DNA from: Pontiellaceae bacterium B12219
Lineage (GTDB): Bacteria > Verrucomicrobiota > Kiritimatiellia > Kiritimatiellales > Pontiellaceae
NCBI GenBank assembly: GCA_029432795.1
Contig: JARNMJ010000018.1
Span: 1 to 64,000 of the forward strand
Reading direction: 5' to 3'
Length of the DNA stretch: 64,000 nucleotides
Each line of letters begins with the position of its first letter. Position 1 is the first letter of the stretch. The translations under genes and the position numbers were made by a program. Below, piece after piece: positions 1 to 64,000 of the stretch. The notes beneath the pieces were generated by a model that made no database searches, was not told the origin of the DNA, and saw nothing but the letters and a program-made list of their open reading frames with translations.

Positions 1-93
1 TATCGCTGGGTTGCCAAAGGCAAAGACATCTTGGAAAAAATCAATCGGGCCAGAACGAAGTTAAATAAACCTATTTATGAATCAGGACACTAG
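1..93 (+). CDS. C-terminal fragment, possibly an IS630-like transposase
   Basis: An open frame enters from the left window edge and stops at a TAG at 91-93, giving about 30 residues (starts YRWVAKGKDILEKI, ends YESGH). An aromatic-W-x-x-x-x-x-(I/L)-L-x-K-I-x-R-A pattern ending in a short tail resembles the C-terminus of IS630-type DDE transposases, but 30 residues cannot prove it. The stop overlaps the end of the oppositely oriented arsJ (both use the same CTAG), so the genes are convergent with no spacer. If it is a transposase, it marks the left border of the arsenic island. Confidence 0.35.
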   Translation, partial: YRWVAKGKDILEKINRARTKLNKPIYESGH

Positions 94-1307
94 CGCTCCC
101 CGTTGTTTTCCTTCGGAAGAAACGCCGTAATGCACGAAGTCAGCGCGAGAAAGATCGCGGAGCCGGCCAGGGCCCAGAGGACGCCGCCCCACTGGAAGAG
201 GAGTCCGGAAAAAAGGGTTCCGATCAGGCGGCCCATCGCATTGGCCATGTAGTAGAAGCCGACGTTGACCGCCGCTTTCTCGCCGTCGGCATAGTCGAGC
301 ACCAAAAATGAGTGCACGCTTGAGTTGAGGGCAAAAACCGCGCCGAAGAGGAGCAGCCCGCCCACAATGACGATGTGCGTGGCAATGTTCCGAGCAAACA
401 GGATGGCGATCAGAGTCATGATTCCGGTAAGCAGCAGCGAAATGACCAGTGCCGATTTTCCACCGGGTGCATGGCCATGAGTGAAGTGTTTCATGATCGC
501 CGGAGCGAAAGCCTGTACCGCGCCGTAACCGATCACCCAGAACGCCATAAAGGTTCCCACCTCCGTGAAATTCCATCCAAAGGAGGCTGTAAGGAAAACG
601 GGAATCGCCACCACAAACCAGATATCACGGGCGCCGAAGAGAAACACACGGGCCGCTGATAGAATTTTAATCTCCCGCTTCTGATCAAAGAGGCCCTTCA
701 ATTTGCTCTTGGCTTTGGCCGCACCGATCTCGCCGGGAAGCAAAAAGAGTGAACTCAAGAGCGCGAGAACAATGATGCCAGACAGCGCCCAGAGCGCATG
801 GTCGAAACCCAGCTTCTGAAGCAAAAACCCGCCCACAAAAAAACCGGCTCCTTTGATCGCGTTCTTGGAACCGGTCAAAATCGCGACCCACTTGAACAGC
901 GCAGAACTCTGATCGGCGGGCACGAGGAATTTGACCGCCGTTTTCGAGCTCATCTTCGTGAGATCCTTGGCAATGCCCGAAAGTGCCTGGATGGCCATCA
1001 CAAAGGGTATCGCCACCGCCGGAGCCCAGTCCGGGTTCATAAACGTGAGCCCGATCAGGGCCAGCGGCTGAATCGCCAGCCCCCATACCAAGGTTGATTT
1101 CAGCCCGAAACGATACGCCAGCCATCCGCCGAAAAGATTCGTGATGATGCCGAAAAACTCATAGAAGAGAAACAGAAACGCCAGCGTAACCGGCGAATAA
1201 CCGAGTTGGTGAAAATAGAGGAGCACCAGCATGCGCAGGGCTCCATCCGTCAGCATGAACGACCAATACGCTCCGGTTACAACGGCGTATGAGCGCAGCT
1301 CCTTCAT
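90..1307 (-). CDS. arsJ: ArsJ, organoarsenical (1-arseno-3-phosphoglycerate) MFS exporter
   Basis: A 405-residue major-facilitator-type protein with about 12 hydrophobic segments in the inner membrane. The identification rests on the N-terminus (ELRSYAVVTGAYWSFMLTDG type), the length and the direct coupling to a GAPDH gene, which is the hallmark arsJ context. In the known pathway GAPDH makes unstable 1-arseno-3-phosphoglycerate from arsenate and glyceraldehyde 3-phosphate, and ArsJ exports it. The start ATG overlaps the GAPDH stop in a TAATG, so translation is probably coupled. It is the last gene of the long minus-strand ars operon. The C-terminus is intact in appearance. Confidence 0.88.
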   Translation of the reverse strand: MKELRSYAVVTGAYWSFMLTDGALRMLVLLYFHQLGYSPVTLAFLFLFYEFFGIITNLFGGWLAYRFGLKSTLVWGLAIQPLALIGLTFMNPDWAPAVAIPFVMAIQALSGIAKDLTKMSSKTAVKFLVPADQSSALFKWVAILTGSKNAIKGAGFFVGGFLLQKLGFDHALWALSGIIVLALLSSLFLLPGEIGAAKAKSKLKGLFDQKREIKILSAARVFLFGARDIWFVVAIPVFLTASFGWNFTEVGTFMAFWVIGYGAVQAFAPAIMKHFTHGHAPGGKSALVISLLLTGIMTLIAILFARNIATHIVIVGGLLLFGAVFALNSSVHSFLVLDYADGEKAAVNVGFYYMANAMGRLIGTLFSGLLFQWGGVLWALAGSAIFLALTSCITAFLPKENNGER

Positions 1308-2314
1308 TAACCAAGTCTCGCAATTTTTTCACAGAAATCGGCCATGCGATTCACATAGCCCACTTCATTGTCGTACCACGCGATAATCTTAAGCTGCGTG
1401 CCGTCGTTCACCATCGTCGAAGGCGCATCGATGATCGACGACCGGATGTCATCCTTAAAATCAACCGACACCAGCGGGCGCTCTTCATAACCAAGAATGC
1501 CCTTGAGATAGGTTTCGGAAGCCTCTTTCAGCAACGCATTCACCTCTTCAGCCGTGGTTTCGCGCGCCACTTCAAACACGCAGTCGGTGATGGAGGCATT
1601 CAGCAATGGAACGCGCACGGCCAGCCCGTTCAGCTTTCCCTTCAGGTCCGGATAAATCATCGTGATCGCGGTGGCCGAACCCGTGGTGGTGGGGATCAGC
1701 GATTGCGAACAGGCGCGCGCACGGCGCAGATCTTTGTGCGGGGCATCAATGATGGTCTGGGTGTTGGTGATATCATGAATGGTGGTAATCACACCGTGCA
1801 CAATGCCGAGCTTTTCCTTAATCACTTTCACCACCGGGGCCAGGCAGTTGGTGGTGCAGGACGCGGCAGTGACCAGATCGTGTTCTGCCGGATCATACTG
1901 ATCGTCATTCACGCCATAGACCACATTCAGCGCACGGCCTTTAACCGGTGCCGACACGAGCACCTTCGGCACGCCATGGTCGTAGTACGGCTGAAGCGAC
2001 GCCTCATCCTTAAATACACCGGAACACTCCACCACAATATCAATGCCGCTTACATCGATATCCGCCGGCGTTGCAGCATTGCTGAAGCGAATATCCTTAC
2101 CGCGAACCGTGATCGTATCTCCAGCTACCGAAATTTCGCCCGAGCCCCATTTCCCATGGACCGAATCAAACTCGAGCAAATGGGCTGCAGTAACGGCTCC
2201 CCCTTTCAACTCATTGATGGCTACGATATCAAATTCATCATTCCCGAAAGCGGCTCTGAAAAAGAGACGTCCCATTCTGCCAAACCCGTTGATCAATACG
2301 TTCTTCTTCGCCAT
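1307..2314 (-). CDS. ArsJ-associated glyceraldehyde-3-phosphate dehydrogenase
   Basis: A 335-residue GAPDH. The N-terminal NAD-binding motif INGFGRMGR lies at residues 8-16, and the catalytic Cys153 sits in ASCTTNC, followed by the HDITNTQ and PTTTGSA segments of the catalytic domain. Family knowledge: this clade can use arsenate in place of phosphate, yielding 1-arseno-3-phosphoglycerate for ArsJ. Its position directly before arsJ, and not in a glycolytic cluster, supports the arsenate role over a glycolytic one. The 119 bp to arsR1 hold a hairpin but no convincing promoter, so it is probably read from arsR1 or from further upstream. Confidence 0.9.
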
Positions 2315-2406
2315 CGTGTTCTCCCTTGAAGCCCTCGTTTCCGAGGCTCGTTATTTTTGCTGATTAGATTCATTAAAATTTACGGGATCGCGTCCCCACG
2401 ATCTGC

Positions 2407-2426
2407 GGTCATTGAGGATAATGACC
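2407..2426. repeat. Hairpin downstream of arsR1, duplicated downstream of arsR2
   Basis: Arms GGTCATT (2407-2413) and AATGACC (2420-2426) frame a 6-base loop, followed by CCTCC. A nearly identical element lies at 7974-7993, at the same place relative to arsR2. It has no T-run, so it is more likely a processing or REP-like hairpin than a strong intrinsic terminator. It looks like part of the arsR duplication unit. Confidence 0.6.
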
Positions 2427-2433
2427 CTCCACT

Positions 2434-2808
2434 TTATTCCGGGCAACAATTCTCGCCGCGTTGTTGCCGGCAGAGATCTTCGCGGGTGATGCTCACAATT
2501 TTTTCCAAGGCCTGGAAATCTGCGGTCAGCTGTTCATTTCCCGCGAACGATTTTTCCAACCATTGGAAAAGCGGTTCCGATCCCGCCGGTTTGTGCAGCT
2601 TATAATACACCCAGCGGCCATCCTTGCGGCTTTGCACCAACCCCGCTTTTTGCAGAATGCCCATATGGCGTGAAACGGTGGCCCCTTTCACCTGCAGCAC
2701 TTCCGTGACCTGGCAGGCGCACAATTCATCGAAACGCCACAGGGCAGCCACCACACGCATGCGGTTTTTATCCGAGAGTGCCTTCAATATGTCCAACGTT
2801 GTTTCCAT
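2434..2808 (-). CDS. arsR: ArsR-family arsenic-responsive repressor (copy 1)
   Basis: A 124-residue winged-helix repressor. The DNA-recognition region has VKGATVSRHM. The metalloid-binding motif ELCACQVTEVL, with Cys near residues 30 and 32, corresponds to the ArsR ELCVCDL site, and the tail carries a Cys-Cys pair (ENCCPE). It is about 85% identical by eye to arsR2 at 8005-8376, and the identity continues into the promoter and the downstream hairpin, so this is a segmental duplication. Two copies of the TTCCA-N5-TGGAA palindrome lie inside it and encode FQWLE and FQALE. The gene lies inside the operon between arsA and the GAPDH gene and has its own promoter. Confidence 0.93.
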   Translation of the reverse strand: METTLDILKALSDKNRMRVVAALWRFDELCACQVTEVLQVKGATVSRHMGILQKAGLVQSRKDGRWVYYKLHKPAGSEPLFQWLEKSFAGNEQLTADFQALEKIVSITREDLCRQQRGENCCPE

Positions 2809-2815
2809 GGGCCCT

Positions 2816-2845
2816 TTTATAGTTAGCCATCTCGCTAATTGTCAA
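2816..2845 (-). promoter_or_regulatory. arsR1 promoter with ArsR operator in the spacer; leaderless start
   Basis: On the minus strand, -35 TTGACA (2845-2840), an 18-bp spacer and -10 TATAAA (2821-2816) are followed by 7 nt and then the arsR1 ATG at 2808. The spacer holds the inverted repeat TTAGC-N6-GCTAA (2823-2838), a natural ArsR operator that would block polymerase. With transcription starting about 7 nt after the -10 box, the mRNA would begin at or next to the ATG; no ribosome-binding site is seen. The arsR2 promoter has the same layout. Confidence 0.75.
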
Positions 2846-2857
2846 ATTAGAATTGTG

Positions 2858-4645
2858 TTAGCGGATCACCGCACGCTCTGCCAGTTTCTTCAAACTTTCC
2901 GGGCGGTTCAGCTCCTCACCAATCCACGGCGAAATCACCGTCTGCTTTGTTGAAAGGCCGCTGGCGATTTCGCGGATGTAGTCGGTTTCGTGCAGACCTT
3001 TGGCGCAGAGGACCGGGTCGCTGGTTCCGGAAACCGCGAAGCTGCGGTTGATGATCCAGCCGAACGGTTCGATATTCGCGCGGCGCAGATCGCGCTGCAG
3101 GTCGGCCGCCTCGTGCGTCGGCGTGGCTTCCGGCAACGCCACAATCAGCACCTTCGTGAATTCCGGATCGCGGATGCGCGGCAGGAGATCTTTCACTTCG
3201 CTCGGAATATCATCGGCCGATTTTGCAACTTCGCGGTGATACGCCTCCGTCGAATCAAGCAGCAAAAGCGTATGCCCGGTCGGCGCGGTATCGAGCACGA
3301 TAAACTGATCCGAGCCACGCGCCACCGTTTTGGCAAATGCCTGGAAGACCGCAATCTCTTCAATGCACGGCGAGCGCAGCTCCTCCTCCAACAGACTCAA
3401 ATCGTCTTCGGATAATTTGTCCCGGTTTTTCGCAAGAATATCAGCGCAATATTTTTCGGTTTCCTCCTTCGGATCAATGCGGTCCACCTGCAGGTTTTCC
3501 AGCCCGTTGCCGATCGTTTCCGCCACGTGCGACGCCGGATCGGTGGTGGAAAGCAGAACGGAGTGACCGCGCCGCGCCAGCTCGGCCGCAATGGTTGAGG
3601 CCATCACGGTTTTACCCACGCCGCCTTTGCCCATCGTCATAATCACGCCATGACCCTGTTTTTCCAGGGATTGGAAAAGCGCATCCCACTCGCTGACGTT
3701 TTCCAGCGTTTGGGAAAGGGCGTCATTCAATGCATCCGGAGCATCCTGCCACGCCGGATCGGCCTCGCCGTTGGCCACGGCTTTCAAGGCATCCACGCCC
3801 ATCACGCCATGCGGGCGGAACGGCACTTCCGTTTTTTCCAGCGTTTGGAAAATGGCGGGCATGCCCTCAATCGCCTTGGCTGATTTTTCCGCAAACGCCT
3901 GCCCGATTTTATCGGATGTTTCGTTGGAATACACTCCGTTCAAAATCAGATGCTGATTGGTCAACCCGAGCTCCGCGAGTTCGGCACTGGCGCGCGCGGC
4001 TTCGGCCAGACTCATCGGCTCGGCGCGGGCCACCAAAGCCAGCAGGGTCTGCTCCGGATTTTTCAGCGCATTCACCACCTGCTCATACAGCGCCTTTTGA
4101 TCGGCCAGTCCGGCGACAGGGCCGAGGCAGGAGGAGCCGGTTTCGTTGCCGGCGATAAAGTCGTTCCAGGCGGACGGCAGATTCAGCAGGCGCAGCGTGT
4201 GACCGGTCGGTGCCGTGTCCAGCACGATATGGTCGTAGTCGCCGATCATTTTTTCATCGCCGATCATTTTAGAGAATTCATTAAAGCCCGCGATCTCAAC
4301 GGTGCACGCGCCGGAGAGCTGCTCTTCCATCTGCTGGACGGCTTCGTCCGGCAGCACCCCGCGATAGGGACCGACCATACGCTCGCGATATTCTTCGGCG
4401 GCAACCATTGGATTAATATTCATGGCATCGAGTCCCGGCACACCGTTGACGGCGACCGGTTTGGAACCGAGATCGGTATCCAGCACTTCGTGCAAATTCG
4501 AGGCCGGGTCGGTGCTGATCAGCAGGACTTTTTTGCCGGCTTGCGCCAGCCCGGTTGCCACCGCGCAGGACATCGAGGTTTTACCCACCCCGCCCTTCCC
4601 GGTGAAAAACAGAAAACGCGTCGCTTTATTCAGAAATTTGTTCAT
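2858..4645 (-). CDS. arsA: ArsA, arsenite-transporting ATPase
   Basis: A 595-residue tandem ATPase from ATG at 4645, which is preceded by AAAGGAT; the frame extends further upstream without a better start. Two P-loops GKGGVGKT are present, the first at residues 16-23 and the second in the C-terminal half. Each half has an ATPase DTAPTGHT signature. Three cysteines match the ArsA metalloid triad: SGACTVEI, GSSCLGP and RSPCIEEI. ArsA normally powers an ArsB or Acr3 pump and receives As(III) from ArsD; all partners lie in the same operon. Two TTCCA palindromes within it encode FQSLE and FQTLE. Confidence 0.95.
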   Translation of the reverse strand: MNKFLNKATRFLFFTGKGGVGKTSMSCAVATGLAQAGKKVLLISTDPASNLHEVLDTDLGSKPVAVNGVPGLDAMNINPMVAAEEYRERMVGPYRGVLPDEAVQQMEEQLSGACTVEIAGFNEFSKMIGDEKMIGDYDHIVLDTAPTGHTLRLLNLPSAWNDFIAGNETGSSCLGPVAGLADQKALYEQVVNALKNPEQTLLALVARAEPMSLAEAARASAELAELGLTNQHLILNGVYSNETSDKIGQAFAEKSAKAIEGMPAIFQTLEKTEVPFRPHGVMGVDALKAVANGEADPAWQDAPDALNDALSQTLENVSEWDALFQSLEKQGHGVIMTMGKGGVGKTVMASTIAAELARRGHSVLLSTTDPASHVAETIGNGLENLQVDRIDPKEETEKYCADILAKNRDKLSEDDLSLLEEELRSPCIEEIAVFQAFAKTVARGSDQFIVLDTAPTGHTLLLLDSTEAYHREVAKSADDIPSEVKDLLPRIRDPEFTKVLIVALPEATPTHEAADLQRDLRRANIEPFGWIINRSFAVSGTSDPVLCAKGLHETDYIREIASGLSTKQTVISPWIGEELNRPESLKKLAERAVIR

Positions 4646-4656
4646 GGAAATATCCT

Positions 4657-5358
4657 TTAAAATTGAAACTGTATGAGAAAGTAGAATCCTGCAAGAAGCA
4701 GGATGATTCCGGCGGCCCAACGAACCGCCATATCAAACCCGCGGGCAGCCAGAGTGATTTTGCTGAATGAAACACCGAGCAGCATGGCCCCCATCGGCAG
4801 GCTGAAACCAATTGCAAACATCATCAGCATCAGTACTGCCCAGAATATTTTCCCCTGAAGAATAGATGCTCCGATAACAATGAAAATGCCAGGATTACAC
4901 GGGAGCGAGCTGGCCGCCACCACTCCCCCCAGAAGCAGGCCGGCAACCAGAATACCGGAGCGACCGATCCGCTCCTGAATGCCGGAAAAAATACCGAAGG
5001 AGAGTTTGAAAGGCAGCAGATCCACAGAAGCCAGTCCAAGTAAAATCGCTGCAAGCCCTGCAAACAGTTTCCAGTATTCCCCCAGTTCCGCCTGGGCCGT
5101 CTGGCCGACAAACCCGGCGATCCCTCCAATAATCATCAGGGAAAGAATCATCCCCAGTGTGAAAAAGAGGGCCGACCGGCCAGCCGATTTTCCGTCGTCG
5201 TCGGACTGTGCACCGGAATATCCAACCAGAATCCCCAATGCCGGCAAGGTACAGCAGGCACTGGTAACTGCACTGACCAGCCCCAGCAGCAACGCAAAGA
5301 AAAGGCCCAGCGGACTTCCTGCAACATCCTGCAATGTCGTCGTCACATACTCAAGCAT
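4657..5358 (-). CDS. CcdA/DsbD-like membrane thiol carrier in the ars operon
   Basis: A 233-residue, roughly six-helix membrane protein. Two Cys-Pro-type motifs, SACCTLPALG near residue 35 and SLPCNPG near residue 153, match the paired reactive cysteines that CcdA and DsbD cores use to pass electrons across the membrane. It sits between arsD and arsA, 11 bp before arsA. Inference: it could supply reducing equivalents to the periplasmic Cys-rich domain fused to ArsD, or keep metalloid-binding thiols reduced. A purely structural transport role cannot be excluded. Confidence 0.75.
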   Translation of the reverse strand: MLEYVTTTLQDVAGSPLGLFFALLLGLVSAVTSACCTLPALGILVGYSGAQSDDDGKSAGRSALFFTLGMILSLMIIGGIAGFVGQTAQAELGEYWKLFAGLAAILLGLASVDLLPFKLSFGIFSGIQERIGRSGILVAGLLLGGVVAASSLPCNPGIFIVIGASILQGKIFWAVLMLMMFAIGFSLPMGAMLLGVSFSKITLAARGFDMAVRWAAGIILLLAGFYFLIQFQF

Positions 5359-5375
5359 AGCAAACTCCTACCTGT

Positions 5376-6317
5376 TTAATGACATCCGGAAGGACCGCAG
5401 CCCGCGCCACAGCCGCCGCTGGAAGCCGCCATGAAAGCCTGCAAGAGTTGCGACTCGGTGGTTTCAGCGGGAATCATCAACATACCCCCGCCCTTTACGG
5501 CCATAAGAATGGACGGCGGATTAGCCTGTTCCGCAATCGTTGCATAATCTTCGGCACTTTCGGGAAGCATGAACATGCCCAGTTCCAGATTGCTCTTTTT
5601 CAGCGTTTCCCGGGTCGTCTGTATTGCCGTGGTGGTTGCTTCCGGAAGGGCCGCGTTTCCAACGGCTGGAATAAAGACAAGAACGGCATCATAGCTCAGG
5701 GCAACCGTGTTCAAGTCGTTCAAGGTTTTGAGTGCCTGCATGCTGGAAGCCGATGGTTCTGTCGGCGCGGGTACTGCAGCGATTTGCTCAATAGCGAACG
5801 CGGCCGTGGTGCCCGTCGAAACGTCACTTTCCGTAGCCGGTTCCGCTTGAACCACCTTGAAACCGAGAATGCCGAGCACGGCGACCAGAACCAGCGAACT
5901 CGCAATCGTTTTCATCTTTTTATTCTCGGGCGAAGGACTGTTGCAGTCACAACCTGCACCACAATCGGAATCAGTGTTTTCTGAAGGTGTCACCTCCTCC
6001 GGAGTCGCTTTAACATCCAGCCCCAGCCACTGCATCAGCTCCGTTCCGGCAGGATATTTTCCTTTGCTGATCAGTTCGCCATCAACCAGAATCAGCGGCA
6101 GACACCCGTTCCCTTCCTGGGCAAGCGTCTCCTTAACCAGCGGTTCGGCAACAAAAGCCGCCGGTTCCTGCGACAGATTATAGCGCTCCACGTTGACTTT
6201 GGTTGAATCCAGATTTCTCAGCAGGTTGGCAAACTGCACGAGTTCGGTATCGACATCCGGTCCGCATACGCCGCTGGAGCAGCACATCGCCGGATCATAT
6301 ATTTTCAGTGTTTTCAT
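5376..6317 (-). CDS. arsD: ArsD metallochaperone fused to a membrane-anchored Cys-tailed domain
   Basis: 313 residues from ATG 6317 (GGAG 9 nt upstream; an in-frame TTG lies further out). Residues 1-105 are ArsD, with Cys12, Cys13 and Cys18, the known As(III)-binding triad. A Cys-rich linker follows (DCGAGCDC, about 118-125). At residue 135 a second Met begins MKTIASSLVLVAVLGIL, which looks like a signal or anchor helix. About 150 residues of thioredoxin-like appearance follow, ending in GCGAGCGPSGCH. The internal Met is preceded by GAGAATAAAAAG, much like the GAGAATAAGATA before the ArsD start. This suggests two neighbouring genes joined by loss of a stop codon, and an internal start may still work. 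Confidence 0.85.
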   Translation of the reverse strand: MKTLKIYDPAMCCSSGVCGPDVDTELVQFANLLRNLDSTKVNVERYNLSQEPAAFVAEPLVKETLAQEGNGCLPLILVDGELISKGKYPAGTELMQWLGLDVKATPEEVTPSENTDSDCGAGCDCNSPSPENKKMKTIASSLVLVAVLGILGFKVVQAEPATESDVSTGTTAAFAIEQIAAVPAPTEPSASSMQALKTLNDLNTVALSYDAVLVFIPAVGNAALPEATTTAIQTTRETLKKSNLELGMFMLPESAEDYATIAEQANPPSILMAVKGGGMLMIPAETTESQLLQAFMAASSGGCGAGCGPSGCH

Positions 6318-6340
6318 TATCTTATTCTCCAATTAGGACA

Positions 6341-6409
6341 CCACGGAATACACAGACTACACGGAAGAGAAGTCCTTCAAATTTTCCGTGTAGCCTGTGC
6401 ATTCCGTGG
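6341..6409. repeat. Imperfect 26-bp inverted repeat between arsC and arsD
   Basis: Arms 6341-6366 and 6384-6409 pair at 24 of 26 positions around a 17-base loop, with a short T-rich run after the right arm. The arms contain CCACGGAATRCACAG and CTACACGGAA. Related fragments (GTGTATT-Y-CGTGGT) recur near 6867-6885, 20470-20485 and 25326-25350, so this belongs to a dispersed family. Inside the operon it could act as an RNA stabiliser or attenuator between arsC and arsD. Confidence 0.6.
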
Positions 6410-6417
6410 TTCATTTT

Positions 6418-6852
6418 TTATTGTTCCAGCGAACCCGGCAGGGTTTCGACGAAGGCTTTGATTTCGTCGCGAACCCGACGAAAATCTTCGAGCTTCACTT
6501 CTTCCGGCGCATCGACCGGTGACAGGTTGTTCGGATCATCGAAACCAACATGCAGCACCTTGGCTTCGCCCGGAAAAAACGGACAGGTTTCATGTGCATG
6601 GGCACAGACGGTAATCACATAATCAATTTCTGTGTCCTTAAATTCATCGATGTGCTGCGATTTTTGATTCGAGATATCCACCCCGGCTTCAGCCATCACC
6701 TTCACCGCATTCGGATTCAGCCCGTGCGTTTCGATGCCGGCGGAATAGACCTCAATGGCATCGCTCTTCAGCGCACGCGTCCATCCCTCCGCCATCTGGC
6801 TGCGGCAGGAGTTTCCCGTGCAAAGATACAAAAGGTTAATTTTGTCGTTCAT
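6418..6852 (-). CDS. arsC: ArsC, thioredoxin-type arsenate reductase (LMW-phosphatase fold)
   Basis: A 144-residue cytoplasmic enzyme reducing As(V) to As(III). The phosphatase loop LCTGNSCRS carries nucleophile Cys11 and Cys16. The redox pair is Cys83 and Cys90 (VCAHAHETC), the arrangement used by thioredoxin-coupled ArsC, which distinguishes it from plain tyrosine phosphatases and from glutaredoxin-type ArsC. The FDDP segment supplies the general acid. It lies between acr3 and arsD in the minus-strand ars operon and produces the arsenite handled by ArsD, ArsA and Acr3. Confidence 0.95.
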   Translation of the reverse strand: MNDKINLLYLCTGNSCRSQMAEGWTRALKSDAIEVYSAGIETHGLNPNAVKVMAEAGVDISNQKSQHIDEFKDTEIDYVITVCAHAHETCPFFPGEAKVLHVGFDDPNNLSPVDAPEEVKLEDFRRVRDEIKAFVETLPGSLEQ

Positions 6853-6887
6853 GACATGTCCATTTCTTCTGTGTATTCTGTGGTTAT

Positions 6888-7931
6888 TTAATTTTTAAAC
6901 CAATTTTGGGTGCGGTTGGCAAAACCGACGAGGGCCAGCATCACCGGCACTTCCACCAGCACCCCGACAATCGTAGCCAGTGCAACGGGCGAGCTGGTGC
7001 CGAACAGCGCAATCGCCACGGCCACCGACAGTTCAAAAAAGTTCGACGCGCCGATCATGCCCGCCGGTGCCGCCACGTTGAACGGAAGCTTCATGGCCTT
7101 GGCCCCCAGATAGGCGATGAAGAAAATCAGCACCGTCTGCAAAATCAAGGGCACCGCAATGAGGCCGATATGCACGGGGTTTGCAATGATCACGTCACCC
7201 TGGAACGAGAAGATGATGACGAGCGTCAACAGCAGGCCGGTAATGGTCGTGTTTCCAAACTTTGGAAGAAAGGTGTTTTCGAAGTAGTCCTGCCCCTTCG
7301 TTTTAATCATGTGCCCCCGCGTCAATGCGCCGGCCGTCAGCGGAACCACCACAAACAGCACCACAGAGAGAATGAGCGTGTCCCACGGCACGTGCACATT
7401 GCTGATGCCGAGCAGGAATTTAACAATCGGCACAAAGGCCACCAGAATGATCAGATCGTTCGTTGCCACCTGCACGACCGTATAAGCCGGATTTCCCTTC
7501 GTCAGATGACTCCACACAAACACCATCGCCGTGCAGGGCGCGGCCCCGAGCAGCACCGCCCCGGCGAGATAGTCCTTCGCCAGATCCGGCGAAATCAGGC
7601 TTTTGAAAATCACATAAAAAAACAGCCACGCGATGCCGAACATGGTGAACGGTTTGATCAACCAATTCACGACCCACGTCAGGTACAAGCCCTGCGGATT
7701 TTCACCCACGCGCTTTACGCTCTTGAAGTTGACCTTCATCATCATCGGATAAATCATGATCCAGATCAGCACCGCCACCGGAATCGACACATTGGCGTAT
7801 TCGAGTTTGCCCAGAAACTCCGGGATCGCCGGAAGGAAGCGACCGATCAGAATGCCGGCCACCATGCACAGCGCCACCCATACCGTGAGGTACTTTTCAA
7901 AAAAACTGATGCCTGTATTTTTTTCGCTCAT
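6888..7931 (-). CDS. acr3: Acr3 arsenite efflux permease
   Basis: 347 residues from ATG 7931 (AGGAAAAGAG just upstream). The open frame runs further into arsR2 in another frame, but the real N-terminus is MSEKNTGISFFEK. It has about ten membrane helices. The conserved catalytic Cys lies in GAAPCTAMVFVWS, the Acr3/BART signature. It exports As(III) using the proton gradient, possibly energised by ArsA. It is the second gene of the ars operon, 73 bp after arsR2. One TTCCA palindrome (7253-7267) is read in the P-K-F-G frame. Confidence 0.95.
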   Translation of the reverse strand: MSEKNTGISFFEKYLTVWVALCMVAGILIGRFLPAIPEFLGKLEYANVSIPVAVLIWIMIYPMMMKVNFKSVKRVGENPQGLYLTWVVNWLIKPFTMFGIAWLFFYVIFKSLISPDLAKDYLAGAVLLGAAPCTAMVFVWSHLTKGNPAYTVVQVATNDLIILVAFVPIVKFLLGISNVHVPWDTLILSVVLFVVVPLTAGALTRGHMIKTKGQDYFENTFLPKFGNTTITGLLLTLVIIFSFQGDVIIANPVHIGLIAVPLILQTVLIFFIAYLGAKAMKLPFNVAAPAGMIGASNFFELSVAVAIALFGTSSPVALATIVGVLVEVPVMLALVGFANRTQNWFKN

Positions 7932-7973
7932 CTCTTTTCCTTTTTTCCGGAGGGACAGCGTCCTCGCTATCCC

Positions 7974-7993
7974 GGTCACTGAGGACAGTGACC
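7974..7993. repeat. Hairpin between arsR2 and acr3
   Basis: Arms GGTCACT (7974-7980) and AGTGACC (7987-7993), followed by CTCC and preceded by a GGAGGG-containing stretch. It is the counterpart of the 2407-2426 hairpin and sits in the same place after the second arsR copy. It lacks a T-run, so it probably does not fully stop transcription into acr3. Confidence 0.55.
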
Positions 7994-8004
7994 CTCCAGT
8001 TTGT

Positions 8005-8376
8005 TTATTTCGGGCAGCAATCCTCGCCGCGCTGCATACGGCATAAATCCTCGCGGGTGATAGCCACGATTTTTTCCAGAGCCTGGAAATCCGCCTCGAT
8101 CTCTTCACCGGCGAGTGCTTTTTCCAACCATTGGAAAAGCGGCTCAGATCCCGCCGGGTTCCGAAGTTTGTAATAAACCCAGCGGCCATCCTTCCGGCTT
8201 TCAACCAATCCCGCATTCTGCAGAATGGCCATATGACGCGAAACCGTCGCCCCCTTCACCTGCAGCACCTCCGTAACCTGGCAGGCACACAGCTCATCAA
8301 ACCGTCGCAGCGCCGCCACCACCCGTGCCCGGTTTTTATCCGAAAGTGCCTTTAAAATTTCCAAAGTGGTTTCCAT
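8005..8376 (-). CDS. arsR: ArsR-family arsenic-responsive repressor (copy 2), operon head
   Basis: A 123-residue ArsR paralog of the copy at 2434-2808. Start 8376 (METT) is chosen because copy 1 starts there and because the -10 box lies 7 nt upstream; an ATG at 8382 would overlap the promoter. It has the ELCACQVTEVL metal site, VKGATVSRHM recognition helix and a C-terminal Cys-Cys pair (EDCCPK). It contains two TTCCA palindromes (FQWLE and FQALE), at the same places as in copy 1. It is the first gene of the nine-gene ars operon and presumably autoregulates it. Confidence 0.93.
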   Translation of the reverse strand: METTLEILKALSDKNRARVVAALRRFDELCACQVTEVLQVKGATVSRHMAILQNAGLVESRKDGRWVYYKLRNPAGSEPLFQWLEKALAGEEIEADFQALEKIVAITREDLCRMQRGEDCCPK

Positions 8377-8383
8377 GGCCATC

Positions 8384-8413
8384 TTTATAGTTAGTCATTT
8401 AGCTAATTGTCAA
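8384..8413 (-). promoter_or_regulatory. Main ars operon promoter with operator; leaderless start
   Basis: Minus strand: TTGACA (8413-8408), 18-bp spacer, TATAAA (8389-8384), 7 nt, then ATG 8376. The spacer carries TTAGT-N6-GCTAA (8391-8406), matching the operator at arsR1 with few changes. Layout and spacing are the same as for arsR1, so both ArsR copies should bind both sites. Confidence 0.75.
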
Positions 8414-8623
8414 ATTAAAATTGTGTTAGCGATGCTTTGATAGCCCCGTGGCTACGGCGATCGGACCTGTTCGTGCGGCGGACGCCAAGGCTGTCGTCCC
8501 TCCAACTTTAAACAGGACGATGGATAACAGAACGGCTTTAACAATAAGTCGTTCGGTCAAAAAAATCCGCTTACAACGTGCGGCACGATGTGGATGAGAT
8601 TGGCGATCTGTAAAACTGCGGCA

Positions 8624-8926
8624 CTAATCTTCTGCAGCGGTTTCGTGGATACAGCATTCGTCTTTGAGGAAATCGATCAGTTCATCCAGCTTGCTGTACT
8701 GCGGCGCACAATACAGCGTTCGGCCCTTCCGGCACTGTATGACCAGGCCGACGGCCACCAAACGGCTGATATGGTGTGATAACGTCGAACCCGGGATATT
8801 CAGTTCCGCCTGGATGTCACCGACCGGAACACCCTGCCGCCCGCCTTTGACCAGATACCTGAAAATCGACAGGCGTGTTGCATGCCCCAATTCCGCCATC
8901 TGCTTGGCCGCGTCCTTAATCTGCAT
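8624..8926 (-). CDS. ArsR-family regulator divergent from arsP (copy 3, distant type)
   Basis: A 100-residue winged-helix protein (N-terminus MQIKDAAKQMAELGHATRL) with a GSTLSHHISRL recognition helix. It lacks the ELCxC site; its only vicinal cysteines are near the C-terminus (DECCIHE), so it belongs to a different ArsR subtype that senses metalloid through C-terminal cysteines. A good AGGGG site precedes ATG 8926. It is divergent from the arsP gene, and the shared 164-bp region holds two palindromes suited as its operators. It probably controls the arsP unit. Confidence 0.85.
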   Translation of the reverse strand: MQIKDAAKQMAELGHATRLSIFRYLVKGGRQGVPVGDIQAELNIPGSTLSHHISRLVAVGLVIQCRKGRTLYCAPQYSKLDELIDFLKDECCIHETAAED

Positions 8927-8950
8927 GATTGCCCCTCTCTCTTTAATTCC

Positions 8951-9021
8951 ATGTTTCTAGAAATATAGTTTGACGACGCATTTCAACATGGATATTTATA
9001 TTTCCACAAAAGTAGAAATAT
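8951..9021. promoter_or_regulatory. Two operator-like palindromes in the arsR3/arsP divergent region
   Basis: Palindrome 1 at 8951-8966 is centred on TTTCTAGAAA. Palindrome 2 at 8998-9021 has arms ATATTTC and GAAATAT around a 10-bp spacer. Both share the GAAATAT half-site. The region is AT-rich compared with its surroundings. Position and symmetry suggest binding sites for the divergent ArsR-family regulator, controlling both directions. Confidence 0.6.
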
Positions 9022-9090
9022 CAGTTTGGAAAGTCAACTGCATTGCAGGTTCGCCGCGAATGAATCACCCGGAAAAATAACGTATCAACC

Positions 9091-10143
9091 ATGAATATCA
9101 CTGAGGAAACAGCAGCCGGCCGCGACGGGGCCGACGGAGTGAGCGAATGGCTTTATGAAATCATAAGCCGGGCGTTCTCCGGACTCGATACATGGCTGTC
9201 CCCCGAACTAACGGCCGGTATTTCAAAAGCGCTGTCGACGTTTATTTTTATCTTCGTCGAGTTGACGCTGCTGTTTGTGCTGATCAGCTTTTTTATCGGC
9301 CTTCTGCAAAGTTATGTTCCTCCCGAAAAAATTCAGCGCATGCTTGATAAAAAACGCGGCTATCTGATGGCGGCGCTGCTCGGAGCCATCACACCGTTCT
9401 GTTCCTGCTCGACCATACCGTTTCTGAAAGGGCTGATCCGCGCCGGAGCCGGCTTTGGCGGCATCATTGTTTTTCTACTGGCCAGCCCACTTCTGAACCC
9501 CATCATCATCGGCCTGTTCTTCATCAGCTTCGGCCCGAAAGTGGCCGCGTATTATTTTGCCGTCGCGATGGGATTTTCCATTATTGCAGGTCTGATCCTG
9601 GAAAAACTGGGCTTCAAAAAATATATCCTCCCGCTCAGCACCGTGCCGGATGCCCCGTGCTGCACCGAATCCACCGAAGAAAACAGCTCCTGCTGCGAAC
9701 CACCGGCGGCGAATGCACCATCGGCAACATGGAGCGCAAACTGCCGAAAGGCGTGGACGCAGGCGGTCTCCGACTTTAAAGGCGCCTTTTGGTTCATGCT
9801 GGGCGGAGTGATCATCGGCAGCATGATCTATGGCTTCGTTCCCGATTCCTTTATCAGCCAACACGCCGGAGGCAGCAGTCCGCTGGCCGTACCCGTGGCG
9901 GCGATTGTCGGCGTTCCGCTCTATATCCGCGCCGAAGCCGTCATTCCCATCAGTCTCGGACTCGTGGAAAAAGGGATGAGCCTCGGAACCGTCATCGCCT
10001 TTATCATCGGAAGCGCCGGAGCCAGCCTGACCGAAGTTGTGCTGCTGAAATCACTTTTCAGGAACCAAATCATCGCGGCCTTCCTGATTGTCGTCTTCAC
10101 CATGGCCATTCTTGCCGGCTATCTGCTGCCGGTCTTTCTCTAA
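9091..10143 (+). CDS. arsP: ArsP-type permease (methylarsenite/organoarsenical or metal efflux)
   Basis: A 350-residue membrane protein of the DUF318/ArsP permease family with about eight helices. The reactive motif ITPFCSCSTIPF is near residues 99-110, matching the thiol motif needed for trivalent methylarsenical export. A cytoplasmic loop is unusually Cys-rich (PCC and SSCC near residues 189 and 201), suggesting metalloid capture. It starts the plus-strand unit divergent from an ArsR-family gene and is followed after 15 bp by a MerT-like protein. Substrate (trivalent organoarsenical or another soft metal) is inferred from context. Confidence 0.82.
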   Translation: MNITEETAAGRDGADGVSEWLYEIISRAFSGLDTWLSPELTAGISKALSTFIFIFVELTLLFVLISFFIGLLQSYVPPEKIQRMLDKKRGYLMAALLGAITPFCSCSTIPFLKGLIRAGAGFGGIIVFLLASPLLNPIIIGLFFISFGPKVAAYYFAVAMGFSIIAGLILEKLGFKKYILPLSTVPDAPCCTESTEENSSCCEPPAANAPSATWSANCRKAWTQAVSDFKGAFWFMLGGVIIGSMIYGFVPDSFISQHAGGSSPLAVPVAAIVGVPLYIRAEAVIPISLGLVEKGMSLGTVIAFIIGSAGASLTEVVLLKSLFRNQIIAAFLIVVFTMAILAGYLLPVFL

Positions 10144-10158
10144 CCAAAGGAAATATCT

Positions 10159-10590
10159 ATGAAAAACAAAACCTCCTCTTACAGCATCTGGGTCACCATC
10201 GGCAGCGTACTGCTCGCGCTATTGGGGTTTGTCTCCAGTTGTGCATTTCCCGCCATCGCTGCGCTGCTCGCCGTACTGGGCGTCGGCAGCGGATTTGTTT
10301 CCTTCATCAAACCGCTGCAGCCCTGGCTGATTTCACTGGCGGCGCTCTCCCTGGCCTTCGAGTTTTATAAAGCCTACCGCCCCTTACCGAAAAATTCCAA
10401 ATGCTGCGGCTCGCGAACCAGAACCCGCATTGTGCTCTGGTCCATGCTGGTGGTTTTCGGTGGATTAATGATGGTTGGCAAAATGAAATCCATGCCGGCC
10501 GAAACCGCGGGCACGCCCTCCTGCGCCGCACCAACCCAGCTTCCAACGTGTCCGGCTTTTTTTCAGCCGGGACCCGACGGGAAAGAATAA
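10159..10590 (+). CDS. MerT-like small membrane protein
   Basis: 143 residues with three or four hydrophobic segments. The first segment ends in SSCAFPAIAALLAVLGVG, and PWLISLAALSLAFEFYKAYRP follows in two parts, a pattern resembling MerT-type mercuric transport proteins (Cys pair region, then a PWF-type loop). Further cysteines lie in SKCCGSR and in the C-terminal tail (PSCA, PTCP). AAGGAAATAT precedes the start. It is probably co-transcribed with arsP. Role uncertain: it may feed thiophilic metal or metalloid to the permease. Confidence 0.6.
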   Translation: MKNKTSSYSIWVTIGSVLLALLGFVSSCAFPAIAALLAVLGVGSGFVSFIKPLQPWLISLAALSLAFEFYKAYRPLPKNSKCCGSRTRTRIVLWSMLVVFGGLMMVGKMKSMPAETAGTPSCAAPTQLPTCPAFFQPGPDGKE

Positions 10591-10611
10591 AACAACCCGG
10601 CCTCCCCCTTC

Positions 10612-10640
10612 TTGACACCCCTCCGGTCTTTCACTACATC
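10612..10640 (+). promoter_or_regulatory. Promoter before the NifX-like gene; candidate leaderless start
   Basis: TTGACA (10612-10617), 17-bp spacer and TACATC (10635-10640, weak -10), then 7 nt to ATG 10648. No ribosome-binding site precedes the ATG. Spacing matches the arsR promoters. Confidence 0.5.
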
Positions 10641-10647
10641 TTGCGCC

Positions 10648-11028
10648 ATGGAACTGAAAAAAACAAAACCGATACGGGCGGCCGTTGCCACCAAAGACGG
10701 CATTTCCATCAACCTGCATTTTGGCCACGCTAAGACCTTTTGGATCTATGAGCTGCGCGGCGATCAATTTGCCTTGCTGGAAAAACGGGACGTCGATCAT
10801 TACTGCCAAGGCGGATCAGGCGATTCCTCCGCCATGCAGAAAATTCTGAAATCGCTGACGGATTGCCGCTGGGTATTTGTGGCCAGAATCGGGGATGGGC
10901 CGATCGCAAAACTCAACGCCATTGGCGTCGAACCCGTGGTTGACTTTGCGCATTTGGGTATCGATGAAGCACTTCAATCGCTTGCCCGCCGACTGGACGA
11001 ACCCGCCGGAGGCACGGCACCGGAATAA
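10648..11028 (+). CDS. NifX/NafY-type dinitrogenase-cofactor-domain protein
   Basis: 126 residues. The domain (about 10-110) carries the HFGHA motif near residue 27 that marks the nitrogenase iron-molybdenum-cofactor-binding family (NifX, NafY, NifB C-terminus). Start chosen at ATG 10648 because it aligns with the family and with the promoter. No nif gene is nearby, so nitrogen fixation is unlikely. Stand-alone members often occur with metal or redox genes in anaerobes, with unknown function. Here it is the last gene of the arsP unit, convergent with a CcdA-like gene. Confidence 0.8.
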   Translation: MELKKTKPIRAAVATKDGISINLHFGHAKTFWIYELRGDQFALLEKRDVDHYCQGGSGDSSAMQKILKSLTDCRWVFVARIGDGPIAKLNAIGVEPVVDFAHLGIDEALQSLARRLDEPAGGTAPE

Positions 11029-11084
11029 CGTTCCAAAGAGGAACGCAGTTTCCAGGAACCGCAGGCCTCTGTAATCTCCGGCCT

Positions 11085-11098
11085 CCGTCTTCCGACGG
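11085..11098. terminator. Weak hairpin between convergent genes
   Basis: CCGTC (11085-11089) and GACGG (11094-11098) flank a TTCC loop just before the convergent CcdA-like gene ends. Another short hairpin, GTTCC-N5-GGAAC, lies at 11030-11044. Neither has a T-run, so termination is tentative. Confidence 0.3.
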
Positions 11099-11101
11099 TT
11101 G

Positions 11102-11800
11102 CTACGGCGCGGTATAAATCAGATAGAGCCCGCCGAGCAGGACCAGCACGCCGCAGACTTTTTTAAGGATGACAGCGCCCTTGGAACTTTCATTCCAGTT
11201 CATATATTTCTGCACCAATCCGGTGGAGGTTCCGGCGGCGACAATGACGCCGCAGTGGCCGATCCCGTACATCAGCAGCAGACTGCCGGCATAGAGCGGC
11301 TGCTCCGCACCGAGTTTGAAGGTCACGCCGAGCATGGGTGCCATATAGGCAAACGTGCAGGGACCCAAAGCAATGCCGAAGACGAGCCCGAGAATGAACG
11401 AGGCCATCAGCCCTTTACGCTTCATGCCCACCTGCCCCGGCCCGCTGCCCGGCAGGGAAATCACGCCGAGCAGATGCAGCCCGACCACAAAAAAGATCAC
11501 CGCCACAAACCAGTTTCCGTAGCGCCCGACGTCGCCCATCATACGGCCCAGAGCCGCCGTGATGATACCGATCAGCGCAATGGTCAGCAGAATGCCGGTG
11601 GCAAAAAGCAACGCAATCAGGAAAGCCCGGCGCGGCGTAGTGCGGCCCTGCTCATCGATGAACCCGACAATCAACGGAATGCTGGCCAGGTGGCACGGGC
11701 TGAGAATGATACTCAACACGCCCCAGACCAGAGCGGCACTGAGAGCAATCAGCGGCGTGCTTTCAATCGCGTGTGTTAATGATGTAAACAGTTGTTCCAT
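11102..11800 (-). CDS. CcdA-like membrane thiol carrier, unit 3
   Basis: A 232-residue, six-helix CcdA/DsbD-type protein. Reactive Cys motifs are SPCHLASIP near residue 34 and GPCTFAYMAP near 146, each Cys-containing and Pro-flanked as in CcdA. A GAGGT site lies just upstream of ATG 11800, directly beside the 7-bp tandem repeat. It is the last gene of the arsR4 operon, following two thioredoxin-fold proteins. It probably passes electrons from the cytoplasm to the exported thioredoxin. It is only distantly similar to the CcdA-like protein at 4657-5358. Confidence 0.82.
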   Translation of the reverse strand: MEQLFTSLTHAIESTPLIALSAALVWGVLSIILSPCHLASIPLIVGFIDEQGRTTPRRAFLIALLFATGILLTIALIGIITAALGRMMGDVGRYGNWFVAVIFFVVGLHLLGVISLPGSGPGQVGMKRKGLMASFILGLVFGIALGPCTFAYMAPMLGVTFKLGAEQPLYAGSLLLMYGIGHCGVIVAAGTSTGLVQKYMNWNESSKGAVILKKVCGVLVLLGGLYLIYTAP

Positions 11801-11810
11801 TTTTTACCTC

Positions 11811-11866
11811 GCGTAATGCGTAATGCGTAATGCGTAATGCGTAATGCGTAATGCGTAATGCGTAAT
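11811..11866. repeat. Tandem repeat, eight copies of a 7-bp unit
   Basis: Eight perfect head-to-tail copies of GCGTAAT lie between the thioredoxin gene and the CcdA-like gene, ending next to the latter's ribosome-binding site. A partial inverted partner (TTACGCATTAC, 11924-11934) lies at the end of the thioredoxin gene and could pair with any copy. Copy number is likely to vary by slippage. Confidence 0.95.
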
Positions 11867-11930
11867 GCGGTAATCGTGTTCTCGAACTCGTCCTCTTGAA
11901 CGAGGAAAATTACGAATTACCCGTTACGCA

Positions 11931-12395
11931 TTACTTGAATTCGTAGCCCAGCTCTTTCCACTTCGCGAGCATGTCTTCCCGGGCATAAAAGCCTTCATGC
12001 CGGAAAAGTTCCTTCCCTTCGGCATCATAAAAGATCTGCGTCGGGATCATGCGGATGCCGTACGTTTGCCCCACCCCTTCATTTTCCCAGACATCGATAA
12101 ATTCAACATCGAACTGCCCGGTAAACGTCTCCGTCATTTCATCAAGAATCGGTGCCATCATTTTGCACGGAATGCATTTTCCGGCACCCAGATCCAACAG
12201 CTTCGGCAGCGGTTTTTCAGCCACCGTTTCGGCCACCACGCCTTCCGGCATCATTTTATCTGCCGGGAACGGCAGCGTACACATACCGCTTTCGCAGACG
12301 ACCATTTCCGGATCCGCATTCTTTTTATTTTTAATCCCCACCACCGCAACCACTGCGACAGCCAGTAAACCTACGATCATTAAATTTTTTTTCAT
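11931..12395 (-). CDS. Membrane-anchored thioredoxin-like protein
   Basis: 154 residues from ATG 12395 (GGGGTC upstream). An N-terminal hydrophobic anchor (about 5-21) is followed by a Cys-containing stretch (VVCESGMCTLPF) and a thioredoxin domain with active site GKCIPCKMMAP near residue 72 and cis-Pro in MIPTQIFYD. It probably acts outside the inner membrane, reduced by the neighbouring CcdA-like protein. The extra CxxxxC before the domain could bind metalloid. It sits in unit 3 behind the RND pump and a second thioredoxin-fold protein. Confidence 0.85.
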   Translation of the reverse strand: MKKNLMIVGLLAVAVVAVVGIKNKKNADPEMVVCESGMCTLPFPADKMMPEGVVAETVAEKPLPKLLDLGAGKCIPCKMMAPILDEMTETFTGQFDVEFIDVWENEGVGQTYGIRMIPTQIFYDAEGKELFRHEGFYAREDMLAKWKELGYEFK

Positions 12396-12544
12396 TTTTG
12401 ACCCCAAACATTATCTGTACAAAGCGCGCAACGGCCGGATAACCGCTGCAACCTCATCGCTGCTTTCAACCCCAAACAGCCGTACCCGGGCAGACGGCAA
12501 CCGGCTTTCGCCCGCTGACTGCTTCCTGCAATTCCGGACGCCCC

Positions 12545-12775
12545 CTATTGCAGCATTTTCTTTATGTCATCCACCGATGGCACCTTGCCCACCACCTTGA
12601 CCTCGCCGTCCACCGCCAGCGCGGGGGTCAGCATCACACCGAATTTCATAATCTCGTTGAGATCGGTCACCTTTTCGATTTCCACCTCGATGCCGAGCTC
12701 CTTCACCGCTGCTTCAGCAGCCTCAGCCGTCTTCTTGCACTTCGGGCATCCCGTGCCCAATACCTGTATTTTCAT
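12545..12775 (-). CDS. Small thioredoxin-fold protein (redox-active disulfide protein 2 type)
   Basis: 76 residues with active site GTGCPKCKK near residue 10 and the compact glutaredoxin-like fold typical of the MTH895/TM0996 family, which uses a CxxC. Cytoplasmic, with no signal. It follows the 42-aa protein gene by 28 bp and precedes the anchored thioredoxin. Family members often sit next to DUF318-type permeases and CcdA proteins, as here, which suggests electron delivery or metalloid-thiol chemistry. Confidence 0.85.
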   Translation of the reverse strand: MKIQVLGTGCPKCKKTAEAAEAAVKELGIEVEIEKVTDLNEIMKFGVMLTPALAVDGEVKVVGKVPSVDDIKKMLQ

Positions 12776-12803
12776 TTTAGTTCTCCATTGTTCCGGTTAA
12801 GTG

Positions 12804-12932
12804 TTACGACGCAAGTTCGTTCATTAGTTTATTGCCTGAAGCCTTGATATCCCGTGCCCGCTGAATCACGTCCTGAATCTGTTCTTCAGCGATCTCCCAT
12901 TCCTTAGCCTGTTTATCAAATATGGTGTTCAT
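12804..12932 (-). CDS. 42-residue protein overlapping the end of the RND gene
   Basis: ATG 12932 with AGGAGAAAC just upstream. The frame overlaps the RND gene's last 17 bases in another frame, consistent with translational coupling. The product begins MNTIFDKQAKEWEIAEEQI and is predicted to be one charged amphipathic helix with no Cys and no membrane segment. Position between the pump and thioredoxin genes suggests a small pump accessory or regulator. No family recognised. Confidence 0.6.
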   Translation of the reverse strand: MNTIFDKQAKEWEIAEEQIQDVIQRARDIKASGNKLMNELAS

Positions 12933-15900
12933 TGTTTCTCCTGCATTTAGAAAAGAATACATAGAGGATGGGCATCAGAAACAGGGCCACGGCGATTTCC
13001 ATCAGAAGTCCGCCGATCCCGGCCACCGCCATCGGTTTAAGCAGGTCGCCGCCTTCTCCGAGGTTGAGTGCCAGCGGAATGAGTCCGGCAATCGTGCTGA
13101 GCGTGGTCATCAGTCGCGGACGCAGCCGGATCTGAGCTGCAGTTAAAACGGCATCGACCGGGCTGTGCTGTTGAGTTGTCCGCAGCTCCTCAGCAAACCC
13201 GAGCAGCAGTACTCCGTCATTGACCGCCGCCGCAATAATCACAAACACCCCGATGGCCACGGTGGCACCAATCGGAACCCCCGCAATCGCCAGCGCATAT
13301 ACAATCCCGACCAGACAGAACGGAACCGAGAGCAGGATAATCAGGGGCAAGCGGAAGCTTTCAAACTGGATGGCCAAGGCTACGAATGCGAGGAAGAGAG
13401 CGAATCCGAAAATCATGCCCATCGTCTTCCGGTTTTCCTCCATCATTTGTGCCTGCCCCCCCGGAACAACACTCACTCCAGACGGACGTGTGAGCCTGGA
13501 AACCACGTCCACCGCTCGGCGGGCAGCTTCCCCAGAACTGATGGCCGAAGCATCCGACCGGACAATCACCTGCTTGATCTGATTTTCACGGGTGATTTCA
13601 ACCGGCCCGACCGCCCGCCGCACTTCGGCGATATCACGAACAAAGACTGGACGGCCTCCTCGGGAATCCAATATCAGATTCTCAAGATCTTCCTTACTCG
13701 CCAACTTAAGCTCCGGCACCATGACGCGAATATCATAGTATTCGGATCCATCGCGATAGTCTGTCGAAACCGTTCCTCCGATCAGACCTCTCAACGTGGC
13801 GGCTACTTTACCAACGGGAATACCCATGGCTGCGGCACGAGCCCGGTCGATATAAATCCGATACTCCGGCTTGGTCATATCCATCGAAATATTAACGCCG
13901 GAAAATCCATCCGCCTCATTAAGTGCGGCTGCCGCCTGCTTCGCGAAAGAATAGATGTGATCGGTATCGTCGCCCTGAATTTTTAATTCCACGTCCTGAA
14001 GACCGATTTGGCGAATCCCCTTGGTCTTCATCTGCATTACAGGAAGTTTCGCGCCGGGGGTCATCGCCTTTTTCACGAGGGGTTGTATTTTTCCGATAAA
14101 CTCTTCGGTACTGATATCCCGATCAGGCTTCGGCACCAGCTGAATATTCACTTCACCTTCCTGAGCAATTTCATAGGTGACCAATCCCCAGACTCGTCCA
14201 CCCGCCATCGTAAAGAGGCTTTGAACCTCCGGCAGACCCGTTAGCTGCTTCTCCACATTCGCAAGAATCCGGTCGGTTTCCGCAACCGAAGTACCGGCAG
14301 GCATTTTCAGTTTCACCTTCACGCGCCCATCGTCAACCTTGGGCAGGAATTCAGAACCGACGGAGGAGAGCATCAGAAACGCAGCGACTCCCGAAGCCAG
14401 AAAAAGCAGCAATGCCAGCCAGCGAAACCGCAGAACCTGAGCAAGGCCTTTTCCATACTCGGCGGTAATTCGCTCAACCCCTCGATCGAACCGCGACGCA
14501 AGCCATCCGCTCTTTTCTCCTCCGCCCGGTTTTTCCAACAGCAGGTCGGAAAGCAGCGGAGTCAGCGTTACGGCCACCAGCAACGAGATGATTACGACCC
14601 CCGCAATAACCAGCACCAGCTCCTTGAACAGCAACGATGCCAGCCCCGGAATAAACAGGAAGGGCAGAAAGATGGCCAGAAAAGTAACCGAGGAAGCGAT
14701 CAGGGCCGGGCCCACTTCAGCGACAGCCCGTACGATCACTTTTCCACTATGCTTTCGGCCTGCGAGGTCTTCCTCGTGTTTCAGCCGGGTAATGTTTTCC
14801 AGCACAATGATTGAACCGTCCAGAACGACCCCCAGCGCAACCACCAGTCCTCCGAGTGAAAACAGGTTGAGCGAAAAACCGGCCAGTTTCATCAAGAGGA
14901 AGTTCGAGAGAATCGTTACCGGCAAGACCACCACCATCACAACAACCTGACGCCAATGGCCCAAAAACAGATAGGTTACAAGAATCACCAGCAGCGCGGC
15001 GAGAATGGCGGAGTCGCGAACACTGAGAATCGCACCCATCACATAGTCACCCTGGTTTTCAACCACGCCGAATTCGATATCCTCCGGAATTTCGCTACGC
15101 AGAGCTTCGAGCCGATCCTTGACGGCCTGAGCCACCTGAACCGTATTGGCTTCGGCCTGCTTCAGGACGTTGACTTTCACGCAAGGCCGCCTATTGAACC
15201 GCGTGTTGACACGCAGCTCTTCGTGCGAATCCTCCACGGTGGCCACATCACGCACATAAACCAGATTACCGTGGTCTCCCTGAGCAACCGCCGTGTCCCG
15301 GATCTCATCCAGATTTTCAAATTCGCCCATCGTTCGGGCAATTATTTCCCGGTTTTCAACCGTAATACGACCCGCGAAGATTTGACGATTCTCATCGCGA
15401 AGCGTCGTTGCCACCTGATCAGGAGAGAGGCCGTATGCGGTCAGCCGGGCTGGATCAAGATGCACTCTGATTTCCCGTTCCAAGCCACCGACCACTTCCG
15501 CCCCTGCTGTACCGGGAACCCCGCTCAACCGGTCCACCAGCCAGTTGTCCACCCACTCGCGCAGCCAGACGAGGCTCCGCTGATCCGAGGCCACGGTCAC
15601 TTCCATTACGGGCAGCTGAGAAGGGTCGGCTTTGATAATGACCGGTGGATCCATATCGTCCGGCAGCTTGCGGTTCACGCGCCCCATGATCGCCAGCACA
15701 TCCTGATAGGCTGTATCTACATTGACTCCATAACGGAAGTTAACGAGCAAGGTGTACATGCCCTCAATGCAGGAGGCATCAAGGTAATCCAAATTATCCA
15801 CCGTAGCCATGGCACGCTCAATCGGCTCGGCAATATTGGTTTCAATTTCATCAGGAGTCGCTCCGCTCCAGTAAATATGGATCTTCACCATCGGATAGGT

Positions 15901-16020
15901 GATTTCCGGCAGATAATCCACATCCAGCCGGGTCAGGCTGAAGAAGCCCATCACCACCGCAGCGACAGACAATACCATGACCGCCACGCGTCGCTTTAAA
16001 CTGATATCCGTGATCTTCAC
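12916..16020 (-). CDS. RND-family efflux pump inner-membrane subunit
   Basis: 1034 residues, usual length for HAE1/AcrB-type RND transporters. N-terminus ISLKRRVAVMVLSVAAV begins TM1; YLPEITYP follows, and the large periplasmic loops alternate with two sets of six helices. The central helices hold GVVLDGSIIVLEN, with the proton-relay Asp. Start is GTG 16020, overlapping the adaptor stop in GTGA. It probably exports metalloid conjugates or other toxic compounds with the adaptor and TolC encoded just upstream; substrate is inferred only from the arsR4 operon. Confidence 0.92.
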   Translation of the reverse strand: MKITDISLKRRVAVMVLSVAAVVMGFFSLTRLDVDYLPEITYPMVKIHIYWSGATPDEIETNIAEPIERAMATVDNLDYLDASCIEGMYTLLVNFRYGVNVDTAYQDVLAIMGRVNRKLPDDMDPPVIIKADPSQLPVMEVTVASDQRSLVWLREWVDNWLVDRLSGVPGTAGAEVVGGLEREIRVHLDPARLTAYGLSPDQVATTLRDENRQIFAGRITVENREIIARTMGEFENLDEIRDTAVAQGDHGNLVYVRDVATVEDSHEELRVNTRFNRRPCVKVNVLKQAEANTVQVAQAVKDRLEALRSEIPEDIEFGVVENQGDYVMGAILSVRDSAILAALLVILVTYLFLGHWRQVVVMVVVLPVTILSNFLLMKLAGFSLNLFSLGGLVVALGVVLDGSIIVLENITRLKHEEDLAGRKHSGKVIVRAVAEVGPALIASSVTFLAIFLPFLFIPGLASLLFKELVLVIAGVVIISLLVAVTLTPLLSDLLLEKPGGGEKSGWLASRFDRGVERITAEYGKGLAQVLRFRWLALLLFLASGVAAFLMLSSVGSEFLPKVDDGRVKVKLKMPAGTSVAETDRILANVEKQLTGLPEVQSLFTMAGGRVWGLVTYEIAQEGEVNIQLVPKPDRDISTEEFIGKIQPLVKKAMTPGAKLPVMQMKTKGIRQIGLQDVELKIQGDDTDHIYSFAKQAAAALNEADGFSGVNISMDMTKPEYRIYIDRARAAAMGIPVGKVAATLRGLIGGTVSTDYRDGSEYYDIRVMVPELKLASKEDLENLILDSRGGRPVFVRDIAEVRRAVGPVEITRENQIKQVIVRSDASAISSGEAARRAVDVVSRLTRPSGVSVVPGGQAQMMEENRKTMGMIFGFALFLAFVALAIQFESFRLPLIILLSVPFCLVGIVYALAIAGVPIGATVAIGVFVIIAAAVNDGVLLLGFAEELRTTQQHSPVDAVLTAAQIRLRPRLMTTLSTIAGLIPLALNLGEGGDLLKPMAVAGIGGLLMEIAVALFLMPILYVFFSKCRRNNEHHI

Positions 16021-17093
16021 AGGCTACTGATCTCTTTCGTTTCCGCCCCGGCCGTTGGCTGAACTCTTACCGAGGCGCCTTCTTTCAGCGATTCATTTCC
16101 ACGAATCACAACCACATCATCCGCGGCAATACCGCTTTCAACGGCAATCCATCCATTTGCTTCAAGAACCGGATTAACCTTAACGGCATGAACGGCTTCA
16201 TCCTTCAATACCCACACGATGGCCCCACCTCCCGGCCGAACCGTCAAAGCGCTTTGGGGTATCACCACCGCATTTTTCTCAACCTGCACCGGAATTTCGA
16301 CCCGCGCAAACATACCACTGAGCAGTTCGACATTCTCTTTGAGTTCCGCTTCCACCATCACCGTACGTGTACGCCGGTCCAGCTCCGGAAAGACCCGTGT
16401 GATTTCCGCAGCAATTGTTTTTCCCGGATGAGCATCGAGATGAACGCTGACCGCAGTGCCTTTGCGAACAGATAACGCCTGTTGCTCCGGCACTGCGATT
16501 CGTACAATTAATGTGCCCGGATCAAACATTTCGATCAATTGGGCACGAGGTATCACATAATTTCCTTCCGCGATCCAGACCTTGGAAACAACACCGGCCC
16601 ACGGAGCATGAATCTCATAATCATCCGCACCGGTTTCCATTGCCGCAACCTGCGCCTCAGCCCTTTTCAGGTTCGCCCGAACCGTATCCAGCATTTCTCC
16701 GGCAAGAGAGCCGCTTTTCACCAATTGTTCCACCCGACTGAATTCGGATTTCTGCCGGGAAAGTTCTTCTCGGGCAGCCTCCAGAGCCGTGGTGGCAATA
16801 CGGCTTCGCCCCACCTTTGCCAGCAAAGTACCAGCCTCAACCCAGTCGCCTTCGCGAACCGAACAACGAACGACCGGCCCTTCGGCAGGAGAAGCCATAC
16901 GCGCCGTTTTGACCGGTTCAATCGAACCTGTATAAGTCACAACCTTTGATAAATCACGTTGCTGCACCAAAGCGGTCTGAACCAGCGGTGCCGGTTTCGG
17001 TTTGGCTCCAGCACCATCATCACGTTTCATATCGCAGCCGGAAAGCCCTGCCACCATGAAGCCCGAAAGGATGATTGGAATCTTTTTGTTCAT
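16017..17093 (-). CDS. RND periplasmic adaptor (membrane fusion protein)
   Basis: 358 residues with a lipoprotein-type signal (VAGLSGCDMKRD; Cys near residue 20). The order is barrel-sandwich half-motif, coiled-coil hairpin (about 90-150), second lipoyl half (IHAPWAGVVSKVWIAEG) and beta-barrel (RIAVPEQQALSV). It joins the RND pump to TolC. Start ATG overlaps the TolC stop in ATGA and its stop overlaps the RND GTG start, so the three are translationally coupled. Confidence 0.92.
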   Translation of the reverse strand: MNKKIPIILSGFMVAGLSGCDMKRDDGAGAKPKPAPLVQTALVQQRDLSKVVTYTGSIEPVKTARMASPAEGPVVRCSVREGDWVEAGTLLAKVGRSRIATTALEAAREELSRQKSEFSRVEQLVKSGSLAGEMLDTVRANLKRAEAQVAAMETGADDYEIHAPWAGVVSKVWIAEGNYVIPRAQLIEMFDPGTLIVRIAVPEQQALSVRKGTAVSVHLDAHPGKTIAAEITRVFPELDRRTRTVMVEAELKENVELLSGMFARVEIPVQVEKNAVVIPQSALTVRPGGGAIVWVLKDEAVHAVKVNPVLEANGWIAVESGIAADDVVVIRGNESLKEGASVRVQPTAGAETKEISSL

Positions 17094-18427
17094 CGTAGAA
17101 TAGTTCCTGTTGCGAGTTTTTTCTGCGCTTCTGAAATAGCCAAATCGGCTCGCGCACGGGCCAGAGAGGTTTCCGCAAAAACCAATGACGCCTGGGCATC
17201 CAGCACGTCCGTCATCGCACCTTTGCCTAAATCATATTTCTCCCGCATAATGCGGAAACTCTCCCGCGCCTGCTCCACTGATTTTGACGAGGTCGCCACC
17301 CGCACCCGGGCAGCAGCAATCCCCGACAATGCAGATTCGACCTCTGTCCGAATCTGAAGTTGCATTTGCCGAACAAGATCCTGCGAGGCCTGATAAAGTG
17401 CCGCCTGTTGGCGCACGTTGGCCCGCGTAGAACCGCCGGAGAAGAGCGACCACTCCGCCACCAGCCCAACATGGCCGACATCCTGAGAACGATCGGTTCC
17501 GGCAGGTTGGTCCTCGACATCATCCATCCAACGCATTCCATAGCCCGCCCTCAGCGAAACCGTCGGAAGATATCCCGAGCGTGCTGATTGAATGGCCTGG
17601 GCCTGGGCTTCGGTCTGTTGCTGAACGGAGATATAATCGGGCCGATAGGCCAAAGCTTTATTAAGGCACAATGCGGATTCAGGACATTCCGGCGGGTTTT
17701 CCAGTTCAAGGCTGCCGTCAATTTCCGGAGCTGTATTCGAATCCAACCCGATCAAAGCCGCTAACGCCCAGCGTTGCACGGACAATGTGTTGAGTTCCCG
17801 GGTACGCGTCTCCTCCAGCGCAGCCTGTCTGACCTCCGCCCGCAGCACATCCACGCGTGCCGCTTTCTGGGCGGCCACCAATTCTTCAACACTGCGGCGA
17901 TGCTCTTTGATGGCTCTCACAGCCGACTCCACGGACTCAATCACCTCCTGCTGTGCCAATATGCTGTAAAACAGGCTGGTGACATTGAACACCACAACCT
18001 CCCGGGTACGCGACAGCTCTCCTTCCGAGGCCTGTCGCAGCAGCTCTGAAGCGGCAATCTCACTGGAAATCCGTCCGCCCGTATAAAGCGGAATGCTCAG
18101 GACCACTTCGCCTCCGGCAATGCCCTGCCCGAAAACGCCCGGCTCCCCGTTATACGTAGCAGGATACAGTCGGGAAGCTTCTGACTGGTAGTCATAGGCC
18201 CCGAGCAGTTTCACTGCAGGCAACCGCTGCGCTTTCACCGCATCCCGTCCTGCAACACGGGCTGCCGTTTTCCATTGCGTTGCGGAAACCTCCGGATTGT
18301 GTTTGAGCGCAAAATCAATCGCTTGATCCAGCGTTAAGGGTTCTGGCTTCTGCGCCATGGAAGTCAGAGCAAAACAACAGAACCAGACAAACCCGGCCAA
18401 CCTCAAGTTTTTCACATCACGTTTCAT
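17090..18427 (-). CDS. TolC-family outer-membrane channel
   Basis: 445 residues from ATG 18427, chosen because it begins a Sec signal (LRLAGFVWFCCFALTSMAQ); the frame extends upstream to 18541. Two repeats of the outer-membrane efflux domain are seen (LTLDQAIDFALKHNPEV; ALCLNKALAYRPDY). It provides the exit duct for the RND system encoded directly downstream. The 227 bp upstream, to the permease gene, hold one TTCCA palindrome (18501-18515) and no clear promoter. Confidence 0.9.
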   Translation of the reverse strand: MKRDVKNLRLAGFVWFCCFALTSMAQKPEPLTLDQAIDFALKHNPEVSATQWKTAARVAGRDAVKAQRLPAVKLLGAYDYQSEASRLYPATYNGEPGVFGQGIAGGEVVLSIPLYTGGRISSEIAASELLRQASEGELSRTREVVVFNVTSLFYSILAQQEVIESVESAVRAIKEHRRSVEELVAAQKAARVDVLRAEVRQAALEETRTRELNTLSVQRWALAALIGLDSNTAPEIDGSLELENPPECPESALCLNKALAYRPDYISVQQQTEAQAQAIQSARSGYLPTVSLRAGYGMRWMDDVEDQPAGTDRSQDVGHVGLVAEWSLFSGGSTRANVRQQAALYQASQDLVRQMQLQIRTEVESALSGIAAARVRVATSSKSVEQARESFRIMREKYDLGKGAMTDVLDAQASLVFAETSLARARADLAISEAQKKLATGTILR

Positions 18428-18654
18428 TATATCGATTCTTGCTTCGCATATCCCCGTGTTTACCGAAGTGCCCATTTTGCCCCGGTGTCTAATCAATGTT
18501 TTCCAATCTTTGGAACTCGAACACGCCATGCGATAGATCACAGGTGCAGTGCAGGGCTGGTATGCGTCCCGATTGGACAGCCCCGGCCACAGTGCTGCAG
18601 CGCAATGAACTTCTCCTGATACAGCCCGCTTTCATTTTATACTCTCCATGGTTC

Positions 18655-19959
18655 CTATGAAAAAAACATTCCAAACAGCATGCCGCTGATGGTGGCCATC
18701 ACAATGACCAGCGAAACAAATACAACCGTCTTTTTAGTGCCGAGCACACTGCGGATAACGAGCATGTTCGGCAGGCTTAGCGCCGGGCCGGCCAGGAGCA
18801 GTGCCAGTGCAGGCCCCTGTCCCATGCCGTTATTGATCAGCCCCTGCAGGATCGGCACTTCAGTGAGCGTGGCGAAATACATAAACGCACCGGCAAACGA
18901 GGCGAAAAAGTTCGCCCGAAGCGAGTTGCCGCCGACCGCGGTGGAAACCCACTCCGCAGGAATCAGTCCTTCCTGACCGACACGGCCGAGCAGCGCGCCG
19001 GCAATCAGCACCCCGAAGAGCAGCAGCGGCAGAATCTGCTTCGCGAAGCCCCAGGAGGAGGAGAACCACTCGCCCGCCTCGCCCTTATCCGTGCTGGTGA
19101 AGGCCGACAGCCCGATCACGCCGGCCGCAAAAGCCACCATCGGCTGTTCCGGGAAAATGATGGCCAGCAGAACAACCGGCACAGCGGTCAGTACCACCTT
19201 CCACCATTTAATATTGAACCAAAGCACGAGAAACAGGCCGAGCGCCGCCGCAAAGATGGATGTGATGATCCACTTCGCCGAATAGACCGCCGCCCACAGG
19301 CCGGTGTCGAGATCGGGCTTGCCCCAGTTTGCAAAAACCAGAATGCCGACCATCGAGAAGAAATAGAGCCCGTTCTGCCAGAGCGGCCGCGCAACTTCTT
19401 CGTCGGGCAGCGCCATCTGAACGGCGGCTTTTTCCTGCTCCTCCTTGCGAAAGATCAGGTGCATCAACAGCCCGATCACCACGCTGAAAAGAATCGCACC
19501 CACGGCGCGGGCAATACCCATCTGCGCGCCGAGAATTCGGGCGGTCAGGGCAATTGCCAGCACATTGATGGCCGGCCCGGAATAGAGGAACGCCGTCGCC
19601 GGGCCCAGACCGGCACCCATTTTGTAGATGCCGGAAAAGAGCGGCAGCACGGTGCAGGAACAGACCGCGAGAATCGTGCCCGATATAGCCGCCACGCTGT
19701 AAGCCACCACCTTTTTGGCCTTCGCGCCCAGATATTTCATCACCGACGCCTGACTCACAAACACCGCAATCGCGCCGGCAATAAAGAAAGCCGGGATCAG
19801 GCAGAGCAGCACATGCTCCTGAGCATACCACTTCGCCAGATGCAGCGACTCCATCACGGCATTGTCAAAACGGGCATTACCCACCGGCAGATAAAAGAAC
19901 GACAAAAAGATCCCTACGATCCACGCCAGCTTTTTCCACTCTGTTTTCCAAGTCATCAT
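18655..19959 (-). CDS. ArsP/DUF318-type permease, unit 3
   Basis: About 434 residues; start taken at ATG 19959 or 19956, which follow GGAG, although the frame opens at 19992. About ten membrane helices. Motif LAVCSCTVLPLFSGIYKMGAG and, later, SGPAINVLA match the ArsP-like permease clade distinct from the shorter arsP at 9091. A long loop follows the first half. Directly downstream of arsR4 (51 bp), it probably exports trivalent arsenicals or other thiophilic metals. Second permease of this family in the island. Confidence 0.82.
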   Translation of the reverse strand: MMTWKTEWKKLAWIVGIFLSFFYLPVGNARFDNAVMESLHLAKWYAQEHVLLCLIPAFFIAGAIAVFVSQASVMKYLGAKAKKVVAYSVAAISGTILAVCSCTVLPLFSGIYKMGAGLGPATAFLYSGPAINVLAIALTARILGAQMGIARAVGAILFSVVIGLLMHLIFRKEEQEKAAVQMALPDEEVARPLWQNGLYFFSMVGILVFANWGKPDLDTGLWAAVYSAKWIITSIFAAALGLFLVLWFNIKWWKVVLTAVPVVLLAIIFPEQPMVAFAAGVIGLSAFTSTDKGEAGEWFSSSWGFAKQILPLLLFGVLIAGALLGRVGQEGLIPAEWVSTAVGGNSLRANFFASFAGAFMYFATLTEVPILQGLINNGMGQGPALALLLAGPALSLPNMLVIRSVLGTKKTVVFVSLVIVMATISGMLFGMFFS

Positions 19960-20010
19960 TTTCTCCATTATGTCATTTGACCATTTAACCAAATATTGTT
20001 CAAATTTTTT

Positions 20011-20331
20011 TTAGCTCACCAGTGCCGCCTGCGCCTTGGCATTGCTCTCAATCACCGCTTCAACACAGCCCATAAAGTTCATGACGCACGGCACCTTCAT
20101 TTTATAATACACCTGCTTGCCGCGCTTATCGTCTTCCACAATCCCCGCCTGCTTCATCACCGACAGATGTTTTGAGATCGTCGAAAAGTCAGCGTCGATC
20201 TGATCCACAAACTCGCACACACACATTTCGCCGGCCGACAGCTGCTCCGCCATCCAAAGCCGCGTCGGATGCGCCAGCGCTTTCAGCACCTTCGCCTTCG
20301 CCTCGTACAGGTTTTTCTCTTTTGCGTTCAT
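20011..20331 (-). CDS. arsR: ArsR-family regulator heading unit 3 (copy 4)
   Basis: 106 residues from ATG 20331, preceded by GAAGGG; the upstream in-frame extension would run through the promoter. Winged-helix with FSTISKHLSVMKQAG recognition helix and the metal motif EMCVCEFV, the classical CxC site of ArsR. Two more cysteines lie near the C-terminus (PCVMNFMGC). It resembles arsR1 and arsR2 only at family level. It probably represses the 9-kb unit of permease, TolC/adaptor/RND and thiol-redox genes. Confidence 0.9.
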   Translation of the reverse strand: MNAKEKNLYEAKAKVLKALAHPTRLWMAEQLSAGEMCVCEFVDQIDADFSTISKHLSVMKQAGIVEDDKRGKQVYYKMKVPCVMNFMGCVEAVIESNAKAQAALVS

Positions 20332-20350
20332 ACGTTGCCCTTCAATTAAT

Positions 20351-20385
20351 ATTTGGTAATTTAGCCAAATGTTTGATTTTGTCAA
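20351..20385 (-). promoter_or_regulatory. arsR4 promoter and operator
   Basis: Minus strand: TTGACA (20385-20380), 16-bp spacer, TAAATT (20363-20358). The inverted repeat ATTTGG-N8-CCAAAT (20351-20370) overlaps the -10 box and is the likely ArsR operator. This mRNA has a leader with a GAAGGG site, unlike the leaderless arsR1 and arsR2. Confidence 0.65.
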
Positions 20386-20772
20386 TCTCCCGAATCTGTT
20401 TTTTAAATCCCTGCAACGAGCGGCCGCGCACCGCAAAGCATACACTGCGTTTCCCTGCTTTCGCGAATTTAGTGTATTTCGTGGTTATCGTTCCTCCCTG
20501 ATTAATCCGGCATTACACCCGCACGTTCCCACCGGCGGGCATTACAAAAGCGAATCTAACCGAATACCCTGCTGCTGCGGGGCGGCCGGCTCGGCGAGCC
20601 AGCCCTACCCGTTGCCCGGTGACAGGTCTTTTTTCCAAACCACCGTTGACAGGTTCCCCCGGTCGGGTATCGTCCTGCCCCTTTAAACAGAGATTCCGGT
20701 GGCTGGATGAGGTTCTTGTGGATTCCTTCCTGCTCTTTCAGCTGTGTCCCGGATGATCGCGAAGGAATCCCG
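20386..20772. other. Intergenic region between arsR4 and the MATE gene
   Basis: No gene seen. It holds a degenerate copy of the GTGTATT-Y-CGTGGT repeat (near 20470), the REP-like hairpin at 20581-20607, and a TTGACA-N16-TATCGT promoter candidate (20646-20673) facing the MATE gene. It marks the right border of the metalloid island. Confidence 0.5.
20581..20607. repeat. REP-like hairpin, diverged relative of the 40.4/41.4-kb elements
   Basis: GGCTC-N3-GAGCC (20588-20600) within a GGCGG...CCCTA frame. The outer bases and the CCCTACC end match the right half of the elements at 40413-40483 and 41367-41455, while the stem sequence differs in a compensated way. Confidence 0.5.
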
Positions 20773-22125
20773 GTGTTGAAACGGCAGAATCCAAAACTGG
20801 GACCCTTTGTGAAAAAGTTTTTTAAATGTGTGCAGGAAGTCTTCCTCTTTTCCATTCCGGTGGTAGCCGGAAAAATAAGTGAAGTGCTGTTCGGAATCGG
20901 CGATGTGATTGTTGCCGGGCGCTATTCGACGATCGTGCTGGGCGCCATGGGCGTGGCTTCGGCCTTTCTTTTTCCCGTGATCATTTTCGGCACAGGCGTC
21001 ACCTCCGCCATCAGCCCCATCAAAGCCCGGAAAATCGGCGCCGGGCAATCCACCAAACAAATTCCCGTTTCGGCGCTGCTGCTGGCGACGGGCGTCGGCC
21101 TGGCGTTAACCCTGGTGGTGCTGCTGGCCACCCGGTTTATTGTTCCAATGATTGGATATGAATCCGAGTTTGAGCACATGGTTCAGACCTACCTATACAT
21201 CAGCTCCTTCTCCATTATTCCCGCGCTGATCTTTTCCGCCATCCGGGAACTACTGCTCGCGCGGTCGCACACCGTGGTTCCCAATCTGCTGATCTTCCTC
21301 TTCAACTTTTTCAACATCGCGGTCAACATCCTGCTGATGTTCGGCCTCGGAATGGGCATTGCCGGCGCTGCAATTGCCACCCTGCTTTCGCGTACGCTGA
21401 TGGCCCTGACGGTGTTTCAATACAGCCGCAAAAAGACGCATTGGCATTGGCAGGTTTGCGGCGACACAATTCAGGAAGTGCTGAAAACGGGCATCCCGAC
21501 CGGCGGCATTACGGTGGTGGTCGCCTCCGTCTTCGCCATCGTGGCCGTATTGGTCGGCAAAATGTCCGTGGTGGCCGCAGCCACCAATAACGTGCTGATC
21601 AATGTAACCTCCTTCACCTTCATGATCCCCTTTGCGCTCTCCGGCGTTACGGCCGTGAAAGTCAGCCATGCCTATGGCGCCGGGCGCATCCGCGAAATCA
21701 GAACCTACACCGGCGCCGCCGCCTGCATCGGCGTCGTCTTTGCCCTGACCGCCGGGCTCCTGTTTCTGCTCCTGCCCGAATCCATTTTCCGCATCTTCAC
21801 CAACCAGCCCGAAGTCATCGCCTACGGCGCCGTCCTCCTGCTCTACGTCGCGATCTATCAGATTCCCGACGCCTTGCAGGAAATCTTCATCGGGGCCCTG
21901 CGCGGCATTGGCGAAACCACCGTACCGCTGGCCCTGAGTTTCATCAGCATTTGGCTGATCGGCCTTTCAGCCGGATGTTATCTGGCCTATGCAAAAAACA
22001 TGGGTGCCGCCGGACTCTGGCTCGGCCTCTCCACCGGACTCGTTTTCCTCGGCCTCTTCCTCGCGGCCTTCTTCGCCATCAAACTCCGCCGCCTCGAAGC
22101 CACGACAGCCGTGACGGAAAACTGA
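20773..22125 (+). CDS. MATE-family efflux transporter
   Basis: About 450 residues, 12 membrane helices. The start GTG 20773 has AAGGA 6 nt upstream; an in-frame ATG at 20707 has no such site. MATE features are FSIPVVAGKISEVLFGIGDVIVAGR near the N-terminus and the second-half repeat ending in LQEIFIGALRGIGET. It exports drugs or metabolites against Na+ or H+. It is a single gene; no partner is apparent, and its place next to the metalloid units may be coincidental. Confidence 0.88.
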   Translation: MLKRQNPKLGPFVKKFFKCVQEVFLFSIPVVAGKISEVLFGIGDVIVAGRYSTIVLGAMGVASAFLFPVIIFGTGVTSAISPIKARKIGAGQSTKQIPVSALLLATGVGLALTLVVLLATRFIVPMIGYESEFEHMVQTYLYISSFSIIPALIFSAIRELLLARSHTVVPNLLIFLFNFFNIAVNILLMFGLGMGIAGAAIATLLSRTLMALTVFQYSRKKTHWHWQVCGDTIQEVLKTGIPTGGITVVVASVFAIVAVLVGKMSVVAAATNNVLINVTSFTFMIPFALSGVTAVKVSHAYGAGRIREIRTYTGAAACIGVVFALTAGLLFLLLPESIFRIFTNQPEVIAYGAVLLLYVAIYQIPDALQEIFIGALRGIGETTVPLALSFISIWLIGLSAGCYLAYAKNMGAAGLWLGLSTGLVFLGLFLAAFFAIKLRRLEATTAVTEN

Positions 22126-22155
22126 ATAGATCCGGCGGATAAATGCAGGAAGAAC

Positions 22156-22203
22156 AGCCACAAAGAGGCACAGGAAGCGCAAAAACTTTTCCAATGCCTG
22201 GAA
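22156..22203. repeat. Dispersed repeat fragment plus TTCCA palindrome
   Basis: A CCACAAAGAGGCAC-type segment (22156-22185) is followed by the palindrome TTCCA-ATGCC-TGGAA (22189-22203). The same order of elements recurs at 23853-23937. Confidence 0.6.
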
Positions 22204-22329
22204 ATGCTACTCCGCTACGGGTTGGATCGAGCGACATTTTGGAAAAGCCGAACATCCCCAAAACTGATTGCCGGCATGGGCTCCTTTCCGGTTATTTCCT
22301 AACCGATCGGGATTCATCAAGTCGTTCAA

Positions 22330-23412
22330 TTAATGATGAATCTTATAGGTGCATTCTTGTACACAAACTGAACCGATTTTCTGCGGATGATTTTTTGCCC
22401 AGATATCCAACACAAAATTGGACGGATAAAACAGCCCTAATGAGAGTTCTGCTTTGGCGCGAACAGTAATCTTCTGTCCGGGCTGTAAGTTGCGGGCGGT
22501 TTCTACATCCATCTTTAACGTGATTGAACTGCTGGAGACGATTTTCAGCTGACCAGTCGAACTTTTATTTAAGCCACCATCCTGCAGATCAGAAAATGAA
22601 ACAAAATAGACGCCATCACTTTTTCGACGAATATCTTTTAACGTGAATGTAAACTGTAGCGCGTAATCCGAAAAGGCCTCCTGCGCCCTACGTTGAATGC
22701 TCTTAACTATTTCTTCTCGATCCAAAGAGGTATCGGCAGTTTGGAATCCATGTGCCTTTCGATCGAGTAAAGAAAGAAGACTCTCCAAACTGACTGCTTG
22801 GCTAGGAATTACTGACCTGTGAACAACAGCTCTTGGTGCTGGTTTTGCCTTCACCGTATTTTGTTGATTAGGAGACACCGGTTTAGATGAAATAGCAGGG
22901 CGTGAAATAGTTATGTTCTGCGGTAAAATGATGGGTTGTGGATTTGCAGCTAAAGCTTTTTTTAATCCGCTGGAGGCTGTTTCCAGCAAAGTAATCCAGA
23001 ATATTCCAGCTGTTATAGCAGGAAGAAAAATCGTGACGAAAAGCAGGACCAGTCCAGCCTTTTGTCTTTTTTGTGCAATGGCAATAATACTTAAAATAAA
23101 TGATGCTACGAAAAAATAGAGATAGAACGGGAGCAGAAAGAAAAAAGGCATCAGCCCCAAACCTACAACCAAGCAGATCCACCCCGCTCGCAATACCCCT
23201 TTAGCGGCTTCAGAACCCACCGATTTATTGCGTACCGGATTTGAGCGTGTAGATTTAGATTGTTGCATCTCAGGCTCTTCTATTACAGAAGCCACATACG
23301 GTATTTGAATTCCCTTCCCACAGCTCCAACAATGCGTTTTTTTTCCTGCGCGATCACTCGATGCAGAAAACGTTGTATGACAGTGCGGGCATGAATAGAT
23401 GATTTCTTTCAT
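22330..23412 (-). CDS. Zinc-ribbon membrane protein of unknown function
   Basis: 360 residues. The N-terminus (about 8-33) has CPHC and CWSC, a four-cysteine zinc ribbon typical of MJ0042/DUF-type zinc fingers. A low-complexity linker follows, then two or three membrane helices (about 75-145), a Pro/Ser-rich stretch, and a C-terminal domain of about 150 residues. AAGGAACC precedes the start. Function unknown. Its base composition is more AT-rich than its neighbours, suggesting separate acquisition. Confidence 0.8.
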   Translation of the reverse strand: MKEIIYSCPHCHTTFSASSDRAGKKTHCWSCGKGIQIPYVASVIEEPEMQQSKSTRSNPVRNKSVGSEAAKGVLRAGWICLVVGLGLMPFFFLLPFYLYFFVASFILSIIAIAQKRQKAGLVLLFVTIFLPAITAGIFWITLLETASSGLKKALAANPQPIILPQNITISRPAISSKPVSPNQQNTVKAKPAPRAVVHRSVIPSQAVSLESLLSLLDRKAHGFQTADTSLDREEIVKSIQRRAQEAFSDYALQFTFTLKDIRRKSDGVYFVSFSDLQDGGLNKSSTGQLKIVSSSSITLKMDVETARNLQPGQKITVRAKAELSLGLFYPSNFVLDIWAKNHPQKIGSVCVQECTYKIHH

Positions 23413-23633
23413 TAAGGTTCCTTCGTAAAGATCTGCAAGCAGTTAAATGCAGGAAGACAATACGCAATTCTCATGCCTTGTAATCACTTATTGATATAAG
23501 AACCTCAACACACTCAAACCTAAATAAAGAAAACTTAACCAAAGAAATTTTAATAAATCAGCGAATTACATTAATTGAAAAACTAGACTGATAGTCTGTA
23601 GACGTCGCCGGCAGATCACGCGAATCTACGCCG

Positions 23634-23849
23634 ATGAAAAAGATTGAATTAACCAACGTAGAATGGGGGCAGGTGCTGGATGGACTAGCAAGCCGCGCAG
23701 AGCAGTACGAGCTGACTGCTCAATATTACGAAACCGGAGTTTCCAATGGAGAAATCCTTGAAGTGAGTCATGCCTCTGAAGCGCGTTGCATCGCGAAATT
23801 TTACCGAAGCATAATTGCCCAAATCGAAAAACAACTGCGAAATAATTAG
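23634..23849 (+). CDS. Small hypothetical protein (71 aa)
   Basis: 71 residues, charged and helical by eye; begins MKKIELTNVEWGQVLDGL. The sequence has a clear coding feel (no rare composition, plausible start), but no ribosome-binding site is evident. It contains no recognisable domain. It sits alone between a zinc-ribbon protein and a nuclease pair, with 220 bp of AT-rich DNA upstream that could hold its promoter. Confidence 0.6.
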   Translation: MKKIELTNVEWGQVLDGLASRAEQYELTAQYYETGVSNGEILEVSHASEARCIAKFYRSIIAQIEKQLRNN

Positions 23850-23852
23850 CCA

Positions 23853-23937
23853 CAAAGAGGCTCAAAATACACAAAGACAATATTAGGCCCAAAACGGCAG
23901 GAATTATCGCAAAAGAAAGTTTTTCCAGACCTTGGAA
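23853..23937. repeat. Dispersed repeat fragment plus TTCCA palindrome
   Basis: A CCACAAAGAGGC-type segment starts at 23853; the palindrome TTCCA-GACCT-TGGAA follows at 23923-23937. It parallels 22156-22203 and may be a common intergenic scar. Confidence 0.55.
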
Positions 23938-24006
23938 AAAGTAGACTGTTGCTCGAACTTCACGCAAATATACGAAAGCAGAATTGTCGGACAGATTCTT
24001 GGCAGC

Positions 24007-24768
24007 TTATGCGACGAAAGCGTCCCTGTGTTCATCCATTGCCTGCGGGTCAGGAGCGAAACGGTGGGGCATTGTTAGTTTGGTGCCTTCGAGCCGGGCG
24101 AAGTTGATGGATTGAAACTCGGAAACATCTCGGCTTTTCAGCACACTGGAAACCACCAGTTTGTAATGTTCGTCGAAGGTGATCAGGTGGCGATCAAAGG
24201 CTTTATCATGCAGGACATTCAAACAAAGCCCGTTGGTTGGGTCGGCTCGACGCTCCTTATTTTCGTTCCAAGGAATGATATGACTGGCAACGAGTAATTG
24301 CCGTTCTGCCAACCCTGTGAGTGCACACTGACCTTCATAGCTTGCCAACACAGCGTTTCGGAAAAAGCGTTGGAGTCGCCGGGTTTTCACTGTTCGTTCT
24401 GTTTCCGATGGACCGGTTGGGATGTCGATGGAGACTTCCGATATTGACGAGATAGGACTTTCTCCGAACAGGCTGTCGAAAGCAGCTACGCTTTTCTCAA
24501 CCATTCCTGTCCAGTCCAGCTGAAAATCTGCCCAGACTTTTCTATCGAGATTGCTGGCTCCTTTTAGACCAACAATCCCACGTTCTTGGTGATAGGAGTC
24601 GAGTGATGCCAGATTGCAGAGTTTCATAGAAAGAGATGCAGGCGTTCTGAGCATCTTCTCTGCAACTTCACGAACATGCTTATTCGATTGGTCAAACTGG
24701 CCAAAAGGAAGCCGGCAATAGAGATTCATTGCAACCAACAATTCCTGTTCTGTCCAATTTCGACGCAT
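24007..24768 (-). CDS. HNH endonuclease domain protein
   Basis: 253 residues. The C-terminal half (about 150-220) carries CALTG, ASHIIPWNEN and DPTNGLCLNVLHDKAFD, the HNH_2-type restriction-like nuclease motif. The N-terminal half is helical and includes a DNA-binding-like segment. Thirty-seven bp separate it from the upstream vsr gene on the same strand, so the two may be co-transcribed. It is likely a modification-dependent or restriction-type nuclease; no methyltransferase is adjacent. Confidence 0.82.
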   Translation of the reverse strand: MRRNWTEQELLVAMNLYCRLPFGQFDQSNKHVREVAEKMLRTPASLSMKLCNLASLDSYHQERGIVGLKGASNLDRKVWADFQLDWTGMVEKSVAAFDSLFGESPISSISEVSIDIPTGPSETERTVKTRRLQRFFRNAVLASYEGQCALTGLAERQLLVASHIIPWNENKERRADPTNGLCLNVLHDKAFDRHLITFDEHYKLVVSSVLKSRDVSEFQSINFARLEGTKLTMPHRFAPDPQAMDEHRDAFVA

Positions 24769-24805
24769 GAACCCAGGATATTTTCTCGCACTTTAAAAAC
24801 CAGCA

Positions 24806-25252
24806 TTAAAAATAGTTTTCGTGATTCTTGTGCTTTTTCGCGGCTAATAAATTTTCCACCCCCAAAAGGACCTGCTCCGGCTTCTTCAATTCGCATTCCC
24901 AAATCACAATGACGGTCCAGCCCATTTCTCTGAGCGTTTTCTGATTTTTCCGATCGTTGGAAACATTGCGGTCAAATTTAGCCTGCCACCATTCGGTACG
25001 GGTTTTGGGGGTGGTGGTTCCTTTGCAGCCCGGATGTCGGTGCCAGAAGCAGCCGTGCACGAAAATGACGGTTTTATATCTCGGCAGCACAATGTCCGGT
25101 TTGCCCGGCAGCTTTTTATTCTTCGGGCCATTGACCGTGAAGCGATAACCGGCCTGATGCAGCAATGACCGGACGAGCATTTCGGGTTTCGTATTCTTAC
25201 CTTTGATGCGCGACATATTCCACGATCGCTTCTCTGGAGTCAGATGATCCAT
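24806..25252 (-). CDS. vsr: Vsr-type very short patch repair endonuclease
   Basis: 148 residues from ATG 25252. Motifs MSRIKGKNTKPEMLVRSLLH, the catalytic-strand KPDIVLPRYKTVIFVHGCFWHRH (in parts), and the zinc-binding Cys and His residues (HPGC) are all typical of Vsr, which nicks at T:G mismatches made by deamination of methylated cytosine. Vsr genes normally adjoin a cytosine-5 methyltransferase gene; none is seen here. A TATATT box 6 nt before the ATG hints at a leaderless start, but no good -35 is present. Confidence 0.9.
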   Translation of the reverse strand: MDHLTPEKRSWNMSRIKGKNTKPEMLVRSLLHQAGYRFTVNGPKNKKLPGKPDIVLPRYKTVIFVHGCFWHRHPGCKGTTTPKTRTEWWQAKFDRNVSNDRKNQKTLREMGWTVIVIWECELKKPEQVLLGVENLLAAKKHKNHENYF

Positions 25253-25394
25253 AGGGGGAATATATCGCGCAGAGACGCGGAGGCGCAAAGAAAGAAACAA
25301 ATCAGAATGTCGTATCCCCTACTCTTCCGTGTATTTCGTGTATTCCGTGGTGAATAAAACACCTGTATTCCCGTTACTGCGGCCGCCCGGCGGG

Positions 25395-26054
25395 CTACCG
25401 AATGAACACGTAAACTTTGAATTCCTTGGGTCGCGTTTCGCCGTCGAGCGGTTCGGGGCGGAGGCGGATATAGCCCCGGAAATTTTCCATGCCGGGCGCC
25501 GGACTGATTTTAAGCGCATATTCGCGGCCGGGCTGAACGGCCGTCAGCTCCGCCTGAAGAGTTCCAAGGCTTGGAACGGCTTCGACGAGTTCAATGGCTT
25601 CCGCATAGTGGTTGGTTAAGATGACGGTTTGCGGCTCGTATTGCGCCGCCCGGTCCCAGATGACGCGCTTGACGGAGGGTACATAGCTTTCCGGAATGTT
25701 GACTTCAACATCGAGCCGATAGGGCCTTTTGGTGGAATCGGCGGTATAAACCTGCACATATTTTTTCTGCGTTCCGGTTCGTCCTCTCAACGAAAAGGAG
25801 ACCTCAACGGTTCCGGTTGCTCCGGGCATCACCGTACGTTTTCCAGACCTTGGAACCATGCATCCGCAGGAGCTCTCAATCCGCACAATTTCCACCGGCT
25901 CATCGCCTTCGTTTGCATAGGTGAACTGAAGATCAACCGATTCCTGCAACGGATGCACCTGCTGCGAGATCCGTTCCTGCGCCCAGCGAAGATCCGCCCA
26001 TGCAGACGAACCCAGAACCAGTAGATATACCAGACAGCCAATCAATCTTTTCAT
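25395..26054 (-). CDS. DUF1573 secreted/periplasmic protein
   Basis: 219 residues with an N-terminal signal (LIGCLVYLLVLGSSAWA). The DUF1573 Ig-like domain (about 30-120) has FTYANEGDEPVEIVRIESSC followed by GCMVP, and the sheet ends in VSFSLRGRTG. A second similar half (about 125-219) follows. Typical of PVC and Bacteroidetes cell-surface proteins of unknown role. Contains two TTCCA palindromes in the P-x-x-G frame. Confidence 0.82.
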   Translation of the reverse strand: MKRLIGCLVYLLVLGSSAWADLRWAQERISQQVHPLQESVDLQFTYANEGDEPVEIVRIESSCGCMVPRSGKRTVMPGATGTVEVSFSLRGRTGTQKKYVQVYTADSTKRPYRLDVEVNIPESYVPSVKRVIWDRAAQYEPQTVILTNHYAEAIELVEAVPSLGTLQAELTAVQPGREYALKISPAPGMENFRGYIRLRPEPLDGETRPKEFKVYVFIR

Positions 26055-26196
26055 GCCACATGCATACCGGTTCCCGCCTGCGAAACAAACCGCAAAAAAA
26101 CATCAATATAGACCGCAATAATCACACACAACTATGCACTTATTTTCAAGCGCCGCGCATTCTTTGTATTTATATAAAATCCTAATATAGATAAGG

Positions 26197-26225
26197 TTGA
26201 CACCCCCTAATACGAGAGCTAGGTT
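26197..26225 (+). promoter_or_regulatory. Possible promoter of the giant secreted-protein operon
   Basis: TTGACA at 26197-26202, 17-bp spacer and a weak -10 (TAGGTT, 26220-26225), giving a leader of about 80 nt with AAGGAT before the ATG at 26309. The region before it is AT-rich. The -10 fits poorly, so this is tentative. Confidence 0.35.
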
Positions 26226-26308
26226 CGGTCAGTTCGGAAGCGAAGAGGGGTTCTGATTAGGCGGTTCAGTTTCATTCGGCACCCTTTCCACTCGAAAAGG
26301 ATTCTAAA

Positions 26309-29300
26309 ATGAAAACGATCACCTCCAGTTTAATTTCCCGTTTATCGATGCTGAGCTTCATGCTGCTGTTCAGCCTCTGTTGGAACCCTTCTGTTTCGGC
26401 CATGACGGCCCGGCCGCTGAATCAGGAATTTCTCGATGCCACCCTCCCGAACGATATTTTCTGGCAATATGAATCGACCCTCGATGGCCGGATGGAACTG
26501 CGGGGCGACAGCACCTCGACCGTCACCGAAAATATTCCGGGAAATCCGGTTTTGTTTTCCACCTACAGCGGCGGAAACCGAATCCGGGCAAACTTTTACC
26601 GTTGCGACCAAACCACCGAGCTGACGCGTCAGGGCTTTTATCTGGGCCGCTCCCAGTCCACCACGGTTCAGTTTGCGATTTATGAAAGCTCCACGGAAAC
26701 CGGAACCTACAATCTGCTTTCATCCACCTCGGTCACTGCGGCAATCGGAACCAATTTTGTCTACGGCACCATGAATACCGTTATGCAGGAAGGAAAATTT
26801 TATCTGATCGGTGCCAGCTGGAACAACGCATCGCAGTACCGTTCTTCGGGAACCCATCCCCAGCAACCGATTTTTGGAGAAAGTCTGGGCGGCTATGAAT
26901 CCAACGTGTATCCGCCGGCGGCCACGGTCTCCGGCAGCACAAAAAACACCCTCGTATACGTTCAGACGCTGGAAGTGAGCACCAATATGGTCATGCGTAT
27001 GGATGACCGCGTGAACGGCTCGGGACTTTCCACCAACAGCGTCGGCATCATTTTCGGTCTGGGCGGGTACGATCCGCTCACACTCTCATTCAAACACCGC
27101 GCAGCCGGCGAGGAAGCCCATCCCGGAGACGGCATTTTTCTGAGCGGCGACAGCGGTACGACATTCAGCAAAATTTATGACCTTCCTTCCGGAACAACCG
27201 CCTGGCAGACCTTTACCCTCGATATCAATACCCTCGCCGCTCAGAATGGAATTTCGTTAAACGGAACGTCCGTGCTTAAATTCCAGCAGGTTGATGATTA
27301 CGGTTGGCCCACCGACGGCCGTGAATTTGATGACATCCGCCTGTATTCGAATCCCGACATTTTGCTGGATGATGCCGAATATGTCTCGGGCTCCGCTTCC
27401 AATATCTGGAAAAAAGGGCTCAGCATCCGGACCATTCCCCTGAATCTGGACACCTGGCTGATCGACGGATTAAATCCGGCCTCCTATCCCGGCGCGCAGT
27501 ATCGGGTTTCGATTCTCGACGGAGCAACCAGCGTCTATTCAAGAACCATCACACATCCCGTAAGCTTCCAATCATTGGAAACCGCCACCGACGATTGGAT
27601 TGCTTATTTTCAACTGCCCGGCACCACGCATTTTCCAAAGAATAATTACACGCTGAAAGTTGAAGCCGATTCCTCCAATCTGATTTCCGAAGGCCGGGAG
27701 GATAATAACAGCCGAACCCTGCCGCTCGTCATCAATAACTATTCCGGAAAACTGTATTTCGACGATATCGAAACCGAAATTACCGTCACCGATTGGAGCC
27801 GCACCTCCGACACCCACCACACCATCAGCGGAAACGGCCTGCTTTCGGGCTATCCTTTCACTTTCACGAATCTTCAGGTGATTAAAAACCTGACCACGCT
27901 GGACTACACCATGAATCCGGCGGACTGGCAGACGATCAACGTCGATGTGCCCGAGCAGTTTGAACAGCAGAATATACACTACGAATTCGGTTCCCCGGTC
28001 CGGCTCACCGCCAACGGCGGCACCGTGGATGTGGAGGTTCGGCTGCCTTCCGGGCTCGGCATTGCCACCCACCAAACCTACATGATGGATTCCACGATCG
28101 AATTCTATGATGTTCCTGTCGACACCGCGCTGACCATGACCGCGCCCTTAACCCGCAATGCCAACTTCCAGCTCTCGGAAGAAACCAAACCGCTGTGGAT
28201 TTACGCCACAAGCGCAACCTGGCATCCAACCCTTGGAACCTTTGAATTCACCAGCGGAGGCTCCGTCGTCTGCACCCGCACGGCAGGGCATGATTTCCTG
28301 GAAAGCAACAGTGCCAATCTGGACTCCCCGGAGCTCGCCCTTAAACGATCCAACGCGGAATACTACCGCTTTGTGGATTCCGTCCAATCCGATATCACAG
28401 TGACCACCACGGCCGATGAAGATGCCCGCCTGAGCGCAAAACTCGTTTTCAGCCCCGGCGAATTTTCACCCCATTTTCCCTATGGACCGGAAATCAGCTG
28501 GAACTACAGCAGCCAGCTTGAGCTGACGGATGACCTGCCGACAATGGGCAGCGCTCTGGCCGATCCATCCCCCCTGTCCATCTCTTACGCCACCACCTGC
28601 GCGGAAGCCGCCTGCTCGGCTCCTTCAAATCCGGAAACCATCCCCCTCTTTCCCAACGATTATTTCATGGCGTTCAGCAAAGACGGCGGACTCGATCTCC
28701 CGGTCTACTTCAACGGCACCGACATCCGCTGGGGCCTCGGACAAAACGGCCTTTATGCGCAGGAAGCGCTGAACTTCGATAAAGGGCGTTTTTATATGCC
28801 CGGCCATTTCATCCGAAACGATCAATCCCAACTGCCTGCCGACCTGAATATGGGGCCCGCTGTGATTCTCCTGTCCGGCATGCGCCCGGCCTCCGCCGAT
28901 ATGGAACGCCCCGGCCACTATTCCGGCAACGAAGATTATCGCGCCGGACTGGCCGATTATGCCGGCTTGAACCTGCGGGTTGAAGAGAACCTTGCGCGGG
29001 CGGCCCGCTCGGTTCTCGGCGGCGTGCAAACCGACCAGTGGCTGCAAACCGAGCGCTCGAAATATTACGTCCGCCCCTCCGGTGTCACCGGCATTCACGA
29101 AGCCGAACCGTACAGCTTCCCCAACACGCTTGAGATTTACGGCTATCTCCATCAGTTCGATCAATACGGACTTTCCTACCTTTCCGGCAACCCCGTAGAA
29201 AGCCGGACCGACGGCCTCGTCATGTTGCCCTATCCTTCCAGTTTCGATGTGGAATACGACGGGCTGCGCTTTGACTGCCTCGGCGAAATTCTCGGCGGCG

Positions 29301-32011
29301 AACTCGCCAATGCCTCCGACAAATTAATGGCCTATTGGAATGCGGTCATTGATCCGCGCACCTTCTTTTATGCCCCGACTGATGCAAGCACCTGCGCCAA
29401 CAGCGCCCGCGTCCTCTGCCTGGGAATCACCACCGCCTGCGCCAATATCGACGGCGTGCTGACCGGCGTTCTCGGATTCCTGCCCAATGGAAACCTCGCC
29501 AATAAAGCCGCCGGTGTGCAGAACGTCGATTCCCGCCTAAGCCTGCCGGACCGGATTAAACTGGATGGCCCCGGCAGCGAGGAATATCATTTCACGCCCA
29601 TTCTTTCCGCCTACTACAACGACTACGAAAATCGCGGTCCCGGTTTCTCCGACACCGGATGGATCAACTTTGCCGGCGCTCTGGATGTGGCCTTCTTCAA
29701 CGATCTGAATGTGCTGTTCCACACCAGCGCCAGCACCAACAGCACCACCGCACCGATTTATATGACCGGCGGTTTTTCCGATGATTCAAATGACACCTTT
29801 CATGTCAATCCCGGAACCTTTGACGAGCTGAATGCCGGCAAACCCTCCGGCGTAACCCTCGACGATTTCCGCTATCCGTATACCGATCAGTATCGGGTTC
29901 GTGCACAGAAAACCTGGCTGGAAGTCGTGAACTTTGATTATCCCCTCAACTGGTCCACCTCCACCAAATCCTTTAAATCCGCGGAGCCTGTCGAAAACGA
30001 TATTGTGATCCTGAAGCTGGAACATCAGGCCGATTATCTCAGTGCCGACCATGCCGAAATTTCGTTCGGCGTTCAGTACGACGGGCTCCCCCAGATTAAC
30101 ATCGCCAACATGGCCTTTAATGCCATCGATGAACAAACCGGCATGGCCTCCGCCGTGCTGAACAGCGTAAACAGTAATTTGTTCCAGACCATTTTTTCCG
30201 GTTTGGCCCAGTTCGACAAACTGCTCGCGGATGTGCCCGAACAATTATTCGAGCCCATTCTCGCGCAATCGGTGGACCCGATCGTCGATCAGCTCTATAC
30301 CCAGCTGAACATTGCCTACGCAGCCGCGCCGGATACCGATTATTATTCAGCCCTGATTCAGGGCTACGTCGCCGGCCCCGTCGGATCGGTCCAGGAACAG
30401 CTGGAAGATTTAGCCGATTCTTCCGGCAACGCCGTCAACATGCTCGATGAGATTGACGGACATCTGGAACAGGCGCTGCGGGTGATCGATGCCTTTGTCG
30501 ATACCGTTCAATACGATCCGCTGACCGGCCAGCAACTGGCTCAACCGATTTCCGGCCTGCTGAACCTTCAGGGAACCCAATTCGAGTTCCTCGGCGATTT
30601 GGCTGCCGGCATCGTCGGAACCATGGCCGCCGATCTGGCCAACGAACTGGCCGGAGAACTTGTTCCTGAACTGAACGAAACCCTTGAAGAACTGAAACCC
30701 GCGCTCGATACCGCCCGCGAATATCTAACTGAAATACGCGACGTGATTGAACAGGCCAAAGCGCAACTGGCCGACGGCGAATCCTTTGTCCGCGAACTGC
30801 AGAATGCACTCGACCCCGCGCAGCTGCAGGCCGCGATGGATGCGGCCGTGAGCGATCTCACGGAACAGTTTGACGAACTGCAGACGGCCGGCGATCTGCT
30901 GGAGGAATATACCGCAGAAGAAATTAAGACCATGATCCGCCAGTCGATTGAAGACCGGTTCTACTCCTCCCTCGCATGCTGTAATATCCAGCAGGTGATT
31001 CGCAGCCGGCTCTACGATGTTCAGGCTTCGGTGCAAACGGCCATCGACGGTGTTTTCCAGCAGGTCAACACCGCCATTAAAAATGTCATCGGCGAATATC
31101 TGACCGCCATCGATGAAGAAATCAACGGTATGCTCGGCGATCTTTCGGATCTCGTCGGGGCCGGACAGATCGACGGATACGCCCATATTAAACACGACTC
31201 GCTGACCGAACTTCGGCTGGACGGCGCCTTCCAATGGAAAGTGCCGGAAGAGATGGAATTCTCGGCGTATATGATTATCCGCCAGCTGAATGCCGACGGA
31301 TCGTCCAGTTGCGGATTGCCGGGCGATAATGCCACGGAAGTGGTTCTCGGCACAGATGATGTCGGACTCAGCTGGGTCGGCTCCGATCTGCGGGCGAAAA
31401 TCAACACGAAGTTTGCCTTCTCATCCGGGCCGTTCAAACCGATCGGTCTGGCCGGCGCGTTCGAAATGACGGAAGGAAGCGTCAGCTTTGAAGCCTTTAA
31501 AATCACCGAGCTCTATGCGGCGGCGGCCTTCGGTGCCCGGGAGAACTATCTGTCCGCGGCCCTGCGCTGCGAAATGACCAGCTTTGAAGTGGAAGGCGGT
31601 GTGTTCTTCGGGCGCACCTGCAGTCTCGATCCGTTTGCGTGGGATCCCGATGTTCAGGGCATTCTCGGCGATCCGCCCTTCACCGGCGTGTATGTCTATG
31701 GCGAAGGCTGGATGCCCATTGTCGACTACGGCTGTCTCTTCCGCATCAAGGCCGGCGTCGGCGCAGGCATGTTCGCCTTCCTGGAAGGACCGATCGGAGG
31801 AAAAGTATTCCTCGGCGCGGAAGGCGAAGCCCTTTGCGTGGTGGGCGTACGCGGCGAAGTCACCCTGGTCGGCATGAAAAACGGCGACCTTATGCGGATG
31901 AAAGGCAAAGGCAAAATTTCAGGTAAAGTCGGGCCCTGTCCCTTCTGCGTCAAATTCAGCGCAAGCGCTGAAATCACCTATGAAAACGGCGATTGGGATG
32001 CCGATTATTAG
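26309..32011 (+). CDS. Giant secreted CARDB-containing protein (1900 aa)
   Basis: A 1900-residue protein with a Sec signal (about 1-31). After a beta-rich region, a CARDB-like domain lies near 345-480 (ends ISEGREDNNSRTLPLVIN). The middle is beta-rich. From about 1280 to 1610 long amphipathic helices follow (ELAGELVPELNETLEEL, TAREYLTEIRDVIEQ). The C-terminal 260 residues are beta-strand repeats rich in Gly, with a CPFC pair near the end. No catalytic motif was recognised. Likely a surface or secreted scaffold or filament component. AAGGA lies 7 nt before ATG. It is nine bases from the next gene. Confidence 0.8.
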   Translation: MKTITSSLISRLSMLSFMLLFSLCWNPSVSAMTARPLNQEFLDATLPNDIFWQYESTLDGRMELRGDSTSTVTENIPGNPVLFSTYSGGNRIRANFYRCDQTTELTRQGFYLGRSQSTTVQFAIYESSTETGTYNLLSSTSVTAAIGTNFVYGTMNTVMQEGKFYLIGASWNNASQYRSSGTHPQQPIFGESLGGYESNVYPPAATVSGSTKNTLVYVQTLEVSTNMVMRMDDRVNGSGLSTNSVGIIFGLGGYDPLTLSFKHRAAGEEAHPGDGIFLSGDSGTTFSKIYDLPSGTTAWQTFTLDINTLAAQNGISLNGTSVLKFQQVDDYGWPTDGREFDDIRLYSNPDILLDDAEYVSGSASNIWKKGLSIRTIPLNLDTWLIDGLNPASYPGAQYRVSILDGATSVYSRTITHPVSFQSLETATDDWIAYFQLPGTTHFPKNNYTLKVEADSSNLISEGREDNNSRTLPLVINNYSGKLYFDDIETEITVTDWSRTSDTHHTISGNGLLSGYPFTFTNLQVIKNLTTLDYTMNPADWQTINVDVPEQFEQQNIHYEFGSPVRLTANGGTVDVEVRLPSGLGIATHQTYMMDSTIEFYDVPVDTALTMTAPLTRNANFQLSEETKPLWIYATSATWHPTLGTFEFTSGGSVVCTRTAGHDFLESNSANLDSPELALKRSNAEYYRFVDSVQSDITVTTTADEDARLSAKLVFSPGEFSPHFPYGPEISWNYSSQLELTDDLPTMGSALADPSPLSISYATTCAEAACSAPSNPETIPLFPNDYFMAFSKDGGLDLPVYFNGTDIRWGLGQNGLYAQEALNFDKGRFYMPGHFIRNDQSQLPADLNMGPAVILLSGMRPASADMERPGHYSGNEDYRAGLADYAGLNLRVEENLARAARSVLGGVQTDQWLQTERSKYYVRPSGVTGIHEAEPYSFPNTLEIYGYLHQFDQYGLSYLSGNPVESRTDGLVMLPYPSSFDVEYDGLRFDCLGEILGGELANASDKLMAYWNAVIDPRTFFYAPTDASTCANSARVLCLGITTACANIDGVLTGVLGFLPNGNLANKAAGVQNVDSRLSLPDRIKLDGPGSEEYHFTPILSAYYNDYENRGPGFSDTGWINFAGALDVAFFNDLNVLFHTSASTNSTTAPIYMTGGFSDDSNDTFHVNPGTFDELNAGKPSGVTLDDFRYPYTDQYRVRAQKTWLEVVNFDYPLNWSTSTKSFKSAEPVENDIVILKLEHQADYLSADHAEISFGVQYDGLPQINIANMAFNAIDEQTGMASAVLNSVNSNLFQTIFSGLAQFDKLLADVPEQLFEPILAQSVDPIVDQLYTQLNIAYAAAPDTDYYSALIQGYVAGPVGSVQEQLEDLADSSGNAVNMLDEIDGHLEQALRVIDAFVDTVQYDPLTGQQLAQPISGLLNLQGTQFEFLGDLAAGIVGTMAADLANELAGELVPELNETLEELKPALDTAREYLTEIRDVIEQAKAQLADGESFVRELQNALDPAQLQAAMDAAVSDLTEQFDELQTAGDLLEEYTAEEIKTMIRQSIEDRFYSSLACCNIQQVIRSRLYDVQASVQTAIDGVFQQVNTAIKNVIGEYLTAIDEEINGMLGDLSDLVGAGQIDGYAHIKHDSLTELRLDGAFQWKVPEEMEFSAYMIIRQLNADGSSSCGLPGDNATEVVLGTDDVGLSWVGSDLRAKINTKFAFSSGPFKPIGLAGAFEMTEGSVSFEAFKITELYAAAAFGARENYLSAALRCEMTSFEVEGGVFFGRTCSLDPFAWDPDVQGILGDPPFTGVYVYGEGWMPIVDYGCLFRIKAGVGAGMFAFLEGPIGGKVFLGAEGEALCVVGVRGEVTLVGMKNGDLMRMKGKGKISGKVGPCPFCVKFSASAEITYENGDWDADY

Positions 32012-32020
32012 AGGACCATT

Positions 32021-35000
32021 ATGATTGGAAATAACAGATTTAAATCAGGACTGAACGCGGCGGCTCTATCCGTGGCACTGGCAGTTACCCTGCTGCCCCG
32101 GTCATCAGACGCTCAGAACAATCAGGGACTCGGCAATATGATTTTCACGGCGGGCACGGTTGCCACCGATGAAAACGGGCGGGACTGGGCCTATCTCAGC
32201 TGGATGGCCACCGACCTTTCGATGCTGCTGGGTGTGCAGTACGACATCTATGCCAAACCGGGCGACTTTGATGATCCCGTCCCCTATCAACTCAAGGGCA
32301 CCGCGCAGCTCCATACCGACCCGCAGTCGATCACTGTACTGAGCGGGCAGGCTGTAAATCTCGGGCAGGACTTAAGCCAATTGGAAGATGTCATGGATCA
32401 ACTGTTCGCCGAAGCCGTGCCCGCCGGGGATCTGACGCTTGGCGAAAAGGTTGCGGCGGTCATCGACGGGTCCATTGAGGATACCCGAATGTTTCAGAAT
32501 ATCGTCTTTATGTCGCAGGCCCACCCGGCCCTCACTTTGGCGCTCGGCCGGGGCTTTGCCTGCCGGCTCGATACCGAAGGCATTACCAGCTTTGAAATTC
32601 GCGATCACAACACCGGCGAAATCATCGGCCGGATCAGCGTGGAAGCCGGCAATCCGCTCATCCTTCCGGCCCCCGGAGCGATGACACAGGTTTATGACAC
32701 CTCACCCAAAGGACATCTGAATATCCGCCTGCGCTGGACGGTTCCCGATGCGTTGCGGCGGCTTTCGCTCATGCAGTTCGGCTATAACCTGTATCGCATG
32801 GATTATGACTTTGCTGTGAATCATGGATACGATGGAACGCCACCCGGTACCGCCTTGCTGCAGGAGCTGGCACAGGCGAACCCGCAGGTTAAACGGGTGA
32901 ATAATCTGCCGATTCTTCCGGATGAAGATGCGGTTGAACCGAACACCTATTTCTTTATTGATGACAACGACGGACTCAGCGGCGGCGTTCCTTTTGTGGA
33001 CGGGGAACAATATGTTTATTTTGTCACCGCATTGGATCTGCTCGGTCGGGATGGCGACGTTTCCGACGGATTTACCGCAGAAGCCTGCGACCGGGTGGCC
33101 CCGCGTGTGCCGAAGGACATTCGTACCCGTGCGCTCTACACCTTCGACGAGGCTGAGAACGCGATACAGTCGGTGGAGATTTCCTGGGATCAGGATCCCG
33201 ACGCCGCCGAAACACATGCCTATTATGTCTATCGCTACGACAGCATTGCCTCCATGCAGGCCAATGCGGCCAACGAATTTGCGGGCCGGATTGCCGGGCC
33301 GATTTCCCGCCGGGATAATGTGGACCGGCTGCTGTACACAAATGTGCTGTCAGCGGCTGATCAGGACCGCACCTATTGGTACACCGTGCGGGCCATTGAC
33401 GATGCCGCATGCGGACCGAACCTTTCGCTGAACAGCGCACCGGTTCACGGCGGCATTCACGACTGGGAAGGACCGGAGGATCAGGGCGACGCAGGTGTCA
33501 GCATTTATGTGCAAACGCTGAACTGTCGTGCAGATCAATTTGGCAGCGGCCCTGACGTTCCGGATTACGATCTGGAGTTGAACTGCCTCCGGACCAACGC
33601 CGGCGTTGAATGGGTTGAATTCGCCTACATGCCCGGAGAGGGCACCGGTCAGCCAAACTATACGCCTGCGATCTTTACGGGACGCCACTATTTCGGAGAC
33701 AGCCCGGAGGTTAAGGTGCAGGTGAAGCTGCCGGAAGGGCACCTCACATACTACACGATATACTGCCGGGTCGGCAACGGAATGAAAACCAGTGATTATG
33801 TAACTGCCGTCGGCAGTGTGAAGGGAACCGGCATTGCCAATTTTGTCTGCGGAGCCTCCTACGGCTATACCGATGACTCCAGCGAGGGCCCCCATATTAC
33901 AAATACCGGCCTTCCCTATTTTCCGATTCTGCAAGCTGAAGTTCCGGATGGAGCCGGTGAATATCGATTTTACCGACGCGTGAACAACGGCCCCCGGACT
34001 CTGATCGGTCAGGGCGAAACCACCAATGCGCTCGTCATTACGGAATCCGATGAACAGGCCTTTATCGCAAACGGCGGAACCATTTGTTACTACTACCAGT
34101 TCTTCGACTTTAACGGAAATCCCGGACCGATGACGCTGATCGACTGCATTCCAATGGCTCGCGCCATAGCGCTGCCCGTTCCGGTTTTGAATCCGATTGA
34201 AAGCAGTGGAACCGAAATGGCATCGCCGGGAATGGAAGCCGGCTGGTTCTGTGCTCCGCAGGGCGTTGAACGTTTTGAAGTGGCCATCCACAAAGCTTCG
34301 GGAACCGCTCTCCTGGAAACATTCAGCCCCGATCTGCGGGATATTGAAAACAACGGCATCACCAACTTTGCCAATGTCATGCTGGACGGATCGCTAACCA
34401 ACCTCGCTTTCCAAACGTATATGACCGGCCGGGTCGGCGCCAATTTCGGGCTGCCGGATCAACCGGAATTTTTGATTACCGCCGGAATTGAGCTGGGCAC
34501 AGAATATATTCTGATGGTTCGCGCCACCGGCCCCAACGGCGAACGCGGAACATGGAGCGAAGCGCAGTCTTTTGTCTGGTCGCCCACACTGACGCCCGGC
34601 CCGGATGTGCCCTGGCCCGCCCGCAACCTTCCTCCGGTTGAAGATGCACCGTTCCATCCTGATATTCATGCCGAACTGCTTGTGCCCGATGGTTATGACC
34701 TCCTGCCGAATCCGGTCTATCAAGGCATCAACGAACCCCGTATCGGCATTCAGATCGGAAGCATTCCCACTCAATTCATCTTAAAGCCCCCTTCGAGTTC
34801 AGGAATCGTCATCAACAATATCGGCGACCCGTCGGCTTACCTCTACACCAATGCCGATGGCGAAACGGTATTCCCCTGTGTGCTCTATCGCGTTCAGGTG
34901 GATTCGCCTCAATACCCGAATGTGAAAGGCGATATGGTTCAGGTTTCCGTACTCATGGAAGCACTGGCATGGGGACAGGGTACGTATGAATCGTTGATCT

Positions 35001-35182
35001 ATGACCCCTTTGTGGCTGCCGCACGAACAAGCACGAATGAAGATTGGGATCTCTACCTGCTCGATACCCATCCGATGGTCTATGGCGCATCCTATCGCTA
35101 TCTGCTTGTTCGCTTCGGGCCGGATGGAGAGATGCTCAAAATTTACAACGTCGGAACCGTTAGCATTCCGCAAAAACCTTAA
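32021..35182 (+). CDS. Secreted FN3-like protein (1053 aa), second of three
   Basis: 1053 residues with a Sec signal (about 1-31). A long beta-rich protein; fibronectin-III-like segments are suggested near 235-265 (LNIRLRWTVPDAL) and 385-480 (VEISWDQDPDA; YWYTVRAIDDA) and again later (FVWSPTLTPGPDV). No catalytic motif is seen. GAGGACC precedes the ATG. Its close spacing to the genes before (9 bp) and after (15 bp) makes co-transcription near certain. Function inferred as extracellular adhesion or structural partner of the 1900-aa protein. Confidence 0.75.
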   Translation: MIGNNRFKSGLNAAALSVALAVTLLPRSSDAQNNQGLGNMIFTAGTVATDENGRDWAYLSWMATDLSMLLGVQYDIYAKPGDFDDPVPYQLKGTAQLHTDPQSITVLSGQAVNLGQDLSQLEDVMDQLFAEAVPAGDLTLGEKVAAVIDGSIEDTRMFQNIVFMSQAHPALTLALGRGFACRLDTEGITSFEIRDHNTGEIIGRISVEAGNPLILPAPGAMTQVYDTSPKGHLNIRLRWTVPDALRRLSLMQFGYNLYRMDYDFAVNHGYDGTPPGTALLQELAQANPQVKRVNNLPILPDEDAVEPNTYFFIDDNDGLSGGVPFVDGEQYVYFVTALDLLGRDGDVSDGFTAEACDRVAPRVPKDIRTRALYTFDEAENAIQSVEISWDQDPDAAETHAYYVYRYDSIASMQANAANEFAGRIAGPISRRDNVDRLLYTNVLSAADQDRTYWYTVRAIDDAACGPNLSLNSAPVHGGIHDWEGPEDQGDAGVSIYVQTLNCRADQFGSGPDVPDYDLELNCLRTNAGVEWVEFAYMPGEGTGQPNYTPAIFTGRHYFGDSPEVKVQVKLPEGHLTYYTIYCRVGNGMKTSDYVTAVGSVKGTGIANFVCGASYGYTDDSSEGPHITNTGLPYFPILQAEVPDGAGEYRFYRRVNNGPRTLIGQGETTNALVITESDEQAFIANGGTICYYYQFFDFNGNPGPMTLIDCIPMARAIALPVPVLNPIESSGTEMASPGMEAGWFCAPQGVERFEVAIHKASGTALLETFSPDLRDIENNGITNFANVMLDGSLTNLAFQTYMTGRVGANFGLPDQPEFLITAGIELGTEYILMVRATGPNGERGTWSEAQSFVWSPTLTPGPDVPWPARNLPPVEDAPFHPDIHAELLVPDGYDLLPNPVYQGINEPRIGIQIGSIPTQFILKPPSSSGIVINNIGDPSAYLYTNADGETVFPCVLYRVQVDSPQYPNVKGDMVQVSVLMEALAWGQGTYESLIYDPFVAAARTSTNEDWDLYLLDTHPMVYGASYRYLLVRFGPDGEMLKIYNVGTVSIPQKP

Positions 35183-35197
35183 CGACAGGAACGGGCT

Positions 35198-38100
35198 ATG
35201 ATGAGGGCAATCAGGAATGAATTTAAACGCGCCGCTTTAATCGGCATCGTCGGTTGCACGGCAGCCATCTCACATGCGGGTTTTGTCTCGGAAACCGCAA
35301 CGGAGTTCTTCACCACTGCGGATCTGAACGGCAACGGGTTCCCCGACATCGTCGTGGTGGATAAAGCCAGCGGCACGTTCCGCGCAGGATATCAGCTATC
35401 GGATCAGGTTTTCACCTGGTCGGAATCGCGCGGACTCGGAGCCACCAACATCACCGGTCTGGCCACCGGCCCGATGCTCGATACCGGATTTGATGCCATT
35501 GCGGCCGCAACGCCCCTTCTCAACCGGGTTAATCTGGTCAAGGCGCTAAACGCAACCCAATCCACATTCCCGATTCCGGTGTTTGGAAATGAGTACGGCC
35601 CGGAAACCCTCGTTTCGCTCGAAATCGGCGGCGACACACCGGAAGCGGATCTCCTGGTGATCAATTCCATGAGCACCCCTTCCCCTTACCGACTGGAACA
35701 GATTCAGTCCCTCGGCAGCAGTTTTAACCCAGAGGTCGCCTATAGCATTTCCGATGTTTGGAAACGCGGTAATGCCGTGGTGTTTAATAACTCCGATGTG
35801 GCAGCGGCATTCATGGATCGCAGCGTAAACGCCTTACGCATGTATGATTTTTCATCGGGCTCGGTTAACCACCTGAATTCCAAGTTTTTCAGCGGTGCAT
35901 TAACCGCCCCGGACTACTGCCCGATTTATCCCACGCCCGGCGGTTATGTCCACCTCTTCGCCTGGGATACCGGAACCGCCAACTGCTATCGGTTCCAGAT
36001 GACGACCGGTGAAAACTTTTCCGCACTGACCGCCGTCAACTTCGGTGCGCCCATTGCTTCGGTTCATTCCATTCCCGCGGATGGAACGGATTGGCTCATC
36101 GTCATTTTCGCGGACGGATCGGCTAAAGTTTACAGCTATGACGGAATCCAGAATCCAATCTTTCTTCAGAACCTTCCGCAACCGGCAACCGGTTTGGCCT
36201 ATTCCGGAATCGTTCCCTCCGGAAACGATCAGTTTATGGCGCTGACGGCCGATCCTGCAACCGGCCAATCGACCGCCTCCGAAAATTTTATTTTCGACAA
36301 CGGGACCTTCACGAGTCTGGGCTCCCAGTCGCTGCCGGACGTAAAAAGCACACGCGGCCGGGCCAACGTGTTCACATTCAAAAACGAGCCCTTTGTCAGT
36401 TCGAATCCCCAGCGATTACAGGCATTAGCTTCCGGTGACTGGTCTCGAAAAGGCGATCTAACGGGCAGCCCACTCAGCGTCGATGTTGAAGTTGAAACCG
36501 ACCGGGGCTTGCCGCTCGGATTAGGCAATCGAAACGGAAGTCTGCTCGGATATGCCGATTTGGATGCGGCCCACGTACTTGTTAATCAGGCCGGCGATTC
36601 CTTCTCCGTGCACAGCACCGAAGCCGCATTGGGCTATCAGGCAGCGGAAGCCTTTATTTCGCCCGCGCCGGGTCATTACCGAACCGGCATTCAAATCTCA
36701 TTTTCCAACACGACCGGAGATGACATTTTTTACCGCGAAGCCGGTTCCAATGTCTGGAACCCCTACACACAGCCCATTCCTGTGTTTAAAAACTCCGAAC
36801 TTCTGTTTTTTGCGCAACGCGATGGCGACATTGAACGCGGCCCCATTCAGACCGCAACCTACACCTTTGATGTGCCCCCCGAAAAACTTGATTCCGACGG
36901 CGACTCGATTCCTGACTATGTTGAACTGGCCAACGGACTCGATCCGCTGCAAAGCGGGCTCGATGGCGACGGCGATGGCTTTTCCGATTTGGAAGAATTG
37001 CTTGGCGGCTCCGATCCGACCGACCCGGCCAGCGTCCCCGTTCTTCCAATCCCGGGAACGTCCGGCCGCCTGGAACAACAAACAACATTTGATCTGCAGG
37101 TCACCCCCATCCCCTATGATGGAACGGCAGATACCGTCACCGCCTGCACAACCGGAACGGCCTTGCGCGTCTACAGCAGCTCCGGCTGGCAATATGCCTA
37201 TGGCGTTGCTTCCAATCAGGTCGGAAGTGCCGATCCTTCCATTCTCTTCACCAATCTTCCTTCAACCATTGAGTCGGGATTTTTCACGGTGCTGACCGAA
37301 CGGCATTTCGCCATCGATACGCCCAACTGGAATAAGAACAGAGGCATTGAAATGGCGGCTGTGCGCATCCCGCCTTCCATTACCGCACTGGAAGTAACGG
37401 CGCCCTATTCCGATACCGACATCTACACAGATGCCGGTCTATGGATCGATGCGGCATACTCCGCACTGACCAACAGCATCACCCCGAAAATCCTCACGGA
37501 TTTGACGACGGAAGATGTTCTCACCGCTATGCTTGTTGAGCGGAAACTGATGGATGAACTCTACGACGCCGCAGTGATTACCAATCGCTTAACCTCCCTC
37601 TTCCCGGCGCGACCTTCCGACCGGACCATGGACCGAGTTGCTGTTTCTGATTTGCTGTATTTAAGGAACAACACCAATCGGTCCTTTCTGCCGGAAACAG
37701 TAATTCAGGAAATCGGCACCTATGTAGGAAATGCCGGAAGCGCCGCCCTTCGGGCGCTGACCGAAGACCTGTATGATATCTGCAGCACGTATACCGATTC
37801 GAATCCCGGGGCCTACCCGCTTCCCATGACCGTGCTGCGGGACTTTCTATTGACGGGCACTCTGCATTCCAACTATTGGAGCAAGCTCCCCGCATTAACC
37901 GCGCCTCAGCTTTCCGCCATCCACACCGATGCCATGAATGCCTTGGATCTTGTGAATGCACGACCGATTGAAAACCTGATGCTCGAAGTACGCGAAGGCT
38001 CCTTCACCAATACCTGCCCGGTTTTATGGACCGGAAGTAACCTGGCAAAAAGTCTGTACGATGCAGCGGGCCGGCCCTATATCATGCCCTTCTCTTTCGA

Positions 38101-38632
38101 GCTCGGTATCGGTGCCACGGTGCAGGCGCAGGGTTTCACCGATGTTGCCTGGAACCGCGTGCCGGGAACAGATCCGGTTCAAATCATCAGCCTCAGTCTC
38201 ACGGCGGTCCCCGTTTCTTCCGATCTCGATGCCGATGGCAACCTGTTGCCGGATGCCTTTGAAAATACCGTACTTCAAGGAACCGGAAACGTGGCCCATC
38301 AGGATTCCGATTCAGATGGCTACAGCGATCTGCAGGAATATCTCGACGGCACCGACCCCGGCGATTCCCTGAGTGTTCCTTCGGGACCGATTGCCGATCT
38401 CAGTCCGCCGGAAATTTTCATCACCTCACTCGGGGCGGATCAGGTCCAATTGGATGTGCAGTGGCCGGCGGCCTATGCCGCTTCCTTCAGATTTTCGGTT
38501 ATCTATTCAGACAACCTCGCTGATGCCGGATTCTCAGCAGTCGATGAGCTGAACCCCGGCGCACTGAGCACCGTGCTGAATACCTCCTCATCCGACGCCC
38601 GCTTTTTCAAAATCGGAATCAGCCTGCGCTAG
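35198..38632 (+). CDS. Secreted protein with VCBS-like and thrombospondin-3-type repeats (1144 aa)
   Basis: 1144 residues, Sec signal about 1-28. An FG-GAP/VCBS-like motif opens the mature protein (ADLNGNGFPDIVVVDKASG). A chitobiase C-terminal-like domain lies near 480-560. Calcium-binding thrombospondin-3 repeats lie near 566-612 (DSDGDSIPDYVEL, DGDGDGFSDLEEL) and 1009-1055 (DSDSDGYSDLQEY). The last strand ends RFFKIGISLR, a common PVC tail ending. Calcium-dependent extracellular function is inferred. It is the last gene of the three-gene operon; the alternative Met at 35201 is equally possible. Confidence 0.78.
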   Translation: MMRAIRNEFKRAALIGIVGCTAAISHAGFVSETATEFFTTADLNGNGFPDIVVVDKASGTFRAGYQLSDQVFTWSESRGLGATNITGLATGPMLDTGFDAIAAATPLLNRVNLVKALNATQSTFPIPVFGNEYGPETLVSLEIGGDTPEADLLVINSMSTPSPYRLEQIQSLGSSFNPEVAYSISDVWKRGNAVVFNNSDVAAAFMDRSVNALRMYDFSSGSVNHLNSKFFSGALTAPDYCPIYPTPGGYVHLFAWDTGTANCYRFQMTTGENFSALTAVNFGAPIASVHSIPADGTDWLIVIFADGSAKVYSYDGIQNPIFLQNLPQPATGLAYSGIVPSGNDQFMALTADPATGQSTASENFIFDNGTFTSLGSQSLPDVKSTRGRANVFTFKNEPFVSSNPQRLQALASGDWSRKGDLTGSPLSVDVEVETDRGLPLGLGNRNGSLLGYADLDAAHVLVNQAGDSFSVHSTEAALGYQAAEAFISPAPGHYRTGIQISFSNTTGDDIFYREAGSNVWNPYTQPIPVFKNSELLFFAQRDGDIERGPIQTATYTFDVPPEKLDSDGDSIPDYVELANGLDPLQSGLDGDGDGFSDLEELLGGSDPTDPASVPVLPIPGTSGRLEQQTTFDLQVTPIPYDGTADTVTACTTGTALRVYSSSGWQYAYGVASNQVGSADPSILFTNLPSTIESGFFTVLTERHFAIDTPNWNKNRGIEMAAVRIPPSITALEVTAPYSDTDIYTDAGLWIDAAYSALTNSITPKILTDLTTEDVLTAMLVERKLMDELYDAAVITNRLTSLFPARPSDRTMDRVAVSDLLYLRNNTNRSFLPETVIQEIGTYVGNAGSAALRALTEDLYDICSTYTDSNPGAYPLPMTVLRDFLLTGTLHSNYWSKLPALTAPQLSAIHTDAMNALDLVNARPIENLMLEVREGSFTNTCPVLWTGSNLAKSLYDAAGRPYIMPFSFELGIGATVQAQGFTDVAWNRVPGTDPVQIISLSLTAVPVSSDLDADGNLLPDAFENTVLQGTGNVAHQDSDSDGYSDLQEYLDGTDPGDSLSVPSGPIADLSPPEIFITSLGADQVQLDVQWPAAYAASFRFSVIYSDNLADAGFSAVDELNPGALSTVLNTSSSDARFFKIGISLR

Positions 38633-38660
38633 TTGACAATGCCCTCGGGAGGTCTATGAT
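38633..38660 (+). promoter_or_regulatory. Promoter of the Na/Pi symporter gene; leaderless start
   Basis: TTGACA (38633-38638), 16-bp spacer, TATGAT (38655-38660), 6 nt, ATG 38667. Good consensus boxes. A purine-rich GGGAGG lies 14 nt before the ATG but would be upstream of the predicted transcription start. Confidence 0.7.
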
Positions 38661-38666
38661 CCGTGA

Positions 38667-40415
38667 ATGGACACCTCGAGTATAACAGGATTGATCTTCG
38701 GCTTACTGGGCGGGCTTGCTCTCTTTATTTTCGGCATGCGGACCATGAGCGAGGGGCTCTCAACCGCCCTGGCCGACGATATACGTCCCCTGCTCGGCAA
38801 AGTTACCCGCAATCGGCTGGCGGGACTGGGACTCGGGACGCTGATTGGCGGACTGATTCAAAGCAGCGCATCCATCGTGTTATTCATCGGCTTCATCAAT
38901 GCCGGGCTGATGACGCTGGCCCAATCCATCGGCCCGATTCTCGGCGCAAACATCGGCACGACTCTTTCCGTTCAGTTGATTTCCTTCAAGCTGAGCGACT
39001 ATTGCCTGCCCGCCATTTTCACCGGGTTGGTTCTCCATCTGGTTGCCCGGAAACAGAAACTGAAATACGGCGGACAGGCCATGCTCGGCTTTGGCCTGCT
39101 GTTCCTCGGTATGGTTTTCATGGGCGATTCCATTAAACCACACCGCGAACTGTTCGAACCCTGGCTGGCACATCTCAGCGGATCAACCCTCCGCGGACTC
39201 ATCACCGGCACGCTGGTAGCGGCTTTGATCACCGGTGTAATCCAGAGCAGCGGGGCCGTCATCGGAATGGGCTTTGCCATGATTTCCGCCGGAGCGATTA
39301 CCGATTTCGAAGGCATCTTCCCCATCATCATCGGTGCCAACGTCGGAACCTGTGTGACCGGACTGCTCGGCAGTATTGGAACCACGATCGACGCCCGGCG
39401 TGCCGCCATCACCCATTTGCTCTTCAACCTGATCAGCACAACCCTGGCCATTATCGCCTCCCCGCTGTTTTATCGCTTCATTCCGGCCACCTCTGACGAC
39501 CTGATCCATCAGGCTGCCAATGCCGGCACGATCAAAATGACGCTCACCGCCCTGCTCATGCTGCCTTTTGCTCCAAGACTTGGAAAAATCGTAACCAAAC
39601 TCGTTCCTTCAAAAAGAGAACAACCGGAGTCGAGTTATCTTGATAATCAACTCCTCAACCGGCCCGAACTGGCTATTTTTGCGTGTTTGAAAGAGCTTCA
39701 GCGTACCGTCCGGATTTGTGCTGAGAGCCTGCATTTGGCCGCAGAAGAGTTCATTCAGCACGACCATAAACGGGCCAAATTGATTTCGGTGAATGAAAAC
39801 AGTGTGAACACCATTAAACTGACTTTGCGCATCTATTTAACAGGCCTGACCAAACAATACCTTTCCAAACGCCAGTCTATTCTCATTCAGCATATCGACC
39901 GGTGTATGTCGGATGTTGAACGCGTCGGCGACCACGTCGCGAATTTATCGGACATTGCCAAACGGCAACGCTCCATTTCTTCGGCGCGCTTCGGTCCCGA
40001 TGCCATTGAAGACTGGCTTTCCATTCACCGGGCCATTGAGGAACTGCTGGCCAAAGTGATTGAATCGCTCGATCCGGAAAAAGCCGACTTCCAGGAAACC
40101 GCCAAACAGATTATTGAATTGCAGGAACGCTATGTGAAAACGGCAATCCACGTCCGCAACGCCCATTTCCAGCGTTTGGAAAACAAAGAGGTCACCCCGA
40201 TTGCCGGCATGCTTTTCAATGATTACCTTTCCAATTTCCTGCGTATTACCAAACATGTCAAAAACATCGCCCTGGCCGAACAGCAACCGCAGTTCTGGCT
40301 CAAACGCGACAAGCTGCACAAAATCATGTCTCATGAAGCCCCCGGCTACACGGTGCCGGATGACATCAATCCCAAAGATTATCTCGATCGGCTGCAATCG
40401 GACAATTATCGGTAG
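38667..40415 (+). CDS. Na/Pi cotransporter (NptA/PhoU-domain type)
   Basis: 582 residues. Two copies of the transport repeat carry the QSS motif (GGLIQSSASIVLFIGF; GVIQSSGAVIGMGF) and NIGTT/NVGTC. About eight helices are followed, from about 340, by a PhoU-like helical cytoplasmic domain. It would import phosphate with sodium; phosphate uptake also admits arsenate, a possible link to the ars island 18 kb away. Strong leaderless promoter. A palindrome at 40167-40181 encodes FQRLE. The stop codon TAG lies within a REP-like element. Confidence 0.9.
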   Translation: MDTSSITGLIFGLLGGLALFIFGMRTMSEGLSTALADDIRPLLGKVTRNRLAGLGLGTLIGGLIQSSASIVLFIGFINAGLMTLAQSIGPILGANIGTTLSVQLISFKLSDYCLPAIFTGLVLHLVARKQKLKYGGQAMLGFGLLFLGMVFMGDSIKPHRELFEPWLAHLSGSTLRGLITGTLVAALITGVIQSSGAVIGMGFAMISAGAITDFEGIFPIIIGANVGTCVTGLLGSIGTTIDARRAAITHLLFNLISTTLAIIASPLFYRFIPATSDDLIHQAANAGTIKMTLTALLMLPFAPRLGKIVTKLVPSKREQPESSYLDNQLLNRPELAIFACLKELQRTVRICAESLHLAAEEFIQHDHKRAKLISVNENSVNTIKLTLRIYLTGLTKQYLSKRQSILIQHIDRCMSDVERVGDHVANLSDIAKRQRSISSARFGPDAIEDWLSIHRAIEELLAKVIESLDPEKADFQETAKQIIELQERYVKTAIHVRNAHFQRLENKEVTPIAGMLFNDYLSNFLRITKHVKNIALAEQQPQFWLKRDKLHKIMSHEAPGYTVPDDINPKDYLDRLQSDNYR

Positions 40416-40483
40416 GGACGGTTCGACGAACCGTCCACCGCAACATCACTCAACCGTGCGGCGCTTTCATCGAAAGCGCCCTA
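40413..40483. repeat. REP-like double-hairpin element A
   Basis: 71 bp beginning TAGGG and ending CCCTA. Left hairpin GGACGGTTCG-A-CGAACCGTCC; right hairpin GGCGCTTTC-AT-CGAAAGCGCC. The TAG is the stop codon of the Na/Pi transporter gene. It is the close relative of element B at 41367-41455. Possible roles: terminator, mRNA stabiliser, or mobile intergenic element (REP/BIME type). Confidence 0.85.
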
Positions 40484-40584
40484 CCCGGAATAGTATACCG
40501 GAAAAGTCCTGTTTCTTGATCCTGATCATGTTTCCAGTCGCTGGAAACCGGCAAGGTGACTCCAATATTTAACAAGGAGCACCT

Positions 40585-40812
40585 ATGAATTTACCACCGG
40601 AAATCGGCGAAAAAGCCATCAACAAAGTCATGGAACAACATCCCGCCATTGGAAAAATACTGGCTAAACATGACATCGGCTGCACCACCTGCGGCGTGGG
40701 CATCTGCCTCGTGAAAGATGTTGTCGGTATTCATGCCCTCGGCGATGAAGCCGAAGCGCAGGTGGAACGCGAAATTATTGCCTATTTGAATCAATTGGCC
40801 GTTGCGGTCTGA
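40585..40812 (+). CDS. DUF1858/ScdA-N-like small iron-sulfur or redox protein
   Basis: 75 residues. A helical fold with a Cys cluster (GCTTCGVGIC near residues 31-41) resembles DUF1858/ScdA N-terminal proteins, often paired with hemerythrins or iron-sulfur repair proteins. AAGGAG before the ATG. Gene order with the hemerythrin 14 bp downstream matches the ScdA/YtfE theme of nitrosative or oxygen stress repair. Function inferred. Confidence 0.72.
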   Translation: MNLPPEIGEKAINKVMEQHPAIGKILAKHDIGCTTCGVGICLVKDVVGIHALGDEAEAQVEREIIAYLNQLAVAV

Positions 40813-40826
40813 AAAGGAGTTGAACC

Positions 40827-41369
40827 ATGAGCGAAAATGTCACCCAGGTTATGATGAATGAGCACCAACTTATTTTACGCATGATTTCATTGGTTGAAAA
40901 AAATACGGAAAAGATGGAAGCCGGCTCTTTCGAGGATTGGAACTTTTACCGCGATGCCATCGATTTTGTGCGCAACTACGCCGACCGCTTTCATCACGCC
41001 AAAGAAGAAGAGGTCTTATTTGTTGAACTGGTCAAAAACGGGATGCCCGAAAAAAATTCCCCGATCGAAGCCATGCTGATGGAGCACGATCTGGGCCGCA
41101 CCTACATTAAAAACCTGGAAGAAGCGGTTTTAAAATCCATCCAGGGGTTGGAAGGGCAGCTGCCGGTCATCGCCGAGAATGCCAAAGGCTATGCCGCCCT
41201 CTTGCGCGGACACATCCAGAAAGAAGATCAGATTCTCTATCCGCTCGCCGAACGCGTGCTTCCCGAAACCATCCGTTCCCGCATGACTGAAGCCTATGAA
41301 AAAGCCACCGATCCCGAAGTAGAAAAACGATATGCCGCGATGGTGGAACAGTATGAGGCAAACTGGTAG
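40827..41369 (+). CDS. Hemerythrin HHE-domain protein
   Basis: 180 residues. Iron-ligand motifs EHQLI near 13-17, FHHAKEEE near 55-62, MEHDLG and GHIQKEDQILYP near 130 give the hemerythrin pattern of four-helix bundle. It probably binds a di-iron centre and handles O2 or NO. AAGGAGTT precedes the start. It is paired with the DUF1858-like gene. Its stop codon TAG is the first base set of REP-like element B. Confidence 0.9.
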   Translation: MSENVTQVMMNEHQLILRMISLVEKNTEKMEAGSFEDWNFYRDAIDFVRNYADRFHHAKEEEVLFVELVKNGMPEKNSPIEAMLMEHDLGRTYIKNLEEAVLKSIQGLEGQLPVIAENAKGYAALLRGHIQKEDQILYPLAERVLPETIRSRMTEAYEKATDPEVEKRYAAMVEQYEANW

Positions 41370-41455
41370 GGACGGTTCGACGAACCGTCCGCGCGCGTGC
41401 AGAGCCCGGCCAGGAAACCATTCAGCCGGGCGGCGCTTTCATCGAAAGCGCCCTA
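41367..41455. repeat. REP-like double-hairpin element B
   Basis: 89 bp, TAGGG...CCCTA, with the same two hairpins as element A and a longer unrelated middle. The TAG is the stop codon of the hemerythrin gene. The middle holds GC-rich palindromic pieces. It ends 6 bp before the stop of the convergent pyrophosphorylase gene. Confidence 0.85.
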
Positions 41456-41461
41456 CCGCAT

Positions 41462-43291
41462 TTAGGCTTCAACCACGTATTCGCCGGGTTCGTTGAATTC
41501 GTAAACAGCCGCACCTTTATTCACGAAGTTGTAGCCGCGGATTTTGAGGAATTCCGGAACATCGCTGTCGGGTGCCCGCTCCTCGCCGGTCAGCTCAACC
41601 AGCTCAAAACCTTCATTCTCGAAGGCGCCTTTCACGGTCACTTTCGCGCCATCACAGGCTTTAACCACCAGCGCCGATTTTCCGGACAGCTGTACATTAT
41701 CCAGCGTGATGTCAGCGCCATCGACGATCAACGTGGCTTCGTCGGAGATGGAGCCGCCGGACACTTTATCGCAGCCCTCATCCAGCGTCATCGCAAAGGA
41801 CGGACGCAAAATCACTTTCGGACCGAGCGTGAACGGCACACCCAGAATCATTTTCTGCTCAGCTTCCTCCACCTTCATTCCGGCCACATCAAGACGCGCA
41901 CGCCCAGCCGCATAGAAATCATTCTCAGCTGTGGCACTGGCATCGGCCGGTCCACCGGAGGCAATTTTCGCGGCGGCATCGACCACATTGTTTTTATTCG
42001 GCGAGAAACTCCAGAACCGGCTGAAGATCGTAACCCCCACCTTTTCCGATTCCCCAAACAGCTTCGGCAGATCCTGCATCATGGTTTCCAAACGCGTCGG
42101 TTTTTTGAAAGCAGTCTTGGTTTCGTCCGTATATTTCGGGTTCACAAATTCCGCAATAATCCCCTTCGAGGCTTCAAGAATTTTAACATAGGATTCCATG
42201 CGGATTACGAGCGTATTGCAGTTGCCCGGGAACATCGAAAACCCGGATTCATCGGCAACATCGCCTTCCGGGCTGATGGTGGCGCGCAGCAGCGGATCCA
42301 ACTGATTATATTCCACATTCAGGGTGAACTCTTTTCCGTTCCCGACCAGTCGCGCCAATCCGCCGACGGCTTCGCCGGGCACACGGTTGATCGCCAGCGA
42401 GTTGAAGTCGTAGCCTTTTTCAACCGACACGCCGATTGCAGACGGAAGCGTGTTAAAACTCGGCCCGTTGGTGTCCTGGATGAACATCAGGTGTTCAATG
42501 CCTTCGCGCTGCAGTTTGGCCGCAAGACCGCTGGTGTACAGCAGCATGTGAATATCGCCATGACCATGCGGTTTCAGAATCAGTTCATACTTATCTTCAA
42601 GTGCAAGGGTTCCGCTGTTGTCGGCAATGGCCGGAACGAGCTCCTGTTGGAGGATATGCACCTGATCGCGGCTCAGACCGAAATAGTTATTGGCTTCCAG
42701 CGATTCGATGGTTTTCGGGCCGGTATCCTGCGAAACCATGATGACAAAGGGAACCGGGCGTTTGGATTCCGAACGGGCCTGCATAGCAAGCAGGTTGTCG
42801 GCATAGTGTTTCAGGTAGGTGGTATTTTCGAGCACTTCAACCGCGATATCCAGTTTGATGCCATTATAGCCCAGCCGCTCTCCCAGCCCGCCCGCTACCA
42901 GCACCATACCCACTTTATCAAAGTGCGTTGCGCCGATGGCTTCGTATTTTTCAAACTCGGCCGTGAACTCGGTCAGATCAACGGTATCCGGTTTTTCCGG
43001 CGTCAGGCCTTCAAACGGATTGGCCCCGGCTTTGGATTCGGCCAGCAGTTTCCGGGCATTGGCAATATATCCGGCGAGCCCGCCCGGGTAATTCCCGTTA
43101 ATTTTCACCAGCGAATCGAGAAATTCTTTTTTCTTTTCTTCATTGATACCCGGCTCGTCCCAACCTGCAAAAAGGTGAGCCTGACCATCGTCGACTAACG
43201 CCTGGATCAACTCTTTCTGATCGTCATTAAAATTATTCCAGTTGGACGAGAGTCCCACCAGTTCCATGCTTTCCTCAAATGTTGGTCTCAT
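41462..43291 (-). CDS. UDP-sugar pyrophosphorylase (plant-like USP type)
   Basis: 609 residues. Nucleotidyltransferase core: GMVLVAGGLGERLGYNGIK near 127-145, the QDTNGPSFN loop near 273 and PGNCNTLVIRMESY downstream. Length and the LGYNGIKLD signature match eukaryotic-type UDP-sugar pyrophosphorylase, which activates several sugar-1-phosphates with UTP. A C-terminal left-handed beta-helix follows. Start ATG 43291 has GAGGGA upstream. Unusual in bacteria except in PVC groups and a few others. Confidence 0.85.
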   Translation of the reverse strand: MRPTFEESMELVGLSSNWNNFNDDQKELIQALVDDGQAHLFAGWDEPGINEEKKKEFLDSLVKINGNYPGGLAGYIANARKLLAESKAGANPFEGLTPEKPDTVDLTEFTAEFEKYEAIGATHFDKVGMVLVAGGLGERLGYNGIKLDIAVEVLENTTYLKHYADNLLAMQARSESKRPVPFVIMVSQDTGPKTIESLEANNYFGLSRDQVHILQQELVPAIADNSGTLALEDKYELILKPHGHGDIHMLLYTSGLAAKLQREGIEHLMFIQDTNGPSFNTLPSAIGVSVEKGYDFNSLAINRVPGEAVGGLARLVGNGKEFTLNVEYNQLDPLLRATISPEGDVADESGFSMFPGNCNTLVIRMESYVKILEASKGIIAEFVNPKYTDETKTAFKKPTRLETMMQDLPKLFGESEKVGVTIFSRFWSFSPNKNNVVDAAAKIASGGPADASATAENDFYAAGRARLDVAGMKVEEAEQKMILGVPFTLGPKVILRPSFAMTLDEGCDKVSGGSISDEATLIVDGADITLDNVQLSGKSALVVKACDGAKVTVKGAFENEGFELVELTGEERAPDSDVPEFLKIRGYNFVNKGAAVYEFNEPGEYVVEA

Positions 43292-43389
43292 TGAAAAATC
43301 CCTCGGTTAATTTAAAGAATTTTATCATGCAAAGATGGCTTCCTCTTAGCCATAAAAAAGGCGTTGGAATTCGCGACCAGCGCCTGTGC

Positions 43390-43605
43390 CTAAATCTGCT
43401 TCAATTCCTGCTGCAGGTCTTCAAGAACAATGCCCCTGGTTTCCGGCACCATAACTTTCACCCAGACAAGCTGCAGTACCATCATGAAACAAAAGAAACC
43501 GAAAATGACTGCAGGCGGCAGTGCCGATGCCATTTTCGGGAAAACCAGCGTCAGCGCGGCGGCAAAAAACCAATGCGAGAAACTGCCCAGCGACCGGCCA
43601 CCGAC
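43390..43605 (-). pseudogene. Truncated sugar-porter MFS transporter (C-terminal remnant)
   Basis: About 70 residues matching the last membrane helix and tail of sugar porters (FFCFMMVLQLVWVKVMVPETRG, in parts, ending LEDLQQELKQI). The N-terminal 400 residues are missing; the frame runs into low-complexity tandem repeats at 43610-43636. It is best read as a decayed gene, not as a short protein. Confidence 0.65.
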
Positions 43606-43609
43606 CAGC

Positions 43610-43636
43610 GCACCGAGCACCGAGCACCGAGCACCG
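43610..43636. repeat. Tandem repeat, about four copies of a 7-bp unit
   Basis: GCACCGA repeated three times plus a near-full fourth copy, at the broken end of the sugar-porter remnant. Another 7-bp array occurs at 11811-11866, with a different unit. Confidence 0.85.
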
Positions 43637-43726
43637 TACCCGAAGTGCAGCACTCATCACCAGTCCGTGTATGCCGGCACTTAGATTCCACAGAGCCTGA
43701 ATCCGCGCTGCTGTCTGGAACTCAGA

Positions 43727-45595
43727 TCAGGGAAGTTCGTCAGGAATCGGAGGATTAAGAACCCAGTCCCCGGCCCGATTCAATCGATATACCACTCTTA
43801 ATTCATTCATCTGATTGTTTTTATAATAACTCAGACGAAATGGAACGGCGTTGAGAGACGGGTCGACTTTGGTCGTCAGCGGAAGGCTGATGACCACCAT
43901 ATCCGGATATTTGTTCTTGAATGCCCAGATGGCCACCTCACTGACCGGACGAATTTTTGCGAGCATAGGTGCCAGCTCCGGATAGTCGAATTCAAGCATG
44001 GCCAGGTGCAGGGATGTACCGGAAAGCTCTTCGGCCGGATTCCGCTGAACGGCGACCTCAGCCTCCTCTCCCTCAGCGGTTTCACCTTCGACAGCATTTT
44101 CGTCTGCTTCAGCAATTTCCTCCGAAACCGGAGTTGTTCCGGCATCCATTTGATGAACGTATTCCGCAATCACCATTTCTTCCACCCGGGCGTCGTCGCT
44201 GGCGTTGAGAATCTGAGCTGAGCGTATTGCAATTTCAGCATCGTCGGCATTCAACGCCGCAACCAACGGCAAAACCGCCTGATATCCGGCTGCGGTAAGG
44301 GACTGTTTTGCGAGTGTTTGGCAACGCTCCGTCTGCTTTACCTTATCCTCATCTTCCGATTCTGTTCCGGCGAGCTGAAAAAGAATATACGGGATCATTT
44401 CACGCGTCGGCCGGAACTGCTCTGCAGTCATGACCTTCGCGGCCTCAACTTTATTTTTTGCCATCAGTTCCACATAGACCTGATTGATTCTGAACTTCGG
44501 ATTCAGCGCAGTAAGCGCCGCCCACAGGTCAACCCTCCAGGAGGGAGCACCGCTCCATTCGGAGCGCTGATTGAACCACGCCAGAGCTTTAGGAGTTGCT
44601 TGCTCTTCAGCCAGCACCACAGCAGGTTCAGTTGCTGATTCACCGATATTTTCGAGCGCGATAAAGGCATATTCCCGCACACCGGGCGAGGTGTACATGA
44701 CCGCATTCAACAATTCAGGAACACTGTCTTCGATTGAAGCGAACACCTCGGCCTTCGCTGGATCAATCTCGGTTTTCTCTTCAGTCGTCAATTCTGCCAG
44801 CCGATACCAAACCAGATCGCTTCCGGATTCCGGAACAGCTTCAATTCCGGCGAGCACCTGAAGGGCACTGGCCCGTGCAAAATGATTTTCGCTGCGGAGT
44901 GCTTCCAACGCAAACGGAAGGGAGGTTGCTCCATTATCCTGAAGCGCTTTAATGGCTTCGTTCCGGATGGATTCCTGCACATCCCCGAGTCGCGTCGCAA
45001 TGCCGGCAATCGCCGCTTCATTCCCGATCTTATAGAGCGAATGAATGCAGGCTTCCCGAATATTATACGAACGTTCCTTCAATTTAGCGCAAAGCGGCTC
45101 AACCGCTCTCGGATCGCCAATCTGGCCCAGAGACTCGATGGCGGCCAGAACAACCTGTTCAAATTTATAATCATCCAGAGCAATGATGAGCGCATCTACC
45201 GCCTCTGGAGATTTAAAATTACCCAATGCCGTTGCTCCGGAAACGCGCGCAGGAACGGTGTCCAATGCAACCGCCTCCAGCATGTAAGGTTCAATTTCCG
45301 GCCCGCCGATTTCAATGACCCCATCGATTGCTTCATGAACAACAATTTTATCCGGATCATTAAACAGCGAACCCAGCGGCTCAATCGCCTCCTTTGCCTG
45401 AAGTTCAGCGAGTGCATTGATCGCTTCAATGCGCGTCCCCTGCTGGGGATCATACAGCAGTTTTATAATTTTCTCTGTTTTACCCTGCTGCTTCCAGGCC
45501 TGAATGGCTTCGCTTTGCGTTTCGTACCCGCACCCGGACAGACCCACCATCAGTCCGAGTAAAATAGATGCATAACCGGCAGTTGATACTTTCAT
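43727..45595 (-). CDS. HEAT-repeat lipoprotein
   Basis: 622 residues. Lipoprotein signal with lipobox LSGCGYE (Cys at about 22). At least eight HEAT/PBS-lyase-like repeats (IEAINALAELQAKEAI; VVLAAIESLGQIGDPRAV; IRNEAIKALQDNG) fill residues 45-300, continuing with more divergent repeats. A low-complexity acidic stretch is near 500. Probably an outer-membrane or periplasmic scaffold. GAAGGGG precedes the ATG. Partner unknown. Confidence 0.85.
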   Translation of the reverse strand: MKVSTAGYASILLGLMVGLSGCGYETQSEAIQAWKQQGKTEKIIKLLYDPQQGTRIEAINALAELQAKEAIEPLGSLFNDPDKIVVHEAIDGVIEIGGPEIEPYMLEAVALDTVPARVSGATALGNFKSPEAVDALIIALDDYKFEQVVLAAIESLGQIGDPRAVEPLCAKLKERSYNIREACIHSLYKIGNEAAIAGIATRLGDVQESIRNEAIKALQDNGATSLPFALEALRSENHFARASALQVLAGIEAVPESGSDLVWYRLAELTTEEKTEIDPAKAEVFASIEDSVPELLNAVMYTSPGVREYAFIALENIGESATEPAVVLAEEQATPKALAWFNQRSEWSGAPSWRVDLWAALTALNPKFRINQVYVELMAKNKVEAAKVMTAEQFRPTREMIPYILFQLAGTESEDEDKVKQTERCQTLAKQSLTAAGYQAVLPLVAALNADDAEIAIRSAQILNASDDARVEEMVIAEYVHQMDAGTTPVSEEIAEADENAVEGETAEGEEAEVAVQRNPAEELSGTSLHLAMLEFDYPELAPMLAKIRPVSEVAIWAFKNKYPDMVVISLPLTTKVDPSLNAVPFRLSYYKNNQMNELRVVYRLNRAGDWVLNPPIPDELP

Positions 45596-46011
45596 ATGAC
45601 CCCTTCGTATAGATTCATCTTTTCATCTTTCGCCGGGGATATTCCGGAAAACGCAACCCTCCCTCTCTGAGAGCAGTCCCATAAACCGGAAGCCAATCTG
45701 TATTTCCCCGGCAGCCGTTCCCTCATTGAAAGAAGGCAACTTGCAATGAGTTAAAGTTATATCCCAATTTTGCCGCTTCTGCCAATTAGAAACCATCTGT
45801 TGTCCTGCCGGACAGACAGAAAAGAACCGTTCCCCATGTTCAGATTCCGATATCTTTCATCAAAACCGCCCCGAACGCAGCCCGCTTCAATACGGTTGCG
45901 TATGACGGGCCGTCCCGATAAGTCCGGTCAGACTAAACCCGCCCTGTTTAAAGGGTTAACACCTGCTCATCATTTCGATAAGTTTTTATCGATTTTTGAG
46001 TTGGAGCAAAT
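45596..46011. other. Intergenic region before serC
   Basis: 416 bp without a convincing gene. A short open frame (45770-46015) has biased, non-coding-like composition. The region should hold the divergent promoters of the HEAT-repeat lipoprotein and serC; no clear -35/-10 pair was found. Confidence 0.5.
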
Positions 46012-46068
46012 ATGAGCAACTTGCTAGGTTCCCGCTTTCTAAATTTCAACCAGAGGAATCTGAATAAA

Positions 46069-47142
46069 ATGAGAACATATAACTTTTCCGCCGGACCGGC
46101 CACGTTGCCGGAAGAAGTACTCAAGGAAGCTCAGGCTGAATTCGTCGACTACCAGGGCACAGGCATGTCCATCATGGAAATGAGCCACCGCGGCAAAGAA
46201 TATTCCGCCGTGCACGAAGAAACGATTGCCAACATTAAAGAACTGCTGAACATTCCCGAAGGCTACAGTGTGCTCTTCATGACCGGCGGCGCTTCCACCC
46301 AGTTCCCCTTGATCCCGATGAATCTGCTTGGCGAAGGCGAAACAGCGGATTACACCAATTCCGGCGCCTGGGCGAAAAAGGCTATTCAGGAAGCCCAAAT
46401 GCTCGGAAACGTCAACATTGCCGCCGACTGCGGCAAAGAAATTCCCACCCGCGTTCCAACCGTTGAAGAACTGAAGCTCACCGACGGAGCAGCCTACCTG
46501 CATATCACCTCCAACGAAACCATCTCCGGTGCACAGTGGAAAGAGTTTCCGGAACACGACTGCCTGATTGCCGATATGTCCTCTGACATCCTCAGCCGCC
46601 CGATCGACGTTTCCAAATTCGGCCTGATCTATGCCGGCGCACAGAAAAACCTCGGCCCGGCCGGCATCACCCTCGTCATCATTAAAGACGAGCTCGCCGA
46701 AAAATGCCCTGACACCGTGCCGACCATCATGCGCTATAAAACGCACATCGCAAACAACTCGCTCTACAACACCGTGCCGACCTTCCCGGTTTACATGCTC
46801 TGCCTCGTTACCCGCTGGCTGAAAGCCAAAGGCGGACTCGAAGCCATGCAGAAACAGAATGCCGACAAAGCAGCAAAGCTCTACGAAGCAATCGACAGCA
46901 CCGACTTCTACACCGCAACCGCAGTGAAAGAAAACCGCTCCGACATGAATGTGACCTTCCGCATTGCCGACAACGATCTCGAATCCGAGTTCATTGCCGA
47001 GGCAACCAAGAAGAACCTCAGCGGCCTGAAAGGACACCGTTCCGTCGGCGGAATCCGCGCCTCCATCTACAATGCTTTCCCGGCAGAAGGAGTGGACGCG
47101 CTGATTTCCTTTATGAAAGAGTTTGAAGCGAAGCACAGTTAA
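46069..47142 (+). CDS. serC: Phosphoserine aminotransferase
   Basis: 357 residues starting MRTYNFSAGPATLPEEV, the standard SerC N-terminus. The PLP lysine lies in YAGAQKNLGPAG near residue 195. It converts 3-phosphohydroxypyruvate to phosphoserine in serine synthesis. An in-frame ATG at 46012 has a better-spaced GGAG, which would add 19 residues; the shorter form is chosen from the family. Followed by tRNA-Arg. Serine feeds the GlyA part of the rpiB-glyA fusion downstream. Confidence 0.93.
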   Translation: MRTYNFSAGPATLPEEVLKEAQAEFVDYQGTGMSIMEMSHRGKEYSAVHEETIANIKELLNIPEGYSVLFMTGGASTQFPLIPMNLLGEGETADYTNSGAWAKKAIQEAQMLGNVNIAADCGKEIPTRVPTVEELKLTDGAAYLHITSNETISGAQWKEFPEHDCLIADMSSDILSRPIDVSKFGLIYAGAQKNLGPAGITLVIIKDELAEKCPDTVPTIMRYKTHIANNSLYNTVPTFPVYMLCLVTRWLKAKGGLEAMQKQNADKAAKLYEAIDSTDFYTATAVKENRSDMNVTFRIADNDLESEFIAEATKKNLSGLKGHRSVGGIRASIYNAFPAEGVDALISFMKEFEAKHS

Positions 47143-47163
47143 GCTTATAAACCCGCTTTTCGT

Positions 47164-47238
47164 GCACCCATAGTTCAATGGATAGAATAGTGGCCTCCGA
47201 AGCCATAGATACAGGTTCGACTCCTGTTGGGTGCACCA
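47164..47238 (+). tRNA. tRNA-Arg(CCG)
   Basis: 75 nt with CCA encoded. Acceptor GCACCCA pairs with TGGGTGC, followed by A-CCA. The anticodon loop CTCCGAA gives anticodon CCG (reads CGG). The T-arm ACAGGTTCGACTCCTGT is canonical. Confidence 0.96.
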
Positions 47239-47351
47239 TTTTTTTGAAAGATGACAGATAAAGGCATAACCCTTTTCTGAAAAAGCGTCGCAGACCCTGC
47301 TTCATACTTCATCTTTCGTATCTCATAGTTTTAATACACGAAGGTAAAACC

Positions 47352-47723
47352 ATGGCCGAACAACAATCCCTCGACAACATGCAGATCGACGGTTCCAACC
47401 TCTGGAAAGAAGAAAACTTCACCGATCTCCAGGTCGGCAGCATCCGCAAACTCAGCCCGATCAAAATTGACGGAAGCGATGATGACAGCCGGAAAGCCAG
47501 CTGGTCTGCCACCACCAACATCATGACCCCCAGCGGTGCGCTCCCGATCTCCGGCGACATTGAAGCCGAAACCCTCGAGGAAGCTGTGAATAAATTTCCG
47601 GAAGCCATTCAGGAAGCCATCAAAAAACTGCAGGACGACATGATCCGCATGCAGCAGGAACAGGCAAACCGTATTGTCACCCCCGACGAACTTCGCGGCG
47701 GAAAAAGCGACATTATCATCTAA
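47352..47723 (+). CDS. Conserved-looking small protein of unknown function (123 aa)
   Basis: 123 residues, acidic and polar, with helical C-terminal half (EEAVNKFPEAIQEAIKKL) ending in GGKSDIII. AAGG lies 7 nt before the ATG. No domain recognised; it resembles short cytosolic proteins found in PVC bacteria. A strong intrinsic terminator follows at 47757-47789. Independent gene between tRNA-Arg and tRNA-Leu. Confidence 0.75.
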   Translation: MAEQQSLDNMQIDGSNLWKEENFTDLQVGSIRKLSPIKIDGSDDDSRKASWSATTNIMTPSGALPISGDIEAETLEEAVNKFPEAIQEAIKKLQDDMIRMQQEQANRIVTPDELRGGKSDIII

Positions 47724-47756
47724 TCTGAAAAATACCGTTCAAGATGTACGAATAAA

Positions 47757-47789
47757 CAGGGAACACTCACGTGTTTCCTGTTTTTTTTT
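47757..47789 (+). terminator. Intrinsic terminator after the 123-aa protein gene
   Basis: Ten-bp stem CAGGGAACAC (47757-47766) / GTGTTTCCTG (47771-47780), loop TCAC, then nine T. One G-T wobble. Strong rho-independent terminator for the plus strand. Confidence 0.9.
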
Positions 47790-47924
47790 GCGCTCGACAA
47801 AACCCGCAGGCAGCAGTAAACCCGAGATATCGGAAGCAGGGAAACATGCCCCGCCGTTTCTTTTCCCCTCTTTCGAACGTGAGGTCCGCGCAAGCTGGCC
47901 GATCGAGGGTGGCCCCCACCATCC

Positions 47925-47956
47925 TTCCAGAGGTTGGAATTTTCCAGCCTCTGGAA
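47925..47956. repeat. Two TTCCA palindromes back to back
   Basis: TTCCA-GAGGT-TGGAA (47925-47939) and TTCCA-GCCTC-TGGAA (47942-47956), 2 bp apart, in a 363-bp region without genes (47724-48086). Centres are 17 bp apart. This is the only adjacent pair in the window. Confidence 0.85.
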
Positions 47957-48086
47957 AATAAAAGGGGAAATAAAAATCTTCTCGTCCCCGTATTTGCAGG
48001 AGCGCCTCTAACCATCCAGATAAACCTTCCTTTTCATCCAAAAACGAAGGAACCCCACTATTACTCAATAACAGCAGGGTTTCAAG

Positions 48087-48174
48087 TGGTGCCCGGAGGC
48101 GGACTTGAACCGCCATGGCCGCAATGGCCGAGGGAGTTTAAGTCCCTTGTGTCTACCGATTTCACCATCCGGGC
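48087..48174 (-). tRNA. tRNA-Leu(TAA)
   Basis: 88 nt with CCA encoded and a long variable arm (class II). Acceptor GCCCGGA pairs with TCCGGGC; anticodon loop CTTAAAC gives TAA (reads UUA). T-arm GGCGGTTCAAGTCCGCC. Confidence 0.96.
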
Positions 48175-48323
48175 ATTCTCATTTGCCTGAGAGCGGAATA
48201 ACTAATCACCACATCGGCCGAAACTCAATTAAAAAACAGAATGAAGTGGTTTACGCCCCGGCCCCGCAGGACGCGCGGCACATCGCAAACAGAATTCAGC
48301 GAACGAAAAATGACGGCCTCATC

Positions 48324-48351
48324 TTGATTTACCGATCGTGCTTAGTAGAAT
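48324..48351 (+). promoter_or_regulatory. tsaC promoter; leaderless start
   Basis: TTGATT (48324-48329), 16-bp spacer, TAGAAT (48346-48351), 7 nt, ATG 48359. No ribosome-binding site. Same spacing as the arsR promoters. Confidence 0.6.
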
Positions 48352-48358
48352 CCGCCAA

Positions 48359-48973
48359 ATGATCCAGACCTTGGAAATTGACAGAAATAGTCCGAACGCC
48401 CAGACCTTGGCAAAGGCACGGGATGTACTGCTCTGTGGCGGCTTGGTGATTGTACCGACCGAAACCGTTTATGGAATTGCCTGCGACCCGGCCGTTCCGG
48501 GGGCGATGGAAAAACTGATTGCCGCCAAGGGGCGCGATGGAGACAAGCCGGTCGCTCGGCTCGCAGCAGACGGAACTCAGGTAAAGGCCGCGTCCAAACA
48601 TTGGAACGCCGGACTCGATGCGTTGGCCGCTAAATGGTGGCCGGGGCCATTGACGATTATTGTGGAAACATCCGAGGGCTGGACGGGTTACCGCGTGCCG
48701 GACCATGCGGTTGCAGTTGAGTTGGCCAAACTGTGCGGCCGTACGCTGGCTCTCACGAGCGCAAACCTGAGTGGCGAACCGGACACCAAAACGGCAAAGG
48801 AAGCCCTTGCATCGGTCAAAGCCGATCTGGCGCTCGACAGCGGCCCTTCGGCCGAAAAAGCCATTCCAAGCACTGTTATTAAGGTGGATCAAAACAAAAT
48901 TGAATGCCTTCGCGAAGGGCGCATTTTATTTACTGAAATCGAAAACGTATTTTTCCAGGGGCTGGAATCATGA
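48359..48973 (+). CDS. tsaC: L-threonylcarbamoyladenylate synthase (TsaC/Sua5 family)
   Basis: 204 residues. Family motif VPTETVYGIACD near 31-42, KGRDGDKPV and SANLSGEPD near 140. It makes threonylcarbamoyl-AMP for tRNA t6A modification. ATG 48359 is chosen from the leaderless promoter; an in-frame GTG lies 21 nt upstream. The C-terminus ends FFQGLES, encoded by a TTCCA palindrome, and its stop overlaps the next ATG in ATGA. Order tsaC, phosphatase, rpiB, glyA matches the Bacillus ywlC-ywlE-rpiB-glyA cluster. Confidence 0.92.
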   Translation: MIQTLEIDRNSPNAQTLAKARDVLLCGGLVIVPTETVYGIACDPAVPGAMEKLIAAKGRDGDKPVARLAADGTQVKAASKHWNAGLDALAAKWWPGPLTIIVETSEGWTGYRVPDHAVAVELAKLCGRTLALTSANLSGEPDTKTAKEALASVKADLALDSGPSAEKAIPSTVIKVDQNKIECLREGRILFTEIENVFFQGLES

Positions 48974-49428
48974 AGACGGTCTTGTTTGTCTGCACCGGAA
49001 ACACCTGCCGCAGTCCAATGGCCGAGGCGCTTTTCCGGCACCGCATCGGCTCCGATATGCCGTGGGATGCAAAATCAGCCGGTGTTTTTGCGGATAACGG
49101 TGCACCGGCGAGCCCGAATTCCATCGCAGCACTCCGGGAACTGGGCATTGATCTGACCGATCACCGCAGCCAACCGGTTACAGCAGAACTTATTAACGAA
49201 GCCGACCTGATTATCACGATGTCCGAAAGTCATGCGGATCATGTCCTGAACTGGTTTCCGGAGGTTGGAAACAAAGTTTGCTTGATTAACGCCTTCGGAA
49301 CATCGAAAGTCCCCGCCGATGTTTCCGATCCGTTCGGCGGATCGCTAAACACTTACAAAAGAACGCGTGACGAGATTGATCGGGCCCTTTCGGACCTGAT
49401 CCTTTTTATTCGTAGTGAACTCAAGTAA
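48970..49428 (+). CDS. Low-molecular-weight protein phosphatase (YwlE-like)
   Basis: 152 residues. P-loop VCTGNTCRS with nucleophile Cys8 and Cys13; the acid-base segment DVSDPFGG is near 118. It lacks the paired redox cysteines of arsenate reductase, so it is a protein arginine or tyrosine phosphatase. The start overlaps the tsaC stop (ATGA). Position between tsaC and rpiB is like Bacillus ywlE, a protein-arginine phosphatase, so this activity is favoured. Confidence 0.88.
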   Translation: MKTVLFVCTGNTCRSPMAEALFRHRIGSDMPWDAKSAGVFADNGAPASPNSIAALRELGIDLTDHRSQPVTAELINEADLIITMSESHADHVLNWFPEVGNKVCLINAFGTSKVPADVSDPFGGSLNTYKRTRDEIDRALSDLILFIRSELK

Positions 49429-49446
49429 CTGAAGGAACCATTTAAT

Positions 49447-51126
49447 ATGAAGATTGCAATTGGCTCAGACCACGGTGGTTTTACACTGAAAACCCGTATT
49501 GCTGAAATCCTGCTCGATAAAGGAATGATCGTTAAGGATCAGGGATGCGACAGCACCGATTCGGTAGACTACCCGGATTATGCCGCTGCGGTGTCTGAAG
49601 AAGTCTCAAACGGAACCGTTGATCAGGGCATCATCATCTGCACCACCGGCATCGGCGTGAGCATGACGGCCAACAAATTCCCGCGCGTTCGCGCTGCACT
49701 GTGCCTCAATGCAGAAATGGCTACCCTCACCCGCCAGCACAACAATGCAAATGTGCTCTGCCTTTCCGGAAAATTTACGTCAAAGGAAGATGCGGAAGCG
49801 ATTCTCGAAGCCTGGTTGGTTGCTGAGTTTGAAGGCGGCCGTCATGAACGCCGGGTCAACAAAATCAAAGACTACGCTTCGGAACACGGCGGAACGATTG
49901 CCGTTTATGACGCCGATCCGGAAATCTACGCCTTGCTGAAAAAAGAAGATGAACGCCAGAAAGAAAATCTGGAACTGATTGCTTCTGAAAATATTGTGAG
50001 CAAAGCCGTTCGCGAAGTCAGCGGCTCCCGCTTCACCAACAAATATGCCGAAGGCTATCCGGGCAAGCGTTGGTACAACGGTTGCGAGTGGGTCGACGAA
50101 GCAGAACGCCTGGCGATTGACCGCGCAAAACAACTCTTTGGTGCCGAGCACGTGAATGTGCAACCACATTGCGGATCCGGTGCAAACATGGGTGTTTACT
50201 ATGCCATGCTCAATCCGGGCGATACCATTCTGGCCATGAGCCTTGCCGAAGGCGGGCATCTGACCCACGGGCACCCGATGAATTTTTCAGGCCGCTTCTT
50301 CAATGTAGTACCTTACGGCGTTGATCAGGAAACCGAACAGATCGATTACGACAACATTCAGAAACTGGCCGATGAACATAAGCCGAAAATGATTGTGGCC
50401 GGCGCTTCGGCCTATTCCCGCATCATCGATTTCAAGCGGTTGCGTAAGATTGCCGACAGCTGCGGTGCCTACCTGATGGTGGACATGGCCCACATCGCCG
50501 GTCTCGTTGCCGCGGGCTGCCATCCGAATCCGGTTCCGTATGCTGAGTTTGTGACCACCACGACGCACAAAACCCTGCGCGGACCGCGCGGCGGCATGAT
50601 TCTCTGCCAGGAAAAATTTGCGGCGGACATTGATAAGCAGGTTTTCCCCGGCATTCAGGGCGGACCGCTCATGAATACCATTGCTGCGAAAGCGGTCTGT
50701 TTCCATGAAGACCTTCAACCGGAGTTTAAGACCTATCAGCAGCAGGTCGTTAAGAATGCTCAGGCCCTCGCTGCCGCACTGGAAGAAGATGATATTCGTC
50801 TGGTTTCCGGCGGAACGGACAACCATCTGATGCTTGTTGACCTCACCGCAGCGAATATTTCCGGCAAAGATGCGGCCATCGCGCTGGATAAAGCGGCGAT
50901 CACGGTGAACAAAAACGGAATCCCCTTCGACAAGAAGAGCCCGTTTGTTACATCCGGCATCCGAATCGGAACTCCAGCGGTTACTACACGCGGCATGAAA
51001 GAACCGGAAATGGTGAAAATTGCAGAGTTCGTGAAGCGGGCCATTCGTAATGCCGACAACGATGCGGTTCTGGCGCAGATCCGCCAGGAAGTCATTGCCC
51101 TGACGGCGGAATTCCCGATTCCATAA
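49447..51126 (+). CDS. RpiB-GlyA fusion: ribose-5-phosphate isomerase B + serine hydroxymethyltransferase
   Basis: 559 residues. Residues 1-145 are RpiB (SDHGGFTLK near 8-16; CTTGIGVSM with the catalytic Cys near 67). From about 155, [15 protein letters not shown] then NLELIASEN begins SHMT; the PLP lysine is in [14 protein letters not shown]. No linker or stop separates them. RpiB interconverts ribose-5-P and ribulose-5-P; SHMT makes glycine and methylene-THF. AAGGAACC upstream. In other bacteria rpiB and glyA are separate neighbours, so this is a fusion of the conserved gene pair. Confidence 0.93.
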
Positions 51127-51129
51127 CAG

Positions 51130-51144
51130 TTCCAATCCTTGGAA
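51130..51144. repeat. TTCCA palindrome directly after the rpiB-glyA stop
   Basis: TTCCA-ATCCT-TGGAA, 3 bp after the stop codon and just before the terminator hairpin. Confidence 0.85.
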
Positions 51145-51148
51145 ATGC

Positions 51149-51184
51149 AAAAAGCGCTCCCGCATTCGCGAGGGCGCTTTTTTT
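51149..51184 (+). terminator. Intrinsic terminator after rpiB-glyA
   Basis: A-rich stretch, stem based on GCGCTCCCGC / GCGAGGGCGC with a short loop, then seven or more T. Strong plus-strand terminator. Confidence 0.88.
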
Positions 51185-51196
51185 GTTGTGCTTAAT

Positions 51197-51227
51197 AAAA
51201 AAGCGTTCCAAAAACGGAACGCTTTTT
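51197..51227 (-). terminator. Terminator for the sigma/anti-sigma-like operon
   Basis: GCGTTCC (51203-51209) and GGAACGC (51216-51222) with flanking A-run and T-run; it works in both directions but naturally ends the minus-strand operon. Confidence 0.85.
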
Positions 51228-51255
51228 CGAGTATACAGAGAATGAAGGCAATCTG

Positions 51256-51720
51256 TTATTTATATTCAAACGCTGCCGGAATGACACTCTGGTCGCCCTG
51301 CGGTTCTCCGAAAAGCGGGTAATTGCTTGGCAGGCTCGGATAGCGATTCGTTACGATATTCACCGGAACATCCTGCTCAAACGAAGCCACATTGGCCGTT
51401 GATGTATAAATTCCGGTACTGGTTGCGGAGTTCTTGGCATTCATTCCGACATACTGCAAGCCGACAAAAGCAACAAACAATGCGGCAATGCCGTACTTGG
51501 GTTCTGCAAAAAACCAGGGGATATTGAGTTCAAGCAGATCGAGCAACGGTTTACGCTTCTCCATCTGAGCCTGTCGCACCTGCCGCATGATGTTCTGCTT
51601 ATTTCGCGTCATCCGTGCAACTTCGGGAACTTCGTACTGTTTTAAATGCAGTAATTTCTGCAATAGCACGTCGGCCTCTTCTTCGGCCGTTGTTTCGTTG
51701 GATACTTTTTCATTCATCAT
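51256..51720 (-). CDS. Putative anti-sigma factor
   Basis: 154 residues: an acidic, helical N-terminal half (about 1-75), one membrane helix (about 75-95, KYGIAALFVAFVGLQYVG) and an extracytoplasmic tail. Its ATG overlaps the sigma-factor stop (ATGA), the usual arrangement for ECF sigma and its membrane-bound anti-sigma. No zinc-binding HxxxCxxC motif is seen, so it is not the ZAS type. Function inferred from position and topology. Confidence 0.65.
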   Translation of the reverse strand: MMNEKVSNETTAEEEADVLLQKLLHLKQYEVPEVARMTRNKQNIMRQVRQAQMEKRKPLLDLLELNIPWFFAEPKYGIAALFVAFVGLQYVGMNAKNSATSTGIYTSTANVASFEQDVPVNIVTNRYPSLPSNYPLFGEPQGDQSVIPAAFEYK

Positions 51721-52382
51721 TTCATGAATTCCGACAATTCGTTTTGCATCTGCCTTCGTGCGTAAAACAGCCGCGATCTTACTGTTCCTACCGAAGCCCC
51801 CACTACTTTCGCGATTTCATCGTGTGGAATTCCCTGCATATCATGCATCACCACAACCGTTCTGTGCTTCTCTGACAGACCTTGCAGTGCTTCGTTCAAT
51901 TTTATTTGAAGTTCCGATAAGCTGATGCTTCGCAAGGGAGATCCTTTGGCGGTCAGATCGTGGTAATCATCGTCGAGTTTAATATCCTGATCGAAGGAAT
52001 CAAGACTCAGCGCACGCTTGCGATTGCGCTTTTTTCTATAGTTTATGGTTTTATTTACACCTATGCGATAGAGCCAGGTATAGAAAGAAGACTTTCCTTT
52101 GAAGCGGGGTAATGCCTCGAAGGCCTTAACAAAAATTTCCTGCGTCAGGTCTTCGGCATCCTCACGATTGGAGGTCATATTGTAGGTCAGGCTGTAAATT
52201 CGGCTGTGATAGCGCTCAACAAGCAGATCAAATGCCTGAATATCGCCCTGTTGGGCTTTAAGCACCAGTTCATCATCAGAAGGTCCATCATCCTCAACCA
52301 CGTCCTCTTCGGAAGCAGCACCGGAAACCGGTTCTTCGTCGTCCGGAAGCTCATCCGGTTCAAGATTTACATTACCTACCAT
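51717..52382 (-). CDS. ECF-type RNA polymerase sigma factor
   Basis: 221 residues. Acidic N-terminal extension (about 1-40). Region 2 (VERYHSRIYSLTYNMTSN and DLTQEIFVKAFEALPRF) and region 4 (LSEKHRTVVVMHDMQGIPHDEIAKVV, in parts) are well conserved; no region 3, hence ECF. It probably directs a cell-envelope or stress regulon and autoregulates with the adjacent membrane protein. No ECF-type promoter motif was identified upstream. Confidence 0.93.
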   Translation of the reverse strand: MVGNVNLEPDELPDDEEPVSGAASEEDVVEDDGPSDDELVLKAQQGDIQAFDLLVERYHSRIYSLTYNMTSNREDAEDLTQEIFVKAFEALPRFKGKSSFYTWLYRIGVNKTINYRKKRNRKRALSLDSFDQDIKLDDDYHDLTAKGSPLRSISLSELQIKLNEALQGLSEKHRTVVVMHDMQGIPHDEIAKVVGASVGTVRSRLFYARRQMQNELSEFMK

Positions 52383-52462
52383 ACGTGCGCGCTATGTTAA
52401 TACAAAGCGTCCCCCTTGCGAGTAAAAACCTTCAAGACCTTCAAAGGGTGAAATTCGTTCAA

Positions 52463-53212
52463 TTATTTCCGAGACGGCGGCACTTTTCCCAGCTCGGCCA
52501 ACACCAGTTTCAGGTCGGTCCAGACCTCTTTTTTCTTCGATGGATCCCGTAAAAGATAAGACGGGTGAAAGGTCGGCATCAGTTTAATGCCGGCATATTC
52601 CTGCCAAACACCGCGCATCCGGGTGATACTCACCGGTTTCCCGAGCAACCCTTCAATGGCGGTTCCACCCAGGCCGACAATCAGTTTAGGTCGAATCAGC
52701 GCAATCTGCTGCCGAAGATACGGCAAACACATTTTCATTTCGTCCTTCACCGGTTTTCGGTTATTCGGCGGACGGCACTTCACCACATTGGCAATATAAA
52801 CGTCCTCCCGCGCGTAGCCCATGGCCTCGATCATTTTATCGAGCAGCTGTCCGGCTTTGCCGACAAACGGACGGCCCTGCATATCCTCTTCCGCACCCGG
52901 GCCCTCGCCGACAAAAAGAATATCCGGCGCATCGCTCTTCCCCTCTCCCGGCACCGTGGTGGTGCGCGCCTGACAGAGGTCACAATTCGTGCAGGTTGAA
53001 ACATGGGCAACGATGGCTTCCAGCGATTGAAAATCGTCCGGAATCGGCACCGCATCAACCACGACTTCCTCCGGCACTTCCGGTTCGGGATCTTTGGCAA
53101 GTGCTTCCAGCACCGCGCGATCGACCTCCAACCGCTGGACGCCTTCATCGCGCTGATACTCGAGATACTTCTCGATATCTTCAATTAATCCGTAATAGGT
53201 GGTTTCCGCCAT
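52463..53212 (-). CDS. udg: Uracil-DNA glycosylase, family 4 (Fe-S)
   Basis: 249 residues. After an N-terminal extension of about 75 residues, CTNCDLCQ and VKCRPPNNR plus further cysteine provide the 4Fe-4S ligands. GEGPGAEEDMQGRPFVG is the uracil-binding motif and TFHPSYLLR the active-site His segment. Removes uracil from DNA. The start overlaps the RluA-type gene's stop by one base (TGATG), so the two are coupled. Confidence 0.93.
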   Translation of the reverse strand: MAETTYYGLIEDIEKYLEYQRDEGVQRLEVDRAVLEALAKDPEPEVPEEVVVDAVPIPDDFQSLEAIVAHVSTCTNCDLCQARTTTVPGEGKSDAPDILFVGEGPGAEEDMQGRPFVGKAGQLLDKMIEAMGYAREDVYIANVVKCRPPNNRKPVKDEMKMCLPYLRQQIALIRPKLIVGLGGTAIEGLLGKPVSITRMRGVWQEYAGIKLMPTFHPSYLLRDPSKKKEVWTDLKLVLAELGKVPPSRK

Positions 53213-54132
53213 CAGCTTTCCCGCAATTCATCCAAAAGTGAGCGCATATCATCAAATAACGGCGCCTCGAAAGAAAGCCTTTTCCCCGATTCCGGGTGAG
53301 TAAATGCCAGCCTTTCCGCATGCAGCATCTGGCGCTCAGGCCTGAGCGGCAGGTGATGTTTTCGCGAACGGCCATAAACCGAATCGCCGACAATCGGGTG
53401 TTTAATATGGGCCATATGCACCCGAATCTGGTGTGTACGGCCTGTTTCAATCTTCACCTGCATCAGCGCACATTCCTCAAACTGTTCCAGACATTGGAAA
53501 TTTGAAATGGCATTTCGGCCGCCCTCTTTCAAGACCGCCTGTTTTTTACGATGCACCGGATGCCGCCCGATCAGCGTCTCAATGCGCCCGCTTTTCGGAG
53601 GGGTTCCCCAAACGAGCGCCAGATAGGCCTTTTCAGTTTCCCGTTGCTTAAACTGACGCTGCAGCTCGGCAATGGCTTTTTCAGATTTACCCACCACCAT
53701 CACCCCGCTGGTTTCCTTATCCAACCGATGCACCAACCCCGCCCGTTCCAGGGTTTGGAAAACCGGGTCGTGAAACAGCAGCCCGTGCAACAGTGTGCCC
53801 GATGGATTGCCAACGGCAGGGTGCACCACCAGCCCCGGCGGTTTGCTCAGCACTAAAACCGCATCGTCTTCATAAAGAATTGTAAGCGGAATATCTTCCG
53901 GGATGGCCACCAGCGGAGCCCGCGGCGGAATTGACCAGCTCACTTCATCCCCGTTTCTCAGCTTGGTATTCGGTTTGCACTTCGCTCCATTCACCGTTAC
54001 CCGCTCGTTTTCGATGAGCGCTTTGCACTGCGATCGGGAGAGATCCGCCTGCGCCGATGCCAGAAACGCATCGAGCCGCATTTTTGCACCCGCACTATCC
54101 ACCACTAAAGTTTGTTGATTCAAATTTTTCAT
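53212..54132 (-). CDS. RluA-family 23S rRNA pseudouridine synthase
   Basis: 306 residues from ATG 54132 (frame extends further, start chosen by family). S4 domain about 15-75 (MRLDAFLASAQADLSRSQ), then the catalytic domain with HRLDKETSGVMV (catalytic Asp). RluD-like length and organisation. Two TTCCA palindromes give FQCLE and FQTLE. Divergent from the CinA-type gene, with only 36 bp between the starts. Confidence 0.9.
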   Translation of the reverse strand: MKNLNQQTLVVDSAGAKMRLDAFLASAQADLSRSQCKALIENERVTVNGAKCKPNTKLRNGDEVSWSIPPRAPLVAIPEDIPLTILYEDDAVLVLSKPPGLVVHPAVGNPSGTLLHGLLFHDPVFQTLERAGLVHRLDKETSGVMVVGKSEKAIAELQRQFKQRETEKAYLALVWGTPPKSGRIETLIGRHPVHRKKQAVLKEGGRNAISNFQCLEQFEECALMQVKIETGRTHQIRVHMAHIKHPIVGDSVYGRSRKHHLPLRPERQMLHAERLAFTHPESGKRLSFEAPLFDDMRSLLDELRES

Positions 54133-54168
54133 AGCTCCAATATGGCCGCTTATTTTGAGGAGCGTACC

Positions 54169-54933
54169 ATGGACATACAAGCGGAACTTATCTCGATCGG
54201 AAATGAATTACTCAGCGGGCAGACGCTGAACACCCATGGACGCGATCTCGGCCAGGCCCTTTCCGAGCTCGGCCTGCGCCTTTCGCGCGACACCACCATC
54301 CCCGACGACATTCCAATCATTGGAAATGCCGTGGAAGACGCCTTCAACCGCGTCGACCTCGTTTTTATGAGCGGCGGCCTCGGCCCGACCACCGACGACA
54401 TCACCCGCGATGCGCTTGCCAAACTGTTCGGCCAGAAGATCGTCATCCATCAACCGACCGTTGAACATCTGAAGGGCTGGTTTGAACAGCGCGGCCGAAC
54501 CATGACCATTGCCGCCACCCGACAGGCGCAGGTTCTCGAAAGTGCCGCCGTTCTTTTTAATTCTGTCGGAGCCGCCCCCGGACAGCGGATTGAAACGGGT
54601 AACGGGAAAGTCCTGTTTGTACTGCCCGGCCCGCCCAACGAATTCAACGCCATTCTTAAAGAAGAGATTATGCCGTGGCTGCAGATTCGTTACGCCGACA
54701 TCAAACCGCAGTTTGTTCGCTTTGTTCAAACCAAGGGAATTGGCGAATCGGATATCGTGACCATTCTCGAAAACGAAAATTTCCAACCTTCGGAAGTCGA
54801 ACTCGGCTTTTACCCCGGACAGGGCAAAGTGAAAATCCGCCTGTCAGCTCAGGCCGAACATGCGGCCAACGTAACCGAAGCCGAGCAAACCCTCAACAAA
54901 CTGCTCGCCGAGCACCTCGACCTTTTCGAATAG
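54169..54933 (+). CDS. cinA: CinA-N/MoeA-like nucleotide-binding protein
   Basis: 254 residues from ATG 54169, preceded by GAGGAG. Starts with ELISIGNELLSGQTLNTH and continues to SGGLGPTTDDITRD near 68, the molybdopterin-binding-fold signature of CinA N-terminal domains. The usual C-terminal amidohydrolase (PncC) half is missing, so this is the short COG1058-type form, probably an ADP-ribose pyrophosphatase-like enzyme. Palindrome at 54311-54325 is read as P-I-I-G. Confidence 0.88.
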   Translation: MDIQAELISIGNELLSGQTLNTHGRDLGQALSELGLRLSRDTTIPDDIPIIGNAVEDAFNRVDLVFMSGGLGPTTDDITRDALAKLFGQKIVIHQPTVEHLKGWFEQRGRTMTIAATRQAQVLESAAVLFNSVGAAPGQRIETGNGKVLFVLPGPPNEFNAILKEEIMPWLQIRYADIKPQFVRFVQTKGIGESDIVTILENENFQPSEVELGFYPGQGKVKIRLSAQAEHAANVTEAEQTLNKLLAEHLDLFE

Positions 54934-54964
54934 AAACAGAACTTCCGGGACAGGCAGAAACAGT

Positions 54965-54994
54965 AAGGACCGAAAAACAGATCGGCCCTTTTTT
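54965..54994 (+). terminator. Probable terminator after the CinA-type gene
   Basis: AAGGACCGA (54965-54973) pairs with TCGGCCCTT (54982-54990) with one mismatch, followed by a short T-run. It lies 20 bp before the convergent rsmB stop. Confidence 0.65.
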
Positions 54995-55014
54995 CAGGAC
55001 CCTTATTTTTCTGC

Positions 55015-56286
55015 CTATTTCTTTCTGAGCAGCGCGGCGAAGGCGCCGTCGGTGCCGGAATCCGGAGGAAAGGCTTTTCCGGTTTTCACGAGGCGGAAAT
55101 CGGGGTTGTCCCGAATCCATTTAGCGACCAGATCTTCATTTTCTTCCGGTTCCAGACTGCAGGTACTGTAGACGATGCGCCCTTTTTCCTTCAGCAGTTT
55201 TGAGCAGGCGGTAAGAATCGCCCGCTGCAAATCAACAATACTCTCCATACGCTCCTGATCGATCCGCCAGCGGGCATCGGCGCGGCGTTTCAGCACCCCG
55301 GTATTCAAACAGGGCACATCCAGCAGAATGGCATCGAATTTCCGATCGCCGAAAACAGACAGTGCTTTCCGGGCATCGCCTTTCACAATTTCGATCCAGT
55401 CGAGCTTGAGACGTTTCTGGTTTTCTTTCAGCACATCAATACGGTCGTCGTGCATATCCATGGCAACCAGCTCGCCGCGGCCATCCATCCGGCCGGCGAT
55501 CATAGCGGTTTTTCCGCCGGGCGCGGCGCAGGCATCGAGCACGGTTTCGCCGGGGCGCGGTGCGAGCAGATCCACCGAAACGGAGGTGGCCGGATCCTGC
55601 ACAGTGAACCAGCCTTCGGTATAGCCGGGTACTTTGCGCACACCGACGCCGCGCGGCAGAATGAGAAAAATCTCTTTATCACTATAAGGATGCATCAGCG
55701 GTTCAATATCCGCTTCGCGCAGTTTATCGATGAATTCGGCGGCATCGACAGTTGATTGCTCAATTCTAAGAATGGTGGCGGGCGGCTCGTTGTTCCATTT
55801 CGCCAGATCAGCGGCGTCTTCTTCGCCATAATTGATTGCCCAGCGGTCCATCAGAAATTTCGGATGCGAAAGTCGGATGTGTACCGGCTGATTTTCCAGA
55901 TCCTTTAATATGCCGGCTTTTTCGCGTTGCGCGCGCCGGAGCACGGCATTGATCATTTTCACCGGGCCGCTTCCTTCGGGACGGCCTTTGGCGGCATTCA
56001 CGGTTTCGTTAATCGCAGCATATTCCTCCACTTTATCCATAAAAAGGAGTTGGTAAAGCCCGACCCAAAGCACGGCCCGGTAAAACAGCTGCGGTTCATT
56101 TTTAAGCCATTTACTTTCCAGCCACTGGAAGATCTCGCGGTTGCGCACCACCCCGTTGACTACTTCGAGAATAAAAGCGTGATCGTCCTTTAATTTAGCT
56201 AACTGGCGGTCCGGGAAGCTCTGGTCTTCCAACCATTGGAATACGATTTCGGCGGCAACGAGCCGGCTGTTTTTCTTTTTCGACAT
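55015..56286 (-). CDS. rsmB: 16S rRNA m5C967 methyltransferase (RsmB/Sun family)
   Basis: 423 residues. An N-terminal NusB-like domain (about 1-140) and SAM-dependent methyltransferase domain with DACAAPGGKTAMIAG near 250, DVPCLNTGVLKRR with the catalytic-loop Cys, and TCSLEPEEN near 380 with the second catalytic Cys. Two palindromes in the NusB-like part encode FQWLE twice (56116, 56227). Convergent with the CinA-type gene. No other rsm gene nearby. Confidence 0.9.
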   Translation of the reverse strand: MSKKKNSRLVAAEIVFQWLEDQSFPDRQLAKLKDDHAFILEVVNGVVRNREIFQWLESKWLKNEPQLFYRAVLWVGLYQLLFMDKVEEYAAINETVNAAKGRPEGSGPVKMINAVLRRAQREKAGILKDLENQPVHIRLSHPKFLMDRWAINYGEEDAADLAKWNNEPPATILRIEQSTVDAAEFIDKLREADIEPLMHPYSDKEIFLILPRGVGVRKVPGYTEGWFTVQDPATSVSVDLLAPRPGETVLDACAAPGGKTAMIAGRMDGRGELVAMDMHDDRIDVLKENQKRLKLDWIEIVKGDARKALSVFGDRKFDAILLDVPCLNTGVLKRRADARWRIDQERMESIVDLQRAILTACSKLLKEKGRIVYSTCSLEPEENEDLVAKWIRDNPDFRLVKTGKAFPPDSGTDGAFAALLRKK

Positions 56287-56583
56287 AAGATTATTTCCTG
56301 TAAATGCCCGCGCACTCTACCTTTTTTTCACCGTTTGGAAAGCCAAACTGCGGCCCACGCAACGGCATCTGCGTTTCCGCCGTGTGGAAACGGATGAACA
56401 AAACCCCAGCTTTTAAGCATTATTTTTTGCGGAAATTTAATTTACATAAAAAGCAAGAGTTCAACCCGCCTTTATGAATCTGCGCAAATTGTCTCCGCAG
56501 AACCGTCTATGGCATACGATCTGCTTTTAATGTCCGCATTAAACTTAAAGTTGATAATAACCTGAATGGGAGTAGTTACCGAA

Positions 56584-57999
56584 ATGAAAACAAAAATGAC
56601 ACCGATTGTATCATGGAGTATATGGGCCGGCGGCCTGTCTCTCGTGATGGGTATAATTACGCGAAACCAGTTGGTCGCGGGATTCAAAGCCGATGAAACC
56701 TTTATGAGCGTAGTCATCGCGTTCGCATTTGCCGCAGGACTCATCATTTCCCTGCTGACGGCGATCAAACTGAATAAAGAGTGGGCCGTACTTACCGACA
56801 TTAAGCACTCCAATAAAATTCCGTCCTCTGGCGATGACTCCGATCTGGTCGGTGTGTTCGCAAAACTTCAGAATTTTAAGGAGCAGGGAGAATCTGTTGA
56901 CCCGCATGCCGCCATTGACAGTTATCATGCCCGGTACAACTCGCGCGTTCGACGCGTTTCCATCATCGCCGCCCTCATTATCTCCATGGGGTTGCTCGGC
57001 ACAGTGGTGGGCTTGATTATTTCGATCTCCGGCTTGGGCAGCATGGTTGAAAATATCGGCCTGTCCAAAACCGGAATGATGGATGCCATGCGCACAACAT
57101 TCTCAGGAATGGGTACTGCATTCTACACCACCTTTTTCGGCGCACTCGGCGGCCTGATTCTGCGCGCGGTTGCGGTTTCGCAACTGAACTCCCTTTCAGA
57201 ACTCTGTTCTGAAGCGGCGGAATATGCGGACAACAAGCTGATTATCAAGGCGGAAAGCAAAGAAAGCGCCATGAACGAGCAGGTTGCCAAGGTCATCAGC
57301 AGCTTCGAAAACATGCAGGTTCAGATTGATTCATTAACCATTAGCATTGCCGCTTCGATTGAAGCCACGATGGCTAAATTCGGCGAATCCATCGAGGCCG
57401 TTGGCCAGCATGCATACAATGCCACGTCGGAAGCTGTCACGGGCATGACCGATCAGATGGGCACCTTCAGCAGCACCATCGAAACCTCCCTCTCGGAATA
57501 CAACGAGCAGATTCTGAAAGCCGGCGAAGATACCCGCGCAGCCATCGGCACGGTTAATGAATCCATTGTGAAATCGGGCGACGAACTGCATGAATGCTTC
57601 AGCGGCCTGAACGATACCATCCATAGAGCCGGCGAAGGCGTAACGGAGTCCTTCGAAGGTCTGAACGGAACGATCGGTGAAGCCGGCGGCAAGGTCACCG
57701 AAGCATTTGACAGTCTGAACGAATCTGTTCATCAGGCCAGCGACACTGTTTCCGGCTCGCTCGCGGACTTCAAACTCGCCGTGGAAGGAACTGCCATCGA
57801 ATTAAATACAGCGGTTGGTGAACTGCACAGTTCAATCAATCAGGCTACCGGTGAAATGGTAACCATGGCGAAAGCTAAAATGGATATCGAAGCACAGGAA
57901 ATTGCCGGACAGCTCTCGCTTGCCGCGAGCTCCATCCAGCAGTTTCTGCAGAAGAAATCCTCAGTAGAAGACGAAGATTCCAATCAGAAGGTGGCGTAA
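56584..57999 (+). CDS. MotA/TolQ/ExbB-like proton channel with a long repeated tail
   Basis: 471 residues from ATG 56584 (GGGAG 10 nt upstream). Four helices: about 5-27, 39-61, 125-150 and 177-199. The third holds SMGLLGTVVGLI and the fourth GTAFYTTFFGALGGL, the signature of ExbB/TolQ/MotA channels. A cytoplasmic tail of about 270 residues follows, with four tandem 18-residue helical repeats (57538-57753; consensus E-x-F-x-x-L-N-x-x-I-x-x-A-G-x-x-V-T). Usual ExbB lacks such a tail; ZorA of Zorya systems has one. Its stop overlaps the next ATG (TAATG). Confidence 0.85.
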   Translation: MKTKMTPIVSWSIWAGGLSLVMGIITRNQLVAGFKADETFMSVVIAFAFAAGLIISLLTAIKLNKEWAVLTDIKHSNKIPSSGDDSDLVGVFAKLQNFKEQGESVDPHAAIDSYHARYNSRVRRVSIIAALIISMGLLGTVVGLIISISGLGSMVENIGLSKTGMMDAMRTTFSGMGTAFYTTFFGALGGLILRAVAVSQLNSLSELCSEAAEYADNKLIIKAESKESAMNEQVAKVISSFENMQVQIDSLTISIAASIEATMAKFGESIEAVGQHAYNATSEAVTGMTDQMGTFSSTIETSLSEYNEQILKAGEDTRAAIGTVNESIVKSGDELHECFSGLNDTIHRAGEGVTESFEGLNGTIGEAGGKVTEAFDSLNESVHQASDTVSGSLADFKLAVEGTAIELNTAVGELHSSINQATGEMVTMAKAKMDIEAQEIAGQLSLAASSIQQFLQKKSSVEDEDSNQKVA

Positions 58000-59210
58000 T
58001 GCGTGCCTCAACCCGTCATGAAGCGCCATCCGACGGCGATGGCATCTTTGAGTCCTTCTCGGACATGGTTCTCTGCACCGTTATCGTGCTGATTACCCTC
58101 GTGGTGGTGCTCGCGCTGAATGTGGTTGAACAGCTCAATGTCTACATCGAGCCGAACCACTTCAGCGGAGGAGCAACCCGCCCCTGGATTTATCTCCAGG
58201 CACAGCAGGCTGATTATTCCAAAACAACAGCCGCAAACCTTTCCTTCGAACGTGCGGTATATGGTGACCAGCCCTTTGTGATGGTCAACCTGTTCAGCCC
58301 TAATTCCGCGAATACGAAAACCAGCGTTGAAGATGGTCTGGTATCCGCAGAAGAAGGCCAGTCGTTCCACGGACAGTACGACCTGACCGCCTTCAATTTC
58401 CTGCAGCTTGCTGCCGGAATTGAGCCGGGGACATTCCCGGTGAACGGCAATCCGACCGCCCTGCTTCTCCCTAAGTTTTCGCATAAAGACATCCTGCTGG
58501 AAACCGGTGTGCCCAATGGCTACACCGCCAAATCCGACAGCGACCTTGCGCTGAAAACCATGGCACTGGCCTGGCCGGTTTATAACCAGCAGCTTTTCCC
58601 GCGCCGAGCCGCAAAGGATTATCTGCATGCCCGCACGAAAATTTTTGTGGAGGTACTGGACTCAACAGAAGACACGCATCGGATCATGATCGGTCATACG
58701 GTGTTCACACTTCCGCAGGATATAGAAAACGGTCGCCTGGGGTGGCTGGCCGGCTTCTCATCCGGCCTCACCGAAGTGGTATATCTCGGCGAAGCCTGGA
58801 GCGATCCGGCGGCACGCACCAATAAACGGATCGAGTTCTTCGAACAGAACGGATTTGAAGAAGCTGCAGCGGCTTACCGTGCCTTCAGTTTCCCTGAAGC
58901 ATTGAATAGCCAGCAACAAACAATGGTTCGTAAATTAGCCAGTATCGGCCCGAATTTAACGCAGGCCCAGCTCGAGAACTATGTCCGTTCGGCTGAAGCC
59001 CAGCAGAATATTTCAAGGGCCATCATCAATGGCGGGGATGCAGGATCTTCGCTTCCGCCATTGCTGGCCCATAAAGATGCGTGGAAGGCCTATACCGAAA
59101 GCTGCATTCAGGCAGAACTCGGCACCACGCCTCCGGCATGGTTGATGAGCGAGTTTCTCGTTCCGCTCGGATTCGACCAGGCAGTGGTTCGCGGACTGCG
59201 CGACAGCTAG
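57999..59210 (+). CDS. MotB/ExbD-like one-helix partner with a novel large periplasmic domain
   Basis: 403 residues: one N-terminal helix (about 20-44) with Asp22 in FSDMVLC at its start, the position of the proton-carrying Asp in MotB, ExbD and ZorB. About 355 residues follow outside the inner membrane with no OmpA/peptidoglycan-binding domain and no recognised fold. Translationally coupled to the channel gene. Together they should form a proton-driven stator-like unit acting on an unknown periplasmic target. A terminator at 59237-59265 closes the pair. Confidence 0.8.
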   Translation: MRASTRHEAPSDGDGIFESFSDMVLCTVIVLITLVVVLALNVVEQLNVYIEPNHFSGGATRPWIYLQAQQADYSKTTAANLSFERAVYGDQPFVMVNLFSPNSANTKTSVEDGLVSAEEGQSFHGQYDLTAFNFLQLAAGIEPGTFPVNGNPTALLLPKFSHKDILLETGVPNGYTAKSDSDLALKTMALAWPVYNQQLFPRRAAKDYLHARTKIFVEVLDSTEDTHRIMIGHTVFTLPQDIENGRLGWLAGFSSGLTEVVYLGEAWSDPAARTNKRIEFFEQNGFEEAAAAYRAFSFPEALNSQQQTMVRKLASIGPNLTQAQLENYVRSAEAQQNISRAIINGGDAGSSLPPLLAHKDAWKAYTESCIQAELGTTPPAWLMSEFLVPLGFDQAVVRGLRDS

Positions 59211-60364
59211 CCGGTCATTCCCGGGAATTCTTCAAGGAGCAGCTCAACTTCGAGCTGCTCTTTTTCTTTGAGCTCGAACAGAAATTTAACCGAATCTCCA
59301 ACGGATTTATTATAAATGATTCGTTCAATATCCTGCTCCGTCTGCACCGGAATTCCATCCACCTGAAGCACCGCAGTGCCGGACTGAAGACCCGCCCGCG
59401 AAGCCGGCGTATTATTCCACACCTGGGAAATCATCACACCTGCTCCATTGAAAATTCCGTCCCGATAGTTTTTTTCGACCGTATAAAATGTCGCCCCGAT
59501 CCACGGCCATTCATGAACGCCCTTTTCAATGATGGACTTCGCCACCACCATCGCCAGATCAGACGGCACCGCAAAAGCAATGCCAACGCCCTTTTGCTGA
59601 TCATCCGTTTTCTTGGCCGTGTTAATCCCGATCAAACGCCCATCCACATCAATCAGCGGTCCGCCGCTGTTGCCCTCATTAATGGCGGCATCGGTCTGAA
59701 TAAAATCTTCATAGGGCAGAATATGAACCTTCCGCCCTTTCTGGCTGACGTGCCCCACCGTAACCGAACTCTGCAGACTAAACGGTGACCCGATCGCAAT
59801 CACAACCTCCCCCACCCGAACCAGATCGGAATCGCCGAATTCAACCGCCGGACAATTGATTCCTTCCCCTTTAATCTTCAACACCGCCAGATCTGTGGCA
59901 CGATCAAAACCGATCAGCTCGGCCGCCATCTTCGTTCCATCATTCAGCACCACGGCCCCGTCGCGCGCGCCCTCAATCACATGCCAGCTCGTAAGCACAT
60001 GGCCGCGCTCATCAATAATCACGCCCGACCCTTCCCCCATCAGCTCCTCGGGAACGTAGCGGTAGTATTTGCGAAACCCGAACAGATCAACCATCTCCTG
60101 ACGTTTCACCGACACTTTCTCCGTGCGGATCACCACCACCGAAGGCATCACTTTCTCCACCGCATCCGCAATCGCATTGCTGTATTCACGGGCAATATTA
60201 GTTCCCTCAATCGGGCGTTGCCGAGGCACAAAACGGGAGTCCGGAATATCCACAAGCTGATGCGAGGGCTCCACTTCTGCACGCCGCCGGCTGATCGCCG
60301 AGAACAGTGCGCTCAAAATCATAAGCCCGCAAAAACCGACCAGCATGATATTTTTCCGGTTCAT
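59207..60364 (-). CDS. HtrA/DegP-type serine protease with PDZ domain
   Basis: 385 residues. N-terminal membrane anchor (about 6-22), trypsin-like domain with catalytic His128 (SWHV), Asp158 (ATDLAVLKI) and Ser233 (NEGNSGGPL), then one PDZ domain (about 285-370). Periplasmic quality-control protease. Its stop codon lies directly on the MotB-like gene's stop (CTAG). The ATG follows directly on the xseB stop, so the gene is read with xseA, xseB. Confidence 0.93.
   Translation of the reverse strand: MNRKNIMLVGFCGLMILSALFSAISRRRAEVEPSHQLVDIPDSRFVPRQRPIEGTNIAREYSNAIADAVEKVMPSVVVIRTEKVSVKRQEMVDLFGFRKYYRYVPEELMGEGSGVIIDERGHVLTSWHVIEGARDGAVVLNDGTKMAAELIGFDRATDLAVLKIKGEGINCPAVEFGDSDLVRVGEVVIAIGSPFSLQSSVTVGHVSQKGRKVHILPYEDFIQTDAAINEGNSGGPLIDVDGRLIGINTAKKTDDQQKGVGIAFAVPSDLAMVVAKSIIEKGVHEWPWIGATFYTVEKNYRDGIFNGAGVMISQVWNNTPASRAGLQSGTAVLQVDGIPVQTEQDIERIIYNKSVGDSVKFLFELKEKEQLEVELLLEEFPGMTG
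59237..59265 (+). terminator. Plus-strand terminator embedded in the HtrA coding sequence
   Basis: GAGCAGCTC (59237-59245) and GAGCTGCTC (59252-59260), followed by five T (59261-59265), all within the antisense 3' end of the protease gene. It ends the MotA/MotB-like operon while coding for the acidic tail of the protease. Confidence 0.7.
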
Positions 60365-60598
60365 CTAGTCCTCCACCTCAAACGGAACCTCTTTCAGCTC
60401 CCCGTCTTTTTTGACGAGCTTCTCAATCTTCTGCTCCACTTCATTCAGTTTTTTGGTGCAGACCTCCACCAGCTTTGAGCCCTCTTCAAAATGTTTAATC
60501 ATTGCCTCCAGACTCAGCTCACCGCTTTCCATCTGGTCCACCAATTCTTCAAGCCGTTCCAGCGACGGTTCAAAACCTGCACTTTTTTTCTCAGCCAT
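60365..60598 (-). CDS. xseB: Exodeoxyribonuclease VII small subunit
   Basis: 77 residues, helical (FEPSLERLEELVDQMESGELSLE type N-terminus, in parts), the standard XseB size and motif. Forms Exo VII with XseA, degrading single-stranded DNA. Its stop is contiguous with the protease ATG, and xseA lies 23 bp upstream. Confidence 0.9.
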   Translation of the reverse strand: MAEKKSAGFEPSLERLEELVDQMESGELSLEAMIKHFEEGSKLVEVCTKKLNEVEQKIEKLVKKDGELKEVPFEVED

Positions 60599-60621
60599 AA
60601 TCTATCTCCCGAAGACGTTCT

Positions 60622-61953
60622 TTACTCTTTTTCCGTAATAGTAGAAATCACTTTTCCATCCGCCAATTGCGTCACCAGCGAATCGCCGGCGTGAACATCG
60701 GCCGCACTCCGAACCACCGAACCGTCCGGTTTACGCGTCAGGCTATAGCCCCGCCCCAGCACCGCCAGCGGATTCAGCATACGCAACTGGTTTTCCAATC
60801 CCTGAAGTTTCTGACGATCCCGCTCGGTCTTCCGCTCCATTTCGTGCCGCAACACCATCCCCAGTTCATCCACCCGTTGATGCGACTGCCGCACCCCCGA
60901 TTCCAGCAGATGCGCCATCCGGACATTGGAACGTTCCAACCGTTGGAACATCGAACGCACTTCCAGCTTCAGCAGATCGCCCATCCGCGTTTCCAGCGAT
61001 TGGATATTCTGCCGATACTGCTTCACCAACGCCGCCGGCTCGCGGAACACATAACTATGCGCCGCCCGATTCAGCCGCAGCCGGAAATCCTGATTCATCG
61101 TTTTCAGGCTCTGCTTTAACCGCCGATTGCAGAGCGAAATCTGATCCTCCAGATCGCCCTTTTCCCGCACCGCCAATTCCGCCGCCGCCGAAGGCGTCGG
61201 TGCCCGCACATCCGCCACAAAATCAGCAATCGTAAAATCAATCTCATGCCCGACCGCCGAAATCACCGGAATGTCCGATTCAAAAATGGCCCGCGCCACG
61301 ACTTCTTCATTAAAACACCACAGATCCTCAATCGATCCGCCGCCCCGCCCGACAATCATCACGTCAATGTCGCCGCGCGTATTCAAATAACGAATCGCTT
61401 TAGCAATGCCCACTTCCGCGCCGGCCCCCTGTACTTTTGCCGGAATCAGCAGAATTCCAAGGTTTGGAAAACGACGGGTGAGTACATTAATAATATCGCG
61501 AATCGCCGCGCCGGTCGGTGAGGTAACCACCCCGATTTTTCTCGGAAGTACCGGCAACGGCTTTTTCCGATCATTGGAAAACAGCCCTTCTTCCGCCAGC
61601 CGGGCCTTCAGCTTTTCGAACTGCTCCTGAAGATTGCCCTTTCCGGCCTCCTCCATTTTGGTGGCAATCAGCTGATACCGCCCGCTCGCCTCGTACAAAC
61701 TCGGACGCGCCAGCATCTGCACCTTGATGCCGTCTTTCGGATGGAATAAAACGGTTGCATTATCCCGCGCAAACATCGCGCACGAAACCGCCGCGCCCGC
61801 ATCCTTCAGCGTAAAATACCAATGCCCGCTCGAATGGACCGTAACGCGCGAAAGCTCGCCCTCCACCCACAGCTCGCCCATAGCGGATTCCAACACCATC
61901 CGCGCCTTGCGGTTGATTTCGGAGACCGAATAGATCTGGCGCTTCTCAGCCAT
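60622..61953 (-). CDS. xseA: Exodeoxyribonuclease VII large subunit
   Basis: 443 residues. N-terminal OB-fold (about 8-100, VEGELSRVTVHSSGHWYFTLKD, in parts) and catalytic domain with TSPTGAAIRDIINVL, GRGGGSIEDLWCFN and AVGHEIDFTIADFVAD. The coiled-coil C-terminal part has a palindrome encoding FQRLE (60934-60948) and a second palindrome at 61455 in the P-N-L-G frame. Operon order ymdB, xseA, xseB, protease. Confidence 0.95.
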   Translation of the reverse strand: MAEKRQIYSVSEINRKARMVLESAMGELWVEGELSRVTVHSSGHWYFTLKDAGAAVSCAMFARDNATVLFHPKDGIKVQMLARPSLYEASGRYQLIATKMEEAGKGNLQEQFEKLKARLAEEGLFSNDRKKPLPVLPRKIGVVTSPTGAAIRDIINVLTRRFPNLGILLIPAKVQGAGAEVGIAKAIRYLNTRGDIDVMIVGRGGGSIEDLWCFNEEVVARAIFESDIPVISAVGHEIDFTIADFVADVRAPTPSAAAELAVREKGDLEDQISLCNRRLKQSLKTMNQDFRLRLNRAAHSYVFREPAALVKQYRQNIQSLETRMGDLLKLEVRSMFQRLERSNVRMAHLLESGVRQSHQRVDELGMVLRHEMERKTERDRQKLQGLENQLRMLNPLAVLGRGYSLTRKPDGSVVRSAADVHAGDSLVTQLADGKVISTITEKE

Positions 61954-61956
61954 GGG

Positions 61957-62736
61957 TTAGACGGAAATACGGATGCGCTCGATGGAGCGGGCTTTGCCTG
62001 TTTTCATGTCGACGTCGACGATCGCGCCTTCGAGGGTGGGATTACCTTTGGCGACGTCGAATTTTTGAGGGACACCGGTCAGGAATTTTTTGACAACGGG
62101 TTCCACTTCGCGGCCGAGGATGGAATCCTGCGGGCCGGTCATGCCGAGATCGGTCATATAGGCGGTACCGCCCGGATGAATCCGGTTGTCGGAAGTCTGA
62201 CAGTGCGTGTGTGTTCCGGTGACGGAGGAAACGCGGCCATCGAGAAAACGGCCCATCGCCATGCGTTCAGAAGATGCTTCACCGTGGAAATCCACGAAAA
62301 TGACTTTATCGCTGCTCAGCTGCCCTTTCAGCAAACGGTCGGCCATCTGAAACGGGCAGTCGTAATTCGGTTGCATAAATACACGGCAAATCAGCTGCAT
62401 CACCACAATTGGTCCTTCGGGGGTATCAACCCGCACCCATCCTTTTCCGGGTGCGCCTTTTCCGAAATTGGCCGGGCGGATAATCCGCTCTTCCAAATCA
62501 ATCCCGGCCACCATTTCCCGACTGTCCCAGGCGTGATCGCCCAGAATGATCACATCGGCGCCGGCGCTGAGAATGGCGTTGGCCATATCCGGAGTCGGCC
62601 CGCGGCCGGCGGCTGAATTTTCCGCATTTGCAATGATGAAGTCGACGCGGCCTTCTTCCCGCAACTGGGCGGCCACCTGCGTAAAGGCATTGCGTCCGGG
62701 CTTCCCGACAATATCTCCTACCAATAAAACATTCAT
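61957..62736 (-). CDS. YmdB-type metallophosphoesterase (TIGR00282 family)
   Basis: 259 residues. Calcineurin-like fold with VGDIVGKPGRNA near 6-17, NAENSAAGRGPT near 37-48, ILGDHAWDSRE, FHGEASSE and GTHTHCQTSD motifs; metal ligands Asp, Asn and His present. Phosphodiesterase of the YmdB family (2',3'-cAMP-type activity in Bacillus). Three bases separate it from xseA. GAGGAATTT precedes ATG, and a perfect TTCCAATAATTGGAA palindrome (62748-62762) lies directly before that site. Confidence 0.88.
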   Translation of the reverse strand: MNVLLVGDIVGKPGRNAFTQVAAQLREEGRVDFIIANAENSAAGRGPTPDMANAILSAGADVIILGDHAWDSREMVAGIDLEERIIRPANFGKGAPGKGWVRVDTPEGPIVVMQLICRVFMQPNYDCPFQMADRLLKGQLSSDKVIFVDFHGEASSERMAMGRFLDGRVSSVTGTHTHCQTSDNRIHPGGTAYMTDLGMTGPQDSILGREVEPVVKKFLTGVPQKFDVAKGNPTLEGAIVDVDMKTGKARSIERIRISV

Positions 62737-62869
62737 AAATTCCTCGTTTCCAATAATTGGAACGCAGAATACAGAAATGCCGTGAGGTGTCGAGACAGGG
62801 ATAAATAGGGAATAAAAAGGGTTGTTGCCGTTACGGAATTAATATATCCGTTTATCCGCATAAACAAAT

Positions 62870-63005
62870 TTAACAGGAAACGGAAGACGGTGAAAATCCG
62901 TCGCGGACGCGCCGCTGTAACCGGATCGGGCTCTTTAAACCACTGCACATTTAGTGTGGGAAGGAAGGAGTTCCCAAAGCCGGAAGCCAGAAGACGACCT
63001 GTTAA
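62870..63005 (+). promoter_or_regulatory. Cobalamin (B12) riboswitch upstream of metE
   Basis: Closing stem P1 TTAACAGG (62870-62877) with CCTGTTAA (62998-63005), eight perfect pairs. Inside, the conserved core has GGTGAAAATCC, CGCCGCTGTAACCGG, and the B12 box AAGCCGGAAGCCAGAAGACG. A hairpin between 63050 and 63075 could be part of the expression platform hiding the ribosome-binding site. Expected effect: cobalamin turns off metE when B12-dependent MetH can work. Confidence 0.93.
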
Positions 63006-63125
63006 GAGTAACCAAGCAGTTACGCTCCGCGCTTCGAGTGTTGCAAAAAAACCGTCGCTGTTCAATCGGCAACGGTGCAATCCCGCGTGCGGTCGTGCCT
63101 GCCTTTAACCAACAAGGAAATAAGC

Positions 63126-64000
63126 ATGAAAGCACATATCCTCGGATTCCCGCGAATTGGAACCCACCGTGAACTGAAACATATCCTCGAAGCCTACTGG
63201 TCGGGATCAATTCCACTGAAAACCCTCAACCTTCGCACGGCAAAACTGAGGCAGGAACACTGGCAGATTCAACAGGACAGCGGCCTCGACACCGTGGCCA
63301 CCGGCGATTTTTCGCTCTATGACCACATGCTTGATACCGCATTGATGCTGGGCGCGGTTCCCCCGCGGTTCAACACCATTCCGTCCAGCTGTCCGGAAAA
63401 TCTTTATTTCCGTATGGCCCGGGGCGATGCGGAATACGGGATCACCGCCATGGAAATGACCAAATGGTTTGATACCAACTACCATTACATTGTGCCCGAG
63501 TTTACCGAAGGAATGGAACTGAAGTATTCCTCCTCAAAACTGGTCGATGAAACGCGCGAAGCCATTGCGAATGGTTTTTTTCCGAAACCGGTACTGGTGG
63601 GTCCGCTGACGTTTCTCCAGCTGGCCAAAGATATGGATGGCGGAAACCGCTGGGATTATCTGGATACCATTCTCGGTATTTATGAAACCGTTATTGCGGA
63701 ACTGGCACAACTGGCTGACTGCATTCAACTGGATGAGCCGGTGCTATGCACTGACCTGCCGGACGAAGTGAAAGCGCTCGCCCCACGGGTTTATGAAAAG
63801 CTCAAATCTGCGGCCGGGAAAAGCGACCTGATGCTGGCTACCTATTTTGGGAAACTGGAAGACAATCTGGAATGGGTTGCGGAACTTCCGGTTGATGTGC
63901 TGCATATCGATCTGGTGCACGGCTCCGGTCAGCTCCAGCAAGTGCTGAAAAAATGGCCAAAGGAAAAACAGCTTTCACTGGGCGTGGTAAACGGTCGGAA
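63126..64000 (+). CDS. metE: MetE, cobalamin-independent methionine synthase (N-terminal part; cut by window end)
   Basis: The first 291 residues; the gene continues past the window. ATG 63126 has AAGGAAAT upstream. Starts MKAHILGFPRIGTHRELK, the standard MetE N-terminal domain; later DEPVLCTDLP and VLHIDLVHG match its folate-binding half. Transfers methyl from methyl-THF triglutamate to homocysteine. The B12 riboswitch in its leader fits its role as the B12-free alternative. Confidence 0.95.
   Translation, partial: MKAHILGFPRIGTHRELKHILEAYWSGSIPLKTLNLRTAKLRQEHWQIQQDSGLDTVATGDFSLYDHMLDTALMLGAVPPRFNTIPSSCPENLYFRMARGDAEYGITAMEMTKWFDTNYHYIVPEFTEGMELKYSSSKLVDETREAIANGFFPKPVLVGPLTFLQLAKDMDGGNRWDYLDTILGIYETVIAELAQLADCIQLDEPVLCTDLPDEVKALAPRVYEKLKSAAGKSDLMLATYFGKLEDNLEWVAELPVDVLHIDLVHGSGQLQQVLKKWPKEKQLSLGVVNGR

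Follow-up and report, generated by a model that had tools for sequence, protein, structure and literature searches.

Three adjacent genes in a genome of the Kiritimatiellales (Pontiellaceae), each encoding a giant exported protein, are inherited and duplicated as one unit. Together they appear to constitute a real but undescribed cell-envelope machine; no published description of the trio was found in the searched open-access literature. The initial annotation had proposed an undescribed extracellular assembly, i.e., an adhesin, filament or S-layer complex. This general idea is supported by the co-occurrence of the genes and by the non-enzymatic folds predicted for two of their products, except that gene 1 more likely encodes an outer-membrane-anchored protein than a subunit of a free filament or S-layer. 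The whole stretch of DNA that was analyzed, below referred to as the window, spans 64,000 nucleotides. The closest named relative of its host is Pontiellaceae bacterium B1224, with 84% identity over gene 1.

Organization of the Locus

The three open reading frames are found on the forward strand of the window, at positions 26309−32011 (gene 1, 1900 residues), 32021−35182 (gene 2, 1053 residues) and 35198−38632 (gene 3, 1144 residues). They are separated by 9 and 15 nt, respectively, which confirms the tight spacing of giant-protein genes noted initially. All three N-termini display a 12-residue hydrophobic core (mean Kyte−Doolittle value >2) followed by an AXA-like site. Export of all three proteins, as originally claimed, is thereby a supported prediction on heuristic grounds. 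In gene 1 the putative signal peptide covers residues 1−31 (26309−26401, forward strand) and is, by the same heuristic, of the cleavable type expected for an outer-membrane barrel protein.

An enzyme domain was not found in any of the three proteins in searches against Pfam, NCBIfam, PADLOC, PHROGs and PDB sequences, consistent with the first reading of the sequence. The Pfam and NCBIfam searches returned sub-threshold matches only, i.e., CARDB in protein 1, and TSP3, CHB_HEX_C and FG-GAP in protein 3, while PDB sequence profiles gave chance-like helical or weak matches and nothing above these. The PADLOC and PHROGs matches are limited to the helical section of protein 1 and to the TSP3 section of protein 3. 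A defence system was rejected because the PADLOC matches reflect nothing more than a coiled-coil resemblance to the helical region of gene 1, to which the PHROG matches of this gene (best E 4e-5) are also confined, so that a phage tail or tape-measure protein was rejected as well. No relatives of gene 1 were found in viral contigs. A plasmid-borne trio was discarded since gene 2 had no match among 72,556 plasmids.

The genes that neighbor the trio differ outside the closest genomes, and apart from a small number of shadows and common genes, no fourth gene family recurs next to it. A Na/Pi symporter was considered as a fourth member and rejected. Its gene follows the trio in close Pontiella relatives alone, and the stretch between it and gene 3 contains the region's best promoter-like site (11/12). 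This sigma-70-like match (38633−38660, forward strand) ends 7 nt before the first ATG of the symporter gene, and this start may therefore be placed too far upstream. Just upstream of the trio, at 24007−25300 on the reverse strand, an HNH endonuclease and a Vsr-like mismatch endonuclease are encoded, which may be what is left of a restriction-modification or defence locus. Elsewhere in the window (49447−51126, forward strand), a single open reading frame fuses a ribose/galactose isomerase (RpiB/LacAB) domain to serine hydroxymethyltransferase.

Co-Inheritance of the Three Genes

The initial annotation stated that its idea would be refuted if the genes did not co-occur elsewhere, but they do so at every locus with enough sequence. 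A search with each protein in 97 relatives placed genes 1 and 2 in almost identical sets of genomes, with gene 3 adjacent. When GTDB representatives were scanned with an alignment of gene 1, 59 loci were obtained, all from Verrucomicrobiota/Kiritimatiellota, including one labelled Victivallales. All three genes are present in each of the 46 loci with enough flanking sequence; in the remaining 13 the contig breaks off inside, or shortly after, the last visible gene, as read from the coordinates. The order gene 1−gene 2−gene 3 is found in 44 of the 46, the exceptions being L127 (gene 2−gene 3−gene 1) and L139, in which genes 2 and 3 are divergent from gene 1. Among 388 phylum-sampled genomes, the gene 2 profile and a profile of the gene 1 barrel region each match 22, and these are the same 22. 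Trio identity across loci falls to ~25%, and collinear homologues of the trio across a phylum are found far above chance.

Paralogous copies keep their partners. Two genomes (G187 and G216; loci L163−L169) carry five and six copies of gene 1, and such divergent trio copies suggest a diversification of targets. In 12 additional stretches around gene 1 copies, gene 2 adjoins gene 1 in every case and gene 3 is next in 10, the fetched stretch or the contig ending at that point in the other two. Pairwise distance matrices of the three proteins are correlated (r 0.87−0.91), to which host relatedness contributes, and a tree built from the gene 1 core agrees with a long history of descent that includes several paralogous lineages. 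The related sequences in these counts are not independent samples. From the co-occurrence, the gene order, the paralogous copies with their partners, the distance correlation and the gene 1 tree, it becomes apparent that the trio is one unit of inheritance and duplication.

The trio is also present in G027, a relative that belongs to the same genus as the cultured Pontiella agarivorans, the genome of which comprises 4.44 Mbp (PMC10880615).

A few loci depart from the standard arrangement. In L079 (positions 5829−12203; G034, Pontiellaceae GMC3), a 2124-residue right-handed-beta-helix-like open reading frame with GGGV repeats is located between genes 1 and 2, the only insertion of its kind seen within the trio. 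In the single-contig assembly G024 (L075/L076), the gene 1 sequence is spread over three frames and that of gene 2 over two, which could be due to sequencing-error frameshifts or to real decay. G071 (L083−L087) harbors two trio copies, one of which has genes 1 and 2 on one contig and gene 3 on another. Both parts of this divided copy are found near members of the same ~340-residue gene family, possibly as a result of a mobile-element rearrangement.

Architecture of the Gene 1 Protein

The gene 1 protein consists of a lineage-variable N-terminus and a core (residues ~430−1900) that remains conserved and collinear at identities as low as ~25%. The N-terminal region (residues ~32−470; 26402−27718, forward strand) ends in a CARDB-like stretch. 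The CARDB-like module noted initially is real, but weak by profile (18 bits, under the cut-off). In Pontiella the N-terminus is composed of CARDB-like and other beta sequence, and other lineages have MAM-like, DUF5122 beta-propeller or other modules at this position. A ~250-residue N-terminal domain of the Verrucomicrobiia proteins was not detected in the Pontiella lineage.

For the conserved core, as for gene 2, there is no informative Pfam model. Residues 701−1900 were modelled with AlphaFold2 (AF2) from 52 sequences (mean pLDDT 79, pTM 0.55), giving a non-enzymatic fold prediction that has support. The model begins within a conserved beta-rich region (residues ~480−1230; 27746−29998, forward strand). 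This region is followed by acidic amphipathic helices (residues ~1260−1612; 30086−31144, forward strand), the last of which spans 58 residues and runs right up to the first strand of the C-terminal sheet. The remainder is an amphipathic beta region (residues 1616−1900; 31154−32008, forward strand), where ~16 strands, most of them 10−16 residues long, are modelled between residues 1616 and 1899. The original reading of the sequence, a long helical section that gives way to a Gly-rich beta section, is thus borne out by the model.

Evidence on the Proposed Outer-Membrane Anchoring

Anchoring of the gene 1 protein in the outer membrane is supported but unproven. At the level of sequence, the most telling feature is its C-terminus, which reads WDADY (31994−32008, forward strand) and resembles a beta-signal. 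The published signal is zeta-x-G-xx-[Omega/Phi]-x-[Omega/Phi], in which the last and the third-last residue are hydrophobic or aromatic (PMC10945584). Gene 1 agrees with the rule for these two positions, with the Gly located one position off the consensus and with the exception of one sub-clade (L121, L124, L128 and L164), which has a Gly/Ser/Lys tail instead. An end of the form [WFYLMIV]x[VIALFMY]x[FYL] is found in 40 of 51 gene 1 homologues, compared to 8 of 258 neighboring open reading frames (3%), and is absent from genes 2 and 3. The most frequent version is W-x-V-x-F/Y/L, and divergent Akkermansiaceae members have DIDF-like tails. As controls, all three Omp85 proteins encoded in the same genome have a terminal F, and so do nearly all of those from relatives. 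These beta-signal-like ends are thus a supported prediction. The offset of the Gly, the deviating sub-clade and the last strand, modelled at only 5 residues after a tight turn, speak against anchoring.

The strands that precede this end point in the same direction. Their alternation of hydrophobic and polar residues holds across the family, and the beta region has 3.5 strand-like amphipathic windows per 100 residues, as compared to 1.6 in Omp85 barrels of relatives and 1.2 in genes 2 and 3. Using VIA-align, the C-terminal part matches outer-membrane barrels of 16−22 strands with Z 11−14 but rmsd 9−10 Å, and these matches often take in the hairpin that precedes the helices. Because of the large rmsd of the porin matches, closure of the barrel is putative.

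The beta region is also rich in Cys (2.3%, compared to 0.06% in Omp85 barrels), which is unusual for substrates of the BAM machinery and, like a Foldseek match to ApoB, argues against anchoring. Six Cys residues are near-invariant (1668, 1771, 1809, 1843, 1877 and 1880), all of them in loops, where two follow odd-numbered and four follow even-numbered strands. Because each face would then hold an even number, the modelled positions would allow disulfides to form on either side of an up-down sheet.

Gene 2 and Gene 3 Proteins

The AF2 model of the gene 2 protein, based on 45 sequences, is a string of beta-sandwiches (pLDDT 83.6, pTM 0.44). From these values, the domains are considered reliable but not their arrangement. 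A helical insertion is modelled in the first sandwich (residues ~101−174; 32321−32542, forward strand). The predicted fold is non-enzymatic and is supported by matches to tandem FN3 proteins over residues ~41−855 (Foldseek E to 1e-14, VIA Z ~11). The FN3-like assignment made initially thus stands at the level of structure but not of profiles, as none of the 45 homologues matches any Pfam family, including FN3, at E 0.01. The fold is like that of contactin, titin, receptor tyrosine phosphatases and bacterial FN3 arrays, from which gene 2 differs by this lack of a profile match, by the helical insertion and by having fixed partners.

The gene 3 protein has an FG-GAP/propeller-like N-terminus in part of the family, followed by TSP3 clusters and a C-terminal beta domain. 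Both of the separate TSP3 clusters reported initially are real, but weak by profile; they are located at residues ~564−610 (36887−37027, forward strand) and ~1007−1058 (38216−38371, forward strand), the second, TSP3-like one being lost in some lineages. TSP3 is found in 24 of 32 gene 3 members, and the C-terminal part is shorter or lost in some lineages. Calcium-type repeat modules are thus present in the trio, as originally described, but make up a minor part of the proteins. A TSP3 cluster is shared with surface proteins such as myxobacterial MtsD/CglD (NCBIfam MtsD, E 2.4e-9 over that cluster), yet the likeness is confined to the TSP3 clusters at a score far under the family cut-off, and the remainder of the protein is unrelated.

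Proposed Function and Alternatives

The explanation we favor, to which we assign an even chance, is that one operon encodes three proteins that form an obligate complex in the cell envelope, with a role in adhesion or capture. The gene 1 protein would be exported by Sec and inserted into the outer membrane by BAM, where its C-terminal amphipathic region would close into a barrel of ~16−18 strands serving as the membrane anchor. The lineage-variable N-terminal beta modules and the helical region would be displayed at the surface or held beside the barrel. Both the FN3-type gene 2 chain and the propeller-like gene 3 protein, with its calcium-type TSP3 spacers, would be exported alongside the gene 1 protein and bind to it, so that the three may assemble physically. 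The result would be a large surface-attached structure that most likely serves to adhere to, or to capture, polymers or particles outside the cell. Adhesion-like modules across the trio (CARDB, MAM-like and propeller in gene 1; FN3 in gene 2; TSP3 and FG-GAP in gene 3) speak for such a role. Against this explanation, the termini of a barrel reside in the periplasm, and the N-terminal modules of gene 1 would need a route to the outside.

A more specific proposal, which we consider tentative, is that the trio constitutes an unrecognized outer-membrane system specific to Verrucomicrobiota/Kiritimatiellota. Here, a ~1900-residue barrel protein of the 18-strand type with a helical pore or periplasmic module would export or anchor two giant partners, with up to six copies per genome that carry differing N-terminal recognition modules.

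It is unlikely that the three proteins are instead soluble giants that co-assemble into a secreted or S-layer-like matrix without any membrane-inserted part. Signal peptides on all three proteins, as well as the Cys-rich beta regions and TSP3/FN3 modules typical of extracellular matrices, are consistent with a matrix, but the C-terminal signature of gene 1 and the extreme amphipathicity of its strands are not. A structural S-layer also fits poorly with the scattered distribution (22/388 genomes) and the multiple divergent paralogous trios. A homopolymeric S-layer is unlikely because the three proteins have different folds, and no SLH domain was matched in the trio proteins with Pfam or NCBIfam.

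Less probable still is that gene 1 encodes an outer-membrane export channel, similar to autotransporter or two-partner systems, that mainly serves to bring its two partner proteins, or its own N-terminal part, to the surface, with the pre-barrel helix plugging or guiding the pore. The 58-residue helix that reaches the C-terminal sheet and the two exported partners nearly always encoded downstream would suit a channel, as would VIA matches to the ushers PapC/FimD and the exporters PelB and BcsC. However, these matches are generic to barrels, with porins ranking equally high, a POTRA or usher domain was not found in gene 1 in Pfam profile searches, and the gene 2 and gene 3 proteins have no common C-terminal tag. 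Classical (type Va) autotransporters and other outer-membrane-anchored adhesins share with gene 1 a signal peptide, variable N-terminal beta modules, and a helix right before a C-terminal amphipathic barrel-like domain with an aromatic/Leu end. In contrast to type Va autotransporters, which have 12 strands, gene 1 has ~16−18 strands (~16 in the model), a 350-residue helical region, many Cys residues and two obligate exported partners, and the Autotransporter Pfam domain was not matched.

The least probable alternative is a soluble exported lipid or hydrophobe binder resembling the large lipid transfer proteins, in which amphipathic sheets and helices enclose lipid while the gene 2 and gene 3 proteins act as scaffold partners. 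The best Foldseek matches of gene 1 are ApoB100 (E 5.9e-5, prob 0.90), followed by MTP, vitellogenin and lipovitellin. The beta−alpha−beta order, the very amphipathic strands, the many Cys residues and weak apolipoprotein profile matches of the helices in 19 of 47 homologues agree with such a binder, but the TM-scores are about 0.1 at rmsd 36−62 Å, gene 1 probably has long helices in place of the alpha superhelix of these proteins, none of their Pfam families is among the 25 most frequent weak matches, and the C-terminal F/Y/L rule is left unexplained. The 50 best VIA rows contain none of these proteins. Apolipoprotein-like helices were rejected also because the profile matches reflect amphipathic composition and the charge pattern does not fit, the helices being acidic with few Lys/Arg, unlike those of lipid-surface apolipoproteins.

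Significance

The initial annotation had also named three unrelated known enzymes as a result that would refute its idea; the predicted folds of gene 1 (residues 701−1900) and gene 2 are both non-enzymatic. The Verrucomicrobiota, abundant in seas, soils and guts as degraders of polymers, have a surface machinery about which little is known. Three giant envelope proteins whose genes are strictly co-inherited offer a testable entry point to this machinery.
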